DNA from: Celeribacter sp. HF31
GTDB lineage: Bacteria > Pseudomonadota > Alphaproteobacteria > Rhodobacterales > Rhodobacteraceae
Length of the DNA: 64,000 bases
NCBI RefSeq assembly: GCF_011806455.1
Contig: NZ_JAATOT010000004.1
Span: 186,001 to 250,000 of the forward strand
Direction of reading: 5' to 3'
The position numbers were made by a program, and so were the translations under genes. The number at the start of each line of letters is the position of its first letter. Positions within the stretch are counted from its first letter, which is position 1. Of this stretch, positions 1 to 64,000 are shown piece after piece. Under the pieces are notes generated by a model. That model was not told where the DNA came from. It saw only the letters and a program-made list of their open reading frames with translations, and searched no databases.

Positions 1-474
1 ATGATGGACCTGATGCGCGCCATGCCTGAGATCGTGATCGCGCTGGTGCTGATCTTCATCCTGGGCGGGGGACCTGTGCCCGCCGCCATCGCCATCGCCT
101 TTCACACCGTTGGCGCGTTGGGCAAGCTCTTCTCAGAGGTCAATGAAAACGCCGATCTCAAACCGCTCGAAGGCCTCGCCTCCGTCGGCGCCACCTGGCC
201 GCAGCGGATGCTGCTGGGGCTCGTGCCGCAGGTCGCGCCGAACTGGTTTTCCTATGCTTTGCTGCGCTTTGAAATCAACATCCGGGCCTCCGCGATCTTG
301 GGCTTCGTCGGTGCGGGCGGCATTGGCTATGAGCTGAAGAATGCGATCTCCTGGGGGCAAGGCAAATTCGATGAAGCCGCCGCCGTCTTCATCCTCCTGT
401 TTCTGACCATCGTGTTTTTCGACCAACTGTCCTCATATGTGCGCAACCGCATGACCTACGGAGCCACCAAATGA
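1..474 (+). CDS. phnE: Phosphonate ABC transporter permease PhnE, 5'-truncated by window edge
   Basis: Inner-membrane permease subunit of the PhnCDE importer for phosphonates or phosphate esters. The visible part is the C-terminal portion of a binding-protein-dependent transport permease, with the cytoplasmic EAA-type loop (EGLASVGA, about residues 57-64 of the visible part) that docks on the PhnC ATPase, followed by two hydrophobic segments. The frame is open to base 1, so the true start and the first membrane segments lie outside the window. Its stop overlaps the start of the second permease gene by four bases (ATGA), so the two are translationally coupled. phnC and phnD are expected just upstream but cannot be seen. 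Confidence 0.9.
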   Translation: MMDLMRAMPEIVIALVLIFILGGGPVPAAIAIAFHTVGALGKLFSEVNENADLKPLEGLASVGATWPQRMLLGLVPQVAPNWFSYALLRFEINIRASAILGFVGAGGIGYELKNAISWGQGKFDEAAAVFILLFLTIVFFDQLSSYVRNRMTYGATK

Positions 475-1796
475 GCCTCGCCACTGCCTCCTCTTCCGTC
501 GACATGCGCGCGACGGCCACGGCTCTGATCGCCCGCAAACGGCTGCTCACCTTTGCCGTGCCTTTGGCGATCCTCGCCTATTTTGTCTATATTTTCTTCG
601 CCTTCGACATCCTCGGCCTGCGCGAGCGGGCGCGTTTGGACAATGCCATCGCGCTGGTCTCCGACACTTACAGCTACAAGACCCATGTCGAGCGCAACAA
701 CCGCAGAGGCGAGATCGAGGTTGCGGTCGAGGGCGAGCGCAAAGGCACCTATGACGCCACAAATTACCCCTCTTGGGTGACGGTCGGTGAGGACGCGGCG
801 ACGATCCGTCTCGACGATGGGGGAACCATCGAGATCAATGGCGACATCGTGCGCTTTGAGGTGCCGGGGTTTGGCCTGATCGAGGCGACGCAATCGCGCG
901 CGGACGGTGTGACGATAAACCTCGACACCTCCGATCTGCCCGACTGGATTTCCTATTCCAACACCCGCCTGTCCGTCACCACGAAGGCCGCGCGCCTGTC
1001 CCTGACCAAGGCCCGCACCGAGGTTTTCGTTTATGAGTTCGGGTGGGAGCTGTTCTGGTTCACGCTGGAAAGCCCCTATTACGGCCATAGCTTCTCTGAG
1101 ATCGCCTTTGGCGACCGGATCGACCCGACGCGTTCGAACCTTGCGGGTGCGTGGCAGGATTTCTGGACCAACGCGATCTGGCGTCATGGCGACGTGGCCT
1201 GGGCCCTGTTCGAAACCGTGCTCATGGCCTTCCTCGGAACCTTCGGCGCGGCCATCATTGCCCTGCCTCTCGCCTTCCTCGCCGCCCGCAATTTCGCGCC
1301 CCTCGTGGCGATCCGCATGGCGGCGCGGCGGCTGTTCGACTTCCTGCGCGGTGTCGATGGGCTGATCTGGACGATTCTTCTGTCGCGCGCCTTCGGGCCG
1401 GGGCCGATGACCGGCGCCCTGGCGATCCTTTTCACCGACACCGGTTCTTTCGGCAAGCTCTTCTCCGAAGCGCTGGAGAACGTTGACAGCAAACAGATCG
1501 AAGGCGTTGCCTCCACCGGCGCCAAACCGCTGCAACGCTACCGCTTCGGCGTCATCCCGCAAATTGTGCCGGTGCTCCTGTCGCAAGTGCTCTACTTCCT
1601 CGAATCCAACACCCGCTCCGCCACCATCATCGGTGCCATTACGGGCGGCGGCATCGGGCTTTTGCTGACGCAGGCGATGATCACCCAGAAGGATTGGGAA
1701 GAGGTGTCCTATTACATCATCCTCATCGTGCTTCTGGTGATGGCGATGGACAGCTTTTCGGGCTGGCTGCGGCGCAAGTTGATCAAGGGCGAGTGA
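471..1796 (+). CDS. phnE: Phosphonate ABC transporter permease PhnE, second copy
   Basis: Second permease of the phosphonate importer, 441 aa. A membrane segment near residues 24-48 is followed by a long extracytoplasmic stretch (roughly residues 60-235) and then the permease core. The EAA loop EGVASTGAKPLQRYRFG starts at about residue 344 and strongly resembles the loop of the upstream partner. The long insert makes it larger than simple permeases, but this form occurs in PhnE pairs of alphaproteobacteria. The start ATG overlaps the stop of the first phnE. I expect the two PhnE proteins to form a heterodimeric channel. Confidence 0.93.
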   Translation: MSLATASSSVDMRATATALIARKRLLTFAVPLAILAYFVYIFFAFDILGLRERARLDNAIALVSDTYSYKTHVERNNRRGEIEVAVEGERKGTYDATNYPSWVTVGEDAATIRLDDGGTIEINGDIVRFEVPGFGLIEATQSRADGVTINLDTSDLPDWISYSNTRLSVTTKAARLSLTKARTEVFVYEFGWELFWFTLESPYYGHSFSEIAFGDRIDPTRSNLAGAWQDFWTNAIWRHGDVAWALFETVLMAFLGTFGAAIIALPLAFLAARNFAPLVAIRMAARRLFDFLRGVDGLIWTILLSRAFGPGPMTGALAILFTDTGSFGKLFSEALENVDSKQIEGVASTGAKPLQRYRFGVIPQIVPVLLSQVLYFLESNTRSATIIGAITGGGIGLLLTQAMITQKDWEEVSYYIILIVLLVMAMDSFSGWLRRKLIKGE

Positions 1797-1806
1797 GTAT
1801 TTGTCC

Positions 1807-1842
1807 CTGCAATGAAGGCAGCCCTTGCCCTTTTCATTGCAG
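1807..1842 (+). other. Perfect 10-bp stem-loop in the phnE-acetyltransferase gap
   Basis: CTGCAATGAA (1807-1816) pairs perfectly with TTCATTGCAG (1833-1842) around a 16-base loop. It sits 11 bases after the second phnE stop and 48 bases before the acetyltransferase start. No T-run follows, so it is not a standard terminator. It could stabilise the 3' end of the transporter mRNA or lower read-through into the next gene. Confidence 0.5.
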
Positions 1843-1890
1843 CGGCAATACTCCCGCCGGAGGCGACACAAGATTTCTGACAGGTGACAC

Positions 1891-2505
1891 ATGCCGAAAC
1901 TGAGCGCGACCGAGCCCTTTGTTCACGAGGGCGCAGAGGTGCATAACGCCACCTTTGGCGCCTATTGCGAGGTGGGCAAGGGCGCGCGGGTGTTGAATTC
2001 AGACTTCCTGGATTACGCCTATTGCGATCAGTTCGCGGACATCGCCAATACGACGGTGGGCAAATTCGCCAATATCGCGGCCTTCACACGGATCGGGCCG
2101 ACGGATCACCCCTATCAGAACGCCTCTCTGCACCACTTCCTCTACCGCTCGTCTTACTACTGGGAGGATGCCGAGGACGATCCGGCGTTTTTTGCGGCGC
2201 GCTCTGCGCGACGGACGGTCATCGGGCATGACACCTGGATCGGGCACGGTGCGATCATCAAGCCGGAGGTGACCATCGGAAATGGCGCCATCGTCGCCTC
2301 GGGCGCCGTCGTCACCAAAGATGTCCCGCCCTATATGATTGTGGCCGGCGTGCCGTCTCAACCGATGCGGCCGCGCTATGCGCAAGGCATCGGCGCGCGG
2401 ATCGAGGCGCTTGGCTGGTGGGATTGGGATCACCAGCGGCTGCGGGCGGCGCTTGAGGATTTTCGCTCTCTGAGGGCCGAGGCCTTTCTCGAAAAATACG
2501 AGTAA
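1891..2505 (+). CDS. Hexapeptide-repeat acetyltransferase of the phosphonate cluster
   Basis: A 204-aa left-handed beta-helix acyltransferase of the xenobiotic/chloramphenicol acetyltransferase type that often accompanies C-P lyase operons. Hexapeptide-type repeats are visible at about residues 10-60 and again at about 110-155 (for example IGHDTWIGHGAIIKPEVTIG and GAIVASGAVVTKDVPPYMIV), followed by the usual VAGVPSQPMRPRY tail. The start ATG has an AGGTGA ribosome site eight bases upstream. A likely role is acetylation of aminophosphonates before C-P cleavage, taking the place of the GNAT-type PhnO, for which I see no gene. The substrate is inferred from context only. Confidence 0.82.
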   Translation: MPKLSATEPFVHEGAEVHNATFGAYCEVGKGARVLNSDFLDYAYCDQFADIANTTVGKFANIAAFTRIGPTDHPYQNASLHHFLYRSSYYWEDAEDDPAFFAARSARRTVIGHDTWIGHGAIIKPEVTIGNGAIVASGAVVTKDVPPYMIVAGVPSQPMRPRYAQGIGARIEALGWWDWDHQRLRAALEDFRSLRAEAFLEKYE

Positions 2506-2514
2506 ACGCCGCCG

Positions 2515-3693
2515 TTATTCCGCCGCCAGCGACATCCGGTGATCCGCTTGCGCCAGACGCTGCCCGGCCTGACCGCTCATATAGGCGATACGCCCGCCGG
2601 CGACCGTGGCTTCGATCTCGCGGGTGGCTTGGTTGATCACCACGAAATCCGCCCGCTTGCCGCGCTCCAGGGTGCCACGATCCGACAGCCGCATGATCTG
2701 CGCCGGGTTCGCCGAGACCATCGCCCAGGCCTTTGGCAGGGCACAGAATCCTTTGTCCACCATGGCCCAAACGGCGGCGATCATCGCCGGGTAGTGGTAG
2801 TCTGACACCAAGGCATCGCAAAGCCCGCGTTCGATCAGTTTCTGCGCCGAGATATTGCCCGATTGCGAGCCGCCACGGGCCACGTTGGGCGCGCCCATGA
2901 GCACCGGATCGCCCATCGCCTTTGCGGCGGCGGCGGCTTTCTCGGAGATCGGGAATTCGGCCACACGCGCACCCAGGATGCGAAACTCTTCGCGGGTTTC
3001 TGCGTCGGGGTCATCGTGGCTGCCGTAAGTCACGCCCAGCGTGTCAAAGGCTTCGGCCAATTGCCACAAATGACGCGGCACTTCGGATTTGCGATCCTTG
3101 GCCTCGCGCAGCACCTTGATGAACTCTTCCGGGGTGCGTCCGCCGCGCTTCGCCCAGGCGGCAAATTCCAGCGGCTCTTTCTTGGCGATCTCTATGGCTT
3201 CGGGCAGGTGGTTGTTGAAGATCACATAGTCCACGCCAAAGCGCCGGATCGCCGCCAAAAGCCGGTCGCGGCTGTCGATCATATGCGTCTCGCAGCGAAT
3301 TTGCAGGCGGATATCGATGGGCGCGTGGGCCTCGAAAGCCTTCATCTCCGCCAACAATTCCTCGGCATAATCCGGGCCACGCAAGCCGCCCTCCCAGGAC
3401 CAGCATTGCGCAAACCAGGCGGTCGTCACGCCATGTGCGGCCGCGTCACGCGCCGCCGATGAAAGGCCCGAACGGATCGGGAAAGGCGCGCGCGGACGCG
3501 GTGAGATGTGGCGCTCGAAGGCATCGCCATGCAGGTCGATGATGCCGGGCAGGATCATGTAGCCCGACAGGTCCACCTCCGGGAAACGCCCGTGGCCGAT
3601 GTAGCCGTCCTCGATGTTGAGCGGCTGGATGCGGAGCGCGTCCTCACTGAGCACGGAGGCCCCTGTGAAGCTGAGCGGCGGAAGAAGAGCCAT
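2515..3693 (-). CDS. phnM: PhnM-like amidohydrolase, divergent paralogue
   Basis: A 392-aa metal-dependent hydrolase of the family of alpha-D-ribose 1-methylphosphonate 5-triphosphate diphosphatases. The metal-binding start of the barrel is PGIIDLHGDAFERH (about residues 49-62), which differs from the canonical DNLE form seen in the second PhnM of this window (11623-12768). Later landmarks are ETHMIDSRD, NNHLPEAIEIA, GSHDDPDAETREEF and MGAPNVARGGSQSGN, all typical of the family. It lies directly downstream of phnF on the minus strand, probably co-transcribed with it, and converges on the acetyltransferase gene. Family membership is clear. Whether it hydrolyses the same triphosphate as canonical PhnM is uncertain. 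Confidence 0.85.
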   Translation of the reverse strand: MALLPPLSFTGASVLSEDALRIQPLNIEDGYIGHGRFPEVDLSGYMILPGIIDLHGDAFERHISPRPRAPFPIRSGLSSAARDAAAHGVTTAWFAQCWSWEGGLRGPDYAEELLAEMKAFEAHAPIDIRLQIRCETHMIDSRDRLLAAIRRFGVDYVIFNNHLPEAIEIAKKEPLEFAAWAKRGGRTPEEFIKVLREAKDRKSEVPRHLWQLAEAFDTLGVTYGSHDDPDAETREEFRILGARVAEFPISEKAAAAAKAMGDPVLMGAPNVARGGSQSGNISAQKLIERGLCDALVSDYHYPAMIAAVWAMVDKGFCALPKAWAMVSANPAQIMRLSDRGTLERGKRADFVVINQATREIEATVAGGRIAYMSGQAGQRLAQADHRMSLAAE

Positions 3694-3798
3694 GACGAAT
3701 ACCTGCGAGAAACCTGTGGCGTTTTACCATTGCAGGTTGTTTTACGCAGGCAATGTATCGTCCGCGTGACGTCTGAAATCTTTCACAAAAATCTGATT

Positions 3799-4512
3799 TT
3801 AGTCATCGGGCGTGACCAAAAGGGTGACCCGTTCGCCGGCAAACCAAGTGAGGCCCCGCTCGATCGGCACGCCGTCGGGCGTGGTGTTGAGGCTCACAGT
3901 GCGCAGCATCGGATCGCCTTCGCGCAGGCCAAGATGCAGCGCTTGGGTGGCCGTGGCGCGCTCGGCGCTGACACGGGTCTCAGAGCGGACATAATCGGCA
4001 ATGCCGATGGATTTGAGCGCCTGGGTGACCGAACTGATCTCGCCAAACGCGGCCATGAGGCCCGGTGTGCGCGCCTCGGGAAAGATTGAGATGAAATGCG
4101 CGACGGGGGCGTCGCCCGACAGGGACAGCCCCTCATAGACCAGCACAGGATCCCCCAAAGCGAGATGAAGCACTTCCGCTTCGGTTTGATCGCAGGGCCG
4201 GGTCTCCATGCGCAGCACTTTCTTTTGCGGCAGTCGTCCCGTCGCGCGGATGTTCTGGTGAAACCGCACGCGTTTGCCGATGGGGTAATCCACCGGCGCG
4301 CTTTGCACAAAGACGCCCGCACCGCGCCGAGAGCGGGTGATGCCGCGTTCGGTGAGATCGGAGAGCGCATGGCGCACCGTGTGGCGATTGACCCCGAAGC
4401 GCGACGACAGCTCTGCCTCCGTCGGGAGCTTGTCGCCGGGGCGGTAATGCCCCTTGGCGATCTCTTCAGAGAGCGTTTCCGCGATGGACTTCCAGACTGG
4501 CGTGCGTGGCAT
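3799..4512 (-). CDS. phnF: GntR/HutC-family phosphonate regulator PhnF
   Basis: A 237-aa transcription factor. An N-terminal winged helix (about residues 5-72) carries the GntR signature GDKLPTEAELSSRFGVNRHT with TVRHALSDLTERG. A UTRA effector domain follows (about residues 90-235). It is transcribed divergently from phnGHIJK, with inverted repeats between the two genes that are likely its operator. PhnF homologues repress phn genes until a phosphonate or phosphate signal binds the UTRA domain. That is family knowledge, and the effector here is not known. Confidence 0.9.
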   Translation of the reverse strand: MPRTPVWKSIAETLSEEIAKGHYRPGDKLPTEAELSSRFGVNRHTVRHALSDLTERGITRSRRGAGVFVQSAPVDYPIGKRVRFHQNIRATGRLPQKKVLRMETRPCDQTEAEVLHLALGDPVLVYEGLSLSGDAPVAHFISIFPEARTPGLMAAFGEISSVTQALKSIGIADYVRSETRVSAERATATQALHLGLREGDPMLRTVSLNTTPDGVPIERGLTWFAGERVTLLVTPDD

Positions 4513-4576
4513 GAGCGTCTCGTCACCAAAGTTTCACGAATTAACCCTTGCCGAGTCGCTTCGGATCGGCAATGAT

Positions 4577-4623
4577 TTGTCTAGTTGTATAGTAATTTAG
4601 ACAACTTGGCAAGCTGTCTAGAC
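4577..4623. promoter_or_regulatory. Probable PhnF operator region, two inverted repeats
   Basis: TTGTCTA (4577-4583) and TAGACAA (4598-4604) form a perfect 7-bp inverted repeat around a TA-rich centre. A perfect 8-bp palindrome GTCTAGAC follows at 4616-4623 and repeats the same half-site. The region lies in the 135-bp divergent gap between phnF and phnG. Regulators of the HutC/UTRA type commonly bind GT-N-TA-N-AC-like palindromes, which these resemble. Assignment to PhnF is by position and shape. Confidence 0.6.
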
Positions 4624-4647
4624 GACACAGGATGAAAAGAGGCGACG

Positions 4648-5112
4648 ATGGGCAAACCCGAGGCTGTACTCTCTCCCGAACAAGAGGTGCGCAAGGCGTG
4701 GATGGGGCTTTTGGCCAAGTCCGAGGCCGCGCTTTTGGCCGAGCGTCTGGGCGCATTGGACCTGCCGGAGTTCGACTGGCTGCGCCGCCCCGAGGTCGGC
4801 GGTGTCATGGTGCGTGGACGCATGGGCGGCACCGGCGCGCCGTTCAATCTGGGCGAAATGACTGTCACGCGCTGTTCTCTGCGGCTGGCAACGGGTGAAG
4901 TCGGTCATGGCTATGTGCAGGGCCGCGACAAGCGACAGGCGGAGCAGGCCGCGCTTGTCGATGCGTTGATGCAGGGCCCGCGCGCTGATCAGTTGCGCGA
5001 CGCGGTTCTGGCGCCTCTCGAGACGGCGCAGGTCGCGAGTCGCGCCGCGCGCGCCGCGAAAGCTGCGGCAACGAAAGTGGACTTCTTTACGATGGTGCGA
5101 GGAGAAGACTGA
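4648..5112 (+). CDS. phnG: C-P lyase complex subunit PhnG
   Basis: A 154-aa subunit of the PhnGHIJ core complex, which couples ATP and phosphonate to ribose with PhnI. The protein starts with a helical segment (RKAWMGLLAKSEAALLAERL) and contains the typical stretch RPEVGGVMVRGRMGGTGAPF followed by GYVQGRDKRQAEQAALVDAL. It is the first gene of the plus-strand phn operon and its stop overlaps the phnH start (TGATG). An AGAGGCGACG ribosome site precedes the ATG. Confidence 0.92.
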   Translation: MGKPEAVLSPEQEVRKAWMGLLAKSEAALLAERLGALDLPEFDWLRRPEVGGVMVRGRMGGTGAPFNLGEMTVTRCSLRLATGEVGHGYVQGRDKRQAEQAALVDALMQGPRADQLRDAVLAPLETAQVASRAARAAKAAATKVDFFTMVRGED

Positions 5113-5705
5113 TGCCAAAACACATGAGTGACCAAAGCCTGATTGGCGCCTTTGCAGCCCCTCCGCAAGACGCCGCCCGCGCGTTTCGCGCCGCGCTGAA
5201 AGCCCTCGCGCGCCCCGGCACGCTCCATGACATCAAGGGCGGTCAAGCGCCCGCGCCTGTGTCGGTGGCGGCGGCGAGTCTGCTCCTGACGCTCTGCGAC
5301 CCGGAAACGCCGCTTTGCCTGATGGGCGCGCATGACACGCCGGAGATCCGCGACTGGATCGCCTTTCAAATCGGCGCGCCCATCGTCGACCCTTTGACAG
5401 CCATGTTCGCGCTGGGCACTTGGGAGGCGTTGCAGCCGGTGACGGCTTTCCCCATCGGCACGGCGGAATATCCCGACCGCTCGACGACACTGATCGTCGA
5501 AATGGACGCGCTGTCTCAGGACGGCGCGCAGCTCACGGGGCCGGGGATCGAAACCACGGCCCGCCTCTCGTTGCCCGCCTTGGAGCCGTTTCAGAGGAAC
5601 GCGATGCTCTTCCCGCTGGGGCTCGATTTCTATTTCACCTCGGGCACACAGATCGCGGGTCTGCCGCGCAGCACGCAGGTCACTGACATGATGGAGGCCA
5701 ACTGA
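5112..5705 (+). CDS. phnH: C-P lyase complex subunit PhnH
   Basis: A 197-aa subunit of the C-P lyase core complex. The N-terminal part carries the PhnH pattern FRAALKALARPGTLHDIKGG, and FFTSGTQIAGLPRSTQV-like C-terminal residues (visible as FTSGTQIAGLPRSTQV) are typical of the family. PhnH belongs to the PLP-transferase fold but lacks the cofactor lysine and is thought to be structural. Start and stop overlap phnG and phnI respectively, so translation is coupled. An alternative start is the Met at residue 5. Confidence 0.92.
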   Translation: MPKHMSDQSLIGAFAAPPQDAARAFRAALKALARPGTLHDIKGGQAPAPVSVAAASLLLTLCDPETPLCLMGAHDTPEIRDWIAFQIGAPIVDPLTAMFALGTWEALQPVTAFPIGTAEYPDRSTTLIVEMDALSQDGAQLTGPGIETTARLSLPALEPFQRNAMLFPLGLDFYFTSGTQIAGLPRSTQVTDMMEAN

Positions 5706-6805
5706 TGTATGTTGCCGTCAAAGGGGGCGAACGCGCCATCGACAATGCGCACGCCTGGCTGGCCGAAGAGCGCCGGGGCGATGTGACGGTCGCGGAACTC
5801 ACCGTGCCGCAAATCCGCGAACAATTGGCGCTGGCTGTGAACCGCGTCATGACGGAAGGCTCGCTCTACGATCCCGATCTGGCCGCTCTGGCGATCAAGC
5901 AATCGCGCGGCGATCTGATCGAGGCGATTTTCCTCATTCGTGCCTACCGGACGACCCTGCCGCGCATCGGCCATTCGCATCCTGTCGAGACCGGCAAGAT
6001 GGCCTGTGATCGACGCGTGTCCGCGACGTTCAAAGACGTGCCGGGGGGGCAGGTTTTGGGACCGACCTTCGATTACACCCATCGTCTTTTGGATTTCAAA
6101 CTGATGGCGGAAGGCGAGGTGCCGGAGGCGGTCGAGGCCGATCCCCGGATTGAGCCGACCCCGCATGTGACGTCTTTCCTCAACAAGGAGGGCCTGATCC
6201 AGACCGAAGCCGAGAGTGGTGAGACCCCGCCGGACCTGACCCGCGAGCCGCTGGAACTGCCCGCCAACCGCGCGCTGCGGTTGCAGGCGCTGACCCGTGG
6301 CGACGAAGGCTTCATCCTGTCGATGGCCTATTCGACGCAACGCGGCTACGGCAACAGCCATGCGTTTGTGGGCGAGTTGCGCATCGGTAAGGTCGCGGTC
6401 GAGATGGACATCCCGGAACTGGGCTTTGCCATCGAGATCGGCGAAGTGGAACTGACCGAATGCGAAACCGTGAACAAATTCGCAGGCTCGAAAGTCGAGC
6501 CGCCGCAGTTCACACGCGGCTACGGGCTGACCTTTGGCCAGACGGAACGCAAGGCGATTTCCATGGCACTGGTCGACCGCTCGCTGCGCTCGAAGGAGTT
6601 GGGCGTCGAGGTCTCGAACTCGCCTGCGCATGACGAGGAATTCGTCTTGTATCACTGTGACAACATTCAGGCGACCGGATTCCTAGAACATATCAAATTG
6701 CCACACTATGTGGATTTTCAGTCCGAGATGGAACTGGTCCGCAAAATGCGCGCGGAGATTGCGAGCGCAAGTGCAGAAGAGAGAACGAAGGAGGCCGCAG
6801 AATGA
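5705..6805 (+). CDS. phnI: C-P lyase subunit PhnI (purine ribonucleosidase/phosphonate ribosyltransferase)
   Basis: A 366-aa subunit that, with PhnG, H and L, displaces adenine from ATP with methylphosphonate to give ribose 1-methylphosphonate 5-triphosphate. The start MYVAVKGGERAIDNAH is the standard PhnI N terminus. The family motifs SHPVETGKMACDRRVSATFK and YSTQRGYGNSHAFVGELRIG are present, and the length is normal. The start overlaps phnH by one base. After its stop there are about 250 bases before phnJ, holding a gene on the opposite strand. Confidence 0.95.
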   Translation: MYVAVKGGERAIDNAHAWLAEERRGDVTVAELTVPQIREQLALAVNRVMTEGSLYDPDLAALAIKQSRGDLIEAIFLIRAYRTTLPRIGHSHPVETGKMACDRRVSATFKDVPGGQVLGPTFDYTHRLLDFKLMAEGEVPEAVEADPRIEPTPHVTSFLNKEGLIQTEAESGETPPDLTREPLELPANRALRLQALTRGDEGFILSMAYSTQRGYGNSHAFVGELRIGKVAVEMDIPELGFAIEIGEVELTECETVNKFAGSKVEPPQFTRGYGLTFGQTERKAISMALVDRSLRSKELGVEVSNSPAHDEEFVLYHCDNIQATGFLEHIKLPHYVDFQSEMELVRKMRAEIASASAEERTKEAAE

Positions 6806-6807
6806 CC

Positions 6808-7026
6808 TCAGTCGCCGCCACCGCCAGCATCGCCGCCAGTATCAAATCCGCCACCATCCCATGTGTCATTGCGAGAGCTTTTCGGGAGGTCGATGCCACT
6901 CATGCTTCCGTCGGCCTCTCCCTGAAATTTGCGAGGCTTTGGTTTCCCACGACCAAGCACAACGAGAAGAACACCCAAGGCTGCAATGCCGAACAAAGGC
7001 GCAATCGCGAAGATAAAATCAATCAT
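6808..7026 (-). CDS. Small membrane protein, antisense between phnI and phnJ
   Basis: A 72-aa protein on the strand opposite the phn operon. Residues 2-25 form one hydrophobic segment (FIFAIAPLFGIAALGVLLVV). A basic turn (GRGKPKPRKF) follows, then an acidic, glycine-rich tail ending in TGGDAGGGGD. This layout resembles small single-pass proteins that are common in alphaproteobacteria, and it looks far more protein-like than the plus-strand reading of the same DNA. The gene fills almost exactly the gap between phnI and phnJ. Its start lies 28 bases before the phnJ ATG, so its promoter would have to lie inside phnJ. Its function is unknown. The ribosome site is weak (AGAAAG). Confidence 0.6.
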   Translation of the reverse strand: MIDFIFAIAPLFGIAALGVLLVVLGRGKPKPRKFQGEADGSMSGIDLPKSSRNDTWDGGGFDTGGDAGGGGD

Positions 7027-7054
7027 ATCAAATACTTTCTAAACGGTGGCTGTC

Positions 7055-7915
7055 ATGTCTGACTATAACTTCGCCTATCTCGACGAGCAAACCAAACGAA
7101 TGATCCGTCGCGCGATCCTCAAAGGCATTGCCGTTCCGGGCTATCAGGTGCCGTTTGCCTCGCGCGAAATGCCGATGCCCTATGGTTGGGGGACGGGGGG
7201 CGTGCAGGTTTCTGCCGCCTGTCTGATGCCAGAAGATACACTTAAGGTGATCGACCAGGGTGCGGATGACACGACCAATGCCGTCTCGATCCGAAAGTTT
7301 TTCGAGAAGACCGCCGAGATCGCCGTGACCGAAAAGACCCGCGAGGCGACGGTGATCCAGACCCGCCACCGCATCCCCGAAGAGCCGCTGACCGAGGGGC
7401 AAATCCTTGTTTATCAGGTGCCGATCCCGGAGCCTTTGCGCTTTCTGGAGCCGCGCGAGACCGAGACACGCAAGATGCATGCGCTCGAAGAATACGGGCT
7501 GATGCATGTGAAACTTTACGAAGACATCGCCAAACACGGCCATATCGCCACCTCCTACGCCTATCCGGTCAAGGTCGAGGGGCGTTATGTGATGGACCCG
7601 TCGCCGATCCCGAAATTCGACAATCCGAAGATGGAAATGGCGGCGATCCAACTCTTTGGCGCCGGGCGCGAGCAACGCATCTACGCCGTGCCGCCCTATA
7701 CCAAGGTCGTCAGTCTCGATTTCGAAGATCATCCGTTTGATCCCTCTAAAGCCAACCACCCCTGCGATCTTTGCGGGGCGGAGCACACCTATCTCGATGA
7801 GGTGATCATCGACGATGAGGGCGGGCGGATGTTCGTCTGTTCCGATACCGATTATTGCGCCGAGCGGCAGGCCATGGGCTATCGCGGGCGACTATCTCCA
7901 GAGGCAGCAGAATGA
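7055..7915 (+). CDS. phnJ: C-P lyase catalytic subunit PhnJ (radical SAM)
   Basis: A 286-aa radical-SAM enzyme that cleaves the carbon-phosphorus bond of ribose 1-phosphonate 5-phosphate, releasing the hydrocarbon and a cyclic phosphate. Four cysteines at about residues 237, 240, 262 and 268 (CDLCGAEH ... FVCSDTDYC) have the same spacing as the cluster and thiyl-radical cysteines known in E. coli PhnJ. The glycine-radical region GWGTGGVQ is present near residue 45. I start at the ATG at 7055 (MSDYNFAYLD) rather than an in-frame GTG nine bases earlier. The stop overlaps phnK. Confidence 0.95.
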   Translation: MSDYNFAYLDEQTKRMIRRAILKGIAVPGYQVPFASREMPMPYGWGTGGVQVSAACLMPEDTLKVIDQGADDTTNAVSIRKFFEKTAEIAVTEKTREATVIQTRHRIPEEPLTEGQILVYQVPIPEPLRFLEPRETETRKMHALEEYGLMHVKLYEDIAKHGHIATSYAYPVKVEGRYVMDPSPIPKFDNPKMEMAAIQLFGAGREQRIYAVPPYTKVVSLDFEDHPFDPSKANHPCDLCGAEHTYLDEVIIDDEGGRMFVCSDTDYCAERQAMGYRGRLSPEAAE

Positions 7916-8688
7916 CAATCCAACCGCTTCTTTCCGTTAAGGACATCCGCAAAACCTATGGCGATAGGGTCGGCTGTTCCGATGTGTCCTTCGATCTTTA
8001 CCCCGGCGAGGTGATGGGCATTGTGGGCGAATCCGGCTCTGGCAAGTCGACGCTTTTGAATTGCATGGCGGGGCACTTGCCGCCCGACAGCGGGCAGGTT
8101 CTGTTCGACACGCGCGACCGCGGTATGGTCGACACGCTCACCATGTCCGAACCCGAACGCCGGATGCTGTCGCGCACGGATTGGGCCTTTGTCCATCAAC
8201 ACGCCCGCGACGGGCTGCGCATGGGGGTCTCTGCGGGCGGCAATGTCGGCGAGCGTCTCATGGCGGTCGGCGCGCGGCATTACGGCAATATCCGCACGCA
8301 GGCCATCGACTGGCTGGACCGGGTCGAGATCAATGAGGACCGGGTGGACGACAAACCCAGCGCGTTTTCCGGCGGGATGCAACAACGCCTGCAAATCGCG
8401 CGGAACCTTGTCACCGGCCCAAGGCTTGTTTTCATGGACGAACCGACCGGCGGCCTGGATGTCTCGGTTCAGGCGCGGCTTTTGGACTTGTTGCGCGGAT
8501 TGGTGCGGGAAATGGGATTGTCGGCGATCATCGTCACCCATGACCTTGCTGTCGTGCGGCTTTTGGCGGATCGTCTGATGGTGATGAAATCCGGCCATGT
8601 CGTCGAACATGGCCTTACCGATCAGGTGCTCGATGACCCGCAACATGCCTATACGCAGCTTCTCGTCTCTTCTGTCTTGCAGGTCTGA
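7912..8688 (+). CDS. phnK: C-P lyase ATP-binding subunit PhnK
   Basis: A 258-aa ABC-type ATPase that docks on the PhnGHIJ core. Walker A is GESGSGKSTLL, the signature is FSGGMQQRLQIARNL, Walker B is LVFMDEPTGGLD, and the switch histidine sits in IIVTHDLAVVR. The start ATG overlaps the phnJ stop (ATGA), and the ORF's earlier in-frame starts would lie inside phnJ. A short gap of three bases separates it from an inserted CorA-like gene, so the usual phnK-phnL adjacency is broken. Confidence 0.93.
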   Translation: MTIQPLLSVKDIRKTYGDRVGCSDVSFDLYPGEVMGIVGESGSGKSTLLNCMAGHLPPDSGQVLFDTRDRGMVDTLTMSEPERRMLSRTDWAFVHQHARDGLRMGVSAGGNVGERLMAVGARHYGNIRTQAIDWLDRVEINEDRVDDKPSAFSGGMQQRLQIARNLVTGPRLVFMDEPTGGLDVSVQARLLDLLRGLVREMGLSAIIVTHDLAVVRLLADRLMVMKSGHVVEHGLTDQVLDDPQHAYTQLLVSSVLQV

Positions 8689-8691
8689 GAC

Positions 8692-9645
8692 ATGATTTTC
8701 GCCTATCGACCCCTCGGCGCAGGCCTCGAGAGATTGCCCAATGAGGGCGATCTTTCCGATGCTCTGTGGGTCGATCTCTTGAGCCCGCAACCGGCACAGG
8801 TCGAGGCCGTGGAGGCGCTTGGCGTCTCCGTGCCGACGCTTGCGGATATGCAGGAGATCGAGGTGTCTAACCGGCTCTACCGCGAAGGCGACACCGAGGT
8901 TCTGACCATCGTTTTGCCGGGGCTGGATCGCAACAAGGAGCCGTCTTTCGGCCCCGTCGCCTTTCTGATCACGCCGGATCGGTTGTTTACCGTGCGCTAT
9001 CACACGCCGCGTCCGTTCGAGACCTATGCCACCCACGCGGGCCAATCGAGCGCAGGCTGCGCCGGGCGGCGACGGGTGTTTCTGGGCCTGATCGAAGAGA
9101 TCGTCGCCCGCATCGCCGACCTTTTGGAAGGTGTGGGCGAGGCGCTCGATCAACAATCGCATATCGCCTTTCGTGACCCCGAACCGCGTGGCGATGAATT
9201 GGCGGATGCTCTGCGCGCGCTCGGCAAACAAAGCGAACAGGTCGCGAAATACCGCCATGCGCTTTTGACCGTCGAACGCGCCTTGTCGAGCTTTGGCCTT
9301 GGCCTTGAAGGCGAAAAGGATAAGCCGCTGACGAGCATTCTCAAGGCGCAGGTCAAGGATTGTCAGGCGCTCACCGTGCATGGCGATTTCCTGTCGGGCC
9401 GGATCGCGCAGCTCACCGATGTGATTTTGGGTCTTATCAATCTGGAGCAAAACGACACCAGCCGCATCCTGTCGGTCGTGGCCGTGCTGTTCCTGCCGCC
9501 GACGCTTGTGGCCTCTGTCTACGGCATGAACTTTCCCTTCATCCCCGGCCTCGACAGCCCCTATGGCTACCTGATCGCCACCGCTCTGATGATCGGCTCG
9601 GCGCTTGGGACTTACCTTCTCTCGAAATGGAAAAACTGGCTGTAA
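8692..9645 (+). CDS. CorA-family divalent cation transporter inside the phn operon
   Basis: A 317-aa protein of the CorA/ZntB group. An N-terminal cytoplasmic alpha/beta domain (residues 1 to about 235) is followed by two membrane helices at about 255-278 and 288-310. The conserved pore signature YGMNFPF is present near residue 281, and a short basic C terminus follows. Three bases separate it from the phnK stop and four from the phnL start, so it is part of the operon. This gene is not one of the known Pho-complex subunits. Mg2+ or another divalent ion is the likely substrate by family. Supplying a cation for ATP-dependent C-P lyase chemistry is my speculation. Confidence 0.88.
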   Translation: MIFAYRPLGAGLERLPNEGDLSDALWVDLLSPQPAQVEAVEALGVSVPTLADMQEIEVSNRLYREGDTEVLTIVLPGLDRNKEPSFGPVAFLITPDRLFTVRYHTPRPFETYATHAGQSSAGCAGRRRVFLGLIEEIVARIADLLEGVGEALDQQSHIAFRDPEPRGDELADALRALGKQSEQVAKYRHALLTVERALSSFGLGLEGEKDKPLTSILKAQVKDCQALTVHGDFLSGRIAQLTDVILGLINLEQNDTSRILSVVAVLFLPPTLVASVYGMNFPFIPGLDSPYGYLIATALMIGSALGTYLLSKWKNWL

Positions 9646-9649
9646 TCTC

Positions 9650-10333
9650 ATGATCAAGATCGACAACCTCTCCAAATCCTTCACGCTCCACAATCAGGGC
9701 AGCGCCGTGATCCCGGTCATGCAAGGCGCCACATTCGAGGTGGCACCCGGCGAATGCGTGGCGCTCACCGGCAATTCGGGCGCCGGCAAATCAACGCTGA
9801 TGCGGATGATCTACGGCAATTACCTGTCGGCCTCGGGGCATATCTGGGTGGGCGAGACGGATGTCGCGACCGCCGAACCGCGCGAGATCATCGCTTTGCG
9901 CCGGGCCACGCTTGGCTATGTCTCGCAATTCCTGCGTGTCGTGCCGCGTGTGCCGACGCTTGAGGTGGTGGCTGAACCGCTCCTGACCGTTGGCGTGGAC
10001 AAGGAGACGGCCTTTGCCAAGGCCCGCGATCTCCTGTCGCGTCTCAACATTCCCGAAACCCTCTGGGGCCTTTCGCCTACGACATTCTCCGGCGGCGAGC
10101 AACAGCGGGTGAACATCGCGCGCGGCTTTGCCCATGACTATCCGGCGATGCTTTTGGACGAACCCACTGCCTCTCTGGATGCGACGAACCGCGAAACGGT
10201 TCTGAGCCTGATCGAAGAGGCCAAAGCGCGTGGCGCGGCGATCATCGGCATCTTCCACGACGCCCCCGCCCGCGACCGGGTGGCGGATCGGGAGATCAAC
10301 GTCTCCGATTTTACCCCTGCACGGGCGGCCTGA
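9650..10333 (+). CDS. phnL: C-P lyase ATP-binding subunit PhnL
   Basis: A 227-aa ABC-type ATPase needed with PhnGHI for the first ribosylation step. Walker A is GNSGAGKSTLM, the signature is FSGGEQQRVNIARGFA, Walker B is AMLLDEPTASLD, and the switch region is GIFHDAPARDRVADR. The ATG at 9650 gives the normal N terminus MIKIDNLSKSFTLH. Longer in-frame starts would overlap the CorA-like gene. It follows that gene by four bases and precedes phnN by three. Confidence 0.93.
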   Translation: MIKIDNLSKSFTLHNQGSAVIPVMQGATFEVAPGECVALTGNSGAGKSTLMRMIYGNYLSASGHIWVGETDVATAEPREIIALRRATLGYVSQFLRVVPRVPTLEVVAEPLLTVGVDKETAFAKARDLLSRLNIPETLWGLSPTTFSGGEQQRVNIARGFAHDYPAMLLDEPTASLDATNRETVLSLIEEAKARGAAIIGIFHDAPARDRVADREINVSDFTPARAA

Positions 10334-10336
10334 GCG

Positions 10337-10879
10337 ATGGTCGGGCGTCTCTATGCCATCGTCGGCCCCTCAGGCGCGGGCAAGGACACTCTGATTGAGG
10401 CCGCACTCGAACGGCGCCGCGATCTGGCCGTCGCCAAACGCGTGATCACAAGGCCGACCGAAGCCGGCGGCGAGGATTTTGAGGGCGTCACGGTCGAGGA
10501 GTTCGATCGCCGTCTGGAGGCCGGAGAGTTCGCGCTCCACTGGGAGGCGCATGGGCTCAAATACGGTGTGTCGATTTCTATCGAGACGTCGCTGAATGAG
10601 GGCCGCGATGTGTTGTTCAACGGCTCGCGCGCGATCCTGCCAGAGGCCTATGCGATCTATCCCAATATGGGCGTTTTGCTGATCACCGCCTCGCCTTCGG
10701 TTCTCGCAACCCGTTTGGCGGCGCGTGGCCGCGAAAGCCGCGACGAGATCGAGAAACGTCTGGCCCGCGCCGAATATGACATCGCGCCCGGCCTGCCGGT
10801 CAGGCGTGTGGAAAACGATGGCGCGTTGGAGGACGCTGTGACGTCTTTCCTCGCGGCCCTTCAGCCGGAGAGGGTGTAA
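10337..10879 (+). CDS. phnN: Ribose 1,5-bisphosphate phosphokinase PhnN
   Basis: A 180-aa guanylate-kinase-like enzyme that phosphorylates ribose 1,5-bisphosphate to PRPP, returning the C-P lyase product to nucleotide metabolism. The P-loop is GPSGAGKDTLIEAAL at about residues 8-22. The segment FALHWEAHGLKYGV and the lid-like arginines ARGRESRDEIEKRLAR are typical. It is the last gene of the phnG-N run. Its 3' end overlaps the convergent DUF1045 gene by 19 bases. Confidence 0.92.
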   Translation: MVGRLYAIVGPSGAGKDTLIEAALERRRDLAVAKRVITRPTEAGGEDFEGVTVEEFDRRLEAGEFALHWEAHGLKYGVSISIETSLNEGRDVLFNGSRAILPEAYAIYPNMGVLLITASPSVLATRLAARGRESRDEIEKRLARAEYDIAPGLPVRRVENDGALEDAVTSFLAALQPERV

Positions 10880-11544
10880 CGGTGCAGCAAATGAAACCGG
10901 CCATCCCCCGCCTCGCCGAAGAGGCACAGGTCCTTGATCTCAAAGGGCCGGGGCAGGAGCGGGGCGATCACCGGGGTCAGCGCTTTGACAGTGGCCTCGG
11001 CCTGTGCTTCGGTGAGTTTACCGGTGAACGTGAGGTGAAATTTGAATTCCTCCATCACGTAAGGATAGCCCCATTGGCTGAGCAGCGCCTCCTGACGGGC
11101 CGAAAGCCCCGACGCCCGGCGACGCGCCAATTCGGTCTCGGAGGGCTGCGCGCGATGCGGGTCGAGCGTGGCGACCACCTCTCCGGCCAGCGTCTCCAAC
11201 GTGCTCAGATCGCCCTCGGGCGTCAGCGCCAGAAACCCACCGATGCGGGTGAGCTTGAGGCCCTCCAACACAATCGGCGCATGGGCGGCGGCGAAGGCCT
11301 CGAGATCGGCCATCAACTCCGCGCGCGTGCCGGTCAGACGAAACGGCGGCTTGAGCGTGCCGTGAAACCCGTATTTGCGCGGCGTCGCGGTGATCTCGGA
11401 GACGGGCAGGGGCAGTCCGTCCACGGCGGGATGCGGCAACTCGACGCCGTCGAACGCATCCCAGCCCAGCCAATGGGCAGAAAATTCGGCAAACGGCCCC
11501 GGAGCGGGGGCGTAATAGACCGCGTATCTTTTGAATTCATCCAT
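10861..11544 (-). CDS. DUF1045 phosphonate-operon protein, 2H-phosphoesterase-like
   Basis: A 227-aa protein of the DUF1045 family that recurs with C-P lyase genes. Two H-x-T motifs are visible: FHGTLKPPF at about residue 60 and FHLTFTG at about residue 169. Paired H-x-T motifs define the 2H (LigT-like) phosphoesterase superfamily, whose members open cyclic phosphodiesters. No phnP is present in the window. I infer that this protein may open the 5-phosphoribosyl 1,2-cyclic phosphate made by PhnJ. It is divergent from canonical phnM, with which it shares a promoter gap, and convergent with phnN. Confidence 0.85.
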   Translation of the reverse strand: MDEFKRYAVYYAPAPGPFAEFSAHWLGWDAFDGVELPHPAVDGLPLPVSEITATPRKYGFHGTLKPPFRLTGTRAELMADLEAFAAAHAPIVLEGLKLTRIGGFLALTPEGDLSTLETLAGEVVATLDPHRAQPSETELARRRASGLSARQEALLSQWGYPYVMEEFKFHLTFTGKLTEAQAEATVKALTPVIAPLLPRPFEIKDLCLFGEAGDGRFHLLHRYTLSG

Positions 11545-11564
11545 GGCGCTGTCCTAACGGCTCC

Positions 11565-11583
11565 CTGTCACACTCATGTGACA
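11565..11583. promoter_or_regulatory. Candidate Pho box between DUF1045 gene and phnM
   Basis: CTGTCAC, a four-base spacer ACTC, then ATGTGAC gives two TGTNA-type half-sites with the 11-base period of PhoB boxes. The same bases also read as an inverted repeat TGTCAC-N6-GTGACA (11566-11583). It lies in the 78-base gap between two divergent phosphonate genes, where phosphate control is expected. The match is partial. Confidence 0.45.
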
Positions 11584-11622
11584 TGGATCGGGCAATGACG
11601 CGCCTCTGACAAGGACGATGTG

Positions 11623-12768
11623 ATGACCGACTTTACTTTGACCAATGCAAGGATCGTTTTGGAGACGGAGGTGATCCAAGGCACCCTGCGTGTCGAGAAT
11701 GGCAAGATTGCCGATGTGAGCGCGGGCGGCACGGCTGTGCCGGGGGCCGAGGACGTGGGCGGCGATATGGTGATCCCCGGCCTCATCGAGCTTCATACCG
11801 ACAACTTGGAGCGCCATATCGAGCCGCGCCCCAAGGTCGATTGGCCGCATCAGGCGGCGATCCTGGCGCATGACGCGGAACTGGCCTCGGTCGGCATCAC
11901 AACCGTGTTCGATGCCATGCGCGTGGGGTCCATTCACCGTCGCAAGGGGGACGCGGGCTATCACAAATATGCCCGCAGCCTGTCGCAAGAAGTGATGCAT
12001 CTGCGCGATCTTGGCGCGCTGAAAATCAGCCATTTTCTGCATCTTCGGGCGGAGGTCTGTTCGGAGACATTGGAAGATGAACTGGCGGAATTCACACCGG
12101 AGGACCGCGTGGGTCTCGTGTCGCTCATGGATCACACGCCGGGGCAGCGGCAGTTTCGTGATCTCTCGAAGCTCAAGGACTATGTGCAAAAGAAACGCGG
12201 CATGACGGATGCGGAATTCGACGATCACGTCGAGCACCTCTACGAGCTGCGCGATACCTATGGTGCGCGGCATGAACAGATCGCAGTCTCCGAGGCGCGG
12301 CGTCTGGGGGCGGTTTTGGCCTCTCACGACGACACCACGGCGGATCACGTCGAGACCTCGCGTCAGAACGGCGTGCGGGTGGCGGAATTTCCGACCACGG
12401 TGGAGGCGGCGCAGGCCTGCAAACTCCATGGCATCGCCGCGATGATGGGCGCGCCCAATCTCATTCGCGGCGGCTCGCATTCCGGCAATGTCGCGGCGCA
12501 TGAGCTGGCGGAACGCGGGTTGTTGGACATCGTCTCCTCGGATTACGTGCCCTCTGCGCTGATGACCTCGGCGATTTTGCTGGCGGATCTGTGGGACGAT
12601 CTGCCCCGTGCGATCGCCACCGTGACCGCCAACCCGGCTGAGGCGGTGGGGCTCTCGGATCGTGGTCGAATCGCGCCGGGGCTGCATGCCGATCTGGTGC
12701 GAATCTCCCGAATCGAGGGCACGCCGGTGGTCCGGGGCGTCTGGTCGCATGGGCGTCAGGTGGGCTGA
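11623..12768 (+). CDS. phnM: Canonical PhnM, ribose 1-methylphosphonate 5-triphosphate diphosphatase
   Basis: A 381-aa amidohydrolase-superfamily enzyme that removes pyrophosphate from the ribose 1-phosphonate 5-triphosphate made by PhnGHIL. The metal site region IPGLIELHTDNLERHI with EPRPKVDWPHQ matches the classic PhnM pattern. Further landmarks are SLMDHTPGQRQF, ASHDDTTADHV and MGAPNLIRGGSHSGN. I use the ATG at 11623; a GTG lies immediately before it. It is divergent from the DUF1045 gene. Together with the paralogue at 2515-3693 it makes two PhnM-type enzymes in one cluster. Confidence 0.93.
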   Translation: MTDFTLTNARIVLETEVIQGTLRVENGKIADVSAGGTAVPGAEDVGGDMVIPGLIELHTDNLERHIEPRPKVDWPHQAAILAHDAELASVGITTVFDAMRVGSIHRRKGDAGYHKYARSLSQEVMHLRDLGALKISHFLHLRAEVCSETLEDELAEFTPEDRVGLVSLMDHTPGQRQFRDLSKLKDYVQKKRGMTDAEFDDHVEHLYELRDTYGARHEQIAVSEARRLGAVLASHDDTTADHVETSRQNGVRVAEFPTTVEAAQACKLHGIAAMMGAPNLIRGGSHSGNVAAHELAERGLLDIVSSDYVPSALMTSAILLADLWDDLPRAIATVTANPAEAVGLSDRGRIAPGLHADLVRISRIEGTPVVRGVWSHGRQVG

Positions 12769-12792
12769 TCCGCTGCGTTTTGGCACATTTCC

Positions 12793-12822
12793 AAGAGGCG
12801 GAGCCTTGTCGTTTCGCCTCTT
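12793..12822 (+). terminator. Stem-loop after phnM, terminator-like
   Basis: AAGAGGCG (12793-12800) pairs with CGCCTCTT (12815-12822), a perfect 8-bp stem with a 14-base loop. It starts 25 bases after the phnM stop. It is followed by AAAT rather than a T-run, so termination efficiency is doubtful. Confidence 0.45.
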
Positions 12823-12965
12823 AAATCGCAGCTTTTGCGGAAATCCTGCGTAAAGTTTAATCAAACCATGCTGCATCCGCGAAAAAACTGAGGGCATTCC
12901 CGCACATGGGTCTTGTCGGACGGGGCGGATTTCCTAAAAGCTGATTTCAACGAGTGACACACTCG

Positions 12966-13070
12966 CATGTCGCAAGGACGCGACGTGAATGACATATGCC
13001 CCTCTGATACCGGGGCCCGCAGCAACGGCGCTGCATTCTCACCAAAAGACAATCTGGCTCATTCTGAGCC
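12966..13070 (+). promoter_or_regulatory. ANTAR-type tandem hexaloop leader of the nir operon
   Basis: Most of the 325-base gap before nirB (12769-13093) is leader. Hairpin 1 (12966-12987) has an 8-bp stem with one G-U pair closing the six-base loop AAGGAC. Hairpin 2 (13019-13034) has stem GCAGC/GCTGC closing AACGGC. Both loops have A at position 1 and G at position 4, the signature recognised by ANTAR-domain antiterminators such as NasR, NasT and EutV. A third hairpin, GGCTCA-TTC-TGAGCC (13056-13070), lies 23 bases before the nirB ATG and could be the terminator, although its T-run is poor. I infer NasT control. No nasS or nasT gene is in the window. Confidence 0.75.
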
Positions 13071-13093
13071 GCGTTCTGAGAGGAAGTGCCGCT

Positions 13094-15547
13094 ATGACTG
13101 CTCAAAAGCAAAAACTCGTGATCGTTGGAAATGGCATGGCGCCGAGCCGGATGCTTGAGCATCTGTTCGAAGTGGGCGACCAATACGAGGTCACCATTTT
13201 CAACGCTGAGCCGCGTGTGAACTACGACCGCATCATGCTGTCTCCGGTTCTGTCGGGCGAAAAGACCTATGCCGACATCATCATCCATGGCGAAGGCTGG
13301 TATGCCGAGCATGGCATCACGCTGCACCAAGGCGACAAGATCACCGAAATTCGCCGCCATGAGCGCAAGGTGATTTCCGAGAAAGGCGTGGTCGCGGACT
13401 ACGACAAGCTGGTCATCGCCACCGGGTCCAACCCCTTTATCATCCCCGTGCCGGGATCGGATCTGCCTGGCGTGTTGGCCTACCGCGATCTCGATGACAC
13501 CGACGGCATGATCAAAGCGGCTGAAAAAGGCGGGCGCGCTGTCGTGATCGGCGGCGGTCTTTTGGGCCTTGAGGCCGCTGCGGGTCTGAAACTGCGTGGC
13601 ATGGAGGTGACCGTCATTCACCTGATGCCGACGCTGATGGAACGTCAGCTCGATACCGCTGCCGGGTATCTTTTGCAAAAAGAACTGGAGAGCCGTGGCA
13701 TCGACGTGCTCTGCGAAGCCAACACCAAACAGATCCTCGGTGAGGGCAAAGTCGAGGGGGTGGAACTGGCTGACGGTCGCGTCATTGACGCCTCCCTCGT
13801 GGTGATGGCCGTCGGCATCCGTCCCAACGTCGCGCTGGCGCAAGAAGCGGGCCTTGAGGTCAATCGCGGCATCGTCACCGACGCGACGATGAAAACCTCT
13901 GACCCGAACATCTATTCCGTGGGGGAATGTGTGGAAGTGGGCGGCATGGTCTATGGCCTTGTCGCCCCTCTCTACCGCATGGCCAAAGTGGCCGCCGAAC
14001 ATCTGGCCGGTCCCTCTGAGGCCGCCTTTGCCCATGCAGAGACGCCGACCAAGCTCAAAGTCACAGGCTGCGACCTCTATTCCGTTGGCGATTTCGCCGA
14101 AGGCGAGGGGCGTGAGGACATCGTGCTGCGCGACGCGCAGCGCGGGACCTACAAACGGGTCATCCTCAAAGACAATAAACTGATCGGAGCCGTGCTCTAC
14201 GGCGATGTCGCCGATGGGGCGTGGTACAACCAGATGCTCATCTCGGGCGAAGATATTTCCGAGATGCGTGACACCCTGATCTTCGGTCAGGCCTATCAAG
14301 GCGGCGGCACGGTCGATCCGTTGGCGGCGGTCGCAGCACTTCCGGATGATGCGGAGATTTGCGGCTGTAACGGCATCACCAAGGGGATGATCGTCAAGGC
14401 GATCACCGACAAGGGCCTGACGTCTTTGGCCGATGTGCGCGCGCATTCCAAGGCCTCTGCGTCTTGCGGCACCTGCACGAACCTTGTCGAAGGCATCATG
14501 GGCATTACGCTTGGCGACGATTTCGTCCTCCCGGCGGCGCAGGGCATGTGCGGTTGCACCACCCATAGCCACGGCTTTGTCCGTCGCATGATCAAGGCGA
14601 AAGGCCTCAAATCCATCCCCGCCGTGATGCAGGAGCTGGAATGGTCGACGGCGGAGGGCTGTGCCAAATGCCGTCCGGCGCTGAACTACTACCTCGTTGC
14701 AGATTGGCCGGGGGAATACAAGGACGACCAGCAATCGCGCTTCATCAACGAACGTGTCCACGCCAACATCCAGAAAGACGGCACCTATTCCGTCGTGCCG
14801 CGGATGTTCGGGGGCATCACCACGCCGGATGAGCTGCGTGCCATCGCTGACGTGGCCGACAAATACGACATCCCGACCGTCAAGGTCACCGGCGGTCAGC
14901 GCATCGACTTGCTGGGTGTCAAAAAAGAAGACCTGATCCCGGTTTGGGCCGATCTCAACGCGGCGGGGATGATCTCCGGGGCGGCCTATTCCAAAGGCCT
15001 GCGCACGGTGAAAACCTGTGTCGGGACGGATTGGTGCCGCTTCGGCACGCAGGACTCGACGGGTCTGGGCATCAAGTTGGAGAAAGCACTCTGGGGGTCG
15101 TGGTCGCCTGCGAAACTCAAACTCGCGGTCACCGGCTGTCCGCGCAACTGTGCCGAAGCGACGTGCAAGGACATCGGCATCATCTGCGTCGATAGCGGCT
15201 ATGAGATCGTCTATGGCGGGGCTGCGGGGCTGCACATTCAGGGCACGACCGTGCTGGGCAAAGTCGCCACGGAAGAGGAGGTCATGGAGGTGGTTTGCGC
15301 GCTGACGCAGTATTACCGCGAGACCGGGTTCTACCTTGAGCGGATTTACAAATGGGCGGACCGGCTGGGCTACGATCACATCAAGGAAGTGATCTACGAC
15401 AATCTGGAGGAGCGCAAAGCCTTCGCCGAACGCTTCCGCTACTCACAGGAATTCGCGCAGGTTGACCCCTGGGCCGAACGTGTCGCGGGCGCCGAAGCCC
15501 ATGAATTCAAACCCATGGCCACCCTCAATCTGGAGGCAGCAGAATGA
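13094..15547 (+). CDS. nirB: Assimilatory nitrite reductase (NADH) large subunit NirB
   Basis: An 817-aa siroheme enzyme reducing nitrite to ammonium with NADH. The order is an N-terminal FAD/NAD(P)H oxidoreductase (IVGNGMAPSRML at the start, second nucleotide fold VVIGGGLLGLEAAAGL), BFD-like [2Fe-2S] segments (CGCNGITKG with SCGTCTNLVEG, then MCGCTTHSHG and EGCAKCRPALNY), and the C-terminal sulfite/nitrite reductase half. That half carries TCVGTDWCRFG and TGCPRNCAEATCKD, the four cysteines of the siroheme-[4Fe-4S] centre. I start at the ATG at 13094 because it has a GAGAGGAAG ribosome site and gives the family N terminus; upstream in-frame Mets fall in the RNA leader. Confidence 0.96.
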   Translation: MTAQKQKLVIVGNGMAPSRMLEHLFEVGDQYEVTIFNAEPRVNYDRIMLSPVLSGEKTYADIIIHGEGWYAEHGITLHQGDKITEIRRHERKVISEKGVVADYDKLVIATGSNPFIIPVPGSDLPGVLAYRDLDDTDGMIKAAEKGGRAVVIGGGLLGLEAAAGLKLRGMEVTVIHLMPTLMERQLDTAAGYLLQKELESRGIDVLCEANTKQILGEGKVEGVELADGRVIDASLVVMAVGIRPNVALAQEAGLEVNRGIVTDATMKTSDPNIYSVGECVEVGGMVYGLVAPLYRMAKVAAEHLAGPSEAAFAHAETPTKLKVTGCDLYSVGDFAEGEGREDIVLRDAQRGTYKRVILKDNKLIGAVLYGDVADGAWYNQMLISGEDISEMRDTLIFGQAYQGGGTVDPLAAVAALPDDAEICGCNGITKGMIVKAITDKGLTSLADVRAHSKASASCGTCTNLVEGIMGITLGDDFVLPAAQGMCGCTTHSHGFVRRMIKAKGLKSIPAVMQELEWSTAEGCAKCRPALNYYLVADWPGEYKDDQQSRFINERVHANIQKDGTYSVVPRMFGGITTPDELRAIADVADKYDIPTVKVTGGQRIDLLGVKKEDLIPVWADLNAAGMISGAAYSKGLRTVKTCVGTDWCRFGTQDSTGLGIKLEKALWGSWSPAKLKLAVTGCPRNCAEATCKDIGIICVDSGYEIVYGGAAGLHIQGTTVLGKVATEEEVMEVVCALTQYYRETGFYLERIYKWADRLGYDHIKEVIYDNLEERKAFAERFRYSQEFAQVDPWAERVAGAEAHEFKPMATLNLEAAE

Positions 15548-15864
15548 ACATGCAGAGCAAAACCTGGATTGAAGTCGGCACCCTCACTGACATCCCGCGG
15601 CAAGGCGCGCGCTGTGTGAAGACCGGCGAGATGACGATCGCCATCTTTCGCACCACCGACGACCGCCTTTTCGCCCTCGAAGACAAATGCCCGCATAAGA
15701 ACGGGCCGCTGAGCGATGGCATTGTGCACGACGGCTGTGTCACATGCCCGCTCCACAACTGGGTCATTTCCCTCGAAACAGGTGCCGCGCAAGGTGCCGA
15801 CGAGGGGATGAGCCTGACCTTCCCGGTCAAACTGGACGGCGAGACCGTATTGCTCGGTCTTTAA
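15544..15864 (+). CDS. nirD: Nitrite reductase small subunit NirD (Rieske-type)
   Basis: A 106-aa partner of NirB. Unlike E. coli NirD, which lacks cluster ligands, this one keeps both Rieske boxes: CPHKNGPLS (about residues 41-49) and CPLHNW (about residues 66-71). It should therefore bind a [2Fe-2S] cluster. Its ATG overlaps the nirB stop (ATGA), indicating translational coupling and equal production of the subunits. Confidence 0.94.
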   Translation: MNMQSKTWIEVGTLTDIPRQGARCVKTGEMTIAIFRTTDDRLFALEDKCPHKNGPLSDGIVHDGCVTCPLHNWVISLETGAAQGADEGMSLTFPVKLDGETVLLGL

Positions 15865-15997
15865 AGCTTTCTCACGGAACGGGCTCTTGGGCTCACGGAA
15901 AGACTGCAGAGCAAACGCAATGCGCTGCAAACGGTCTCCTGATGCCCGATGAGGTGAAGGGGCCAACATCAAAGAAAAACCAAACAGGGACAATTCA

Positions 15998-16840
15998 ATG
16001 GCTTATGTACAACCAAAGGAATTCGCCGCCAAAATGGTCGATGCGGGCGAATCCAAGATCTTCATGGCGACCAAAGACACCTTGATCCGCGCCTATATGG
16101 CGGGCGCGATCCTCGCACTGGCCGCCGCCTTCGCGGTGACCATCGCGGTCAACACCGGCAATTTCCTCGTGGCCTCGCTTCTCTTCCCGGTGGGCTTTTG
16201 TACGCTCTACCTTCTGGGCTTTGACCTTTTGACCGGCGTCTTCACGCTGGCGCCTCTGGCCGTCATCGCGAAACGCCCGGGATGCACCTGGAAAGGCGTG
16301 TTCCGCAACTGGGGTCTCGTCTTCGTCGGCAACTTTGCGGGCGCCATGACCACCGCGATCCTGATGGCGATCATCTTTACCATGGGCTTTTCTCAGGAAC
16401 CCAACGCCGTTGGCCAAAAGATCGGTCACATCGGCGAGGCACGTACCTTGGGCTATGCCGCTGCCGGCGGTGCAGGTCTCCTGACTGTCTTCGTCCGCGC
16501 GATCCTGTGCAACTGGATGGTCTCCACCGGTGTCGTCGCCGCGATGATGTCGAACTCCGTGTCGGGCAAAATCATGGCCATGTGGATGCCGATCATCGTG
16601 TTCTTCTACCTGGGCTTCGAGCACTCCATCGTGAACATGTTCCTTTTTCCCTCGGGCATCATGCTGGGCGGTGAGTTCACCTGGGGCGACTACTTCATGT
16701 ACAACGAGATCCCGGTCGTTTTGGGCAACCTCGTCGGCGGCCTGACCTTTGTCGGCGGCATGATCTACGCCACCCACTTCAAGGAATCGCCGAAACGCAA
16801 CGCCACCACGGCCTCCGTGCAGGGCGTGCCGGCTGAGTAA
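15998..16840 (+). CDS. nirC: Formate/nitrite-family channel NirC
   Basis: A 280-aa FNT-family pentameric channel for nitrite or formate. Six membrane segments can be followed. FNT landmarks include LLTVFVRAILCNWMVSTGVV, the TM5a-TM5b break around NSVSGKIMAMWMPI, and FEHSIVNMFLFPSGIM. The gene lies 133 bases downstream of nirD with an AGGGAC ribosome site. Position after nirBD makes nitrite uptake the best guess. Confidence 0.92.
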   Translation: MAYVQPKEFAAKMVDAGESKIFMATKDTLIRAYMAGAILALAAAFAVTIAVNTGNFLVASLLFPVGFCTLYLLGFDLLTGVFTLAPLAVIAKRPGCTWKGVFRNWGLVFVGNFAGAMTTAILMAIIFTMGFSQEPNAVGQKIGHIGEARTLGYAAAGGAGLLTVFVRAILCNWMVSTGVVAAMMSNSVSGKIMAMWMPIIVFFYLGFEHSIVNMFLFPSGIMLGGEFTWGDYFMYNEIPVVLGNLVGGLTFVGGMIYATHFKESPKRNATTASVQGVPAE

Positions 16841-16854
16841 TCGGACTTCCCCGA

Positions 16855-16885
16855 ACAGGCTCCGCGACGGCGGGGCCTGTCTTTT
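16855..16885 (+). terminator. Terminator-like hairpin after nirC
   Basis: ACAGGC (16855-16860) pairs with GCCTGT (16875-16880), followed by CTTTT. It lies 14 bases after the nirC stop and 18 bases before the kinase/phosphatase gene, so it may be a partial terminator that sets the level of the downstream genes. Confidence 0.6.
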
Positions 16886-16902
16886 CAGCGCGAGGCCATA
16901 CC

Positions 16903-18624
16903 ATGCCGAAAGACGCCGCATCGACAAAGCTCACGGTTTCGATTGGCCAGTTTTCGGAGGCGGGTCGAAAGCCCGAAAATCAGGACTTTTGCGGTGCATG
17001 GGTACCTGAAGGCAGCGCTTTATCGCTCAAGGGGATCACCTTGGCCGTGGCCGACGGTATCTCGTCGAGCGCCACAAGTGCAGAGGCCTCTGAGGCCAGT
17101 GTCACCGCACTTTTGACAGATTACTACGCCACCTCCGACGCCTGGACCGCGCGGACGGCGGCGACCACGGTGATCTCCGCCACCAATGCCTGGCTTTACG
17201 GTCAGAACGCCGCTTTGAGTGACATGAATGCGGGCAAGATATGTACGCTCTCCGCGCTGATTTTCAAAGGCTGTGAGGGGCATATCTTTCACTTGGGCGA
17301 CAGTCGGATTTACCGGCTGAGCGGTGAGGCGCTTGAGCCTTTGACCACGGATCACCGGGCGGTTCTCTCCCATGACGAAAGCTATCTCGCGCGCGGCATG
17401 GGCCTGGACGCGCAGGTCGCGGTTGACTATCGGCGGGTGTCACTGTCCGTCGGCGATGTCTTTATGCTTGCCACCGATGGGGTGCATGAGGGGATCGAGG
17501 CGGCGGATGTGATCCGCGCGCTGGAGGCCCCCGATCTCGACGCGGCGGCGAAGCAACTCGGCCAAATCGCCTATGAGCGCGGCTCCGAGGACAACCTCAC
17601 CGTGATGCTGGCCCGCGTCGAGAACCTGCCTGAGGCGGAGTTGGAGCTGGACCTCGCCAAGCTGCCGCTGCCGCCCTTGCCCAAGGCGGGCGATGTGATC
17701 GACGGGTTTCGTATCCTGCGGCCCGTCAATTCCACCGCCCGTTCGCATGTCTTTCTGGCCGAAGCTCCGGCGGGTGAAAAAATCGCGCTGAAAATTCCGA
17801 CCGTGGAGATGGCCGAAGACCCGGTCTATCTCAACCGCTTTGTCTTGGAAGAATGGATCGCACGGCGGCTGACGTCTTCTCACGTGCTGCGCGCCGCCAC
17901 CGCGCCCGCAGAGCGCAGCGCGCTCTATGTGGTCACCGAATGGGTCGAGGGCCGCACGCTCAGACAATGGATGGATGACCATCCCGCGCCCGACCCCGAT
18001 CTCGACAAGGTGCGCGACATCATCAGCCAGATCGTTGTCGGTCTGCGCGCCTTTCACCGCAAGGAAATGCTGCACCAAGACCTGCGCCCCGAGAACATCA
18101 TGATCGACGACGCGGGCACGGTGAAAATCATCGATCTGGGCTCGACGTCCGTGGCCGGGGTCGAAGAGGCGGCAGCGGGTGTGCTGGGTCCACTGCCCGG
18201 CACCTTTCAATATACCGCGCCCGAATATTTCTCCGGCGATTTCGTCACCTGGCGGTCGGATCAATATGCCTTGGGTGTGATCGCCTATGAGATGCTGACC
18301 GGGCGTTTGCCCTATGGCGCCGAGGTGGCGCGCATCCAGACCCGGCGCGATCTGTTGCGCCTGCGCTACCGGCCCGCACGCGATGACGACAGCCCGGTGC
18401 CCGCCTGGATGGATGCGGCGCTCAAACGCGCGACCCAGCCGGATGCCGCACGTCGCTATGATGCGCTGTCGGAGTTCGTGTCCGAGCTGAAACGCCCCGG
18501 CCAAAGCTGGCATGCGGCGCGTCATGTGCCGCTGATGGAAAAGAACCCTGTGCGGTTCTGGCAAGCGGTCTCCGCCGGTCTGGCGGTGATCGTGATCATT
18601 CTTGCAACACTCATCATAAACTGA
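16903..18624 (+). CDS. Fused PP2C-type phosphatase / Ser-Thr protein kinase, tail-anchored
   Basis: A 573-aa two-enzyme protein. Residues 1 to about 240 form a PP2C phosphatase with GRKPENQDF, VADGIS, GDSRIYRL, LATDGVHEG and GSEDNLTV, so the metal-binding aspartates are all present. Residues about 265-530 form a Hanks-type kinase: the nucleotide lysine is K297 (ALKIP), the catalytic loop is HQDLRPEN with D393, and the Mg2+-binding DLG has D411. A single hydrophobic helix near 550-572 ends the protein, giving a tail anchor. It sits between nirC and cynS. Both halves look active. The targets are unknown, with transport or nitrogen assimilation proteins suggested by position. Confidence 0.9.
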   Translation: MPKDAASTKLTVSIGQFSEAGRKPENQDFCGAWVPEGSALSLKGITLAVADGISSSATSAEASEASVTALLTDYYATSDAWTARTAATTVISATNAWLYGQNAALSDMNAGKICTLSALIFKGCEGHIFHLGDSRIYRLSGEALEPLTTDHRAVLSHDESYLARGMGLDAQVAVDYRRVSLSVGDVFMLATDGVHEGIEAADVIRALEAPDLDAAAKQLGQIAYERGSEDNLTVMLARVENLPEAELELDLAKLPLPPLPKAGDVIDGFRILRPVNSTARSHVFLAEAPAGEKIALKIPTVEMAEDPVYLNRFVLEEWIARRLTSSHVLRAATAPAERSALYVVTEWVEGRTLRQWMDDHPAPDPDLDKVRDIISQIVVGLRAFHRKEMLHQDLRPENIMIDDAGTVKIIDLGSTSVAGVEEAAAGVLGPLPGTFQYTAPEYFSGDFVTWRSDQYALGVIAYEMLTGRLPYGAEVARIQTRRDLLRLRYRPARDDDSPVPAWMDAALKRATQPDAARRYDALSEFVSELKRPGQSWHAARHVPLMEKNPVRFWQAVSAGLAVIVIILATLIIN

Positions 18625-18642
18625 CCTGACAGGAGAGAGACC

Positions 18643-19122
18643 ATGAAAGATTCTGTGAAAGACATCGTAACCGACACCTTGATGACCAAAGAAGACGTGA
18701 CCGCCCTCATCCTCATCGCCAAAAAGAAACAGGGGTTGAGCTGGGAAGCCATCGCCGAGACCATCGGCATGTCGCCGGTCTTCACCCACTCCGCCTGTAT
18801 GGGCATGAACGCCTTTCCGCTGGAGAAAGCCGAGGCCTTGGTCGCCGCGCTGAGCCTGCCGTCTGAGGCGGCCGAGGTTCTGGTGGAAAGCCCGACGAAA
18901 GCGTGGGCGCAAACCGTGCCGACCGATCCTTGCATCTATCGATTCTACGAAATCGTCGGCGTCTACGGCCCGACGCTCAAGGCGCTGATCCATGAGAAAT
19001 TCGGCGACGGCATCATGTCGGCGATCGATTTCGATATGTCCGTCGAGAGGATCGAGAACCCGAAAGGCGATCGGGTCGAGGTCAAAATGTCCGGCAAATA
19101 CCTGCAATACAACGCGTGGTGA
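18643..19122 (+). CDS. cynS: Cyanate hydratase (cyanase)
   Basis: A 159-aa decameric enzyme that uses bicarbonate to convert cyanate to ammonia and CO2. The N-terminal helical domain (IAKKKQGLSWEAIAETIG) is followed by the catalytic domain with R100, E103 and S126 (YRFYEIVG ... IMSAIDF). These correspond with a constant +4 offset to the E. coli catalytic residues 96, 99 and 122. It follows the kinase/phosphatase gene by 18 bases with an AGGAGAGA ribosome site, so it is probably in the same transcript, giving another ammonium source. Confidence 0.95.
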   Translation: MKDSVKDIVTDTLMTKEDVTALILIAKKKQGLSWEAIAETIGMSPVFTHSACMGMNAFPLEKAEALVAALSLPSEAAEVLVESPTKAWAQTVPTDPCIYRFYEIVGVYGPTLKALIHEKFGDGIMSAIDFDMSVERIENPKGDRVEVKMSGKYLQYNAW

Positions 19123-19173
19123 CAGGCGCTGATCGTCAGGGTTTGTCATGACCTGAAAAGCAATGTCGCAGGA

Positions 19174-19194
19174 CCTGAAGATGATGCCTTCAGG
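19174..19194 (+). terminator. Stem-loop after cynS
   Basis: CCTGAAG (19174-19180) pairs with CTTCAGG (19188-19194) around a seven-base loop, then ATTATAAA. It lies about 50 bases after the cynS stop and before the tRNA, and is a plausible end of the nir-cyn transcript. Confidence 0.5.
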
Positions 19195-19224
19195 ATTATA
19201 AATCAGTGGAGCTCAGGAGAAAGA

Positions 19225-19299
19225 TGGCTGGGGTGGTAGGATTCGAACCTACGGTACACTGTACCAAAAACAGTTGCCTTACCACTTGGCTACACCCCA
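19225..19299 (-). tRNA. tRNA-Gln (anticodon TTG)
   Basis: Read on the minus strand, the acceptor stem TGGGGTG pairs with CACCCCA, the anticodon stem ACTGT/ACAGT closes the loop TTTTGGT with anticodon TTG, and the T-loop is TTCGAAT. The terminal CCA is encoded (19225-19227). The gene lies between cynS and the EF-hand gene. Confidence 0.95.
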
Positions 19300-19427
19300 A
19301 CGTGGGGGGCTAATTAGTCGGTCCCCGCGTCCTGCGCAAGCCCTTTTTCGAGCCTTTTGTGAAAAACCTGAAGGACGAAGGAAAAAGCGCGCAACCCTGG
19401 GGGATGCGCGCGATACGCCCGCTCAGG

Positions 19428-19475
19428 GGGCGTAGATGGGGGCGTAGATGGGGGCGTAGATGGCGGCATAGATGG
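19428..19475. repeat. Four-copy 12-bp tandem repeat
   Basis: Three exact copies of GGGCGTAGATGG (19428-19439, 19440-19451, 19452-19463) and one variant CGGCATAGATGG (19464-19475) end nine bases before the EF-hand stop codon, on its downstream side. A 12-bp unit keeps the reading frame. In the frame of the EF-hand gene, beyond its stop, it would read as Pro-Ser-Thr-Pro repeats. The rest of the 19123-19484 interval holds only the tRNA and the stem-loop. Confidence 0.9.
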
Positions 19476-19484
19476 GGGCGGGCC

Positions 19485-20018
19485 TCAATTGCCGAAATCG
19501 GCCAAGCTCACAACGCCATCGCGGTTGCGGTCCATTCGGGCAAACCATTGCCGACCGTTGGTCACGAATTCATCGCGGGTGACGGTTCCATCGCCGTTCA
19601 GATCATTGGACAGCCGCGTCATCGAGCGCTGTACCGTATCGATCCCGGCGGCCATGCCCATGGCGTTTCCGGGGCCCATACCCTGTCCCAGACCCTGACC
19701 GCGACCGCCTTGAGGGCCTTTGGGAGCGGCCTGTCTCGCCGCCTGACCGGGGGTCATCCCATAGTCCTCAAGATGCATCTCACGGTCGAGCGCGCGGGTT
19801 TCGTCGAACGTCGCATATTCTTCGTCGTTCAAACGCCCATCTTCATCCGCGTCGAACATGTAAAACAAATCCCCGCGCCGTTCGAGCACTTCGGCGAGCG
19901 TCACTTGACCGTTTTCGTCCAGATCCCAATTGGTCATGAATTGAGGACCAAAACCCTGCGCCTGTGCGGCCAGAGGAAGCGCCGCCAGAAGTCCGAGAGA
20001 AAAAGCTAAACGTCTCAT
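19485..20018 (-). CDS. Secreted EF-hand calcium-binding protein
   Basis: A 177-aa exported protein. The signal peptide is MRRLAFSLGLLAALPLAAQA, which is why I start at 20018 rather than at an in-frame Met six codons upstream. Four EF-hand-like loops are visible: DLDENGQVTLAE, DADEDGRLNDEE, DLNGDGTVTRDE and DRNRDGVVSLAD. A Gly/Gln-rich linker (GGRGQGLGQGMGPGNAMG) separates the two pairs. Periplasmic calcium binding is likely. The partner is unknown. Confidence 0.85.
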   Translation of the reverse strand: MRRLAFSLGLLAALPLAAQAQGFGPQFMTNWDLDENGQVTLAEVLERRGDLFYMFDADEDGRLNDEEYATFDETRALDREMHLEDYGMTPGQAARQAAPKGPQGGRGQGLGQGMGPGNAMGMAAGIDTVQRSMTRLSNDLNGDGTVTRDEFVTNGRQWFARMDRNRDGVVSLADFGN

Positions 20019-20097
20019 AATCCGTTCCTTTCGCATGTCTCATGCAAATAGAACGGTCCAGAGGTAAACTTCCGTTTCGCCAAATTGTCGCAGGGGG

Positions 20098-20122
20098 GCG
20101 CCGCGCCCCGGAGGCGCGGCGC
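20098..20122 (-). terminator. GC-rich hairpin after kpsE
   Basis: A perfect 10-bp stem (20098-20107 with 20113-20122) closes a five-base loop, seven bases beyond the kpsE stop on the minus strand. There is no T-run, so it may be an mRNA-protecting hairpin or a weak intrinsic terminator. Confidence 0.5.
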
Positions 20123-20128
20123 GCAGCG

Positions 20129-21928
20129 TCAGGCGGAGACCTGTTCGCGCAGCACCGCGGCGGTGAGAGAGGCCAGAAGGTAGATGCCGGAAAACACCAG
20201 CATGGCCAAAAGCGTATTCTCGAATTTGCGCGGATATGTCGGCTCATCGGGGGCCACGGGACGCGATGACAGCGACAGGTAACGCACCTGCCGGTTGGCC
20301 TCGACACGCGCCATCTCAAGCGCCTGAATGGCGGAGGCGGCCATCGCCTGACGTGTCGCCAGGTCGACCTCGGCCATGCGCAATTCGGCGGTGATCCGGG
20401 CCAGAGAGTCGGCGCCTTCGTTCGCTTGCGTCAGCTGCGCGCGCAAATCCGTGATCAGGTTTTCAAGCCGACGGATGTCGCCCTGCGTGCCCTCGACACG
20501 CGCCTGGTTCGGGCGCGGGTTGTCCAGAAGCTGTTGCAGTTGCAGCCGCTTTTGCTGCAATTGCGTCTCAAAGGCTGAGACCTGAGACATGATCGCGGCG
20601 GTTTCCGCATCCGGCGAAATGATCCCCAGCTGTTCTTGCAGTTGCACAATCTTTTCCTGCGCCGCGATCATCTTGGCCTCAGTGTCGTCGAGGCTTTCGC
20701 GCGCGCCCTTCATCTGGTCCTCGCGCAGGCGCTGGGTCATCTGGTCGACCTGTTCTTCGGCATAGGCGATGAGGTGATCGGAGAAATCCTGCGAGACCTG
20801 CGGATCGGCGGCCACAACCTCCATCCGCAACAGGCCCTCCGTCGGGTCGTAGCCGATGGACACACGATCCAGATAGACCTTGTAGGCCTCCTCATTGGTC
20901 GGGTTCTCCGGCAGGCGTTGCAGCGGGTCGATGGCGTCAGAGGAGAAATGCGCCTTGAACCCGGTGTCGGCATCAAGACGCAGCATCGCTTCGCGTGAGG
21001 TCAGGTAATCCTGCACGGTGATCGAATCCTGCGAGGTGGCCAGAGGGCTGCCGGACAAAAGTCCGCCGAGGCCAGCTCCCCCCGCCGAGGGCGCTTCGGA
21101 TTGCTGGATGATAAAGGCCGATTTGGTCGCATACATCGGCGTCGCCATAGTGTAAAAGTAGATCCCCGCAAGGATCGTCGGAATGCCGACGAAGACCGCC
21201 AAACGGGCGGCAAGCAGGGCCATTTTGCGCCGACGTCGCCGGGCGATGTCTTGCTGAATTTGCGAAATCTCACCATCGCGGTTCAATCGCTCAAGGATCT
21301 CCTTGGAGGGCAGATTGGGTTTGTTCTCCACAGTCTTGGGCAGTTTCGGCCCCTCGGTCGTGGTCAGTTCTCGCGATTGTTCTTTGCCCTCAGTGGTCAC
21401 CATATCGAGCATGGCACCGCGTTGGAACGGATCGATCCCCGCCTTGCGCAACAGCCGCACCGCATCGAAATCCGAGGTTGCCGCCAACCCGTGTTTCTGC
21501 GCCACGCGCCGCGCCAGACGCAATTGCCGGCCTGTCAGACCTTCGCGCCGGATCGCGTCGATGTCGGCATCGATTGCGGTCTCGTCGGCGGGCGTGATGT
21601 CGCCATGGAGCGCGCTGTCCTCGGTCTCAGGGCCAGAGCCGAGCGAGCGGGCGACCGAGCCATGCGGGCGGGCGCGGCGGCTGGGCTTCGACTTGGCCTC
21701 GGCTGCGGCAGAACCAGGAAAGGGGGCATCGCCAAACCCGTCGGCGCTGGCGTCCGTGTCGAAGAGTTTGTCGTCATTGAGGATGTCGCCGGTCTTCGCC
21801 GCAGAGGGCGCCTGGCTTTCAAGGATCGGGTCGGTTTCCGGCGCAGCGGCGGCCCCGGCCTGAGACGAGGCGGCCGCACGCGGCGTCCGACGGACGCGGA
21901 ATTTCTGGGCTTTAACCTTCGTAGTCAT
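20129..21928 (-). CDS. kpsE: Capsular polysaccharide export inner-membrane protein, KpsE/Wzz-like
   Basis: A 599-aa polysaccharide co-polymerase/export protein. The N-terminal 240 or so residues are cytoplasmic: a low-complexity Ala/Asp-rich stretch and then a helical module (LTGRQLRLARRVAQKHGLAA). The first membrane helix (about 246-266) leads into the periplasmic Wzz region beginning MYATKSAFIIQQSEAPS, then long coiled coil rich in Gln and Arg (about 400-540), and a C-terminal helix (LLAMLVFSGIYLLASLTAAV). E. coli KpsE is near 380 aa, so the cytoplasmic extension is the unusual part. Its start overlaps the kpsT stop by 17 bases. Confidence 0.87.
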   Translation of the reverse strand: MTTKVKAQKFRVRRTPRAAASSQAGAAAAPETDPILESQAPSAAKTGDILNDDKLFDTDASADGFGDAPFPGSAAAEAKSKPSRRARPHGSVARSLGSGPETEDSALHGDITPADETAIDADIDAIRREGLTGRQLRLARRVAQKHGLAATSDFDAVRLLRKAGIDPFQRGAMLDMVTTEGKEQSRELTTTEGPKLPKTVENKPNLPSKEILERLNRDGEISQIQQDIARRRRRKMALLAARLAVFVGIPTILAGIYFYTMATPMYATKSAFIIQQSEAPSAGGAGLGGLLSGSPLATSQDSITVQDYLTSREAMLRLDADTGFKAHFSSDAIDPLQRLPENPTNEEAYKVYLDRVSIGYDPTEGLLRMEVVAADPQVSQDFSDHLIAYAEEQVDQMTQRLREDQMKGARESLDDTEAKMIAAQEKIVQLQEQLGIISPDAETAAIMSQVSAFETQLQQKRLQLQQLLDNPRPNQARVEGTQGDIRRLENLITDLRAQLTQANEGADSLARITAELRMAEVDLATRQAMAASAIQALEMARVEANRQVRYLSLSSRPVAPDEPTYPRKFENTLLAMLVFSGIYLLASLTAAVLREQVSA

Positions 21929-22565
21929 AGAGTGCCTTTGCCTCTTCCAGCGTGTCGAACATGTAGAGCTGGCCGTTTCTGAGAACGGCGGCAGAACGAC
22001 AGAATTTTTCTAATGTGGCGGCCTGGTGCGAGACCACGACAATGGTGGTACGCTCAAGCCGCTCGCGCAGGATACTGCCTGCTTTGCGGTTGAAATTGAC
22101 ATCTGCGGTGGAGGGCATGCCCTCGTCGATCAGATACATATCGAAATCGAGCGCGAGCAACAGCGCGAAGGACAGACGCGAGCGCATCCCGGCGGAAAAT
22201 GTCGCCACGGGCATTTCGAAATATTCGTCCAATTCGCAGAGCCAGCGGCAAAACGCCTCCACGTAATCGGGATCGAGATCGTAGAGCTCGGCGATGAACC
22301 GCACGTTTTCGCGCGCGGTGTGTTTGCCCAACAGCCCCCCCATGAACCCCAGCGGGAAGGACACGCGACAGTTGCGGCGAATTTCGCCCTCGTCGGGTTT
22401 TTCAAGGCCCGACATCATGTTGATGATCGTGGTCTTGCCGGTGCCGTTGGGCGCCAGAATGCCAAGAGAATTGCCAAGTTCCACGCGAAAAGAGGCGCGA
22501 TCAAGGATCACCTTGCGCTGCTTGCCCGTCCAGAAGGACTTGCTGACATTGTCAAATTCGAGCAT
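21912..22565 (-). CDS. kpsT: Capsular polysaccharide ABC transporter ATPase KpsT-like
   Basis: A 217-aa ATPase of the ABC-2 polysaccharide export group. Walker A is APNGTGKTTIINMMSG, the signature is FSAGMRSRLSFALLL, and Walker B is MYLIDEGMPS, the form typical of KpsT proteins. It would pair with a KpsM permease, but no kpsM lies beside it here. It overlaps kpsE. The 202-base gap upstream (22566-22767) should hold its promoter; I saw no clear operator there. Confidence 0.9.
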   Translation of the reverse strand: MLEFDNVSKSFWTGKQRKVILDRASFRVELGNSLGILAPNGTGKTTIINMMSGLEKPDEGEIRRNCRVSFPLGFMGGLLGKHTARENVRFIAELYDLDPDYVEAFCRWLCELDEYFEMPVATFSAGMRSRLSFALLLALDFDMYLIDEGMPSTADVNFNRKAGSILRERLERTTIVVVSHQAATLEKFCRSAAVLRNGQLYMFDTLEEAKALYDYEG

Positions 22566-22767
22566 CTCTAAGCGCCCTGATACTGCCTCAACACTCCACC
22601 CTTACACGGGTTTTCTTAATGGAATGTCTTAAACGGCCAATTCGGCCATATTATGTCGCCACGCTCGCGGCAAATCCATCTATGATCGCGCAAATGTGGC
22701 AGGAATGCGGCCAAATCGCAAGTTTTTGACCCTGCGAGAGAAACAGTGCCGCGGTCGCAACGCCGAT

Positions 22768-24048
22768 TTAGGCGGATTGTTTCTTAACCCCGCAAAGCTT
22801 GCCCGCCACGATCGAGACGATGGCAGCCACAAAGGAGAACAGCGCGCCCATCTTGGCGGCGGCCTGAATGGGGGTGTCTCCGAGCATGGCAGTGCCGTCA
22901 AAGGCCACCGCCGCAATGAACAGCGACACGGTAAAGCCGATGGCTGCGACACAGCCGATCACCAGAAGATCGATGGTCCGCATCCCGGCAGGCAGACCCA
23001 ACCGCAAAACATGCGCGGCAAACGCCCCCATGACCAGCACCCCCAGAGGTTTGCCGATCAAAAGCCCCGCCAGCACCAGCCAGGTCGGGTCGCCGATGGC
23101 ATTGAATTCGACGCCTGCATTCAAAAGGCCGAAGAAGAACAGGATGACCTCGACCGGGCTTTTGAGCTTGTGCTCGATATCGTTCAACAGGTCATGCAGA
23201 TGCTCTTCGGCGGCGGCAAAAATCCCGAAGGCGCGGTCGGCATGCGGGATGGTCGGCACGATGGGCAAAAGCCCCAGAGCCGGGTGAATGCCCGCGCGCA
23301 TGAAGCCGTACCACGAAATGCAACCGGCGATCAGATAGGGCCAGAAGGTCAGGTTTTTGCGTACCCAGCTCGAGTTGGGGCGCAACTGATTGCCGGCATC
23401 CATCTTGCGCGGCAGCCAGTTGGCGAGGACAAACACCACCACGGCGGCGGCCAAGGACAGCAAAAGCCATTGCGGCGCCAATTCTCCGGTCGGATAGAAA
23501 ATGGCCAGGATCACGAGGCCAGCCGCATCGTCCGCGATGGCCAAAAGCAACAGGAACCGCACCGCCGGATGCCCCGCGCCAAAGACCACACGGCCCACGA
23601 GATAGGAAAACGCGATGTCGGTCGCGGTCGGCACAGCCCAGCCGTTTTTCACCGCATCGAAGGTGTCGGACCCCATGATCAACGCGAGGCCCAGATAGAC
23701 CGCGATGGGCCCCAACATGCCGCCGGAGGTCGCGATCAGGGGCGTGGCGGCTTTCTTGCCGCGCAGGCTGCCGTTCTTGAGGATCACCGCCTCCCAGACC
23801 TCTTTCGCCGCGATGGCAAAGAAGAAGGCCATGAACAGGTCGTTGAACAGGTAATGCAGGGTCAGGGTGCGGTGGACATGGCCGTGATCGTCGACATGGG
23901 CGTGGCCGATAAAGAAGTTCTCGGCGATCGGGTATTCGACAAAAGCGTGGTAGGAATGGGCGTCCACATTGGCCCAGATCAGCGCCAAAATCGCCCCGAT
24001 GATCAAGAGCAGCGAATAGTTGGTAATAAAATTCCAGACTTTATACAT
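22768..24048 (-). CDS. nhaA: Na+/H+ antiporter NhaA
   Basis: A 426-aa inner-membrane antiporter for sodium and pH homeostasis. The paired ion-binding aspartates are in LAIADDAAGLVILAIF, and the unwound helix region PTATDIAFSYLVG is present. About twelve membrane segments can be traced. A His/Asp-rich loop (FFIGHAHVDDHGHVH) near residue 46 fits the periplasmic beta-hairpin insert of long NhaA proteins. It stands alone between the permease gene and kpsT on the same strand. Confidence 0.93.
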   Translation of the reverse strand: MYKVWNFITNYSLLLIIGAILALIWANVDAHSYHAFVEYPIAENFFIGHAHVDDHGHVHRTLTLHYLFNDLFMAFFFAIAAKEVWEAVILKNGSLRGKKAATPLIATSGGMLGPIAVYLGLALIMGSDTFDAVKNGWAVPTATDIAFSYLVGRVVFGAGHPAVRFLLLLAIADDAAGLVILAIFYPTGELAPQWLLLSLAAAVVVFVLANWLPRKMDAGNQLRPNSSWVRKNLTFWPYLIAGCISWYGFMRAGIHPALGLLPIVPTIPHADRAFGIFAAAEEHLHDLLNDIEHKLKSPVEVILFFFGLLNAGVEFNAIGDPTWLVLAGLLIGKPLGVLVMGAFAAHVLRLGLPAGMRTIDLLVIGCVAAIGFTVSLFIAAVAFDGTAMLGDTPIQAAAKMGALFSFVAAIVSIVAGKLCGVKKQSA

Positions 24049-24148
24049 GCTCAGCCCTTTTTAGCCCGATCCCGTCGGTTTGGGTGGCACCCTTTGGCCG
24101 GATGTTCGCCAAACCCTATAGCCGGGATAATTCAACTGGGCTGTCAGG

Positions 24149-24179
24149 GCAAGCGCGGGCCGTGAAAGCCTGCGCTTGC
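24149..24179 (-). terminator. Hairpin after the permease gene
   Basis: GCAAGCGC (24149-24156) pairs with GCGCTTGC (24172-24179), with three further base pairs inside after one mismatch. It begins nine bases past the permease stop on the minus strand and separates that gene from nhaA. No T-run follows. Confidence 0.5.
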
Positions 24180-24187
24180 AAGCGGGA

Positions 24188-25213
24188 TCAGAAGGCCGAC
24201 CAGATCACTCCGGCCAGAACCGCGCCGATGAGGGCAAAGCCGATATAGGCGGCAAAGACGCGCGGTTTCACCAGCGCCCAGACCGCGACCGCCGCAGGAA
24301 TGCACGAGATCCCGCCTGCGATCATGAAGGACATGGCGGCCCCCTCGGCCATGCCTTGCGAGATCAGCCCGGACATCAGCGGCACGGCGGCAAAGCCGTT
24401 GAGATAGGCGGGCGCACCGATGACGGCGCCGATCAGGATCGGCTTGAGGCCCTCACCGCCCATGACCGAGGCGATCACATCGGCGGGCAGGTAGGAGAGC
24501 ATGACGCTTTCGAGGACGTAAGCCACCAGCATCCATTTGCCGAGGAACAACAGGTTTTTGAGAAAGCTCGATTTGAATGCCTCGATGCGGTCTGTCTCGC
24601 GCCAAAACGTCCAATTCGGTTTGCCCCGCAACCCAGAGGTGGCGCAGCAGGAGGGCTTATCGAAAGCTTTGAGCGGATCGGCAAACAAAGCGGTCCCGCC
24701 CAGGAGTTTGACGCCCAAACCACCCAAAAGCCCGATGCCCACGGCGGCCACGGTTTTGGCCACGGCGAAATCCATGCCCAGCTCGCCTGCGGTGACAAAG
24801 AACATCGCCGGGTCCATCAGCGGAGAGGCCAGCCAAAAGGCCATGACGGCGGACAGGGGCACGCCGACAGCGAGAGAGGCGGCGATAAACGGGATGACCT
24901 GACAGGAGCAAAAGGGCGAAATGCCGCCCACCAGCGCCGCCACGACGATCATCTGCATCTCGCGGCCCTCAAACGCCCTGCTCAACAGGGTCTCGGCCCC
25001 GGTGGCTTGCACATAGGCGGTGGCGAGGATGGCGAACAAAAGGAAGGGCGCCGCTTTCCATAGGGCGTCCAGCGTGAATTTGAATGTCGGGAACAGGTTT
25101 GCGGGGTCAAAGATCGCGACGGCCAAAAGCACCAGTCCGGTGAGCAGGAGCGCCTTGTCGAGGCGTTTCCAAAGCTGCGGCAGGCGGGGCGGGGTTTGGG
25201 TGAGATCAGTCAT
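24188..25213 (-). CDS. UPF0718/ArsP-like metal(loid) efflux permease
   Basis: A 341-aa permease of the UPF0718 (DUF318) group, which includes organoarsenical and Cu/Zn efflux proteins. Two sets of membrane helices flank a cytoplasmic loop (about residues 180-240). The cysteine motif ISPFCSCQVIPFIAA in the first half is characteristic, and a Cys pair (SCCATSGLRG) lies in the loop. I start at the ATG at 25213, which overlaps the arsR stop by eight bases; upstream Mets lie inside arsR. The coupled ArsR regulator implies a metal or metalloid signal. Confidence 0.83.
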   Translation of the reverse strand: MTDLTQTPPRLPQLWKRLDKALLLTGLVLLAVAIFDPANLFPTFKFTLDALWKAAPFLLFAILATAYVQATGAETLLSRAFEGREMQMIVVAALVGGISPFCSCQVIPFIAASLAVGVPLSAVMAFWLASPLMDPAMFFVTAGELGMDFAVAKTVAAVGIGLLGGLGVKLLGGTALFADPLKAFDKPSCCATSGLRGKPNWTFWRETDRIEAFKSSFLKNLLFLGKWMLVAYVLESVMLSYLPADVIASVMGGEGLKPILIGAVIGAPAYLNGFAAVPLMSGLISQGMAEGAAMSFMIAGGISCIPAAVAVWALVKPRVFAAYIGFALIGAVLAGVIWSAF

Positions 25214-25583
25214 GTTGCTCTCCATGGCAATGGCTCTCCGGTGTGCAGGTGTCATCGGTGCAATCGGCACAGCATTCGCCCAAAAGTCCGGTGAGCTGGC
25301 TTTGCAACTGGTCGTAATCGGCGGCGATGCAGATCACCGAGCGGCCTTGTTTTTCCTGTTTCACGACGCCGACGGCGGCCAGCGTTTTCATGTGATGGGT
25401 CAGCGTCGCGCCGGTGATGCCGGTGCGATTGCCCAGCTCTCCGATGGACAACCCCTTCGGTCCGGCCCGCAACAGGGTGCGCAGGACCAAGAGGCGCTGC
25501 TCAGAACCCAGCGCGGAAAACAGGCTTGCGGCCTCGGCAAGGGACAGATCGTCAAATTGCGCGTGCGGTCTTGGGGCGGACAT
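25206..25583 (-). CDS. ArsR-family transcriptional regulator with Cys/His-rich tail
   Basis: A 125-aa winged-helix repressor. The DNA-binding part is LSIGELGNRTGITGATLTHH (about residues 45-64). The C terminus carries a dense run of metal ligands: ECCADCTDDTCTPESHCH. This suggests metal sensing through the tail rather than the classic alpha-3 site. The ATG at 25583 has a GGAG site eight bases upstream; an in-frame Met lies eight codons earlier. It is coupled to the downstream permease and divergent from the uracil-DNA glycosylase-like gene, with a long operator dyad in front. Confidence 0.88.
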   Translation of the reverse strand: MSAPRPHAQFDDLSLAEAASLFSALGSEQRLLVLRTLLRAGPKGLSIGELGNRTGITGATLTHHMKTLAAVGVVKQEKQGRSVICIAADYDQLQSQLTGLLGECCADCTDDTCTPESHCHGEQHD

Positions 25584-25603
25584 GAGGGACTCCGTGATGT
25601 GAT

Positions 25604-25635
25604 TCATTTCTATATTTCTAAAAATATCAAAATGA
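25604..25635. promoter_or_regulatory. 32-bp nested dyad, probable ArsR operator
   Basis: ATATTT-N4-AAATAT (25612-25627) sits inside TCATTT (25604-25609) and AAATGA (25630-25635), and both repeats share the same centre. It lies 20 bases upstream of arsR and 41 bases upstream of the divergent gene at 25677, so a bound repressor could control both. Confidence 0.65.
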
Positions 25636-25676
25636 GTCAAGTGGCCAATCTTGCGCCCTCGCGCTACAACCCCAGA

Positions 25677-26255
25677 ATGACACTCGCTCAGGACATCCAA
25701 AACTGTCGGCTCTGTGCGGATCGCTTTGCCGCCACGGCCACGCAGCACAGCCCGCGTCCGGTGGTCTGGTTCCGGCCCTCCGCACGCATCCTGATCGCCG
25801 GACAGGCCCCCGGCGCGCGGGTGCATGAGAGCGGGCGGCCCTTTACCGATGCCTCGGGCGAGCGGCTGCGCGCGTGGTTGGGGCTGGATGAGGCGACGTT
25901 TTATGACCGCGACCGCATCGCGATCGTGCCGATGGGCTTTTGCTTTCCGGGCTATGATGCCAAGGGATCGGACCTGCCGCCACCCACGCTCTGTCGCGAA
26001 ACCTGGCATGACAAGGTGATGGCAGAGCTGACCGAACTGGAGCTGATCCTGCCCGTGGGCCTCCATGCGATCCGCTATCACACCGGCCATAAAGGCAGTC
26101 TGACCGAGGCTGTCATGAACTGGCGCGCCGATGCGCCGCGTCTCACCCCCTTGCCTCATCCGTCCTGGCGCAATACGGCTTGGCTCAGGAAAAATCCGTG
26201 GTTCGAGGCCGAGCTATTGCCGGACCTGCGCGCCCGTATCCAAACGCTGTTGTGA
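25677..26255 (+). CDS. Uracil-DNA glycosylase family protein
   Basis: A 192-aa protein of the uracil-DNA glycosylase superfamily. Motif A-like GQAPGARVHESGRPFTDASG occurs at about residues 42-61 and motif B-like PLPHPSWRN at about 160-168. An N-terminal Cys pair (CRLCADRF) recalls the Fe-S clamp of family 4 enzymes, but I do not see the full four-Cys set. True uracil excision is therefore unproven. The ATG at 25677 gives the family-like start MTLAQDIQNC. Confidence 0.75.
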   Translation: MTLAQDIQNCRLCADRFAATATQHSPRPVVWFRPSARILIAGQAPGARVHESGRPFTDASGERLRAWLGLDEATFYDRDRIAIVPMGFCFPGYDAKGSDLPPPTLCRETWHDKVMAELTELELILPVGLHAIRYHTGHKGSLTEAVMNWRADAPRLTPLPHPSWRNTAWLRKNPWFEAELLPDLRARIQTLL

Positions 26256-26263
26256 GAGATGAA

Positions 26264-27052
26264 ATGACCGAACAGACCCCGATTGATCTGGCCCATGCCG
26301 CCATGCAGGCCGCCCCCGAGGACGACAACGCCCGTCTGCGGTTTTTCGAACGGGTGGCCGATGGCGAATGGTTTTTGCTTTTGGAGGAGGAACATGACGG
26401 AGAGGGGCCAATCTCGCCGCGTGTGTTCCCGGTCGAAGCGGATAACTTTGTGCTGGCCTTTGATCGCGAGCAACGTCTGGCGGAATTCGCGGGCCATGCG
26501 CCCTATGCGGCGATGTCGGGACGCGTCTTGGCGGAGATGCTGGCGGGCTCGGGCTATGGTCTGGGGCTGAACCTCTCAGTTGCGCCGTCTGAAATGCTCT
26601 TGCCGGGGGCGGCGGTGGATTGGCTCCACGCGACGCTCGGCAATGCGCCCTCAGAAGCCCATGGCAAAGCCGAAGAGATTTTCCCGCCTGCGGGTCTTCC
26701 CGAAGCGCTGATCGTGGCCTTGGATGCCAAACTGGCGATTGCAGGCGGTTTGGCGAAGCTCGTCTATCTGTCCGGCGTGAAATACGAAGACGGGGTGCGC
26801 TCGCACCTCTTGGCCTTCGTGGATCACATCCCGGGCGCGGAAGATGCTTTGGCGCGGCTCGTTTCCGAGGCGCTGATCTTTTCGGGCGTCGAAGCGGGCG
26901 CTTTGGATGTGGCGTTTTTCAAATCCTCCGATCCGCACTGCGCGCCTCTGGCGCGCTTTGGCCTGCGGTTCGATTTGCCGGAGCCTGAGCCGATCTCGAC
27001 CGGACCGTCTGCGCCCGGCATGGACCCCAACGCCCCGCCGAAACTGCGGTGA
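26264..27052 (+). CDS. SseB-family protein
   Basis: A 262-aa protein with an SseB-type N-terminal domain (FVLAFDREQRLAEFAG, YAAMSGRVLAEML, GLGLNLSVAPSEMLLP) and a C-terminal half resembling the second SseB domain (FFKSSDPHCAPLARFGLRFD). It follows the glycosylase-like gene by eight bases, so the two are likely co-transcribed. The family is named after an enhanced serine sensitivity phenotype in E. coli; its molecular role is unclear. Confidence 0.8.
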   Translation: MTEQTPIDLAHAAMQAAPEDDNARLRFFERVADGEWFLLLEEEHDGEGPISPRVFPVEADNFVLAFDREQRLAEFAGHAPYAAMSGRVLAEMLAGSGYGLGLNLSVAPSEMLLPGAAVDWLHATLGNAPSEAHGKAEEIFPPAGLPEALIVALDAKLAIAGGLAKLVYLSGVKYEDGVRSHLLAFVDHIPGAEDALARLVSEALIFSGVEAGALDVAFFKSSDPHCAPLARFGLRFDLPEPEPISTGPSAPGMDPNAPPKLR

Positions 27053-27089
27053 TGTGAGTATTTTTCGCAGCAAAGGAAACGGGCGCGTG

Positions 27090-27148
27090 CCTCCCGCTGT
27101 TTCTCCGCATTAAGGCTAATCTGATTCAGGTTCATGCGAGAGGGGAGG
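27090..27148. repeat. Imperfect palindrome with TAATCTGATT core, between convergent genes
   Basis: CCTCCC (27090-27095) and GGGAGG (27143-27148) are outer arms, TCTCCGCAT and ATGCGAGA are inner arms, and the centre contains TAATCTGATT. It lies between two genes whose 3' ends face each other, so a bidirectional terminator is plausible. The same core sits in a stronger palindrome at 42834-42872. Confidence 0.55.
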
Positions 27149-27160
27149 CGGCAGCGCGGG

Positions 27161-28093
27161 TCAGTAGCCTGCGTGGCGGTCGACGAGGTGCAGGAGCGGT
27201 TCACCCGCCTCAGAGCGCCGGATGTTCTCCGCAATGACGTCAGAAGCCGTGTCGGCCCGGGTTTCGGCGGCGATATGCGGCGTGACCGTGACCTTTGGGT
27301 GCGACCAATAGGGGTGATCGGCGGGCAGGGGCTCGGTGCGGAAGACGTCGAGTGTGGCGTGCCCGATCTGACCGCTGTTGAAGGCGGCCAAAAGCGCGTC
27401 ATCGTCGATCAGTGTACCGCGTCCCGGATTCACGATCTTTGCGCCTTTGGGCATCAAGGCCAGGGTGCCGGCATTGAGCGTGTTTTGGGTTGCGGGGGTG
27501 TCCGGCAGAAGGGTGACGAGGATCTCGGCGGAGCTCAGCGCCTGTGCGAGGCCCTCGGGGCCGTGGAGGCAGGTGAGACCATCAATCTCTTTGGGGCGTC
27601 GGGACCAACCGGTGACGTCAAACCCCAAGCGAGAGAGCGCCACGGCACAGATCTGGCCCAATTCTCCGAGGCCCAGAACCGTCATGGGGCGATCCTTGGC
27701 CAGAGGCGGCGTGATGTGATCCCATTGGCCGCCCAACCCGTGGATATGCCGATCCATGCCGAGGTGATAGCGCATCACATGGCCGACGACATAATCCCGC
27801 ATCCCGAGCGCAAGGCCCGGATCAACCATACGGCACAGGGGCTGGGTCAGCGTGGGATTGGGGGCGATTTTCTCGACCCCGGCCCAGAGGCTCAGCACGG
27901 CTTTGGCACGCGTGTAGGGGGTGAAATCCCTGAGTGCATCATTGGGGGCGTAGACGATGTAGTCGACCTCTTCCGGCGAAGCGTCTCGGGTGAGGCGCGC
28001 GTCCAGACCGGCGTTTTCCAAGGCTTTTGGCAGCACGGTTTCGTAAGCAGGCCAAATCCGGTCGGGCGCGGAAAACAGAAGGGACAGCGTCAT
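27161..28093 (-). CDS. ghrA: Glyoxylate/hydroxypyruvate reductase A-like dehydrogenase
   Basis: A 310-aa D-isomer-specific 2-hydroxyacid dehydrogenase. The NAD(P) fold is TVLGLGELGQICAVALSRLG. The catalytic Arg lies in the segment before NPGRGTLIDDDALL, the Glu in FRTEPLPADHPYW, and the His in VTPHIAAETR. Length and motifs fit GhrA, which reduces glyoxylate and hydroxypyruvate. It lies nine bases after rodA on the same strand but is not a cell-shape gene. Confidence 0.85.
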   Translation of the reverse strand: MTLSLLFSAPDRIWPAYETVLPKALENAGLDARLTRDASPEEVDYIVYAPNDALRDFTPYTRAKAVLSLWAGVEKIAPNPTLTQPLCRMVDPGLALGMRDYVVGHVMRYHLGMDRHIHGLGGQWDHITPPLAKDRPMTVLGLGELGQICAVALSRLGFDVTGWSRRPKEIDGLTCLHGPEGLAQALSSAEILVTLLPDTPATQNTLNAGTLALMPKGAKIVNPGRGTLIDDDALLAAFNSGQIGHATLDVFRTEPLPADHPYWSHPKVTVTPHIAAETRADTASDVIAENIRRSEAGEPLLHLVDRHAGY

Positions 28094-28101
28094 CTTTGGC
28101 C

Positions 28102-29250
28102 TCAGCTTTTCCCTCTGGGTCTATGGACATGCGCCGATTGCACGATGCCGAAAGCGGCCAAGAGCACAAGCATCGCGGAGCCGCCATAGGACACCAGCGG
28201 CAGGGGCACGCCCACCACGGGCATCAGGCCCATCACCATGGACATGTTCACCGCGAAGAACAGGAAGAACGTGGCGGCGATGCCGATGGTGACGAGCGCG
28301 CCGAAACGGTCTTTGTTGTTCATCGCGGAGATCAGACAAAAGACGATGATCCCGGCATAAAGCGCCAAAAGCGAGAAGGCGCCGATAAAGCCGAATTCCT
28401 CCGCCAGGGTGGTGAAGATAAAGTCGGTGTGCTTTTCGGGCAGGAAGTTCAGACGCGACTGCGTGCCCTGCATAAACCCGCGCCCGGTCCAACCGCCGGA
28501 GCCAAGGGCGATCTTGGCCTGGGTGATGTGATAGCCTGCGCCAAGTGGTTCGGCGGAGGGGTCGAGGAAGGTGTCGATGCGGCGATATTGATAGTCGTTG
28601 AGCAATTGCCAACCGGTGCCACGCGAGGCAAAGACGGCGGCGATCAGACCTGCAAATAGCGCGATGACCACGCCGAAATAGATCCAGCTCACCCCCGCCG
28701 CAAACATCACGATGGCCCCGCCCGCGACCAAGAGGATCGAGGTGCCGAGGTCGGGCTGTTTGAGCACGAGGAACGTCGGCACAAGGATCAGCACGACGGG
28801 GATCAAGACCCACAAGGGTCGCGAGACTTTCTCCAAAGGCAGCCAGTCGTAATAGGCCGCCAAAAGCATCACGAGAGAGATTTTCATCAACTCGGAGGGT
28901 TGAAGCTTGATCGGGCCAAGATCGATCCAACGCTGTGCCCCCATACCGACGTGGCCGAAAAACTCGACGAAGATCAAAAGCAGGAAGGAAAAGATATAGG
29001 CCAGCCCCGCGATGTTGCGCCAAAACCAGATCGGCACCATGGCGATCATCAGCATTGCGACCATGCCAAGCGCAAAGCGCTTCATCTGCGGCTCGGCCCA
29101 TGGCTGAAACGAGCCGCCTGCGTTGGAGTAGAGCATCAGGAAACCGACGGAGGCGACGGCAGAGAGCAACACCACCAGCGCCCAGTTGACGTAGAGCACC
29201 TTTGCGATGCCTGTGGGCATGGTCTTGAGCGTCGACTCGAGATAGCTCAT
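28102..29250 (-). CDS. rodA: Rod-shape glycosyltransferase RodA
   Basis: A 382-aa SEDS-family peptidoglycan polymerase with about ten membrane segments. Family landmarks are GAQRWIDLGPIKLQPSELMK, KQPDLGTSILLVAGG and HTDFIFTTLAEEFGFIGA. It works with the transpeptidase encoded just upstream. Its ATG overlaps the mrdA stop (ATGA), so the two subunits are made together. Confidence 0.95.
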   Translation of the reverse strand: MSYLESTLKTMPTGIAKVLYVNWALVVLLSAVASVGFLMLYSNAGGSFQPWAEPQMKRFALGMVAMLMIAMVPIWFWRNIAGLAYIFSFLLLIFVEFFGHVGMGAQRWIDLGPIKLQPSELMKISLVMLLAAYYDWLPLEKVSRPLWVLIPVVLILVPTFLVLKQPDLGTSILLVAGGAIVMFAAGVSWIYFGVVIALFAGLIAAVFASRGTGWQLLNDYQYRRIDTFLDPSAEPLGAGYHITQAKIALGSGGWTGRGFMQGTQSRLNFLPEKHTDFIFTTLAEEFGFIGAFSLLALYAGIIVFCLISAMNNKDRFGALVTIGIAATFFLFFAVNMSMVMGLMPVVGVPLPLVSYGGSAMLVLLAAFGIVQSAHVHRPRGKS

Positions 29251-31166
29251 GCTTGGCTCCTCTCGTCGCTCTCGCCCTCATTGCCGATCAGCGGCAGGGT
29301 ACGGAAGCGCTCGCGGATGGTGTTGCGCTGCGAGCTGGGATAGGCCTCAAGCGGCGGCACCGCACCATGGAGCGCAAAGAGCATCAGGTCGCGGGCAATC
29401 GGCGCGGCCACGGAAGAGCCGCCACCGCCATGCTCGACCACGACGGAGACCGCATAACGCGGCGCGTCATAAGGCGCGAAGGCGACGAACAACGCATGGT
29501 CGCGCTCTTCCCAAGGCACGTTCTTGTTGTTCACGACCGCCGAGCGCACCTGCGACGTGCCGGTCTTGCCCGCCATGCGCATCGTTTCATCGGCGATCCG
29601 GGAGGCATAGGCCGTCCCTCGGTTGGAGTTCGACACCTCGAACATACCCTGACGCACGGAACGCAGCATGTTTTCATTGAGGCCAAGCTCGCCGCCGCCC
29701 TGCACAGGTTGTTCGACCCCGTCGATGGAGCGCACGATACGGGGGATCACTTCGCGGTTGGTGGCGATCCGAGCGGCCATCACGGCCAATTGCATCGGCG
29801 TCGCCAAGACAAAGCCCTGTCCGATCGAGGCATTGAGACTGTCGCCCACGACCCATTCGGCACCACGATTGGCCAGTTTCCATTGCTTGTCCGGCATGAG
29901 GCCCGAATTGATCCCCGAGAGCGGCAGGTCATAGGTCTGACCCAGCCCGAGCTTGCGGCCCATTTCGGCGATCTTCTCGATGCCTGCGCGCTGGGCCATC
30001 TCGTAATAGTAGACGTCGCAGGAATGGCGCAGCGAACCCACGAGGTTCACATTGCCATGGCCCGCGCGTTTCCAGCAGTGGAAGCGCCGCCCACCGACCT
30101 CGGTGTGCCCCAGACAGCGCACGGTTTCTTCTGGCGACACGACGCCCGCGTCCAGCGCCGCCAGCGCCGAGACCATTTTAAAGGTCGAGCCGGGGGGGTA
30201 GGCGCCCTGCACGGATTTCGCGGGCAGCGGGCGGTGGTCGTTTTCCAGCAGGGCATTGTAATCCGGCACAGAAATGCCGCGCACAAACAGGTTCGGGTCG
30301 AAGGCAGGCGTCGATCCCGCGGCGATGATGTCGCCGGTCTGCACGTCAATCACCACGGCGGCCGCACTCTCAGAGCCAAGGCGCGCCTGGACGAAATTCT
30401 GCACCTTGTGATCGACGGTCAGCTGCACATTCGCGCCGGGCTGGCCCTCTTGCCGGTCCAGCTCGCGAATAATGCGCCCATGCACGTTCTGCTCGACCCG
30501 GCGCAGACCCGCCTTGCCCTTGAGCGTGTCTTCGAGCTTGGACTCGATGCCGAATTTGCCGAGCTGGAATTTCGGGATTTTATAGACCGGATCGACCGTC
30601 TCCATGCGGGAGATGTCATAGCTCGACACCGGGCCGACATAGCCCACCAGATGCGCAAAATCATTGTGCAGCGGGTAGTAACGCGACAGGCCGACCTCTG
30701 GCGTCACACCGGGAAGTGCAGGGCCATTGGCGGAGACGAGCGAGAAATCCTCCCAGCTCAGACGATCCGCGATGATCACAGGCGCAGATGGACCGGCCTT
30801 TTTCAATTCGTCACGCACGCGGGCCTGGTCCTCGGCGGTGATGCCGATCAGCTCTTCGAGCTTGATCAAAACGGCGTCCAGCTCTGCGGAGTCTTCCTTG
30901 CGGATGACCACGCGCAGCGTCTGTTCGTTCTCGGCCAAAAGCGCGCCGTTGCGGTCGTAAATCAACCCGCGCGCGGGCGCCAAAAGGAAATCGCGAATGC
31001 GGTTTTCCTCGGCCAAAAGCCGAAATTTATCCGCCTGATCGACCTGCAAGTAGCGCATCCGCAGGCCCAAAGCGCCCATGAAGGCCACCTGAGAGCCGGC
31101 CAGAAACAGAGCGCGTCGGGTGATTTTGCGGGCGGAGGCGGCGTTTTCAGTGGGCGAACGTTTCAT
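29247..31166 (-). CDS. mrdA: Penicillin-binding protein 2 (elongation transpeptidase)
   Basis: A 639-aa class B PBP. After a cytoplasmic start and one membrane helix (LFLAGSQVAFMGALGLRM) comes the pedestal domain. The transpeptidase domain has the active-site serine in GSTFKM (about residue 335), SCDVYYYEMA as the second motif, and KTGTSQV as the third. The overlaps with mreD upstream and rodA downstream are both ATGA. It is the target of mecillinam-type beta-lactams in the family. Confidence 0.95.
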   Translation of the reverse strand: MKRSPTENAASARKITRRALFLAGSQVAFMGALGLRMRYLQVDQADKFRLLAEENRIRDFLLAPARGLIYDRNGALLAENEQTLRVVIRKEDSAELDAVLIKLEELIGITAEDQARVRDELKKAGPSAPVIIADRLSWEDFSLVSANGPALPGVTPEVGLSRYYPLHNDFAHLVGYVGPVSSYDISRMETVDPVYKIPKFQLGKFGIESKLEDTLKGKAGLRRVEQNVHGRIIRELDRQEGQPGANVQLTVDHKVQNFVQARLGSESAAAVVIDVQTGDIIAAGSTPAFDPNLFVRGISVPDYNALLENDHRPLPAKSVQGAYPPGSTFKMVSALAALDAGVVSPEETVRCLGHTEVGGRRFHCWKRAGHGNVNLVGSLRHSCDVYYYEMAQRAGIEKIAEMGRKLGLGQTYDLPLSGINSGLMPDKQWKLANRGAEWVVGDSLNASIGQGFVLATPMQLAVMAARIATNREVIPRIVRSIDGVEQPVQGGGELGLNENMLRSVRQGMFEVSNSNRGTAYASRIADETMRMAGKTGTSQVRSAVVNNKNVPWEERDHALFVAFAPYDAPRYAVSVVVEHGGGGSSVAAPIARDLMLFALHGAVPPLEAYPSSQRNTIRERFRTLPLIGNEGESDERSQA

Positions 31167-31702
31167 CGTACATACCTCATCTCATCGGCCTCGGACGGCG
31201 TGATCTTGGCGATGCCAAGCCCGTAATGCGAGATGGCAATCACGATCGGATAACTCAAAATGGTCGAGAGTTGCCCGAGGATGGCCAGCCCCAGAGAGGT
31301 TTGATCCACCATGAAAATCGCAAGGCAGAGACGATAGGTCACCGCCATCGCCAGCATGACCCCGGCCACCATGGCCCATTCGATGGCAAAAGGCAGATCG
31401 CGCGAGGTGGGTTCGCGGCTGCGCAGGAATTCGAGGCCCATGATGCTGAGCGCCGCCCAAAGCCCCGGCGGGCGCAGAAAGATGAAATCGGCCAAAAGCA
31501 TAACGATGGCCACAAGAAACACCGGCACGTAATCGGGGCGTCTGAGGACCCAGGCAAAGGCGAAGGCGAGGATCAGATCGGGGCCCGGCCAGCGGCCTGA
31601 GCCGACTTGCAGCGGCAAAAGGTAGAAAAACGTCGCCAGGGCGGTGATCACCAGGAAAACGCCGCGAAAGGACCATTTGCGCACTGTGCGGGGGTCAACC
31701 AT
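31163..31702 (-). CDS. mreD: Rod-shape protein MreD
   Basis: A 179-aa membrane protein with about five hydrophobic segments. FRGVFLVITALATFFYLLPL is the first, and WPGPDLILAFAFAWVLRRPD is typical of MreD. It belongs to the elongasome and probably links MreC with the PBP2-RodA pair. The start lies eight bases inside mreC. Confidence 0.9.
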   Translation of the reverse strand: MVDPRTVRKWSFRGVFLVITALATFFYLLPLQVGSGRWPGPDLILAFAFAWVLRRPDYVPVFLVAIVMLLADFIFLRPPGLWAALSIMGLEFLRSREPTSRDLPFAIEWAMVAGVMLAMAVTYRLCLAIFMVDQTSLGLAILGQLSTILSYPIVIAISHYGLGIAKITPSEADEMRYVR

Positions 31703-32624
31703 TCTCAGCCTCCGCGCTTTGGCCAGTGTCTTCGATCCCGTCGATTTCGGACTGCGGGTCTACGCGTTCCGGGATGATCAAGGCGCCGGGGTCCGTGATG
31801 CGCTCGCTCTCATGGGTGCGCAGGACGCGCAGGTAATCCATCCGCTCATAATCCGCCGCCAGAATGACACGCAGGCGCCGGTCCGGGTCTTTGGCGACCT
31901 GACCGATCAGGATGCCCGGCGGAAACACCCCGCCATCGCCCGAGGAAATCACCCGATCGCCGGGGCGGACAAGCTCGGGCGTCTCGATGAAATCGAGCGA
32001 GGGGCGGATCGAATTATCCCCCGACAGAATGGCGCGTTGGCCCGACGGCTGGATCGTCACCGGCAGGCGCGAGTTGCTGTCGGTCAAAAGAATCACCCGC
32101 GCGGTGTTCTGGCCGACGCCGGAGATGCGGCCCACAAGGCCGATGCCGTCCATCGTCGCCCAGCCATCCATGATGCCGTCGCGCGCGCCGACGTTCAGCA
32201 GCACGGATTGCCGAAACGGCGAGCCGCTGTCGGCCATCACGACGCCGGTGACATAGGTATACCGCGGGTCGATCCGCACCTTGTTCAGGTCGAGAAGTTT
32301 GGCGTTCTTTTGTTCCAGCTGAAGCGCGGCCTCTTTCCAGGCCTGCATCTGACGCAGCTCGTTGCGCAGCTCCTGGTTCTGGTCGTAAAGCCGTTGATAA
32401 CTCTGGAAATTCTCGATCATGCCGATGGTCTTGGTGACCGGCACCAAGGCCCATTCGAACGACGGCACCACCTTGTCGACCAACCCCGCACGAAGCCGCT
32501 CGACCCGGGGACTGTCGATGCGCCATAGGATGAAGAGGCCGAAAAAGCACAAGAGCATGATCCCGATCAGCAAACGCCGGATCGGGCGGACATAGGTTTC
32601 CGAATTGCCCTTGTTTCTGGCCAT
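31695..32624 (-). CDS. mreC: Rod-shape protein MreC
   Basis: A 309-aa bitopic protein. Membrane helix LLIGIMLLCFFGLFILWRID is followed by a periplasmic coiled coil (about residues 65-100) and the beta-barrel domain (VVMADSGSPFRQSVLLNVGA, GLVGRISGVGQNTARVILLT). The C terminus has an acidic tail. It activates PBP2-RodA. A 73-base gap with a hairpin separates it from mreB. Confidence 0.93.
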   Translation of the reverse strand: MARNKGNSETYVRPIRRLLIGIMLLCFFGLFILWRIDSPRVERLRAGLVDKVVPSFEWALVPVTKTIGMIENFQSYQRLYDQNQELRNELRQMQAWKEAALQLEQKNAKLLDLNKVRIDPRYTYVTGVVMADSGSPFRQSVLLNVGARDGIMDGWATMDGIGLVGRISGVGQNTARVILLTDSNSRLPVTIQPSGQRAILSGDNSIRPSLDFIETPELVRPGDRVISSGDGGVFPPGILIGQVAKDPDRRLRVILAADYERMDYLRVLRTHESERITDPGALIIPERVDPQSEIDGIEDTGQSAEAENG

Positions 32625-32675
32625 CTATCCTCCGGGTCCGCGCGCCGGGCATGCCGCCAGACATTTGACTGGGGA

Positions 32676-32692
32676 CGCGCCCAAACGGCGCG
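32676..32692 (-). other. Short hairpin between mreB and mreC
   Basis: CGCGCC (32676-32681) pairs with GGCGCG (32687-32692) around a five-base loop, five bases after the mreB stop. Without a T-run it may tune downstream mreC expression or protect the mreB message. Confidence 0.4.
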
Positions 32693-32697
32693 AGCCC

Positions 32698-33870
<1,173 letters not shown>

Positions 33871-33892
33871 TCAAAACCTCTTTTTGAACATG

Positions 33893-33918
33893 AAAAAGGC
33901 GCCCACAACGGAGCGCCT
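33893..33918 (-). terminator. Intrinsic terminator of leuA
   Basis: On the minus strand AGGCGC pairs with GCGCCT around a ten-base loop and is followed directly by TTTTTC. It lies 36 bases beyond the leuA stop. The stem and T-run make a convincing Rho-independent terminator. Confidence 0.85.
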
Positions 33919-33953
33919 CTTCACAATTGCCTGAAAAGAATGCGGCGCAGCGT

Positions 33954-35531
33954 TTAGCTGGCGTCCGTGTATTTGATCTCACGCACATCGGCGTTGGGGG
34001 CGGTTTTGCCACGGCGCACGATCAGGCGGTTCAGCGCGTTGATATAGGCCTTGGCGGAGGCGAAGACCGTATCCGTGTGCGAACTTTGCCCGGTCGAAAT
34101 CCGCCCGTCCTCTTCCATCCGCACCATGACGGTGGCCTGTGCATCGGTGCCTTCGGTGACGGCCTGCACCTGATAGAGCTGCAACCGCGCCTGTGTCGGG
34201 TAGAGCGTTTTGATCGCCTTGAAGGTTGCGTCCACCGGACCGTCGCCCTCGACCGTGCAATGGCTTTCGACGCCATTGATTTCGAGGATGATGTCGGCGG
34301 TTTGCGGCGCCTCAGACCCACAGATCACGCGCAGATGCTTGATCTTGATGACCTCGTTCTGGCTGTCGGCCCCGGTGGCCTGCATCAGCGCGACGATGTC
34401 ATCGTCCAGCACTTCTTTCTTGCGATCCGCCAACTCCTTGAAGCTGACAAAGAGGTCTTTCAACTGGTTGTCGCCCAAGGCATAGCCCAGCTCGTCGAGC
34501 TTGGCGCGCAGCGCGGCGCGGCCGGAGTGTTTGCCGAGGGGCAGGGAGGTGCCCGACAGACCCACGTCTTGCGGACGCATGATCTCGAAGGTTTCCTTGT
34601 TCTTCAGCATGCCGTCCTGGTGGATGCCGCTCTCATGGGCAAAGGCGTTCTTGCCGACGATGGCCTTGTTCGGCTGGACCGCAAAGCCAGAGACCTGCGA
34701 CACACGGCGGGAGATGTTCATGATCTTCGTCGTGTCGATCCCGGTCGAAAACGGCATCACATCGTTGCGCACCTTGAGCGCCATGACGACCTCTTCGAGC
34801 GCGGTGTTGCCCGCACGTTCGCCCAACCCGTTGATCGTGCATTCGATCTGGCGCGCACCTGCCTCGACAGCGGCCAGAGCGTTGGCGGTCGCCATGCCCA
34901 GATCGTTGTGACAGTGGGTGGCAAAGACGATCTCATCGGCGCCCGGCACGCGTTCCAGCAACATGCGGATGATGTCGGCGCTTTCGCGCGGTGTGGTGTA
35001 GCCGACGGTGTCGGGGATGTTGATCGTGGTCGCGCCCGCCTTGATCGCGATCTCGACAACGCGGCACAGATAATCATGTTCGGTGCGGATCGCATCCATC
35101 GGCGACCATTGCACATTGTCCGTCAGGTTGCGGGCGTGGGTCACGGTCTCGTGGATCTTGTCAGCCATCTCATCCATTGAGAGCGCCGTGATGTCGCGGT
35201 GCAGGGGCGAGGTGCCGATAAAGGTGTGAATCCGGGGACGTGCGGCGTGACTCACCGCTTCCATGCAGCGGTCGATGTCGCGCAGGCTGGCACGCGCCAG
35301 ACCGCAGATCACGGAGTTCTTGGAATTCTTCGCGATCTCGCTGACCGCTTCGAAATCGCCCTCGGAGGCAATCGGGAACCCCGCCTCGATGATGTCCACG
35401 CCCATTTCGTCGAGCATGGCGGCGATCTCGAGCTTTTCGTTGTGGCTCATGGTCGCGCCGGGGGATTGTTCGCCGTCCCGCAGGGTCGTGTCGAAAATCA
35501 GGACGCGGTCCTGTTTGGATGTCTCGGTCAT
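33954..35531 (-). CDS. leuA: 2-isopropylmalate synthase LeuA
   Basis: A 525-aa enzyme that condenses acetyl-CoA with 2-oxoisovalerate in the first committed step of leucine synthesis. The catalytic barrel starts with [14 protein letters not shown] and includes [17 protein letters not shown], with the metal-binding histidines. The C-terminal regulatory domain (about residues 390-515) should bind leucine for feedback inhibition. The gene is monocistronic here, preceded by a leucine-rich leader peptide and followed by a terminator. Confidence 0.95.
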
Positions 35532-35582
35532 TTTGAAATCTCTCTTTTAGTCCTTAGCGTTTTACTCCGGCGCATGCGGTCA

Positions 35583-35616
35583 CCTCTGAGCCTCGCGCCG
35601 TGGGCACGCTCAGAGG
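35583..35616 (-). promoter_or_regulatory. leuA attenuator hairpin
   Basis: CCTCTGAGC (35583-35591) and GCTCAGAGG (35608-35616) form a perfect 9-bp stem with a 16-base loop in the leuA leader. The upstream arm overlaps the stop codon of the leader peptide, so ribosome position would decide whether it forms. A possible competing pair is CGGCGC in the loop with GCGCCG just downstream. No clear T-run follows, so the exact termination mechanism is open. Confidence 0.65.
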
Positions 35617-35696
35617 CAGCTAAGAAGGAGGAGGCCATGACGAAGCGCTGCGCAGGGGCGCAGGTCTTGGGTCGGGATATGAGCCATCGTCGTCAT
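35610..35696 (-). CDS. leuL: Leucine leader peptide upstream of leuA
   Basis: A 28-codon reading frame that starts MTTMAHIPTQ and ends with a run of four leucines (CTC CTC CTT CTT), then Ser-Cys-Leu and a TGA inside the attenuator stem. Six of its last eight sense codons before the stop include five leucines. This is the layout of amino-acid attenuation leaders: scarcity of charged tRNA-Leu stalls the ribosome on the leucine run. A TATATT box lies about nine bases before the ATG and no ribosome site is evident, so the peptide may start near the mRNA 5' end. Confidence 0.75.
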   Translation of the reverse strand: MTTMAHIPTQDLRPCAALRHGLLLLSCL

Positions 35697-35806
35697 AAAG
35701 TTTGGAATATACGCAGAGAGCAGGCTTGAAAAGCCCCAATTTCCGGTGATCTGCGACCGGATGTCCCGCGTCGAGGTGCCGTCTCGCATTTTAAACTTGA
35801 TTTCTT

Positions 35807-35822
35807 ATTCGAATAATTGAAT
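35807..35822. promoter_or_regulatory. ATTC-N8-GAAT dyad upstream of sqr
   Basis: ATTC (35807-35810), eight bases, then GAAT (35819-35822). As I recall, this pattern is the site bound by the persulfide-responsive repressor SqrR of Rhodobacter capsulatus, an ArsR/BigR-type protein. It lies 130 bases upstream of sqr. The gap from 35532 to 35952 contains this site and, on the other strand, the leuA leader; I found no other gene in it. Confidence 0.6.
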
Positions 35823-35952
35823 ACGAGTGTATACCGACTCGGTCATGATCGTCATCAAGCCGGTACAGCGCAAACCATGCTATCATCCATATATCTCACG
35901 CCCTCGGGGTCGCTGACCCGTTCGGCAGAGGCTCAGGGGAAGGGAGTGTATT

Positions 35953-37227
35953 ATGGCACATATCGTCGTACTCGGCGCCGGTCTTGGCGGAACCATTCAG
36001 GCCTATGAGTTGAAGGAAACCGTGGGCAAGGACGACAAGATCACGGTGATCTCCAACAAAAGCTATTTTCAGTTCACGCCGTCCAATCCGTGGGCGGGGG
36101 TCAATTGGCGGACCAAGGACGATCTCACGATCGAGCTTGAACCGGTGATGAAACGCCGCGGCATCGAGTTTATCTGTGACGGCGCGGTGGCGCTCGATCC
36201 GAAAGAGAACAAGATCACGCTGGCCTCGGGCAAAGAGGTCACCTACGACTACCTCGTGCTCGCAACAGGGCCGGAACTGGCCTTTGACGAGATCGAGGGC
36301 TTTGGTCCCGCGGGCTACACCCATTCGGTGTGCTCCATCGAACATGCCTCTGAATCCGGCGCGATATGGGAGGATTTCTGCGCCAATCCGGGGCCCATCG
36401 TGGTGGGCGCGGTGCAGGGCGCGTCGTGTTTCGGTCCGGCCTATGAATATGCTATGACCATGGACACCGACCTGCGCCGTCGCAAAATCCGCGACAAGGT
36501 GCCGATGACCTTCGTGACGCCGGAACCCTATATCGGGCATCTGGGCCTTGGCGGGGTGGGCGACACCAAAGGGATGCTCGAATCCTACATGCGGGACCGG
36601 TCCATCCGCTGGATCACCAACGCCAAGACCAACAAATTCGAAGACGGCAAGGTGCATGTCACCGAGCACGATCAATATGGCAATCCGGTGAAAGAGCACG
36701 AACTGCCCTTCTCCTATTCCATGTTGCTGCCCGCCTTCCGTGGCATTCCGGCGCTGATGGGCGTCGAAGGTCTGGTCAACCCGCGCGGCTTTGTCATCGT
36801 CGATGAATTCCAGCGCAACCCGACCTATCCGAACATCTTCGGCATCGGCGTCTGTATCGCCATCGCGCCGACGGAACCGACCGTGATCCCGACCGGCGTG
36901 CCGAAAACCGGGTTCATGATCGAGAGCATGGTGACCGCCACCGCGCATAACATCCCGCTGATCATGAAGGGTGAGGAGCCGAAGAACCTCGCTTCCTGGA
37001 ACGCTCTGTGTCTGGCGGACTTCGGCGATGGCGGCGCGGCATTCTTGGCGATGCCGCAGAACCCGCCGCGCAACGTCAACTGGGCGGGGCATGGCAAATG
37101 GGTGCACTGGGCCAAGCTCGGGTTCGAGTGGTATTTCATGCGCAAGGTGAAACGCGGTGTCTCTGAGCCTTTCTATGAGCGTATGATCATGAAGATCATG
37201 AAGGTGAACAAACTCAAAGACATGTGA
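35953..37227 (+). CDS. sqr: Sulfide:quinone oxidoreductase
   Basis: A 424-aa membrane-associated flavoprotein that oxidises sulfide to polysulfide and passes electrons to quinone. The FAD motif is VVLGAGLGGTIQAYEL at residues 5-20. Cysteines at 127 (HSVCSIEH), 159 (GASCFGPAYE) and 353 (NALCLADFG) match the three catalytic positions known for R. capsulatus SQR, so I assign it to that type. The C terminus (about residues 375-424) is amphipathic and basic, suited to membrane attachment. A GGGAAGGGAG ribosome site precedes the ATG. Confidence 0.93.
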   Translation: MAHIVVLGAGLGGTIQAYELKETVGKDDKITVISNKSYFQFTPSNPWAGVNWRTKDDLTIELEPVMKRRGIEFICDGAVALDPKENKITLASGKEVTYDYLVLATGPELAFDEIEGFGPAGYTHSVCSIEHASESGAIWEDFCANPGPIVVGAVQGASCFGPAYEYAMTMDTDLRRRKIRDKVPMTFVTPEPYIGHLGLGGVGDTKGMLESYMRDRSIRWITNAKTNKFEDGKVHVTEHDQYGNPVKEHELPFSYSMLLPAFRGIPALMGVEGLVNPRGFVIVDEFQRNPTYPNIFGIGVCIAIAPTEPTVIPTGVPKTGFMIESMVTATAHNIPLIMKGEEPKNLASWNALCLADFGDGGAAFLAMPQNPPRNVNWAGHGKWVHWAKLGFEWYFMRKVKRGVSEPFYERMIMKIMKVNKLKDM

Positions 37228-37270
37228 TCCAGTGTCGCCGCGCTCCCGTAATGAGAGACGGGAGACCGGT

Positions 37271-37927
37271 ATGAAAGCATTGATCATTGGCACTTCGGGC
37301 GGCATCGGCGGGGCAGTGGCCCGCGCCTTTGCCGCCCGGTCGTATGAGGTGACGGGCCTGTCGCGGCGCGAAGACGGGGTGGACGTCACCGATCCTGACA
37401 GCGTCTCACGGCATCTTGGTGCTCTTGAGGGGCCATTCGAGCGCGTGGTGATCGCCACGGGAAAACTCGACGGGGACGGGGCGCCGCCGGAGAAATCCTT
37501 GCGGGCGCTGAGCGCCGAAGCGCTGCGCGATCAATTCGCCACCAACGCGCTCGGCCCGGCGTTGATCCTGCGGGAATTGCCTCGGCTTTTGCCGAAAGAC
37601 GCGCCCTCGGTGGTGGCAGTCCTGACCGCGCGTGTGGGGTCCATCGGAGACAATCACATGGGCGGCTGGTACAGCTACCGTGCGGCCAAGGCGGCGGCCA
37701 ATCAACTGACCCGCACGGCGGCGATCGAGATCGCGCGCAGCCACAAACAGGCCTGCCTCATCGCCTATCACCCCGGCACGGTGGCGACAAAATTCACCGA
37801 AGGCTACAGCCGCGACAAGCTGAGCCCGGAGGAGGCCGCCGGTCATCTGATCGATGTCATGGCGGCGCGGGACCCGCGAGACAGCGGGCGGTTCTATGAT
37901 TGGAAGGGGGTAGAGGTGCCGTGGTGA
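37271..37927 (+). CDS. Short-chain dehydrogenase/reductase
   Basis: A 218-aa SDR. The nucleotide site is IGTSGGIGGAVARAFAARSY at the N terminus, and the catalytic residues are in WYSYRAAKAAANQL, a Y-x3-K pair. The ATG at 37271 follows a GGAGACC site. It lies between sqr and the photolyase gene, and its stop overlaps the photolyase start, so it is co-expressed with it. The substrate is unknown. Confidence 0.87.
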   Translation: MKALIIGTSGGIGGAVARAFAARSYEVTGLSRREDGVDVTDPDSVSRHLGALEGPFERVVIATGKLDGDGAPPEKSLRALSAEALRDQFATNALGPALILRELPRLLPKDAPSVVAVLTARVGSIGDNHMGGWYSYRAAKAAANQLTRTAAIEIARSHKQACLIAYHPGTVATKFTEGYSRDKLSPEEAAGHLIDVMAARDPRDSGRFYDWKGVEVPW

Positions 37928-39450
37928 GCCGTGTCATTCTGATCCTTGGCGATCAGCTCTCCCTTGAGATGTCGTCGTTGAAAGAGGGCGACAAGGACAG
38001 CGATCTGGTCGTCATGGCGGAGGTCGCCGCAGAGACCGATTACGTCGCGCATCACCCGAAAAAGATCGCGCTGATCTTTGCCGCCATGCGCCATTTCGCC
38101 GAAGAGCTGCGTGCGGCGGGCTGGGATGTGGCCTACACGGGGCTCGAAGATGACGACAACACGCAGTCGCTCTTGGGCGAGGCGCGACGTCGGGCGCAGG
38201 ACCACGGCGCGGATGAGATTGTCATGACAGAGGCCGGGGAATGGCGGCTGAGGCTTGAGGCCGAAGAAAGCGCCATCCCGGTGCGGCAACTGCCCGACAC
38301 GCGATTTATCGCAACGGAGGCGGAGTTTGCCGACTGGGCCGAGGGGCGCAAGGCGCTTCGGATGGAGTATTTCTATCGTGAGATGCGGCGCAAGACCGGG
38401 TTGTTGATGGACGGCGACGCGCCCTGCGGCGGGCAATGGAATTTCGATCATGACAATCGCAAACCCGCCTCGGACGACCTGTTCCGCACCAAACCTTTGA
38501 CGTTTGAGCCGGACGAGATCACCCGCGCGGTGCTCGATCTGGTAGAAGCGCGGTTTGGCGATAATTTCGGAGAGCTGCACCCGTTCTCCTACGCGGTGAC
38601 GCGCAAAGATGCCGAACGCGCGCAACAGCATTTCCTCGATCATCACTTGCAGGACTTCGGCCCCTATCAGGACGCGATGCTCTCAAACGACCGCGTGCTG
38701 CATCACTCGCTCCTGTCGGCCTATCTCAACATCGGCCTTTTGGACCCGCTGGCGCTCTGCCAAGCTGTCGAGAAACGCTATCGCGACGGCAAAGTGCCGA
38801 TCAACTCCGCCGAAGGCTTCATCCGGCAAATCCTCGGCTGGCGCGAATATGTGCGGGGGCTGTATTTCCTCAAGGGCGCGGATTATCCGCATCAGAACAA
38901 GCTCAATCATCAACGCGGCCTGCCCGCGCTCTATTGGGGCGCTGAGACCCGGATGAATTGCCTGTCGCACGCGTTGACCCAGACCTGCGAAGATGCCTAT
39001 GCCCACCACATTCAGCGCCTGATGGTGACCGGCAACTTCGCACTTTTGGCCGGGGTGAACCCCAAGGAGGTGCATGAATGGTATCTCGCCGTCTATATCG
39101 ATGCCTTCGAGTGGGTCGAGGCGCCCAATACGGTCGGAATGAGCCAATTCGCCGATGGCGGGGTGATCGCGTCTAAACCCTATATTTCCTCGGGCAATTA
39201 CATCCACAAAATGTCGGATTACTGCGGTGACTGCGCCTATGCGGTGACCAAGAAGACGGGGGAGGGCGCCTGTCCTTTTAATCTGCTCTATTGGCACTTC
39301 CTCGACCGTCATCGCGAGCGGTTCGAAGGCAATCCGCGTATGGGCCAGATGTATCGGACCTGGGATCGGATGGATGCGGACAAGCGCGCGGTGATAGTGA
39401 AAGAGGCGGCCGCATTTCTGGACCGCCTCTCAAAAGGGGAAACTGTTTAA
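37924..39450 (+). CDS. cryB: Fe-S bacterial cryptochrome/photolyase (CryB/PhrB type)
   Basis: A 508-aa FAD-binding photolyase of the FeS-BCP family. Four cysteines at about residues 346 (RMNCLSHA), 434 and 437 (SDYCGDCAY) and 450 (GACPFNLLYW) should bind the [4Fe-4S] cluster that defines this family. The N-terminal Rossmann domain and FAD-binding helices are intact. I start at GTG 37924, overlapping the SDR stop, because the resulting length of 508 equals that I recall for Rhodobacter CryB. Members repair (6-4) lesions or act in light signalling. Confidence 0.9.
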   Translation: MSRVILILGDQLSLEMSSLKEGDKDSDLVVMAEVAAETDYVAHHPKKIALIFAAMRHFAEELRAAGWDVAYTGLEDDDNTQSLLGEARRRAQDHGADEIVMTEAGEWRLRLEAEESAIPVRQLPDTRFIATEAEFADWAEGRKALRMEYFYREMRRKTGLLMDGDAPCGGQWNFDHDNRKPASDDLFRTKPLTFEPDEITRAVLDLVEARFGDNFGELHPFSYAVTRKDAERAQQHFLDHHLQDFGPYQDAMLSNDRVLHHSLLSAYLNIGLLDPLALCQAVEKRYRDGKVPINSAEGFIRQILGWREYVRGLYFLKGADYPHQNKLNHQRGLPALYWGAETRMNCLSHALTQTCEDAYAHHIQRLMVTGNFALLAGVNPKEVHEWYLAVYIDAFEWVEAPNTVGMSQFADGGVIASKPYISSGNYIHKMSDYCGDCAYAVTKKTGEGACPFNLLYWHFLDRHRERFEGNPRMGQMYRTWDRMDADKRAVIVKEAAAFLDRLSKGETV

Positions 39451-39452
39451 GG

Positions 39453-40928
39453 TTACTCGGAGGCCGCAGGCGCTTCCGTCTCGGGCGCATCCTCGGACAC
39501 CAAAGCCCCGTCCATCCATTCGCCGGACACCACCTTGCCATTGGCATAGGTGATAGTGCCATGACCCTGGGATTTGCCCGCGACGAACATGCCCTCGTAG
39601 CTGTCGCCATTGGGATAGGTCGCCGTGCCGCGGCCCTGAATTTCGCCGTCTTTCCATTCGCCGGTATAGGTAAACCCTGAGGCCATCGTGATGGTGCCGA
39701 TCCCGTCGCGTTTGCCCGCCACGTAATCGCCTTCATAGACCGTGCCGTCGACATAGGTGCCTTTGCCCTTGCCCTGACGCTGGCCGTCGACCCAGTCGCC
39801 GTCGTACACAAAGCCGTCGGCATAGGTCATCTTGCCCTTGCCGTGGTTCTGCGCGTTTCGGAACTCGCCCTCATAGGTCAGCCCGCCCGCGTAGCGCGCC
39901 ACACCCGTGCCGTCGATCACGCCATATTTCCAATCGCCCTCATAGGTCGTGCCATTGGGGTAGGTGATCTTGCCCTTGCCATGCGACAGGTCATCGAGGA
40001 AGTCGCCCACGTAGACGGAGCCGTCCGGGTAAGTCACCTGACCCTGACCCTCGATCCGCCCCTCGGTCCATGCGCCGACATAGAGATAGCCGTCCGCGCC
40101 GGTAAACGTGCCTTGGCCGTCGCGTTTGTCATCGTCGAAATTGCCCTCATAGACATCGCCATTGGCGTAGGTCACCTTGCCCGCGCCCTGACGTTTGCCG
40201 CCGACCAGTTCGCCCTCGAAGACATCGCCGTTGGGCTGCGTGATCGTACCTTGGCCGTTGCACTGGTTGTCCACCCAGTTGCAGTCGAGAATCATCCCTT
40301 CGTCTGTGGTCAGAACACCCGGCCCGTGGCGCATGTCGCGGGCCATTTCGCCCTCATAGGTGGCGCCTTCGGGATAGGTGATCGTGCCGCGCCCCTCTTT
40401 CACGCCGTTGACCCAGCCGCCTTCGTAGATATAGCCGGTGGGGCTTTCCAAGCGTCCTTGGCCGTGGTGCTTGGCGGCCATGAAACCGCCCTCGTATTTC
40501 ACGCCATTGGCATAGACCGCGACGCCCGAGCCGGTGGCCTCACCCTCGACCCAATCGCCCTCGTAAGTGCCGCCATCGGCATAGGTGATCTTGCCAAAGC
40601 CATGCGGCTTGCCCTTCTCAAAGGCGCCCTCATAGACCGAACCGTCGGTGAACCGCGCAAGGCCCTGGCCCTTGATCTCGCCCATCACCCATTCGCCGGT
40701 GTATTCATAGCCGTTGGGCAGGCTGTAGGTGCCGACGCCGTCCTGCAAACCGTCCTTGAACGTGCCTTCGTAAATCCCGCCCTCTTCGAACTGGCGGGTC
40801 TCCACTTTTCCGCTGTCTTGCGCCAGCAGGGCCGTGGGCAGGGCCGGCATGGCCCCGATCATCGTTGCCGCGAAAAGCGTGATGCGCATTCGTGTCACTG
40901 TCTTACGTCCCATTCCCGATGAGGTCAT
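39453..40928 (-). CDS. Secreted MORN-repeat protein
   Basis: A 491-aa protein built almost entirely of MORN repeats. I count about 19 units of 23 residues, each close to YEGDW--G---G-G--TY-NG. A signal-peptide-like N terminus (MRITLFAATMIGAMPALPTA) begins at residue 14, so the Met at 40889 may be the real start. One unit departs from the pattern (ILDCNWVDNQCNGQG) and carries two cysteines that could form a disulfide. The last unit ends in an acidic tail. MORN arrays bind lipids or proteins in other systems; the role here is unknown. It converges on cryB with a two-base gap. Confidence 0.88.
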   Translation of the reverse strand: MTSSGMGRKTVTRMRITLFAATMIGAMPALPTALLAQDSGKVETRQFEEGGIYEGTFKDGLQDGVGTYSLPNGYEYTGEWVMGEIKGQGLARFTDGSVYEGAFEKGKPHGFGKITYADGGTYEGDWVEGEATGSGVAVYANGVKYEGGFMAAKHHGQGRLESPTGYIYEGGWVNGVKEGRGTITYPEGATYEGEMARDMRHGPGVLTTDEGMILDCNWVDNQCNGQGTITQPNGDVFEGELVGGKRQGAGKVTYANGDVYEGNFDDDKRDGQGTFTGADGYLYVGAWTEGRIEGQGQVTYPDGSVYVGDFLDDLSHGKGKITYPNGTTYEGDWKYGVIDGTGVARYAGGLTYEGEFRNAQNHGKGKMTYADGFVYDGDWVDGQRQGKGKGTYVDGTVYEGDYVAGKRDGIGTITMASGFTYTGEWKDGEIQGRGTATYPNGDSYEGMFVAGKSQGHGTITYANGKVVSGEWMDGALVSEDAPETEAPAASE

Positions 40929-41120
40929 GTGTCTGCCTGGGCTGCCGCCGTGTTGCTTTGGTCGCCGAGGTGGACCTTGTTCTAATCCGGGGCCGCATCC
41001 GCGCAGACCCTGTCGCGCGCCAGACTAGGGGGTAGGCCCGCGGTCTTCAAATGTTTTTCCTGTGAGCGCCTTTCCCTTGGGCGTCATTCTGCTAAACCTT
41101 GCCTCAACATAGTAGGACGC

Positions 41121-42788
41121 ATGAGTGCCATGACTGAGACCTTTCGCCTGACCCTAGCCCAGCTCAACCCGACCGTGGGTGCGATTGATGCCAATGCCGA
41201 CAAGGTCCGCAGCGCCTACGCCGAGGCCAAGGCGGCAGGCGCCGATATGATCGTCTTTCCTGAGCTGTTCCTGATCGGCTACCAGCCGCAGGATCTGGTG
41301 ATGAAGCCCGCTTTGGTGAACACGGCCATGGCCAAGGCCGAGGAACTGGCCGCTTTGACAGTCGATGGTCCCGCGATTGGTCTGGGTGCGCCGTATTTTT
41401 ATGGCGATGCGCTTTACAACGGCTATTGGATTCTGGCCGAGGGCCGCGTCAAACAGGTGCTGCGTAAACATCACCTGCCGAATTACAAGGTGTTCGATGA
41501 GGTGCGCCTCTTTGCCTCGGGTCCCATCGAAGGCCCCTATGCCATCGGCCCGCTGCGCATCGGCTCGCCGATCTGCGAAGATGCCTGGTATGAGGACGTC
41601 GCCGAGGCGCAGGTTGAAAGCGGGGCGGAAATTCTGATCGTGCCCAACGGCTCGCCTTATTATCGCAACAAATTCAACACGCGGCTCACCCATATGGTGT
41701 CGCGTGTGATCGAAAATGACGTGCCGCTGGTGTATCTCAACATGGTCGGCGGTCAGGACGATCAGGTTTTTGACGGCGGCTCTTTCGTGCTCAATCGTCA
41801 CGGCAAACCGGCGCATATCCTTCCGGCTTTTGCCGAAGAGTTGCGCCATGTCGATTTCGTCAAAGAGGACGGCAAATGGGTCGCTTCCGAGGGCGAAGTG
41901 ACCCATCAGCCCAATGAATGGGAGCAAGACTACCACGCCATGGTGCTCAGCCTGCGTGATTACCTTGGCAAGACCGGGTTCAAGAAGGTGGTGCTTGGCC
42001 TCTCCGGCGGCATCGACTCGGCGATTGTCGCCACGATTGCCACCGACGCGCTTGGCGCCGAGAATGTGCATTGCGTGATGCTGCCGTCGGAATACACCTC
42101 CCAAGGCTCGCTGGAGGACGCCAAGGACATCGCCAATCGTCTGGGCTGTCGCTACGACTTTGTGCCGATTTCCCAAGGCCGCGATGCGATCACCGACACG
42201 CTCGCGCCGATCTTTGGCGATCTGCCGTTCGATACGACCGAGGAAAACATCCAGTCGCGTCTTCGGGGGCTTTTGCTCATGGCGCTGTCGAACAAATTCG
42301 GCTCGATGCTTTTGACCACCGGCAATAAATCCGAAATGGCCGTCGGCTATTGCACGATCTATGGCGATATGAACGGCGGCTATAACCCGATCAAAGACCT
42401 CTATAAAACGCGCGTCTTCGAGCAATGCCGCTGGCGCAACGCCAATCATCGCGACTGGATGAAAGGCCCGGAGGGCGAGGTCATCCCGGTCACGATCATC
42501 GACAAACCGCCCTCGGCGGAGCTGCGCCCGGATCAGCGTGATGACGACAGCCTGCCGCCCTATGAGGTGCTGGACGCGATCCTCGAAGGTCTCGTGGATC
42601 GTGAAGAAAGCGTCGCCGATCTGGTGGAGGCGGGCTTTGATCGCGCGACCGTCAAACGCGTCGAGCATCTCTTGTATATCTCTGAGTACAAACGCTTCCA
42701 ATCCGCACCGGGCACCCGGTTGACGCCGCGCGCCTTTTGGTTGGATCGTCGCTATCCGATCGCAAGCCGCTGGCGCGACCCGAGTTGA
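41121..42788 (+). CDS. nadE: Glutamine-dependent NAD+ synthetase
   Basis: A 555-aa two-domain enzyme making NAD+ from nicotinate adenine dinucleotide, ATP and glutamine. The N-terminal glutaminase is nitrilase-like with Glu in PELFLIGYQ, Lys in VLRKHHLPNYK and Cys in GSPICEDAWYEDV. The C-terminal synthetase has the P-loop LGLSGGIDSAIVATIATDAL at about residue 293. An alternative start is the Met at residue 4. The gene is divergent from the MORN gene across a 192-base gap in which I saw no convincing operator. Confidence 0.95.
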   Translation: MSAMTETFRLTLAQLNPTVGAIDANADKVRSAYAEAKAAGADMIVFPELFLIGYQPQDLVMKPALVNTAMAKAEELAALTVDGPAIGLGAPYFYGDALYNGYWILAEGRVKQVLRKHHLPNYKVFDEVRLFASGPIEGPYAIGPLRIGSPICEDAWYEDVAEAQVESGAEILIVPNGSPYYRNKFNTRLTHMVSRVIENDVPLVYLNMVGGQDDQVFDGGSFVLNRHGKPAHILPAFAEELRHVDFVKEDGKWVASEGEVTHQPNEWEQDYHAMVLSLRDYLGKTGFKKVVLGLSGGIDSAIVATIATDALGAENVHCVMLPSEYTSQGSLEDAKDIANRLGCRYDFVPISQGRDAITDTLAPIFGDLPFDTTEENIQSRLRGLLLMALSNKFGSMLLTTGNKSEMAVGYCTIYGDMNGGYNPIKDLYKTRVFEQCRWRNANHRDWMKGPEGEVIPVTIIDKPPSAELRPDQRDDDSLPPYEVLDAILEGLVDREESVADLVEAGFDRATVKRVEHLLYISEYKRFQSAPGTRLTPRAFWLDRRYPIASRWRDPS

Positions 42789-42833
42789 TCCTTTCACGGT
42801 TGTCCTGTCGGCGGACCGCACGACGCCTCTCTT

Positions 42834-42872
42834 CCTCGCGTTAACCTTAATCTGATTAACCTTAACGCGAGG
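42834..42872. repeat. 39-bp near-perfect palindrome before the Hsp70-like gene
   Basis: Arms CCTCGCGTTAA (42834-42844) and TTAACGCGAGG (42862-42872) are perfectly complementary. Inside, TTAATC and GATTAA flank a single central T at 42853, separated from the arms only by a symmetric CC mismatch. It lies 46 bases after nadE and 76 bases before the Hsp70-like gene. It could be a terminator, a protein-binding site or a copy of a small palindromic element. Confidence 0.75.
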
Positions 42873-42947
42873 AGGCTGTCACGATGGCCTCTTGTCCTTG
42901 CGCAAGGGGATCGTTAGACAGCGCGCTTTCTGACAAGGAGGCGCGCT

Positions 42948-44183
42948 ATGGAACTGACAGTTGGTATCGATTTCGGCACATCGAATTCCGCGCTGGGTCT
43001 CGCGGTCAATGGCACGCCCTGGCTCGTGGAGCTTGAACCCGGAGAAAAGACCCTGCCGACGGCGGTGTTTTTCGATCCGCGGGGCAACATGCGGCTCGGA
43101 TCGGCGGCGAACAGGGCGCTGATCGACGGAGATGAAGGCCGCTACATGCGCGCGCTCAAATCCGTGTTGGGCACACCTTTGTTGCGCGAAACCCGCCCCA
43201 TCGGCGGCAAGCGTCAGAGCCTTTTGGAGGTGATCGCGCAATTCCTGACCGTGCTCAAAACCCGCACCGAAGAGCAGCTGCGCCAACCTGTCACTGGCGT
43301 CGTGTCCGGTCGTCCGGTGCATTTCCATTCGAAAGATGCCGCGCGCGACGCGCAGGCCGAGTGCGATCTGCGCGAGGCCTATGAGATGGCCGGGTTTTCC
43401 CGCATCCGCTTTCTGGCTGAACCCGAAGCGGCGGCGCTGGCCTCGAAGGATTTGCACTCAGGCGAGATCGGGCTGGTCGTCGACATCGGCGGCGGCACCT
43501 CAGATTTCACCTTGTTTCGCAAGGAGAACGGCAAGGTCGAGGTGTTGGCCTCCCACGGGATCCGCCTTGGCGGCACGCATTTCGACCGGGCGCTGAGCCT
43601 GGCGCATGCCATGCCTTTGCTGGGGGCGGGAACCGAGTTGAAGCGCACCTTTGGCAAGGGGCTTTTGCCCATGCCGACGCAGATTTTTAACGATCTCGCG
43701 ACCTGGCAAAACATCCCTTTTCTCTACACCCGCGACACGCTGACGAAGGTGCGCGACCTCGAAGCCCATGCGGTCGAGCCGGAAAAACTCGAACGCCTTG
43801 TCGAGGTGATCGAGGCGGAGCTGGGCCATGATGTCGCTTTCGCCGTCGAGGCGGCGAAGATCGGCGCCAATGGCGGGGCTGCGTCTCAAATTGATCTGGC
43901 GCTTGTTGAAAAGGGCCTGTCTGCGCCCTTGACCCCCGCTGCGCTGGCCGAGGATTTGGCAGGCTATCAGGCCGAATTGTCAGAAGCGATCACGGCCACC
44001 CTGTCGCTTGCGGAACTCAAGGCAGACGCCGTCGGCGCGGTCGTCTATGTCGGCGGTTCGAGCCTTATGCATGTGGTCGAAGCGGCCTGTCGCACCGTGC
44101 TGCCCGAGGCCCGCGCGCTGCGTGGTGAGGCCTTTACGGCTGTCGTCGATGGTCTCGCCTTGGCCTCTGCCGAAGGGGCGTAA
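42948..44183 (+). CDS. Hsp70-family protein (YegD-like)
   Basis: A 411-aa actin-fold ATPase related to the nucleotide-binding domain of DnaK. Phosphate loops are VGIDFGTSNSALGLA at the N terminus and [14 protein letters not shown] at about residue 178, and the adenosine loop is VYVGGSSLMHVVE near residue 365. It ends after the ATPase domain, so the DnaK substrate-binding domain is missing, as in YegD. AGGAGGCG is the ribosome site. The gene converges on the pfkB-type gene with a three-base gap. Its client is unknown. Confidence 0.88.
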   Translation: MELTVGIDFGTSNSALGLAVNGTPWLVELEPGEKTLPTAVFFDPRGNMRLGSAANRALIDGDEGRYMRALKSVLGTPLLRETRPIGGKRQSLLEVIAQFLTVLKTRTEEQLRQPVTGVVSGRPVHFHSKDAARDAQAECDLREAYEMAGFSRIRFLAEPEAAALASKDLHSGEIGLVVDIGGGTSDFTLFRKENGKVEVLASHGIRLGGTHFDRALSLAHAMPLLGAGTELKRTFGKGLLPMPTQIFNDLATWQNIPFLYTRDTLTKVRDLEAHAVEPEKLERLVEVIEAELGHDVAFAVEAAKIGANGGAASQIDLALVEKGLSAPLTPAALAEDLAGYQAELSEAITATLSLAELKADAVGAVVYVGGSSLMHVVEAACRTVLPEARALRGEAFTAVVDGLALASAEGA

Positions 44184-44186
44184 ACT

Positions 44187-45140
44187 TCAGAGCGCAATCA
44201 ATTCGCAGCCGGGCAAAAGCCGCGCCACGTCCTCGGAGGAACAAAGCTGCGTGCCCGCGCTCAACACGGCGGCGGAGGCCGCAGATGTGCCGAAACACAG
44301 CGCCTGTTGCATCGCATCTCCACGGGTGAGCGCCAAAGAAAACGCCCCCACGAAACTGTCGCCCGCGCCCACGGCGGAGACCACATCTTCAGGATTGATC
44401 GCGCGCGAGGCATGCCAGCGCCCGGTCGCATTGGCAAGCGTCGATCCATCCGCGCCGCGCGCGACGATGACGTTCTCGGCCACGCCTTTGGCCACCAGTT
44501 CCGAGGCGAAATCCGCCGTATCCTCGCGCGTCGGCAAGGGGCAGCCCGCCAGATCCTCCGCCTCGACATCATCCATTCTGAGCACATAGGGATTGGCCGT
44601 GTGTTTGACCAATTCATGCAGCGGCTGGCCGGAGGTGTCGACGAACAGCTGCACGCCTTTCGCCGCCAGATGGCGCGCGAGACGGGCCGGGTAATCCATC
44701 GGCACACCCGGCGGCTGCGAGCCGGAAAGCACCACAACCCCGCTCGCGGAGGCGGCTTGCGCGATGGCGTTCAGGGATTCATCGACCATCTCGTGGTTCC
44801 AGTAAGGCCCGGGCATGACAAAGCGATATTGCTTGCCGGTCAGCTGTTCGGTCACGGCGATGGATTGCCGCGTGGCGCCGCCGGTGACGGAAAAGGCCGT
44901 GAAGCGCACATGCTCCTCGGCCAAAAGTCGCAACAACTGTGCACCGGTCTCGCCACCCACGGCGGTAAAGGCCGTGCTCTCGCCGCCCAGGAATTTAATC
45001 GCCCGCGACACGTTGATGCCGCCGCCGCCGGGATCGGCTTCCGGTGTGACACAGCGCAGTTTCGGCCCCGCTTCGACGCTTGCGGTCGTGGTGGACAGGT
45101 CCACGGTCGGGTTCAATGTGATGGTCAGGATATGGGCCAT
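44187..45140 (-). CDS. PfkB-family hexose/1-phosphofructokinase-like kinase
   Basis: A 317-aa ribokinase-fold sugar kinase of the 1-phosphofructokinase subgroup. The N terminus ILTITLNPTVDLS and the substrate loop GGGGINVSRAIKFLGG are characteristic. The catalytic base and anion hole are in SAVGAGDSFVGAF near residue 255. The subgroup phosphorylates fructose 1-phosphate, fructose 6-phosphate or tagatose 6-phosphate, and sequence alone does not separate these. The 235 bases upstream (45141-45375) show no gene. Confidence 0.88.
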   Translation of the reverse strand: MAHILTITLNPTVDLSTTTASVEAGPKLRCVTPEADPGGGGINVSRAIKFLGGESTAFTAVGGETGAQLLRLLAEEHVRFTAFSVTGGATRQSIAVTEQLTGKQYRFVMPGPYWNHEMVDESLNAIAQAASASGVVVLSGSQPPGVPMDYPARLARHLAAKGVQLFVDTSGQPLHELVKHTANPYVLRMDDVEAEDLAGCPLPTREDTADFASELVAKGVAENVIVARGADGSTLANATGRWHASRAINPEDVVSAVGAGDSFVGAFSLALTRGDAMQQALCFGTSAASAAVLSAGTQLCSSEDVARLLPGCELIAL

Positions 45141-45375
45141 GGGTGTCTCCGTGTCACGACTCTCTCACTTTTGGCCGATCTTAGCTTTGCTAGCGTTAAC
45201 ATCATTGATGCAGGTCACATTTGCCTGCCTTACGCGTGTTTTTTACGCAGTCCCGCTATGCACTGTCTAATGAATTTGCAAATGATATGTGACACCAGCT
45301 CTTTGTTGCCGGTCTGAAACGCGAAGCGGCAAGCCTCTTCATGAAGCCTGCCGCACTGCCCGAGTGTTTGTGGTC

Positions 45376-46317
45376 TCAGCCCTCGATCATGGTCTGATAA
45401 CTGGCCGGAACATATTCGAAATTGCCATCCTTGGCGGCGACATAGCCCAGTGCCGGGAAGGGCATGTGATAGCCGATGAAGGGCACACGGTCCGTCGCCA
45501 TCATGTCCAAAAGCGTGCGTCGGGTCGTGGCGGCCATTGCCTTGTCCGTGTCGTAGAGCACTTCCCAATCCGGGTTGGCCAGCGAGTAGACGTAATGGTT
45601 GGCGAAATCCGCGCCGAGGATCAGGCGCTCCCCTTCGCTTTCGAGGTGAAAGGCCATGTGCCCGGGCGTGTGACCGAAAGCAGCCATGGCGGTGATGCCG
45701 GAGGTGACGTCGGAGCCATCGTCCAACAGATCGAACTGGTCCTGAAGGGGCCGGATTTTGGCCTCGAACCCGTCATTGCCGGACATATCCCAGTGATCCA
45801 TTTCCACCGAACCCGTGGAATAGGCGGCATTGGCAAAGGTCGGGGCGTCCGCATAGATGCCGCCGATGTGGTCGCCATGCATATGGGTGATCACCACGCG
45901 GTCGACTTGGTCTGCGGTATAGCCTGCGGCCTCAAGTGCTGCGGTGATGCCCTCGGGTGCGAGGCCGGTGTCAAAGAGGATCAGTTCGGAGCCGGTGTTC
46001 ACCAGTGTCGGCGTAAAGAAAAACTGCGCGGCATCAGAGGGGATGAACGCGGCCTCGGAGGCGGCGGCAAAGTCCTCGTCAGAGGCGTTGAGGCCAAAGA
46101 TCGTATGCGGATCGGGCACGGTGCGGGTCCCGGCCAAAAGCGTCGTGACCTCGAACGCCCCAAGTTTGAAGCGACGATAGGGAGCGAGCGCCGCGCCCAT
46201 CATCGGCGCCTCGGCGCGGGCGCTAAAGGGCAGGCCAGCGGCCAGGGGCACAGCGGCGGCACCCAGCAAAAGATGGCGGCGGGACAGATAAGGCGTTCTC
46301 AGAGAAGTGTTTTTCAT
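45376..46317 (-). CDS. Tat-exported metallo-beta-lactamase-fold hydrolase
   Basis: A 313-aa exported hydrolase. The twin-arginine signal SRRHLLLGAAAVPLAAGLPF is at residues 12-31, with a likely cut after FSARA. The metal-binding motif is THMHGDHIGG at about residue 143, followed by the later ligands in FGHTPGHMAF, LILGADFANH and GYHMPFPALGY. These match zinc-dependent members such as lactonases and alkylsulfatase-like proteins, but the substrate cannot be named. Confidence 0.87.
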   Translation of the reverse strand: MKNTSLRTPYLSRRHLLLGAAAVPLAAGLPFSARAEAPMMGAALAPYRRFKLGAFEVTTLLAGTRTVPDPHTIFGLNASDEDFAAASEAAFIPSDAAQFFFTPTLVNTGSELILFDTGLAPEGITAALEAAGYTADQVDRVVITHMHGDHIGGIYADAPTFANAAYSTGSVEMDHWDMSGNDGFEAKIRPLQDQFDLLDDGSDVTSGITAMAAFGHTPGHMAFHLESEGERLILGADFANHYVYSLANPDWEVLYDTDKAMAATTRRTLLDMMATDRVPFIGYHMPFPALGYVAAKDGNFEYVPASYQTMIEG

Positions 46318-46413
46318 ACTATGCGTCCTCCGGTTTCGGATATGATTGAAACCAGAATAGCACAGAGAGCCTTTGGCAGGATGACAATTGTGTCAGGTCA
46401 GGGAAGTCCCGGC

Positions 46414-46830
46414 TCAGTCGTATTCCCACCATTTGTCGATCGTGGCGATGTCCTCATCCGACCATCCGAAATGATGCGCCAGCTCATGCACGGTGACATG
46501 CGCCACCATCTGTTGCAACGTCACATTCCCACGCATGCACCATTCGTCCAGAATGGGCCGCCGAAACAGCCAGATCGTATCCGGCGCCATGGCCTGGTCC
46601 AGCGTCGATTTCTCGGTCATAGGGATGCCGGTATAAAGCCCGGTCAGCTCAAACGGGTCTTCGATGCCGATCTCGGCCAGCAAATCCTCCGGCGCGAAAT
46701 CCATCACCGTCAGAGACACATTCGAGGCCAGCACTTTGAACGCGGGCGGAAGGTCGTTCATCGTGGCGCGGGCGATGTCCTCGATCACGTCGAGATCGGG
46801 CGCGGTGGCATCAAGAAGCGGTGAAGACAT
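46414..46830 (-). CDS. Minimal zincin-like metallopeptidase family protein
   Basis: A 138-aa protein with the zinc motif VHELAHHFGWSDEDI near its C terminus (HExxHH with a following Asp). Upstream residues include TGIPMTEKSTL and IWLFRRPILDEW, a layout I know from small acidic alphaproteobacterial metallopeptidase-like proteins. Proteolytic activity is not established for the family. I start at 46830 (MSSPLLDATAPD). It is divergent from gltX across an 81-base gap. Confidence 0.82.
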   Translation of the reverse strand: MSSPLLDATAPDLDVIEDIARATMNDLPPAFKVLASNVSLTVMDFAPEDLLAEIGIEDPFELTGLYTGIPMTEKSTLDQAMAPDTIWLFRRPILDEWCMRGNVTLQQMVAHVTVHELAHHFGWSDEDIATIDKWWEYD

Positions 46831-46911
46831 GTCTGACCTCCGGTTGGGACTGGCTCCGATATGGACTCTTTGGCCGCGATATGAAAGAGGAAGCGCAACA
46901 GGAGACCCACG

Positions 46912-48234
46912 ATGATCGTCACACGTTTCGCGCCTTCGCCCACGGGCTTTATTCATGTCGGCAACCTGCGCACTGCGCTGTTCAACTATCTGATCACTCG
47001 CAAGGCCGGGGGGCAGTTCATTCTGCGCCTCGACGACACGGATCAGGAGCGCTCGAAACAGGAATATGCCGATGGCATTCTCGAAGATCTCGAATGGCTG
47101 GGCTTCACCTGGGATCGCTTTGAAAAGCAATCCGAGCGCCTGGATCGTTACCACGCCGCCGCCGATGAGCTGCGCGAGAAAGGCCGGTTCTACGAGGCAT
47201 TCGAAACACCCACAGAACTGGACCTGAAGCGGAAGAAACAGCTCAATATGGGCAAGCCGCCGGTTTACGACCGTGCCGCTTTGGCGCTCACTGAGGCCGA
47301 GAAAGACGCGTTGCGCGCCGAGCGTGGCGATGGCGTTTGGCGCTTCAAGCTCGATCAGGAACGGATCGAGTGGAATGACGGCATTCTGGGCGACATCTCA
47401 ATCGATGCGGCCTCCGTGTCCGATCCGGTGTTGATCCGCGCCGATGGTCAGTTCCTTTATACGCTGGCCTCCGTCTGCGATGACGTCGATTTCGGTGTGA
47501 CCAACATCGTCCGCGGCTCTGACCACGTCACCAACACGGCGACGCAGATCCAGATCATCGAAGCGCTGGGCGGTACTGTCCCGTCCTTTGCGCACCACTC
47601 TTTGCTCACCGGCCCGCAGGGCGAGGCGCTGTCGAAACGTCTCGGCACGCTCAGCCTGCGCGACCTGCGCGCGGCGGGGGTCGAGCCGATGGCGCTTTTG
47701 TCCCTGATGGCGCGTCTCGGCTCGTCGCAGCCGATCGAGCTGCGCAGCTCCATGGAGGAGCTGATCGAAGGCTTCGATCTGTCGCACTTCGGCGCGGCGC
47801 CCACCAAATTCGACAGCCAGGACCTGTTCTCTCTGACCTCGCAGATCAATCACGCGAAACCCTTTGCGGATGTGGCCGACGACGTGGCCGCCCTTGGCGT
47901 GCCCGCCGAGATCGCCGAGCCGTTCTGGACCGTCGTGCGTGAAAACATCACCGTCAAAGCGGATATGAAAGGCTGGTGGGAGCTGTTCCGCGATGGCGCC
48001 GAGCCGCTGGTCGACGATGAGGACAAGGACTTCATTGCAGAGGCCTTCGCCATGTTGCCTGAACCGCCCTACACGGCGGACAGCTGGAAAGAGTGGACGA
48101 CGGCTGTGAAAGAGGCGACGGGCCGCAAGGGCAAAGGCCTGTTCATGCCTTTGCGCAAGGCCGTGACTGGCATGGCGCATGGCCCGGACATGTCCAACGT
48201 CCTGCCGTTGATGCAGAAAAAGCCGACGCTTTAA
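46912..48234 (+). CDS. gltX: Glutamyl-tRNA synthetase
   Basis: A 440-aa class I synthetase. The HIGH-type motif is FAPSPTGFIHVGNLRTALFN at residues 5-24, and the KMSKS-type motif is ALSKRLGTLSLRDL at about residue 239. The C-terminal anticodon-binding helical domain follows. It is slightly shorter than the E. coli enzyme. Alphaproteobacteria often have two GltX proteins, one of which charges tRNA-Gln with Glu for amidation; I cannot tell which this is. Confidence 0.93.
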   Translation: MIVTRFAPSPTGFIHVGNLRTALFNYLITRKAGGQFILRLDDTDQERSKQEYADGILEDLEWLGFTWDRFEKQSERLDRYHAAADELREKGRFYEAFETPTELDLKRKKQLNMGKPPVYDRAALALTEAEKDALRAERGDGVWRFKLDQERIEWNDGILGDISIDAASVSDPVLIRADGQFLYTLASVCDDVDFGVTNIVRGSDHVTNTATQIQIIEALGGTVPSFAHHSLLTGPQGEALSKRLGTLSLRDLRAAGVEPMALLSLMARLGSSQPIELRSSMEELIEGFDLSHFGAAPTKFDSQDLFSLTSQINHAKPFADVADDVAALGVPAEIAEPFWTVVRENITVKADMKGWWELFRDGAEPLVDDEDKDFIAEAFAMLPEPPYTADSWKEWTTAVKEATGRKGKGLFMPLRKAVTGMAHGPDMSNVLPLMQKKPTL

Positions 48235-48256
48235 TCGCTTCTGTTCAAAATTACAC

Positions 48257-48294
48257 AAAAAGCCGCCTCGGGATCGTCCGCATGGCGGCTTTTT
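48257..48294 (+). terminator. Intrinsic terminator of gltX
   Basis: AAAAAGCCGCC (48257-48267) pairs with GGCGGCTTTTT (48284-48294), an 11-bp stem ending in a T-run, 23 bases past the gltX stop. The flanking A and T runs make it a strong Rho-independent terminator in both directions. Confidence 0.9.
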
Positions 48295-48374
48295 ACTGTC
48301 GAAATGTCGTAAGTTTCCTATCGGAAATATTTTCGGCTTGTCCCGAATCTGGACCTTGCCTAAGGTCGCCTCAC

Positions 48375-48533
48375 ATCGTGCGTTGGGAGAAGGGACTTCC
48401 CTACCGAAGGAGCAACCGCCCCGGAAAACTCTCAGGTGAACGGACCTTCGCACGGTCATGAAACTCTGGAGAGAGGGGTGTGACGCCTCCGCCGAAGGGA
48501 TAACGATCTCAGGCACATAGGACAGAGGGGGCA
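48375..48533 (+). promoter_or_regulatory. Tandem glycine riboswitch upstream of gcvT
   Basis: Two successive aptamer cores can be read in the 48235-48594 gap. The first has GGGAGAAG, then CTACCGAAGGAGCAACCGCC, AAACTCTCAGGTGAACGGACC and a closing CTCTGGAGA. The second has GAGAGGGG, then CCGCCGAAGGGATAAC, ATCTCAGGCACATAGGACAG and AGGGGG. These are the conserved glycine aptamer elements (CCGAAGG, CTCAGG, GGACAG). In the family, bound glycine usually turns on glycine-cleavage genes. Confidence 0.93.
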
Positions 48534-48594
48534 TCATGGATACCGTCGGCTTTCGGGCTGCGGTGGGATGCACCAAAGGGGGCAAGAGGTTAGA

Positions 48595-49734
48595 ATGTCG
48601 GATCAGGCGACGGCGCTCATGCGCACACCGCTCTATGAGTTTCACGTCGCGCAGGGCGCCAAGATGGTGCCGTTTGCGGGCTATGAGATGCCGGTGCACT
48701 ATCCGCTGGGCGTGATGAAAGAACATCTTCACACGCGGGCGGGTGCGGGGCTTTTCGATGTGTCGCATATGGGGCAGGTGATGCTCAGCTCGTCCGACGG
48801 GTTTGAGGCACTGGCTCTGGCCTTGGAAAGTATCGTGCCTGTGGATGTGCTGGGCCTCGCGCCGGGGCGTCAGCGTTATGGGATTTTCACCGATGAGACG
48901 GGCGGCATTCTCGACGATCTGATGATCTCCAACACCGGCGACGCGCTGTTTCTGGTCGTGAATGCGGCCTGTAAAATGGATGACATTGCGCATTTGAACG
49001 CCTCCCTGCCGGATCATGTCACGGTCACGGAAATCGCCGACCGCGCGCTTTTGGCGCTGCAAGGGCCGATGGCCGAGATGGCTCTCGCGCGCCTGGTCCC
49101 GCAGGTTATAGACTTGAAATTCATGGATAGCGTGCGCATCACCATCGATGCCATGGAATGGTGGATTTCGCGCTCCGGCTACACCGGCGAGGACGGGTTT
49201 GAAATTTCGATCCCGGCGGAGCTTGCGCCGGAGATCGCCGACAAACTGATCGCCATGGAGGAGGTCGAGCCCATCGGGCTCGGAGCCCGCGACAGCCTGA
49301 GATTGGAGGCCGGGCTTTGCCTTTATGGCCATGACATCGACACCACCACTTCGCCGGTTGAGGGCAATATCGCCTGGGCCATTCAAAAGGTGCGTCGTTC
49401 TGGCGGTGCCCGCGAAGGCGGCTTCCCCGGTGCGGATCGTATCCTCTCTGAACTCCACAACGGCGCAGAGCGCAAACGCGTTGGCCTCCTGCCGCAGGGC
49501 CGCGCGCCGATGCGTGAGGGCACGCCGCTTTTTGCCACGTCCGAGAGCGACGACCAGATCGGAGAGATCACTTCAGGCGGCTTTGGCCCCTCGGCCCAAT
49601 GCCCCGTTGCCATGGGCTATCTCCCCACGGAACTCGCCAGCAACGGCACCGAACTCTTCGCGGAACTGCGCGGCAAGCGCCTGCCTGTGACGGTCGCACC
49701 GATGCCGTTCCATGCCACCTCTTACAAACGCTAA
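48595..49734 (+). CDS. gcvT: Glycine cleavage system T protein (aminomethyltransferase)
   Basis: A 379-aa tetrahydrofolate-dependent aminomethyltransferase that takes the methylamine unit from lipoyl-GcvH, releasing ammonia and methylene-THF. Landmarks are FAGYEMPVHYPLGVMKEHLH, LFDVSHMGQV and GYTGEDGFEI, followed by LGARDSLRLEAGLCLYGHD. I start at the ATG at 48595 with AAGAGG upstream. A start nine codons earlier would be possible but lies near the riboswitch expression platform. Confidence 0.95.
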   Translation: MSDQATALMRTPLYEFHVAQGAKMVPFAGYEMPVHYPLGVMKEHLHTRAGAGLFDVSHMGQVMLSSSDGFEALALALESIVPVDVLGLAPGRQRYGIFTDETGGILDDLMISNTGDALFLVVNAACKMDDIAHLNASLPDHVTVTEIADRALLALQGPMAEMALARLVPQVIDLKFMDSVRITIDAMEWWISRSGYTGEDGFEISIPAELAPEIADKLIAMEEVEPIGLGARDSLRLEAGLCLYGHDIDTTTSPVEGNIAWAIQKVRRSGGAREGGFPGADRILSELHNGAERKRVGLLPQGRAPMREGTPLFATSESDDQIGEITSGGFGPSAQCPVAMGYLPTELASNGTELFAELRGKRLPVTVAPMPFHATSYKR

Positions 49735-49754
49735 ACTCTATAGGGACCAAGACT

Positions 49755-50126
49755 ATGGCCGCTGACATCAAATTCACCGAAGAACACGAATGGCTCCGCG
49801 TCGAGGACGATCTGATCGTCGTTGGCATCACGGAACACGCCGCCGAGCAACTGGGCGATGTGGTCTTCATCGAACTGCCGGAAGAAGGCACCACCGTGTC
49901 GAAAGACGATGAGGTCGTGGTGATCGAGAGCGTCAAAGCCGCCTCCGACATTCTCGCGCCGCTGGACGGCGAGATTGTCGAGGTGAACGATCCGTTGACC
50001 GAAGATCCGGGCAAGGTCGGCGAGGACCCGATGGGCGACGCGTGGTTCTTCAAAATGAAGATCGAAGACCTCTCCGCGCTCGACGACTTCATGTCGGAAG
50101 CGGACTACAAAGACTTCATCTCGTAA
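49755..50126 (+). CDS. gcvH: Glycine cleavage system H protein
   Basis: A 123-aa lipoyl carrier protein. The lipoylation lysine lies in VVVIESVKAASDI at about residue 61. The N terminus FTEEHEWLRVE and the tail WFFKMKIED are family-typical. It follows gcvT by 20 bases and precedes gcvP by 12, so all three share the riboswitch-controlled transcript. Confidence 0.96.
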   Translation: MAADIKFTEEHEWLRVEDDLIVVGITEHAAEQLGDVVFIELPEEGTTVSKDDEVVVIESVKAASDILAPLDGEIVEVNDPLTEDPGKVGEDPMGDAWFFKMKIEDLSALDDFMSEADYKDFIS

Positions 50127-50138
50127 GGAACGCGCACC

Positions 50139-52985
50139 GTGGCCTATACCCCGTCGAGCTATAACCCCTATGATTTCGCCAACCGCCGGCACATCGGCCC
50201 GTCTCCCGACGAGATGGCCGAGATGCTCAAAGTGATCGGCGCCACGTCTCTCGATGTCTTGATCGACGAGACCGTGCCGATGGCGATCCGTCAGATGGAG
50301 CCGCTCGACTGGGCGCCGATGACCGAACATGAGGTGCTGGGACATATCCGTAAGGTGGCCAAGCGCAATCTCGTAATGACCTCGCTCATCGGGCAGGGGT
50401 TCTACGGCACCGCCACGCCGCCCGCGATCCAGCGCAATATCCTGGAGAACCCGGCGTGGTACACAGCCTATACGCCTTACCAGCCGGAGATCGCGCAGGG
50501 GCGTCTGGAGGCTTTGCTGAACTTCCAGACCATGGTCAGCGATCTCACCGGCCTGCCGGTCGCCAACGCGTCCTTGCTCGATGAGGCCACCGCCTGCGCC
50601 GAGGCGATGACCATGGCGCAGCGCGTCGCGAAATCGAAGGCCAAGGCGTTCTTCATCGACGAAAACTGTCATCCGCAAAACATCGAGGTGATGAAAACCC
50701 GCGCGGCCCCTCTGGGGATCGAGCTGATCATCGCCGATCCGCGCGCTTTGGTGCCCGAAGACGTCTTTGGCGCGATCTTCCAATACCCCGGCACCTACGG
50801 CGAAGTGCAGGATTTCACCGCCCAAATCGCAGCGCTGCATGAGGTCAAAGCCGTGGCGGTCATGGCGACCGACCTGATGGCGCTGACGATGCTCAAGGAA
50901 CCGGGCGCGATGGATGCGGACATTGCCGTCGGCTCGGCGCAGCGTTTCGGTGTGCCGATGGGGTTCGGTGGTCCGCATGCGGCCTTCATGTCCTGCAAGG
51001 ATGCGATGAAGCGCTCCATGCCTGGTCGCATCGTTGGCGTCTCGGTCGATGCGAGCGGCAACCGCGCTTACCGCCTGTCGCTTCAGACCCGCGAACAGCA
51101 TATCCGCCGCGAAAAAGCGACGTCGAACGTCTGCACCGCGCAGGCCTTGCTCGCTGTCATGGCGTCCTTCTATGCAGTTTTCCACGGGCCGCAGGGCTTG
51201 CGTGCGATTGGCGAACAGATTCACGCCAAGGCCGTGAAATTGGCCGAGGGGCTGAAAGCAGAAGGCTTCAAAGTCTCGCCCGCCGCGTTCTTTGATACGA
51301 TCACGGTTGAGGTCGGCGCGATGCAGGGCGTGATCTTGCGCTCTGCCGTCGCCGAAGGCCTGAACCTGCGCAAAGTGGGCAAGGGTCGGATCGGGATTTC
51401 GATGGATGAAATGGCCGATGACGAGGTGATCGCCAAAGTCTGGCGCGCTTTCGGGCATGAGGCGGAGGTGCCCTCGGGCTTCCCAGGCCTCGGCTTCCCG
51501 GAAAAGCTGCTCCGTGAGAGCGCCTATCTGGAGCATCCTATTTTCGGCATGAACCGCGCCGAGGGCGAGATGATGCGCTATATGCGTCGTCTGGCGGACC
51601 GCGATCTGGCCTTGGACCGCGCGATGATCCCGCTTGGCTCCTGTACAATGAAGCTGAACGCCGCTGTCGAGATGATGCCGATCACATGGCCGGAATTCAA
51701 CGCGATCCATCCTTACGCGCCGGAGGATCAGAGCGAGGGCTACCGCTATATGATCGACGATCTCTCCGCCAAGCTCTGCGAGATCACCGGCTATGACGCC
51801 ATGTCGATGCAGCCGAATTCCGGCGCGCAGGGCGAATATGCCGGGCTTTTGACCATTCAGGCCTATCACCGTGCGAACGGGCAGGGCGGGCGCAACATCT
51901 GTCTCATCCCGATGTCGGCGCATGGCACCAATCCGGCCTCCGCGCAGATGGTCGGCCTCAAGGTCGTGGTGGTGAAAACTGCCGAAAATGGTGATATTGA
52001 TCTGGATGATTTCCGCACCAAGGCCGAAGCCGCGGGCAGCAAACTTGCGGCCTGCATGATCACCTATCCCTCGACGCATGGCGTGTTCGAGGAAACGGTG
52101 AAAGAGGTCTGTCGCATCACGCACGACCATGGCGGGCAGGTCTATCTCGATGGGGCGAACCTCAACGCCTTGGTGGGGCTTGCGAAACCCGGTGAGATCG
52201 GCTCCGACGTGTCGCATCTCAACCTGCACAAGACCTTCTGCATTCCGCATGGCGGCGGCGGTCCCGGCATGGGGCCGATCGGGGTCAAAGCGCATCTTGC
52301 CCGCTTCCTGCCCGGCGCACCGGATGGCTCGGGCGACATCGGCCCGGTGTCGGGCTCGAATTTCGGCTCCGCCTCGATCCTGCCGATCTCTTGGGCGTAC
52401 TGCATGCTGATGGGCGGCGCGGGGCTGACGCAGGCGACGAAGGTGGCGATCCTCAATGCCAACTACATCGCCGCGCGCCTGAACGACGCTTTCCCTGTGC
52501 TTTACAAAGGCAAACAGGGGCGTGTCGCGCATGAGTGCATTGTTGATCCACGCGGGTTTGAAAAGACCACGGATGTGACCGTCGATGACATCGCGAAACG
52601 CCTGATCGACAGCGGTTTTCACGCCCCGACCATGTCCTTCCCGGTGCCCGGCACGCTGATGATCGAGCCGACGGAGAGCGAGACCAAGGCCGAACTGGAC
52701 CGCTTCTGCGAGGCGATGTTGTCAATCCGTCACGAGATTGCGCAGATCGAAAGTGGCGCGCTGCCGCAAGACAACAATCCGCTGAAACATGCGCCGCATA
52801 CGGTGAACGATCTGGTCGCCGATTGGGATCGGCCTTACCCGCGCGAACAGGGATGCTTCCCGCCGGGGGCGTTCCGCGTCGACAAATATTGGCCGCCTGT
52901 GGGGCGTGTCGACAACGCCTATGGCGACCGCAACCTGATCTGCCTTTGCCCACCGCCCGAGAGCTATATCGAAGCGGCGGAGTGA
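50139..52985 (+). CDS. gcvP: Glycine dehydrogenase (decarboxylating), P protein
   Basis: A 948-aa PLP enzyme that decarboxylates glycine and transfers the residue to GcvH. It is the fused single-chain form: an N-terminal half ([20 protein letters not shown]) and a C-terminal catalytic half with the PLP lysine in [18 protein letters not shown] near residue 697. The start codon is GTG at 50139, supported by AAGGAACG upstream and by the 12-base distance from gcvH. Confidence 0.96.
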
Positions 52986-53168
52986 TTAAAGTCGTTTGGG
53001 CCGCAGGTCGTCCTCGGTAAATGAGACGCCCTGCGGCATGAGCCATGCGTTGAAACGGCTGATTTTCTCGTCCATCGAACAGGTGGTTGTCTGACGGGCC
53101 ATTTCGTCTTCATAGGCCGCGCGCAGGCGTGTCTGTTCTTCGAATGGCAGATCGCGAAAGGGTGTCAT
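52986..53168 (-). CDS. Small conserved hypothetical protein
   Basis: A 60-aa soluble protein with charged helices (FRDLPFEEQTRLRAAYEDEM) and a C-terminal FNAWLMPQGVSFTEDDL. An AAGAGG ribosome site lies six bases before the ATG. Its stop directly abuts the gcvP stop, tail to tail. It is divergent from trxC, and the 71-base gap contains an ATTC-N8-GAAT dyad that could control both. I do not recognise its function; it looks like a real gene from its ribosome site and composition. Confidence 0.72.
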   Translation of the reverse strand: MTPFRDLPFEEQTRLRAAYEDEMARQTTTCSMDEKISRFNAWLMPQGVSFTEDDLRPKRL

Positions 53169-53203
53169 TTTGGCCTCTTGAATCGGACTGTGTCAGGTTA
53201 CAT

Positions 53204-53223
53204 ATATTCCGTAACGCGAATAT
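53204..53223. promoter_or_regulatory. ATATTC-N8-GAATAT palindrome upstream of trxC
   Basis: ATATTC (53204-53209) and GAATAT (53218-53223) are perfect 6-bp arms with an eight-base centre. The core ATTC-N8-GAAT is the same as in front of sqr (35807-35822). It ends 16 bases before the trxC start, so it overlaps the likely promoter or 5' UTR, and it also lies upstream of the divergent 60-aa gene. Confidence 0.6.
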
Positions 53224-53239
53224 GAAAAGGAGGCAGGCC

Positions 53240-53701
53240 ATGGCCGCCGCTCTTGAGAAAACCGATGTGAAACTGGCCTGTCCGACCTGTGGTCAGGTGA
53301 ACCGCGTGCCCGTGGCGAAACTCACCGCAGGCCCGAAATGTGGCACCTGTGGCGAGCCTTTGATGTCCGGCAAAGTGGCGGAGCTGGACCCGAAAGGGCT
53401 TCAGGCGCTGTCGAAAAAGGACGATCTGGCGGTGCTGGTGGATTTCTGGGCGCCCTGGTGTGGCCCGTGCCGCATGATGGCGCCGGAATTTGCCAAAGCG
53501 GCGCAGGAGCTCAAGGGCAAGGCACGTTTTGCCAAGATCAACACCGAAGACCACCCGACCGTGTCGATGAAAAACGGCATTCGCGGTATCCCCGCACTGA
53601 TCCTCTACCAGGGCGGCAAGGAAGTCGCCCGCATCGCAGGCGCCCGCCCGGCGCGTGACATCGTCGCTTTTGTCGAACAAAACGGCAGACTTCCGGCCTA
53701 A
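53240..53701 (+). CDS. trxC: Thioredoxin 2 (TrxC)
   Basis: A 153-aa thioredoxin with an N-terminal zinc-finger-like extension. Two CxxC pairs, CPTCGQVNR and CGTCGEPL, lie at about residues 14-17 and 33-36 and should bind zinc. The redox site is [12 protein letters not shown] at about residues 69-80, and the cis-proline is in [10 protein letters not shown] start at 53240, eight bases after GGAGG; an ATG six codons upstream lacks a good ribosome site. Confidence 0.93.
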
Positions 53702-53707
53702 GTCCCT

Positions 53708-53737
53708 TTTCGGGTCGCTTGACTTTCCGGCCCGAAA
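53708..53737 (+). terminator. Weak hairpin after trxC
   Basis: TTTCGGG (53708-53714) pairs with CCCGAAA (53731-53737) around a 16-base loop, six bases after the trxC stop and 22 bases before the tRNA. No T-run follows. Confidence 0.35.
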
Positions 53738-53759
53738 GTCTCACATCTTTGACCAGAGT

Positions 53760-53835
<76 letters not shown>

Positions 53836-53851
53836 ATTTTCCTTATTTGTT

Positions 53852-54436
53852 TTGTCCGCAAACCTCTGTGGCGTGATCTCTGGGCTGCGAAGTGCTGAAG
53901 ATCGGCAGGTCGCCGTTTCACGGCTTGAAGCGGGAGTCATTCCGGCAGAACGGATTCTCACGGACGACCCTGAAGAGCCAAATGCACCGCCCGTCTGGCT
54001 CTGCTCCATGAGCGCGAACGCGGAACTGATTGCTCGGTCTCTGAGCGACCTAAATTTTTCAACACAAGGCATCGCCGCCACACTGGAAGCCGCGCGGAAG
54101 ATAGGCATTCATATCCGCTGCCTTGATGAGGCATTCGACAGCCGAAACGATTGGCAGTCCCAAATCGGCACTCTGTTGACAGCCCTCAACTGTCTAGACC
54201 GCAAAGGCTTCTCCGACCGCACCAAGATCGCACTGCAAGAAGCCAAAGCCCGAGGCCAACGCTTGGGGCGCAAACCGAGCATGACAGACCTGCGCAAAGC
54301 CGTCGCCATTCAAATGATCGAGGCAGGGTACAAAGGGACAAAAATATGGAAAATCCTCGCGGTTCTGGAGGGCCCGCCGATCAGTCAGTCAGCCTATTAC
54401 CTCTGGCAGAAAACATGGCTGGCTGGACGGAAGTGA
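53852..54436 (+). CDS. Serine recombinase/resolvase-like protein, divergent
   Basis: A 194-aa reading frame with features of resolvase/invertase proteins. Near the N terminus [20 protein letters not shown] resembles the catalytic-serine segment of serine recombinases. [20 protein letters not shown] matches the hinge before the DNA-binding helix-turn-helix, and a short HTH-like part follows (about residues 143-190). The only start in range is TTG 53852 or GTG 53873, and the frame is open back into the tRNA, so the N terminus may be trimmed. The base composition is more AT-rich than the neighbours. It may be a remnant rather than an active enzyme. Confidence 0.55.
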
Positions 54437-54755
54437 TCAGACGCGAAGGGCGGGAAACAGTCATTCGCTGCGATTGCGATAGCACGATGTTCAAGAACTC
54501 TAACCGGACCTTCCGAAACTGTCCCGTCTAAGGCTGAAATCTCTATCGACAGCATTATTTTGACATTGCCCGACGTGCTCAATACGCTGCTTTCCGTCAT
54601 CTGATCTGACATCCGTTGCCTTGCCGCTTCTGGAAGACAGAATAATTAAGTGTCAGAGAATGGAAAATGTTCGCATTTGGATTTCAAAAGCTACATCAAG
54701 TCGCCTTGCGCGCGTAAACTATAGCCCAACCTAAACAACGAAATATGGTTTCCGA
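54437..54755. other. AT-richer intergenic stretch with no gene seen
   Basis: No protein-like frame, tRNA or clear repeat was found in these 319 bases. The composition is visibly richer in A and T than most of the window, in line with the resolvase-like gene before it and the first third of the amidase gene after it. Confidence 0.6.
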
Positions 54756-55532
54756 TTGAAATTAGCCATCATCCAACCAAACTCATCTCATGATGTGTCC
54801 GAAGAAATTATTGCATCAATCGACGCCTTGGTTTCGGGCGCCAAACGGCATCGTCCTGATGTGGTCGTATTCCCGGAACTCTTCTTACCAGGCTATAATT
54901 TTCCTGATCGCCACAACAATGATGCACAAACTCAAAGCGGGTCGTGGATGAACCGTATTGCCGGAATTGCGAGAGAATATACATGCGCAATTGTATTGGG
55001 TTGGGCAGAAAATCATGATGGGACAATTTACAACGCGGCAACCGCCGTGAGTGCCAAGGGCGATATTTTGGCGCACTATCGCAAGCACCAGCTTTTCGGC
55101 GAGATGGAGCACGAAAGCTTTACCCCCGGCAGGTCTCTCCCTCCCACCTTTGAAATCGCCGGCCGCAAATGCGGTCTGCTGATCTGTTACGAAATCGAAT
55201 TCCCGGAATATGCGAGAGACCTCGCGCAGCGGGGAGCGGAGGTCGTGATTGTCCCGACGGCCAATCCGGTGGGATATGAGCATGTGCAGGACATTCTGGT
55301 TCCTGCGCGCGCCCACGAAAACCGTCAGTTCGTGGCCTATGCGAATTATTGCGGCACTCAGAATGGGTTGGAGTTCTCGGGCGCGTCTCTGGTCGTGGGC
55401 CCGGATGGCAAGGCTTTGTCCCGCGCGGGACAAATACCAACGGAGCTATATGTTCAACTGCCTGAGTTGGCCACGTACCCAGCAAGCGCTCTGTCGACGC
55501 AACTGGAGGACCTCAGGACGCGAGAGGACTGA
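54756..55532 (+). CDS. davA: Nitrilase-superfamily amidase, 5-aminovaleramidase (DavA)-like
   Basis: A 258-aa carbon-nitrogen hydrolase with the catalytic triad E41 (FPELFLPGYNF), K110 (YRKHQLFGEM) and C144 (LLICYEIEFPE). From memory, the segments YRKxHLFGE, LICYxIEFPE and YANYCG also occur in Pseudomonas DavA, which hydrolyses 5-aminopentanamide to 5-aminovalerate. A DavB-like gene lies 5 kb away in the same cluster, supporting this. The start codon is TTG, because no in-frame ATG precedes the conserved start. The first third is AT-richer than the rest. Its end overlaps the convergent racemase gene by 20 bases. Confidence 0.78.
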   Translation: MKLAIIQPNSSHDVSEEIIASIDALVSGAKRHRPDVVVFPELFLPGYNFPDRHNNDAQTQSGSWMNRIAGIAREYTCAIVLGWAENHDGTIYNAATAVSAKGDILAHYRKHQLFGEMEHESFTPGRSLPPTFEIAGRKCGLLICYEIEFPEYARDLAQRGAEVVIVPTANPVGYEHVQDILVPARAHENRQFVAYANYCGTQNGLEFSGASLVVGPDGKALSRAGQIPTELYVQLPELATYPASALSTQLEDLRTRED

Positions 55533-56202
55533 CCAGACGTGCCGCATCAAGGATAGAGAACACCGGACGTCCGGTCGCCTCCTGAATGGCGGTCGTATAA
55601 GGCGGCAGGTTACCGCATTCGAGCACGATGGCGGCGACTTCGGGCGCACGCGCCATCAGACGCATGGCGCCCCGGATCACCTCGGCTTCCATCTCGTCGC
55701 GATCAAAACTCTCGCGCTGCTGGTCTTTTCGGCTCAGGAAGGTTTCGGAAAAAAGGGTGCTGTCCTCCAGCCCGCCGATCCGCACATCGTCTGGCGCCAG
55801 ACCCGCGGCCCGAACGGCCCCGTAGCCCAGCGATGTCGCCGAGGCGGTCAAGACACCGATCGGCGCCTTGCCCATCATCAACCGCACCGTCGGCAAGAGG
55901 CAAAGGCCGGACAGGCACACAGGCACGGACAGGCCCTCGGCGATGTCTTCCTGGACCGAGATCAGAAAACCGCAGGTCGAGGTGATGAGGCACGCGCCCT
56001 CGGCGACCAGCTCTTCCGCCGCCCTTCGAAACGAGGTCACCAGTTCCGGCGCGGGACGCCCATCGCGCACGATCTCGGTGCTGCCCGCGCCTTTGACCAC
56101 CCGCACACGGGCGGGCATGTGATAGCTCTCGGGATGCCCCGCGTCGCCCGGAATACGGGGGAATCGGGTATCAAGGCTTAGAATTCCGATGAAGGGGGCC
56201 AT
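55513..56202 (-). CDS. Aspartate/glutamate racemase-family protein
   Basis: A 229-aa protein of the Asp/Glu/hydantoin racemase superfamily. Two active-site cysteines are placed as expected: ITSTCGFL at about residue 77 and VLECGNLPPYT at about residue 195. Cofactor-independent racemases and related isomerases share this pattern. In this cluster it may invert an amino acid before oxidation, but that is inference. Its start lies 25 bases inside the upstream membrane-protein gene, so it is translationally coupled. It is the last gene of the minus-strand run. Confidence 0.82.
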   Translation of the reverse strand: MAPFIGILSLDTRFPRIPGDAGHPESYHMPARVRVVKGAGSTEIVRDGRPAPELVTSFRRAAEELVAEGACLITSTCGFLISVQEDIAEGLSVPVCLSGLCLLPTVRLMMGKAPIGVLTASATSLGYGAVRAAGLAPDDVRIGGLEDSTLFSETFLSRKDQQRESFDRDEMEAEVIRGAMRLMARAPEVAAIVLECGNLPPYTTAIQEATGRPVFSILDAARLVSPLAS

Positions 56203-57125
56203 GGTCTACGGGTCCTTTGAACAAAAGAGAAAAGCGCCGGAGTGCCGTAGATCGGCGCCTGCATGAGCGCGACGAAGAGGGTGAGGATGGGATCGAAAGG
56301 CACGGAGGCCAGAACGAGCGACAGGTTGCGGTTGCCGAACAGATAGCCAAGTGTCGCGGCCTGCTGCGCGGACAGGTGCAGACGCGCCACCAGTCGCACC
56401 AGAAGATTGCCGAGAATATTCAGCGCAACAGCCAGGCTCAGCAACCCGAGTGCAAGATGCGGCGTGGCGACAATCGCCTCCATCGCTCCGGACATCAGTG
56501 GGATAAGAAAGGCGATCATCGCCAAAGCGGCCAGCCCGTTCAGCGCCAGGGCATGGCGCGCGATCCGCACCGGCCCCAGGGCGAGATGGATCACAGTGCC
56601 CAGAACAATCCCGCTCAGCAGCATCGAGAACACCCTGAGCCCGACCACGAGGCCTGAGGCTTCGGGCCCCATGCCAGACAGAGACAGGGTCAAAGGCATC
56701 AGAATGGGGGCACAGAGCGTGCCCAACACGGCGATGCGCAAAGACATGGCATGATCAAAGCCGAGAATGAGGCAGATGTTGGGAGCAGAACTCATCGGCG
56801 GCGCGGCAAAGAAGGCGGCGATAAAGACCAACTGATCGGGCGTCGCGCCAATGGCCCGCCCGACCGAGACGGCCAGAAACGCGGCGAGAACCTGTGTCGA
56901 GACCAGCCAAACGAGGCTAAAGGCGATGTGCCTGATCTGGAGGAGACCGCGCAGGCTCACCGGATCCAGCGGCTGACGGGCAAACCCGAGCGCCGTCACC
57001 AAAACGACCAAAGGCGGCAATAGGGGCCGCATGGTCTCGGCCGAGACCGGAAGGAAGGAGGTCGTGACAAAGCCGAGAAGCAGGAGGGCCGACGCATGCC
57101 CGCCCACCCATGTCAGAGGTCTCAT
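56178..57125 (-). CDS. Polytopic membrane protein, probable transporter (BASS/SBF-like)
   Basis: A 315-aa protein with nine or ten hydrophobic segments. The broken-helix region FIAAFFAAPPMSSAPNICLI and the later LGYLFGNRNLSLVLASVPF recall the crossing helices of the bile acid:sodium symporter (BASS) fold. I do not recognise the subfamily or the substrate. The ATG at 57125 overlaps the TRAP gene stop (ATGA), so it is made together with the transporter. Confidence 0.65.
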   Translation of the reverse strand: MRPLTWVGGHASALLLLGFVTTSFLPVSAETMRPLLPPLVVLVTALGFARQPLDPVSLRGLLQIRHIAFSLVWLVSTQVLAAFLAVSVGRAIGATPDQLVFIAAFFAAPPMSSAPNICLILGFDHAMSLRIAVLGTLCAPILMPLTLSLSGMGPEASGLVVGLRVFSMLLSGIVLGTVIHLALGPVRIARHALALNGLAALAMIAFLIPLMSGAMEAIVATPHLALGLLSLAVALNILGNLLVRLVARLHLSAQQAATLGYLFGNRNLSLVLASVPFDPILTLFVALMQAPIYGTPALFSFVQRTRRPWPPSSEF

Positions 57126-59029
57126 TGCGTGGCCTGCACCATGTCCGGCAGCCATGTCACGAGCCCCGGGAAGAGCACCAGAATGGCCACCATCAGCAAC
57201 ATGATCAGGAACATCGGCAGCGCGGTCCGCGCGATATAGCCCATGTCATGGCGTGTCATGCCCTGAAGGACAAAGAGATTGAACCCGACCGGCGGTGTGA
57301 TCTGGGCCATCTCCACGACGACCACGATGAAGATCCCGAACCACAAGAGGTCAATCCCTGCCGCGCGCACCATCGGTTCGATGATGGCCATGGTCAGAAC
57401 GACCGCGGAAATCCCGTCAAGGAACATGCCGATGACGATGTAGAACAGGGTCAGCGCCACGATCAGAGCCACCGGCGACAGGCCCATATCGGCAATGAGG
57501 CCGGCCAGAGCACGCGGCACCCCGGTGAACCCCATGGCAAGCGTTAGAAAACTTGCGCCCATCAGGATCATCGCGATCATCGCCGAGGTGCGCGTCGCAC
57601 CGAAGAGACTTTCGAGGAAAGCCCGGCGACTCAGAGAGCCCTGCAGCCCGGCGAGAACCAGCGCCCCGATCACCCCGAAGGCGGCGGCTTCGGTCGCGGT
57701 GGCGAGGCCAAGATACATAGACCCGATCACCACGAGGATCAGTGCGATCACCGGGATCAACAGGACAGAGGAACGCAGCTTTGCCGTAAATGACATGTGC
57801 GGCTCAGGTGCGGGCGCCTGATCCTTGCGCAGCACGGACCAGCCCGCGATATAGGCCATGAAAAGACCGGCCAAGACGAGGCCCGGGATGACACCCGCCA
57901 TAAAGAGGCTGGTGATGCTCTCCTGCACGGTCACGCCATAGACAATGAGCGTCAGGGACGGCGGGATCATCAGACCCAAAGTGGCGGCCCCGGCGAGCGT
58001 GCCGATGATCATGAACTCAGGGTATCCCCGCTTGCGCAGCTCCGGGATCGACATCTTGCCGACGGTGGTGAGCGTCGCCGCAGAGGAGCCGGAAACAGCC
58101 GCAAAGACCGTACAGCCCACGACATTGGTATGCAGCAACCCACCCGGAAAGCGCGACAGCCAAGGCGCCAGGCCTTTGAACATGTCCTCGGAGAGGCGCG
58201 TGCGATAGAGAATCTCCCCCATCCAGATGAACAGCGGCAGAGAGGTCAGGGTCCAGCTCGAGGCCGACGACCAGATTGTGATGCTCATGGAACTGCCGGG
58301 GTTGCGAGGCGTGAAGCCGATCATGCCCATGTAGGCCACGCCCATGAGAGCCAGCCCCACCCAAAGCCCGGTGCCGAGCAAGAAGAAGAGCACAAAGAGG
58401 AAAATACCGATTTTCAGGCCAACGGCATCGCGATCGAAGCCGGTCATCAGATGAATCGCGGCATAGATCGCCAAGCCACAGGCAGCGGCAAAGATCGCGC
58501 GGGATTTGGTAGAGACCAAAGCCTCCTTGAGGATCGGTTTGCGCGGTCCGTCGACACCGTAGCTCTCTGAGAACAGGATACCCAGGAGACTGTCGATCAC
58601 CGCAATCGCAAAGAGCACGGCACCGACTGCCATGAAAATCTGCGGAATCCAGAGGGGCGTTCCGTCCTGCCCTTGAGACACATCATTGATCTTATGGCTC
58701 AGGATCGGCGTTTGCACCGCGTACCAGGCGAAGAACAGCGCCACGATGCTGCCCGCAGTGTAACACCAGATTTCAGCCGCGCGCCGCAGCCGGGTCGTGC
58801 GTTCGACCAACATGCTGACGCGGATATGTTCATTGTGGCGAAACGTATCGGCCAAAGCGAGAAAAGAGGCCGCAGCCATGGCGTAACCGGCATAGTTCGC
58901 GCCCCCCGGGAAGAGGATGCCAAGCCAGCGGCTGACCATCTGCGCCACCACGAGGCACAGGATCGCAACGAGGGAAATGGCCGCGCCGGTGCCGGAAAAC
59001 TTGTAGAGACTGTCGATCAGGCGGCGCAT
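57122..59029 (-). CDS. dctQM: TRAP transporter fused small and large membrane subunits (DctQM-type)
   Basis: A 635-aa fusion. The first 190 residues or so form a four-helix DctQ-type subunit (QMVSRWLGILFPGGANYAGY, EHIRVSMLVER). The rest is a DctM-type transporter with about 12 helices (SGSSAATLTTVGKMSIPEL, GAATLGLMIPPSLTLIVYG, ITPPVGFNLFVLQGM). I start at the ATG at 59029 because GAGGGG lies at the right distance; a Met 18 codons upstream gives a poor N terminus. It works with the binding protein encoded just upstream. TRAP systems take up organic acids, and amino-acid derivatives are known. Confidence 0.92.
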   Translation of the reverse strand: MRRLIDSLYKFSGTGAAISLVAILCLVVAQMVSRWLGILFPGGANYAGYAMAAASFLALADTFRHNEHIRVSMLVERTTRLRRAAEIWCYTAGSIVALFFAWYAVQTPILSHKINDVSQGQDGTPLWIPQIFMAVGAVLFAIAVIDSLLGILFSESYGVDGPRKPILKEALVSTKSRAIFAAACGLAIYAAIHLMTGFDRDAVGLKIGIFLFVLFFLLGTGLWVGLALMGVAYMGMIGFTPRNPGSSMSITIWSSASSWTLTSLPLFIWMGEILYRTRLSEDMFKGLAPWLSRFPGGLLHTNVVGCTVFAAVSGSSAATLTTVGKMSIPELRKRGYPEFMIIGTLAGAATLGLMIPPSLTLIVYGVTVQESITSLFMAGVIPGLVLAGLFMAYIAGWSVLRKDQAPAPEPHMSFTAKLRSSVLLIPVIALILVVIGSMYLGLATATEAAAFGVIGALVLAGLQGSLSRRAFLESLFGATRTSAMIAMILMGASFLTLAMGFTGVPRALAGLIADMGLSPVALIVALTLFYIVIGMFLDGISAVVLTMAIIEPMVRAAGIDLLWFGIFIVVVVEMAQITPPVGFNLFVLQGMTRHDMGYIARTALPMFLIMLLMVAILVLFPGLVTWLPDMVQATQ

Positions 59030-59227
59030 GCGGGCCCCTCTGTGTTGGTTCGTATCGAGATAGGATATCGGGGAATATGTCATCGGTCATGCGACGAACG
59101 ATTTTCGCGAGAGTCATCCTGTCCTTCACGTCGAACCCGGCCAAGTCGCTCTGGCGTTCAATCAAAGAAAGAAGGTGCTGTGGCACCCACGGATCTCGCA
59201 GGTGCCTCGCGGTGTGTTCGCCTCTCC

Positions 59228-60196
59228 TTATTCGGATTTATAGGCGTCCATGACGGCTTTGCCGTCATCGCCGGTTGTTTCAAGCCACTCGCCGACCATG
59301 ACCTCGCCAATGCCCATCAGCTTGGTGGCGACGGCTTCCGTCGGCGCACCGACGGTCATGCCGTTGCTGGCCAGCGTCTCGATGAAACCGTTGGCCAGAG
59401 CTTCGGCCTTTTCGGTGCCGCGGGTCTGCGCCTTGGCGGCTTCCTCGGTCACACAGGTCTTCACTTCGTCGGACAGCGCGTTGAACGCGTCCGAGTTCAC
59501 AAAGACGGTGTTGCGCGGCAGCCATGCCTTAACGTCATAGAAATTGGTCATGTCTTCCCAGACGCTTTCATCCACGCCGGTAGAACCGGAGGAAATCATC
59601 GAAGACACGACACCGGTTGCCAGCGCCTGTTTCAGGTCGGCGGCTTCGATTTGGGTCGGCACCATGCCGGCGAGTTCAGCGACCCGTGCCGTGATCGAGT
59701 TATACGCACGGAATTTCACGCCTTCCATATCCTTGGGACTTGCGACAGGTTTGGCAAAGTAAAGACCTTGCGGCGGCCACGGTACGGAATAGAGAAGCGT
59801 CAGGTTTTGCTCAGCCAGCACCTTGGACAAAGTGGGCGCGGCCGCGTCGCGAAGCTGATCAGAGGCTTCAAAGGATGTCGCGATGAACGGCACGGAGTCA
59901 TAAGCGAAGACCGCATTTTCATTGGCATGGGCCGAGAGCAGGCGCTCGCCAATCTGTGCTTCGCCAAGCTGAACGGCACGCTTGATCTCTCCGCCTTTGA
60001 AAAGCGATCCGCCTGCGTGAATGACGATCTCCAGTTCCCCACCGGAGCATGCCTTGACGGCATCGGCGAATTCCTGGGCGTTCTCGGTGTGATAGTTGGC
60101 AGCCGGGTAGGCCATCGGCATATCCCAGATCTCTGCCATAGCAGCGCCACCCAACAGCGTAGAGGCAGCAATAGCTGCGCTAAGCGTTATTTTCAT
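59228..60196 (-). CDS. dctP: TRAP transporter periplasmic substrate-binding protein DctP
   Basis: A 322-aa exported binding protein. The signal peptide is MKITLSAAIAASTLLGGAAM. Typical DctP segments include LYFAKPVASPKDMEGVKFRA, with the substrate arginine region MEGVKFRAY, and VASSMISSGSTGVDE. A gap of 198 bases with one short unassigned reading frame separates it from the fused membrane subunit. The ligand is unknown; a lysine-like or other amino acid compound is suggested only by the neighbouring genes. Confidence 0.9.
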   Translation of the reverse strand: MKITLSAAIAASTLLGGAAMAEIWDMPMAYPAANYHTENAQEFADAVKACSGGELEIVIHAGGSLFKGGEIKRAVQLGEAQIGERLLSAHANENAVFAYDSVPFIATSFEASDQLRDAAAPTLSKVLAEQNLTLLYSVPWPPQGLYFAKPVASPKDMEGVKFRAYNSITARVAELAGMVPTQIEAADLKQALATGVVSSMISSGSTGVDESVWEDMTNFYDVKAWLPRNTVFVNSDAFNALSDEVKTCVTEEAAKAQTRGTEKAEALANGFIETLASNGMTVGAPTEAVATKLMGIGEVMVGEWLETTGDDGKAVMDAYKSE

Positions 60197-60369
60197 GATC
60201 GTCCTCTCTGTTTGATCTTATGCATTTGGTTGACCGTTTGTCCGGTCTCTTCCGTGTTTATGACAGCAGGCTGACAGATGAGGTGCCGATTGGAAAGGAA
60301 CGGAATGCAGGGTTCTGCATGACTTTTTATCATTGCGAGTACACATTTCGCCCCAATTTTCATCATGGG

Positions 60370-62013
60370 TCATTCAGGAAGCTGAACTGGCGCGCGTTCT
60401 GGATACAGGTCGCCGGGACCGGGGTTTTCGGCAGCAGATGCGCCTCCCAAATGGCTCATGATTCCCCACACGGCATTCAACGCGGTTTGCACAGCGCCTT
60501 CGACCCAGGCCGGTGTCCAACTGATTCCATCGCCCGCGAGGAAAAGACCTTTCTCGCAATCCGCAAAGCCATCCTGCATGAAATGACCGTAAATCCGGTG
60601 GTTGTAGCGATAATGTCCGGGCAAGGCGCCCTTGAAGGCGCCAAGGAAGTTTTCATCGGCCTCCCAGCTGACACAGATCGGCGCACCCCGGATATGGGAC
60701 GCGATATCGACATCGGGGTAGATTTTCGCGAGCGCCTTTAAGGCCAGCTCAACACGTTTCTCATCCGACAGCGGCAGCACTTTCAGGGCATCGGTCATCC
60801 AGGCATAGCTCAGGCAGATCACCCCAGGCTGATCGTCGCCATTGTCGAAAAAATACGTCCCACGGGTCAGGCGGTCCGTCAGGGTCATCGACAAGGTCGG
60901 CCGGTTGGTTTGCGGGTCAATGTCTTTCCAGAACGGCCGACCCACCATCACGAAGGTTTTCGAGGATTGCATGTACCGCGTCCGATCCAGCGCCATCCAG
61001 AGTTTCTGATCGAACAATGCCTCTTCGACCTCGATCGCCGTCGTCAAAAGATGCGACTGACAGGTCGCCAACACAGCAGGATAATCCGCCTCATTGCCCC
61101 ATTGATCGCGCACCCGGATCAGCTCGCCCGCCCGTGAGATTGCCGTGGCCCGGCTGCGCGTCGCCCCGCCGTTCAGGGTCTCAAGCGTCGTGCCCTCCGG
61201 CCAATAGGCGCAATCGGGGGCCAGCCGCCAGAGCTTGTGCAGAACCTGCTCGACGCCACCCACGACAAACCTTTGGTCATCGTCGAGGCCCAGCAGGTTG
61301 ACGCGCAAAATCTCCAGCATCGAGTTCGGAAAATCACTGTCCCAACCGCCCGTGCCAAAGCCCACCTGTCCAAAGATTTCGCGGTGATGGAAATTGAGCC
61401 CCTGGAAGGCGCGCGAATGGGTCACGAAATCATAAAATGTCCGCTCATCCCAAGCGGCGACCAGCGGATCCCAAATGGCTTTGATCCGGGCGACATCCTT
61501 GGCCCGCACGGCAGCCTGAAGTTCGGGGAAGTCGGCCTGCTCCGCGAGGGCGGTATTATAGGCTTCGGCAATATCGCGATAGACTTGCGGCAGGTCGTCA
61601 GAGCTTCGCGCAAAATGGCTGCGCCCTTCGAGGTCGATCACGGTCGAGCCCGCCGCCGGGGTGAGCGGGTTCGGAAAGGGCCTCGTCTCACATCCCGTCA
61701 GGTCGAGATAGTGATAAAACCCGCGCGAGGAAACCGGGAACCGCATGCCGCCCAGTTCCGCCACGATCCCGTCGCTGCCTTCAAACACTTGCGATCTGAG
61801 ACGCCCGCCAAATTGCGCGGATTCGTAGAAAACGGGACGGAGCCCGAGCTTCATCAGCTCGAACCCCGCAACGATGCCCGCGGCACCGGCTCCGATTACG
61901 GCAACGGATGTGCCCTGCAGGTCCTTGGGGATGAAGCCAGTCCCCGCCGGGTGGCTGATCCAGGCCTCATAGTCGAAAGGAAAATCGGGACCGAATGCGG
62001 TGAGCTGTGTCAT
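60370..62013 (-). CDS. davB: FAD-dependent amino acid 2-monooxygenase, lysine 2-monooxygenase (DavB)-like
   Basis: A 547-aa flavoprotein of the amine oxidase superfamily that converts an amino acid to its amide with loss of CO2. The FAD fold is AVIGAGAAGIVAGFELMKLG near residue 38. From memory, long segments match Pseudomonas lysine 2-monooxygenase: AELGGMRFPVSS, FPNPLTPAAGSTVIDLEG, FGTGGWDSDFPNSMLEI, MALDRTRYMQSSKTFVM and LTDRLTRGTYFFDNG. Tryptophan or phenylalanine 2-monooxygenases are the alternatives. It lies 21 bases after the unknown transporter gene and 173 bases before dctP. Confidence 0.85.
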   Translation of the reverse strand: MTQLTAFGPDFPFDYEAWISHPAGTGFIPKDLQGTSVAVIGAGAAGIVAGFELMKLGLRPVFYESAQFGGRLRSQVFEGSDGIVAELGGMRFPVSSRGFYHYLDLTGCETRPFPNPLTPAAGSTVIDLEGRSHFARSSDDLPQVYRDIAEAYNTALAEQADFPELQAAVRAKDVARIKAIWDPLVAAWDERTFYDFVTHSRAFQGLNFHHREIFGQVGFGTGGWDSDFPNSMLEILRVNLLGLDDDQRFVVGGVEQVLHKLWRLAPDCAYWPEGTTLETLNGGATRSRATAISRAGELIRVRDQWGNEADYPAVLATCQSHLLTTAIEVEEALFDQKLWMALDRTRYMQSSKTFVMVGRPFWKDIDPQTNRPTLSMTLTDRLTRGTYFFDNGDDQPGVICLSYAWMTDALKVLPLSDEKRVELALKALAKIYPDVDIASHIRGAPICVSWEADENFLGAFKGALPGHYRYNHRIYGHFMQDGFADCEKGLFLAGDGISWTPAWVEGAVQTALNAVWGIMSHLGGASAAENPGPGDLYPERAPVQLPE

Positions 62014-62034
62014 GAAGCCTCCATTGACGGGAGC

Positions 62035-63429
62035 TTACCCTCCCAATTGAAAGACGAAACCGATGAGGAGCGCAGCGAGGACAAAAGTCACAGCAACAAA
62101 GCGCACATTCCAGAGATGCGCCACCCGCGATGCGGGCACGTCGCAAAACCGCCCGACGATAAGGTTCATCGCGCTGATCGGGTTGACGCAGATCGCAAGC
62201 GCCCAACCGATGCAAAGCGTCAGCCCCAGCGCCAGCGGATGCGATTGTCCCAGAACCGTCGGGCCAAGCACCTGTGCGGTCAGAACGACCATGATGCTGT
62301 TCGGCAAGTAGAGCGCCGCGGCAAGCGGAATGGCGAAGAGGCACAGGATCAGCGTCGGCAGGCTGGCAAATCCACCGTTCGACAACAGGGGCCAAAGCGG
62401 GCTGGCCTGAATGACCAGCGACAGCGCCGCGCCGATGACATTGGCGGACAGAAACAGCGCACTCTCGGAGCGCAGGTCCGCCAAAGCGGCCAAGGCGGAT
62501 CTGAGCCGTTCGCCGTAGGCCACGCCACGCGACGGTTCAAGCGCCAGCCAGATCAGCGAGAACACCGGCAGGACAACGACCGCAGAAAGCGTGAAGCTCA
62601 GTGCCAGCGTGCGATGCAAGGTGATCGTCAGCATCAGCAACAATGCACTCGCGCCCAGGACTTTGACCAAAGAGAGCACAGAGCCGGTCTCAGATTTGCA
62701 GACATCCTCTGTCGGCAGTTGCGCGGCCTTCGGCAAGAGCGGAAAGTGACCCGACAGAATAAGAAGGAGGGCAGTGAACCCAAAGGCTACGGCGATGAGT
62801 TGCATCGGGTCGATAGTGGGCACCCCAGCGGTGACAATTGCAAAGCCAAGCGACATCGGAGACCAGATCGACACCAGCGCTGCACCGCGCATCGCCGCCA
62901 TCACCATGGCACGCCGTGCCGGATCATGCCGGACATCGCGACCGTCCGTTGGCTGGGTCAGGTCGCCGATCATCGCGATGATCCCGATGTTGAACATCAA
63001 GGCCATGAACTGCGCGCCGGCAAGCACGCTGCCATAGCGATGTTTCGGACGAAAAGAGAGAAGATATTCGGCGGCTTCGCGGGTCACCTCGGCGCGTTTG
63101 ACCGGTTGACGCAGCAGCCCCAACACCATCATCAGCCCGGCAAATCCAGTGCCCTGCACCAGCGCCGTCATCAGACGCGGCGCGGCCTCTGGCCAGAGCA
63201 AAATGCAGAGGGCGAAACAGGCCGCCGCGATGCCGACAAACAGTCGTGCCAGCGGAATGAGCCGCGTCCATTGCGTCGCGACCCAGATCACCGAGAGAAT
63301 GGCAGCCAGCTTGCTCAGGACAGTGGTGTGCAGGATTGCGCCGCAAATCAGCAACAGCAAAAGGGCGCATTGTAAAAACACCCCGGGCGTCAAGACGCCA
63401 CGGGGCAAGGGGACAGTTGCAAGTCTCAT
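62035..63429 (-). CDS. Polytopic membrane transporter-like protein of unknown family
   Basis: A 464-aa hydrophobic protein with about 11-12 membrane segments and short loops. Recognisable stretches are GAALVSIWSPMSLGFAIVTA and CVNPISAMNLIVGRFCDVP, which recall ion-transporter-superfamily helices with a conserved Ser/Pro break, but I cannot name the family. The ATG overlaps the aminotransferase stop (ATGA) and davB follows by 21 bases, so it belongs to the catabolic operon. A role in uptake or product export is likely. Confidence 0.6.
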   Translation of the reverse strand: MRLATVPLPRGVLTPGVFLQCALLLLLICGAILHTTVLSKLAAILSVIWVATQWTRLIPLARLFVGIAAACFALCILLWPEAAPRLMTALVQGTGFAGLMMVLGLLRQPVKRAEVTREAAEYLLSFRPKHRYGSVLAGAQFMALMFNIGIIAMIGDLTQPTDGRDVRHDPARRAMVMAAMRGAALVSIWSPMSLGFAIVTAGVPTIDPMQLIAVAFGFTALLLILSGHFPLLPKAAQLPTEDVCKSETGSVLSLVKVLGASALLLMLTITLHRTLALSFTLSAVVVLPVFSLIWLALEPSRGVAYGERLRSALAALADLRSESALFLSANVIGAALSLVIQASPLWPLLSNGGFASLPTLILCLFAIPLAAALYLPNSIMVVLTAQVLGPTVLGQSHPLALGLTLCIGWALAICVNPISAMNLIVGRFCDVPASRVAHLWNVRFVAVTFVLAALLIGFVFQLGG

Positions 63430-64000
63430 TCAGACCATTCAAGCCCGGCGCAGGCCGTGGCCAAGCGCGCCATGGCTTCCTCCAGTTCTTCTTTCGATGT
63501 CGCGTAGGACACCCGGAAATAGGGCGACAATCCGAAAGCCGCGCCGGGCACCATGGCGACATGGGCGGTTTCGAGAACCCAGGCGCAGAAATCGCGGTCG
63601 CTCTCAAGGGTTTTGCCCTCGGGCGTCTTGGCGCCGATCACCCCTTCGCAGCTCGCGAAGGCATAAAACGCGCCTTCCGGTTTGCGGCAAGAGAGGCCGG
63701 GGATGGCGTTGATCGCATCGACAACCAGATCACGGCGCATCTGAAAGCTCTCCCGACGTTCGGCCAGAATGTCCTGCGGTCCGTTCAGGGCCTCGATGGC
63801 GGCGGCTTGCGCGATGGAACAGGCGTTCGAGGTCGACTGGCTTTGCACCACGGTCATCGCGGCAATCAGTTCGGCGGGCCCCGCGCCATATCCGATCCGC
63901 CAGCCGGTCATGGCATATGCTTTCGAGACGCCGTTGACGATCAGCGTGCGCTGGCGAATGGCGGCGGAGAGGGCCGCGGGGCTGACGGCGGGGAAATCGT
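63426..64000 (-). CDS. Class I/II pyridoxal-phosphate aminotransferase, 5'-truncated by window edge
   Basis: The C-terminal portion of a fold-type I aminotransferase. The PLP lysine lies in the segment GVSKAYAMTGWRIGYG, which crosses 63912-63940, and the substrate-carboxylate arginine is in YFRVSYATSKEEL near the C terminus. These fit the aspartate/prephenate aminotransferase group rather than the GabT-type omega-aminotransferases. The reading frame is open to base 64000, so the N-terminal half is outside. It is the first visible gene of the operon that leads to davB and the TRAP genes. Confidence 0.88.
   Translation of the reverse strand, partial: DFPAVSPAALSAAIRQRTLIVNGVSKAYAMTGWRIGYGAGPAELIAAMTVVQSQSTSNACSIAQAAAIEALNGPQDILAERRESFQMRRDLVVDAINAIPGLSCRKPEGAFYAFASCEGVIGAKTPEGKTLESDRDFCAWVLETAHVAMVPGAAFGLSPYFRVSYATSKEELEEAMARLATACAGLEWSE

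Follow-up and report, generated by a model that had tools for sequence, protein, structure and literature searches.

A nirB leader in Celeribacter as a probable NasT target RNA with a predicted switch at the ribosome site

ANTAR-target RNAs are defined as two hairpins of at least 3 bp, each closing a six-base loop whose first base is A and fourth base G (PMC3369931). The leaders of eut in Enterococcus, nasF in Klebsiella and nasA in Paracoccus all carry these two hexaloop hairpins together with an intrinsic terminator, and in the eut leader the bases of the second hairpin (P2) are common to the competing structure (PMC3369931, PMC8934654). In Paracoccus, nitrate assimilation genes are under the control of NasT and NasS (PMC3795266, PMC5424462); nitrate or nitrite dissociates the NasS-NasT complex, which frees NasT (PMC3795266). 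Certain hexaloop RNAs of actinobacteria act on translation, with the ribosome site lying within the dual hairpin and binding causing repression (PMC8164766). In the literature covered, ANTAR proteins are antiterminators or, in actinobacteria, translational repressors.

The leader before nirB in Celeribacter sp. HF31 has the same two hexaloops, and as in the eut leader the bases of P2 also belong to a competing structure. It differs from the eut, nasF and nasA leaders in that its competing structure lacks a T run and masks the ribosome site, and from the actinobacterial RNAs in that the predicted outcome of binding is activation, brought about from a distance through refolding. With a probability that we put at about 0.7, the leader is a NasT target RNA that would act at the level of translation through release of the ribosome site, as judged from leader comparisons and computed folds. 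It lies in a window of 64 kb, the whole stretch of DNA analyzed (C8:186001-250000), within a genome of 3.6 Mb.

Architecture and conservation of the nirB leader

Both A1/G4 hexaloop hairpins that the original prediction placed before nirB are present (P1 and P2; Table 1), and together they conform to the dual-hexaloop definition given above. On the + strand of the window they form the sole A1/G4 hexaloop pair with stems of at least 5 bp and loops 21-59 nt apart, and the - strand holds one further pair within the same limits. The 151-nt leader folds better than 200 of 200 dinucleotide shuffles (z = -3.5), and Rfam 15 returned no match to any family at the gathering score.

Three further hairpins accompany the pair. 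A spacer hairpin between P1 and P2, which the original prediction did not notice, has counterparts in that the spacer is hairpin-forming in 23 of 26 nirB leaders. It may make the spacer between P1 and P2 effectively shorter; for EutV, antitermination was lost when the linker was lengthened by 20 nt (PMC8934654). Another hairpin directly precedes P1, near the presumed transcript start, and its exact CGAG and CTCG arms were recognized by eye in five of the ten closest leaders (L003, L005-L008). The third hairpin, which had been predicted just before the ribosome site, does exist, but only as the tip of a longer structure, the anti-P2 hairpin, which joins the Shine-Dalgarno region to the 3' half of P2 by base pairing. 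This points to control at the level of translation. The 3' arm of this competing hairpin stops 2 bases short of the nirB ATG.

Table 1. Features of the nirB leader and of the genes that follow it (window coordinates)
Feature	Position	Strand	Details
5' hairpin CGAG...CTCG, just before P1	12951-12965	+	Paired in the minimum free energy (MFE) fold
P1, CATGTCGC-AAGGAC-GCGACGTG	12966-12987	+	8-bp stem; loop 12974-12979; A1 12974, G4 12977
Spacer hairpin GCCCC-TCTGATACC-GGGGC, between P1 and P2	12998-13016	+	Hairpin-forming spacer in 23 of 26 nirB leaders
P2, GCAGC-AACGGC-GCTGC	13019-13034	+	5-bp stem; loop 13024-13029; A1 13024, G4 13027
5' arm of anti-P2 helix (P2 loop positions 3-6 and GCT of the P2 3' arm)	13026-13032	+	Partner 13085-13091
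Second 5' arm, TTCTCA	13036-13041	+	Partner TGAGAG, 13077-13082
Tip of anti-P2 hairpin, GGCTCA-TTC-TGAGCC	13056-13070	+	Sequence and computed fold
3' arms, TGAGAG and AGTGCCG	13077-13091	+	Include the Shine-Dalgarno region GAGAGGAAG (13078-13086)
nirB, nitrite reductase large subunit	13094-15547	+	TIGR02374, E = 1.3e-269
nirD, small subunit	15544-15864	+	TIGR02378
Formate/nitrite transporter family gene (nirC/focA-like)	15998-16840	+	PF01226
PP2C phosphatase-protein kinase fusion	16903-18624	+	PF13672 and PF00069
cynS, cyanase	18643-19122	+	TIGR00673, PF02560

Conservation of the loops in related nirB leaders, on which the original prediction had staked itself, is borne out. We fetched 137 NirB loci, 30 from 81 relatives, 80 named GTDB loci and 27 more from 394 family genomes. 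The hexaloop pair lies upstream of NirB in 26 of the 27 loci of the window's lineage versus 1 of the 110 other loci, a division made after inspection of the data and not by identity alone; the same script found the pair in 0 of 1350 shuffled controls. The lineage set (25 distinct upstream sequences) has NirB identities of at least 73.4% over the N-terminal part, and four Rhizobiales loci of 73.7-75.3% identity, all lacking the pair, were placed among the 110. When the cut is made by identity only, the pair is found in 19 of 20 loci at 76% or more and in 18 of 18 at 78% or more. The lineage exception, L116 in genome G406, retains P2, and a mismatched P1 can be made out by eye.

Across 20 aligned leaders, A1 and G4 are invariant in both loops and positions 3, 5 and 6 vary. 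All 197 counted cells of the P1 and P2 stems are paired, a figure that is partly true by construction because the leaders were chosen for having stems. Five of the ten pairs have changed on both sides, and the covariation of 0.369 (shuffled mean 0.207) was reached by 0 of 500 shuffles. On all sequence features that could be checked, the leader reads as a dual-hexaloop ANTAR-target RNA.

NasT as the probable regulator, and the apparent terminators of nrtA leaders

The original prediction proposed control of the NasS-NasT type although no such gene was nearby, and named a search of the genome for nasS and nasT as a check. That search found nasT together with a NasS-like gene. The type of control is backed by this gene pair, which lies on the same contig but outside the window, 93 kb upstream of the nirB leader. 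The genome, 96% complete, yielded a single ANTAR domain (PF03861, E = 3.1e-22). The 200-residue product of nasT (5174-5776 of locus L002) scores above the cut-off for PF03861 and below it for the receiver domain PF00072 (26.1 versus 30.2 bits). The next gene (5773-6948) overlaps nasT by four bases and is called NasS-like because its product and NrtA fall into one Pfam family (PF13379), so that a receiver-like and ANTAR-containing nasT stands beside a substrate-binding-protein-like nasS. The best sequence matches of the ANTAR protein among solved structures are entries named putative antiterminator (1s8n), response regulator (6wsh), nitrate regulatory protein (4akk) and AmiR (1qo0). Behind the NasS-like gene follow nrtA, more transporter-like genes, a nirB-like flavoprotein gene and a nitrate-reductase-like gene, mostly assigned from translations only.

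All 14 genomes with a nirB leader, the window's own and those of 13 relatives, contain an ANTAR match of E = 1.3e-21 or better, leaders having been read only at the 30 fetched loci of relatives; a match at E = 0.001 occurs in 24 of the other 67 searched genomes. One close relative (G007, L204) has a nirB split with an in-frame TAG, an ANTAR frame of only 98 amino acids and an nrtA in two pieces, and both hexaloop hairpins of its nirB leader are intact. The pathway seems to be decaying together in this genome.

The original prediction also took the leader for an antitermination element, and here the evidence turned out differently. No feature resembling an intrinsic terminator was found downstream of P2 in the nirB leader, whereas the nrtA leaders of the same genomes do have one. 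In the 13 short nirB leaders described below, there is no hairpin with a U run overlapping P2, and no T run before the inferred start exceeds 4: the longest run behind P2 measures 2 in eleven leaders and 3 in another, and the one run of 4 has three of its T within a predicted stem. Thirteen longer nirB leaders were measured, and their longest T runs are 3 to 5. By comparison, the nrtA leader has a T run of 6-8 in all 14 genomes with a nirB leader, and 26 of 27 nrtA leaders have a run of at least 5 within 130 nt of the inferred start (L160 has 4). A terminator pattern scan found none on the + strand at nirB; the scan is insensitive and carries no weight because it also missed the nrtA terminator, probably owing to a hairpin loop longer than the scan permits.

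By eye, the nrtA leader of the window genome consists of P1 (loop AACGAT), a spacer hairpin, P2 (GAGC-AAAGCC-GCTC) and a long hairpin that shares the bases of P2 and is followed by six T. In this genome, nrtA seems to have a terminator that overlaps P2 and whose action NasT prevents. An initial rendering of the nrtA P1 with an eight-base loop was rejected in favor of GGC-AACGAT-GCC on a bulged stem, and a bulged P1 stem is common to the nrtA leaders of the window's genus. The nrtA leaders L140-L166 look like NasT-type attenuators, in most of which the spacer forms a hairpin and P2 is shared with a terminator; a search of Rfam 15 gave no match at L140 and L141.

Classical antitermination, with NasT blocking an intrinsic terminator that overlaps P2, would extend to nirB the same protein and hexaloop rule as at nrtA. 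Such a mechanism is reported for Paracoccus nasA (PMC5424462), and a title in the reference list of PMC6759348 speaks of transcriptional antitermination in nitrate assimilation for the nirBD operon of Pseudomonas aeruginosa, a likeness drawn from that title alone. The short T runs of the nirB leaders argue against it, as does the 3' arm of the competing hairpin, which contains the ribosome site and reaches almost to the start codon. We consider antitermination at nirB distinctly unlikely, and release of the ribosome site by NasT remains the preferred reading.

Predicted competition between P2 and the ribosome site

Thirteen nirB leaders are short, with 49-63 nt from P2 to the ATG (L003-L012, L033, L034 and L036; 12 distinct sequences). 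In these, P2 contributes loop positions 3-6 and the beginning of its 3' arm to a helix with AGTGCCG (or its equivalent) just ahead of the ATG, and the bases that come next pair with TGAGAG (or its equivalent), which places the ribosome region inside a closed hairpin. This pairing between the 3' half of P2 and the ribosome site went unnoticed in the original prediction, as did the nasT-nasS pair outside the window. For each of the 12 distinct short leaders the anti-P2 structure is the MFE fold; L036 forms it in a shifted register. By computation, the leader has the mutually exclusive fold pairing the ribosome site that a translational switch calls for.

In an ensemble computation, the probability of P2 without ligand is 0.000-0.006 in all 13 short leaders. 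When the sequence behind P2 is shuffled, the mean rises to 0.50-0.94, and a probability as low as the natural one was obtained in 0-2 of 200 shuffles for eleven leaders, in 7 of 200 for L036 and in 14 of 200 for L033. Pairing between the P2 half and the ribosome zone has a probability of 0.84-1.00 in 12 of the 13, as high in only 0 or 1 of 200 shuffles; in L036 it is weaker (0.37) and equalled by 20 of 200. The ensemble computation was made because a duplex-energy test, matching the 3' half of P2 to the downstream sequence, had started its query at loop position 4 and ignored the closing hairpin. The outcome of that test in ten short leaders was mixed, with equally good shuffles among 300 numbering 14 (L003), 18 (L004), 287 (L006), 9 (L007), 3 (L008), 1 (L009), 261 (L011), 191 (L033), 225 (L034) and 165 (L036).

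The anti-P2 helix also covaries. In a MAFFT alignment of the short leaders, 89.7% of its 155 cells are paired, and sliding the alignment by 1-3 columns drops this to 38-62%. Double changes occur in 5 of 13 pairs (9 cells); the covariation score and the cell count were reached by 0 of 500 shuffles, and the five pairs by 10 of 500. The count of further pair types is not above that of shuffles (335 of 500 reach it), and in the second helix the pair of columns 18-68 is broken in 7 of 12 distinct rows. Taken alone, the closest nine sequences have double changes in 3 of 19 pairs, reached by 159 of 500 shuffles, with a score reached by 4 of 500. One compensatory change, from C-G to U-A, involves loop position 3 of P2 and a base just before the start codon: L010-L012 have the P2 loop AATGGC instead of one with C at position 3, and in the partner G has become A. 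This is probably a single event, because the 13 short leaders are related.

When P1 and P2 are forced in the window leader, the mean unpaired probability over positions -15 to +3 rises from 0.27 to 0.51. The modelled opening of the ribosome region is incomplete, which counts against a translational switch. The same computation in ten short leaders raised the unpaired probability of the ribosome region by 0.06-0.26 in nine, least in L033 and L034, and gave a slight fall in L008. It used starts inferred by BLAST, which were misplaced by 24 nt in L008 and by 9 nt in L007.

NasT could conceivably act in the opposite direction, occluding the ribosome site and so repressing translation of nirB, a mode of action reported for mycobacterial RNAs in which ANTAR-bound hairpins lie over ribosome sites (PMC8164766). 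However, 43 bases separate the end of P2 from the Shine-Dalgarno region, so that NasT bound at P2 should not cover the site, and the competing fold hides the site already without NasT. Repression of a nitrite reductase by nitrate would also make little sense for assimilation. Repression by NasT therefore appears extremely improbable, and we retain release of the ribosome site as the favored model.

In longer leaders, where the start lies about 88-127 nt behind P2, forcing P1 and P2 does not open the ribosome region in 9 of 10 cases (change of -0.16 to +0.03); in L037 the unpaired probability increases from 0.26 to 0.40. We sought a common output mechanism for the long nirB leaders and found none. 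By eye, the 3' side of P1 in three long leaders (L037, L118 and L119) seems complementary to a stretch about 100 nt downstream, which ends near a hairpin over the ribosome site and is possibly a second type of output structure. For L015, L016 and L035 the start is uncertain: each would join the short class if translation began at an in-frame ATG that precedes the inferred one.

The operon, the wider regulon and the proposed switch

Four genes follow nirB in the window (Table 1). The gene between those for the nitrite transporter and cyanase encodes a PP2C phosphatase-kinase fusion, and PP2C-like frames come after the transporter in several relatives too. Elsewhere in the window, a glycine riboswitch aptamer (48374-48457, + strand, 48.2 bits) precedes a gcvT-like gene at 48568 that is followed, by eye, by a gcvH-like frame, an ordinary arrangement.

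Further copies of the element were searched for with a model, R1, in whose underlying alignment P1 of L034 is misaligned. In the window's own genome the nirB leader scores 71.2 bits and the next match, at 19.7 bits (E = 0.22), is taken as chance; this search yielded no further credible site in that genome and did not pick up the nrtA leader, with its differing P2. A loose 16-base pattern run over the same genome gave 3244 and 3319 matches against 3312 and 3295 for a backward control and was dropped. Of 394 family genomes, 16 were matched by R1 at E of at most 1e-5: seven had contributed to the model, an eighth (G093) is identical upstream to one of these, and eight are new. The model missed G406, in which P1 is mismatched. 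Two matches (L199 and L201) seem to fall within coding sequence and are regarded as chance.

In seven of the eight new genomes, the first recognizable downstream gene is, by eye, a nirC-like transporter gene whose start codon lies about 170-400 nt from the element, a distance that fits an effect at the level of transcription at least as well. L198 (E = 9.1e-6) stands before no nameable gene, and a second match in G090 (L202) precedes cynS; in the window, the transporter and cynS genes come after nirB itself. In L185 and L192, apparent remains of a nirB start lie between the leader and a nitrite-transporter-like gene, which suggests that nirB was lost and the leader kept. The likely NasT regulon in Rhodobacterales would then also include nirBD, a nitrite transporter and cyanase.

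These loci bear on two other explanations. The first is Rho-dependent control, in which NasT or translation would block the loading of Rho, so that the decision falls on transcription and the leader has little direct effect on the ribosome. The long leaders and the nirC-type loci, which retain the hexaloops without pairing of the ribosome site, are in keeping with this, as is the lack of any T run above 5 in the long nirB leaders, but the covarying ribosome-site pairing of the short leaders is left unexplained. We regard Rho-dependent control as unlikely. The second holds that the hairpins are kept for some other reason, such as RNA stability or another binding protein, and that NasT does not bind. 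It sits poorly with the invariance of A1 and G4 across both loops, in contrast to the variable positions 3, 5 and 6, and with the presence of the element before a nitrite-transporter-like gene and cynS. An ANTAR match, moreover, accompanies the element in all 14 genomes described above and, at E of at most 1e-15, in all 16 R1 genomes (versus 142 of the 378 other family genomes). A role unconnected with NasT is very improbable.

We favor a switch at the ribosome site, for which we infer binding by NasT, an effect on translation and, from NasS-NasT of Paracoccus, a nitrate signal. When nitrate and nitrite are absent, NasT would be held by NasS, and in the free leader the 3' half of P2 would pair with the ribosome-binding region of nirB, so that a long hairpin closes over the site. 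When either is present, NasT would be released, bind the P1 and P2 hexaloops and hold P2 together. Since P2 and the anti-P2 helix use the same bases, this would free the ribosome site and allow nirB to be translated. The later genes of the operon may follow through coupling or reduced polarity.

One NasT could control a single pathway through two mechanisms in one cell, antitermination for nitrate uptake at nrtA and release of the ribosome site for nitrite reduction at nirB, the expression platform having been swapped under a conserved dual-hexaloop sensor. We lean toward this broader picture, and the same sensor also occurs before a nitrite-transporter-like gene and cynS in relatives.

A literature search, with most subscription journals outside its scope, found no description of translational activation by NasT or another ANTAR protein at a natural leader. 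NmPAL, a light-responsive RNA-binding protein, contains an ANTAR domain. In an engineered NmPAL riboptoregulator, the RNA loops back on the Shine-Dalgarno sequence, and binding of the protein undoes the loop and turns translation on (PMC11381354). That circuit is synthetic and responds to light, whereas the nirB leader is natural, has two hexaloops and would respond through NasT and NasS.

If the proposed mechanism is true, the nirB leader would be a natural counterpart of such an engineered circuit. The model makes a single-base prediction, namely that position 13091, the partner of P2 loop position 3, which the A1/G4 rule leaves free, should be decisive. A natural translational on-switch would widen the repertoire of the ANTAR domain, and the dual-hexaloop sensor would prove joinable to different output structures inside one regulon.
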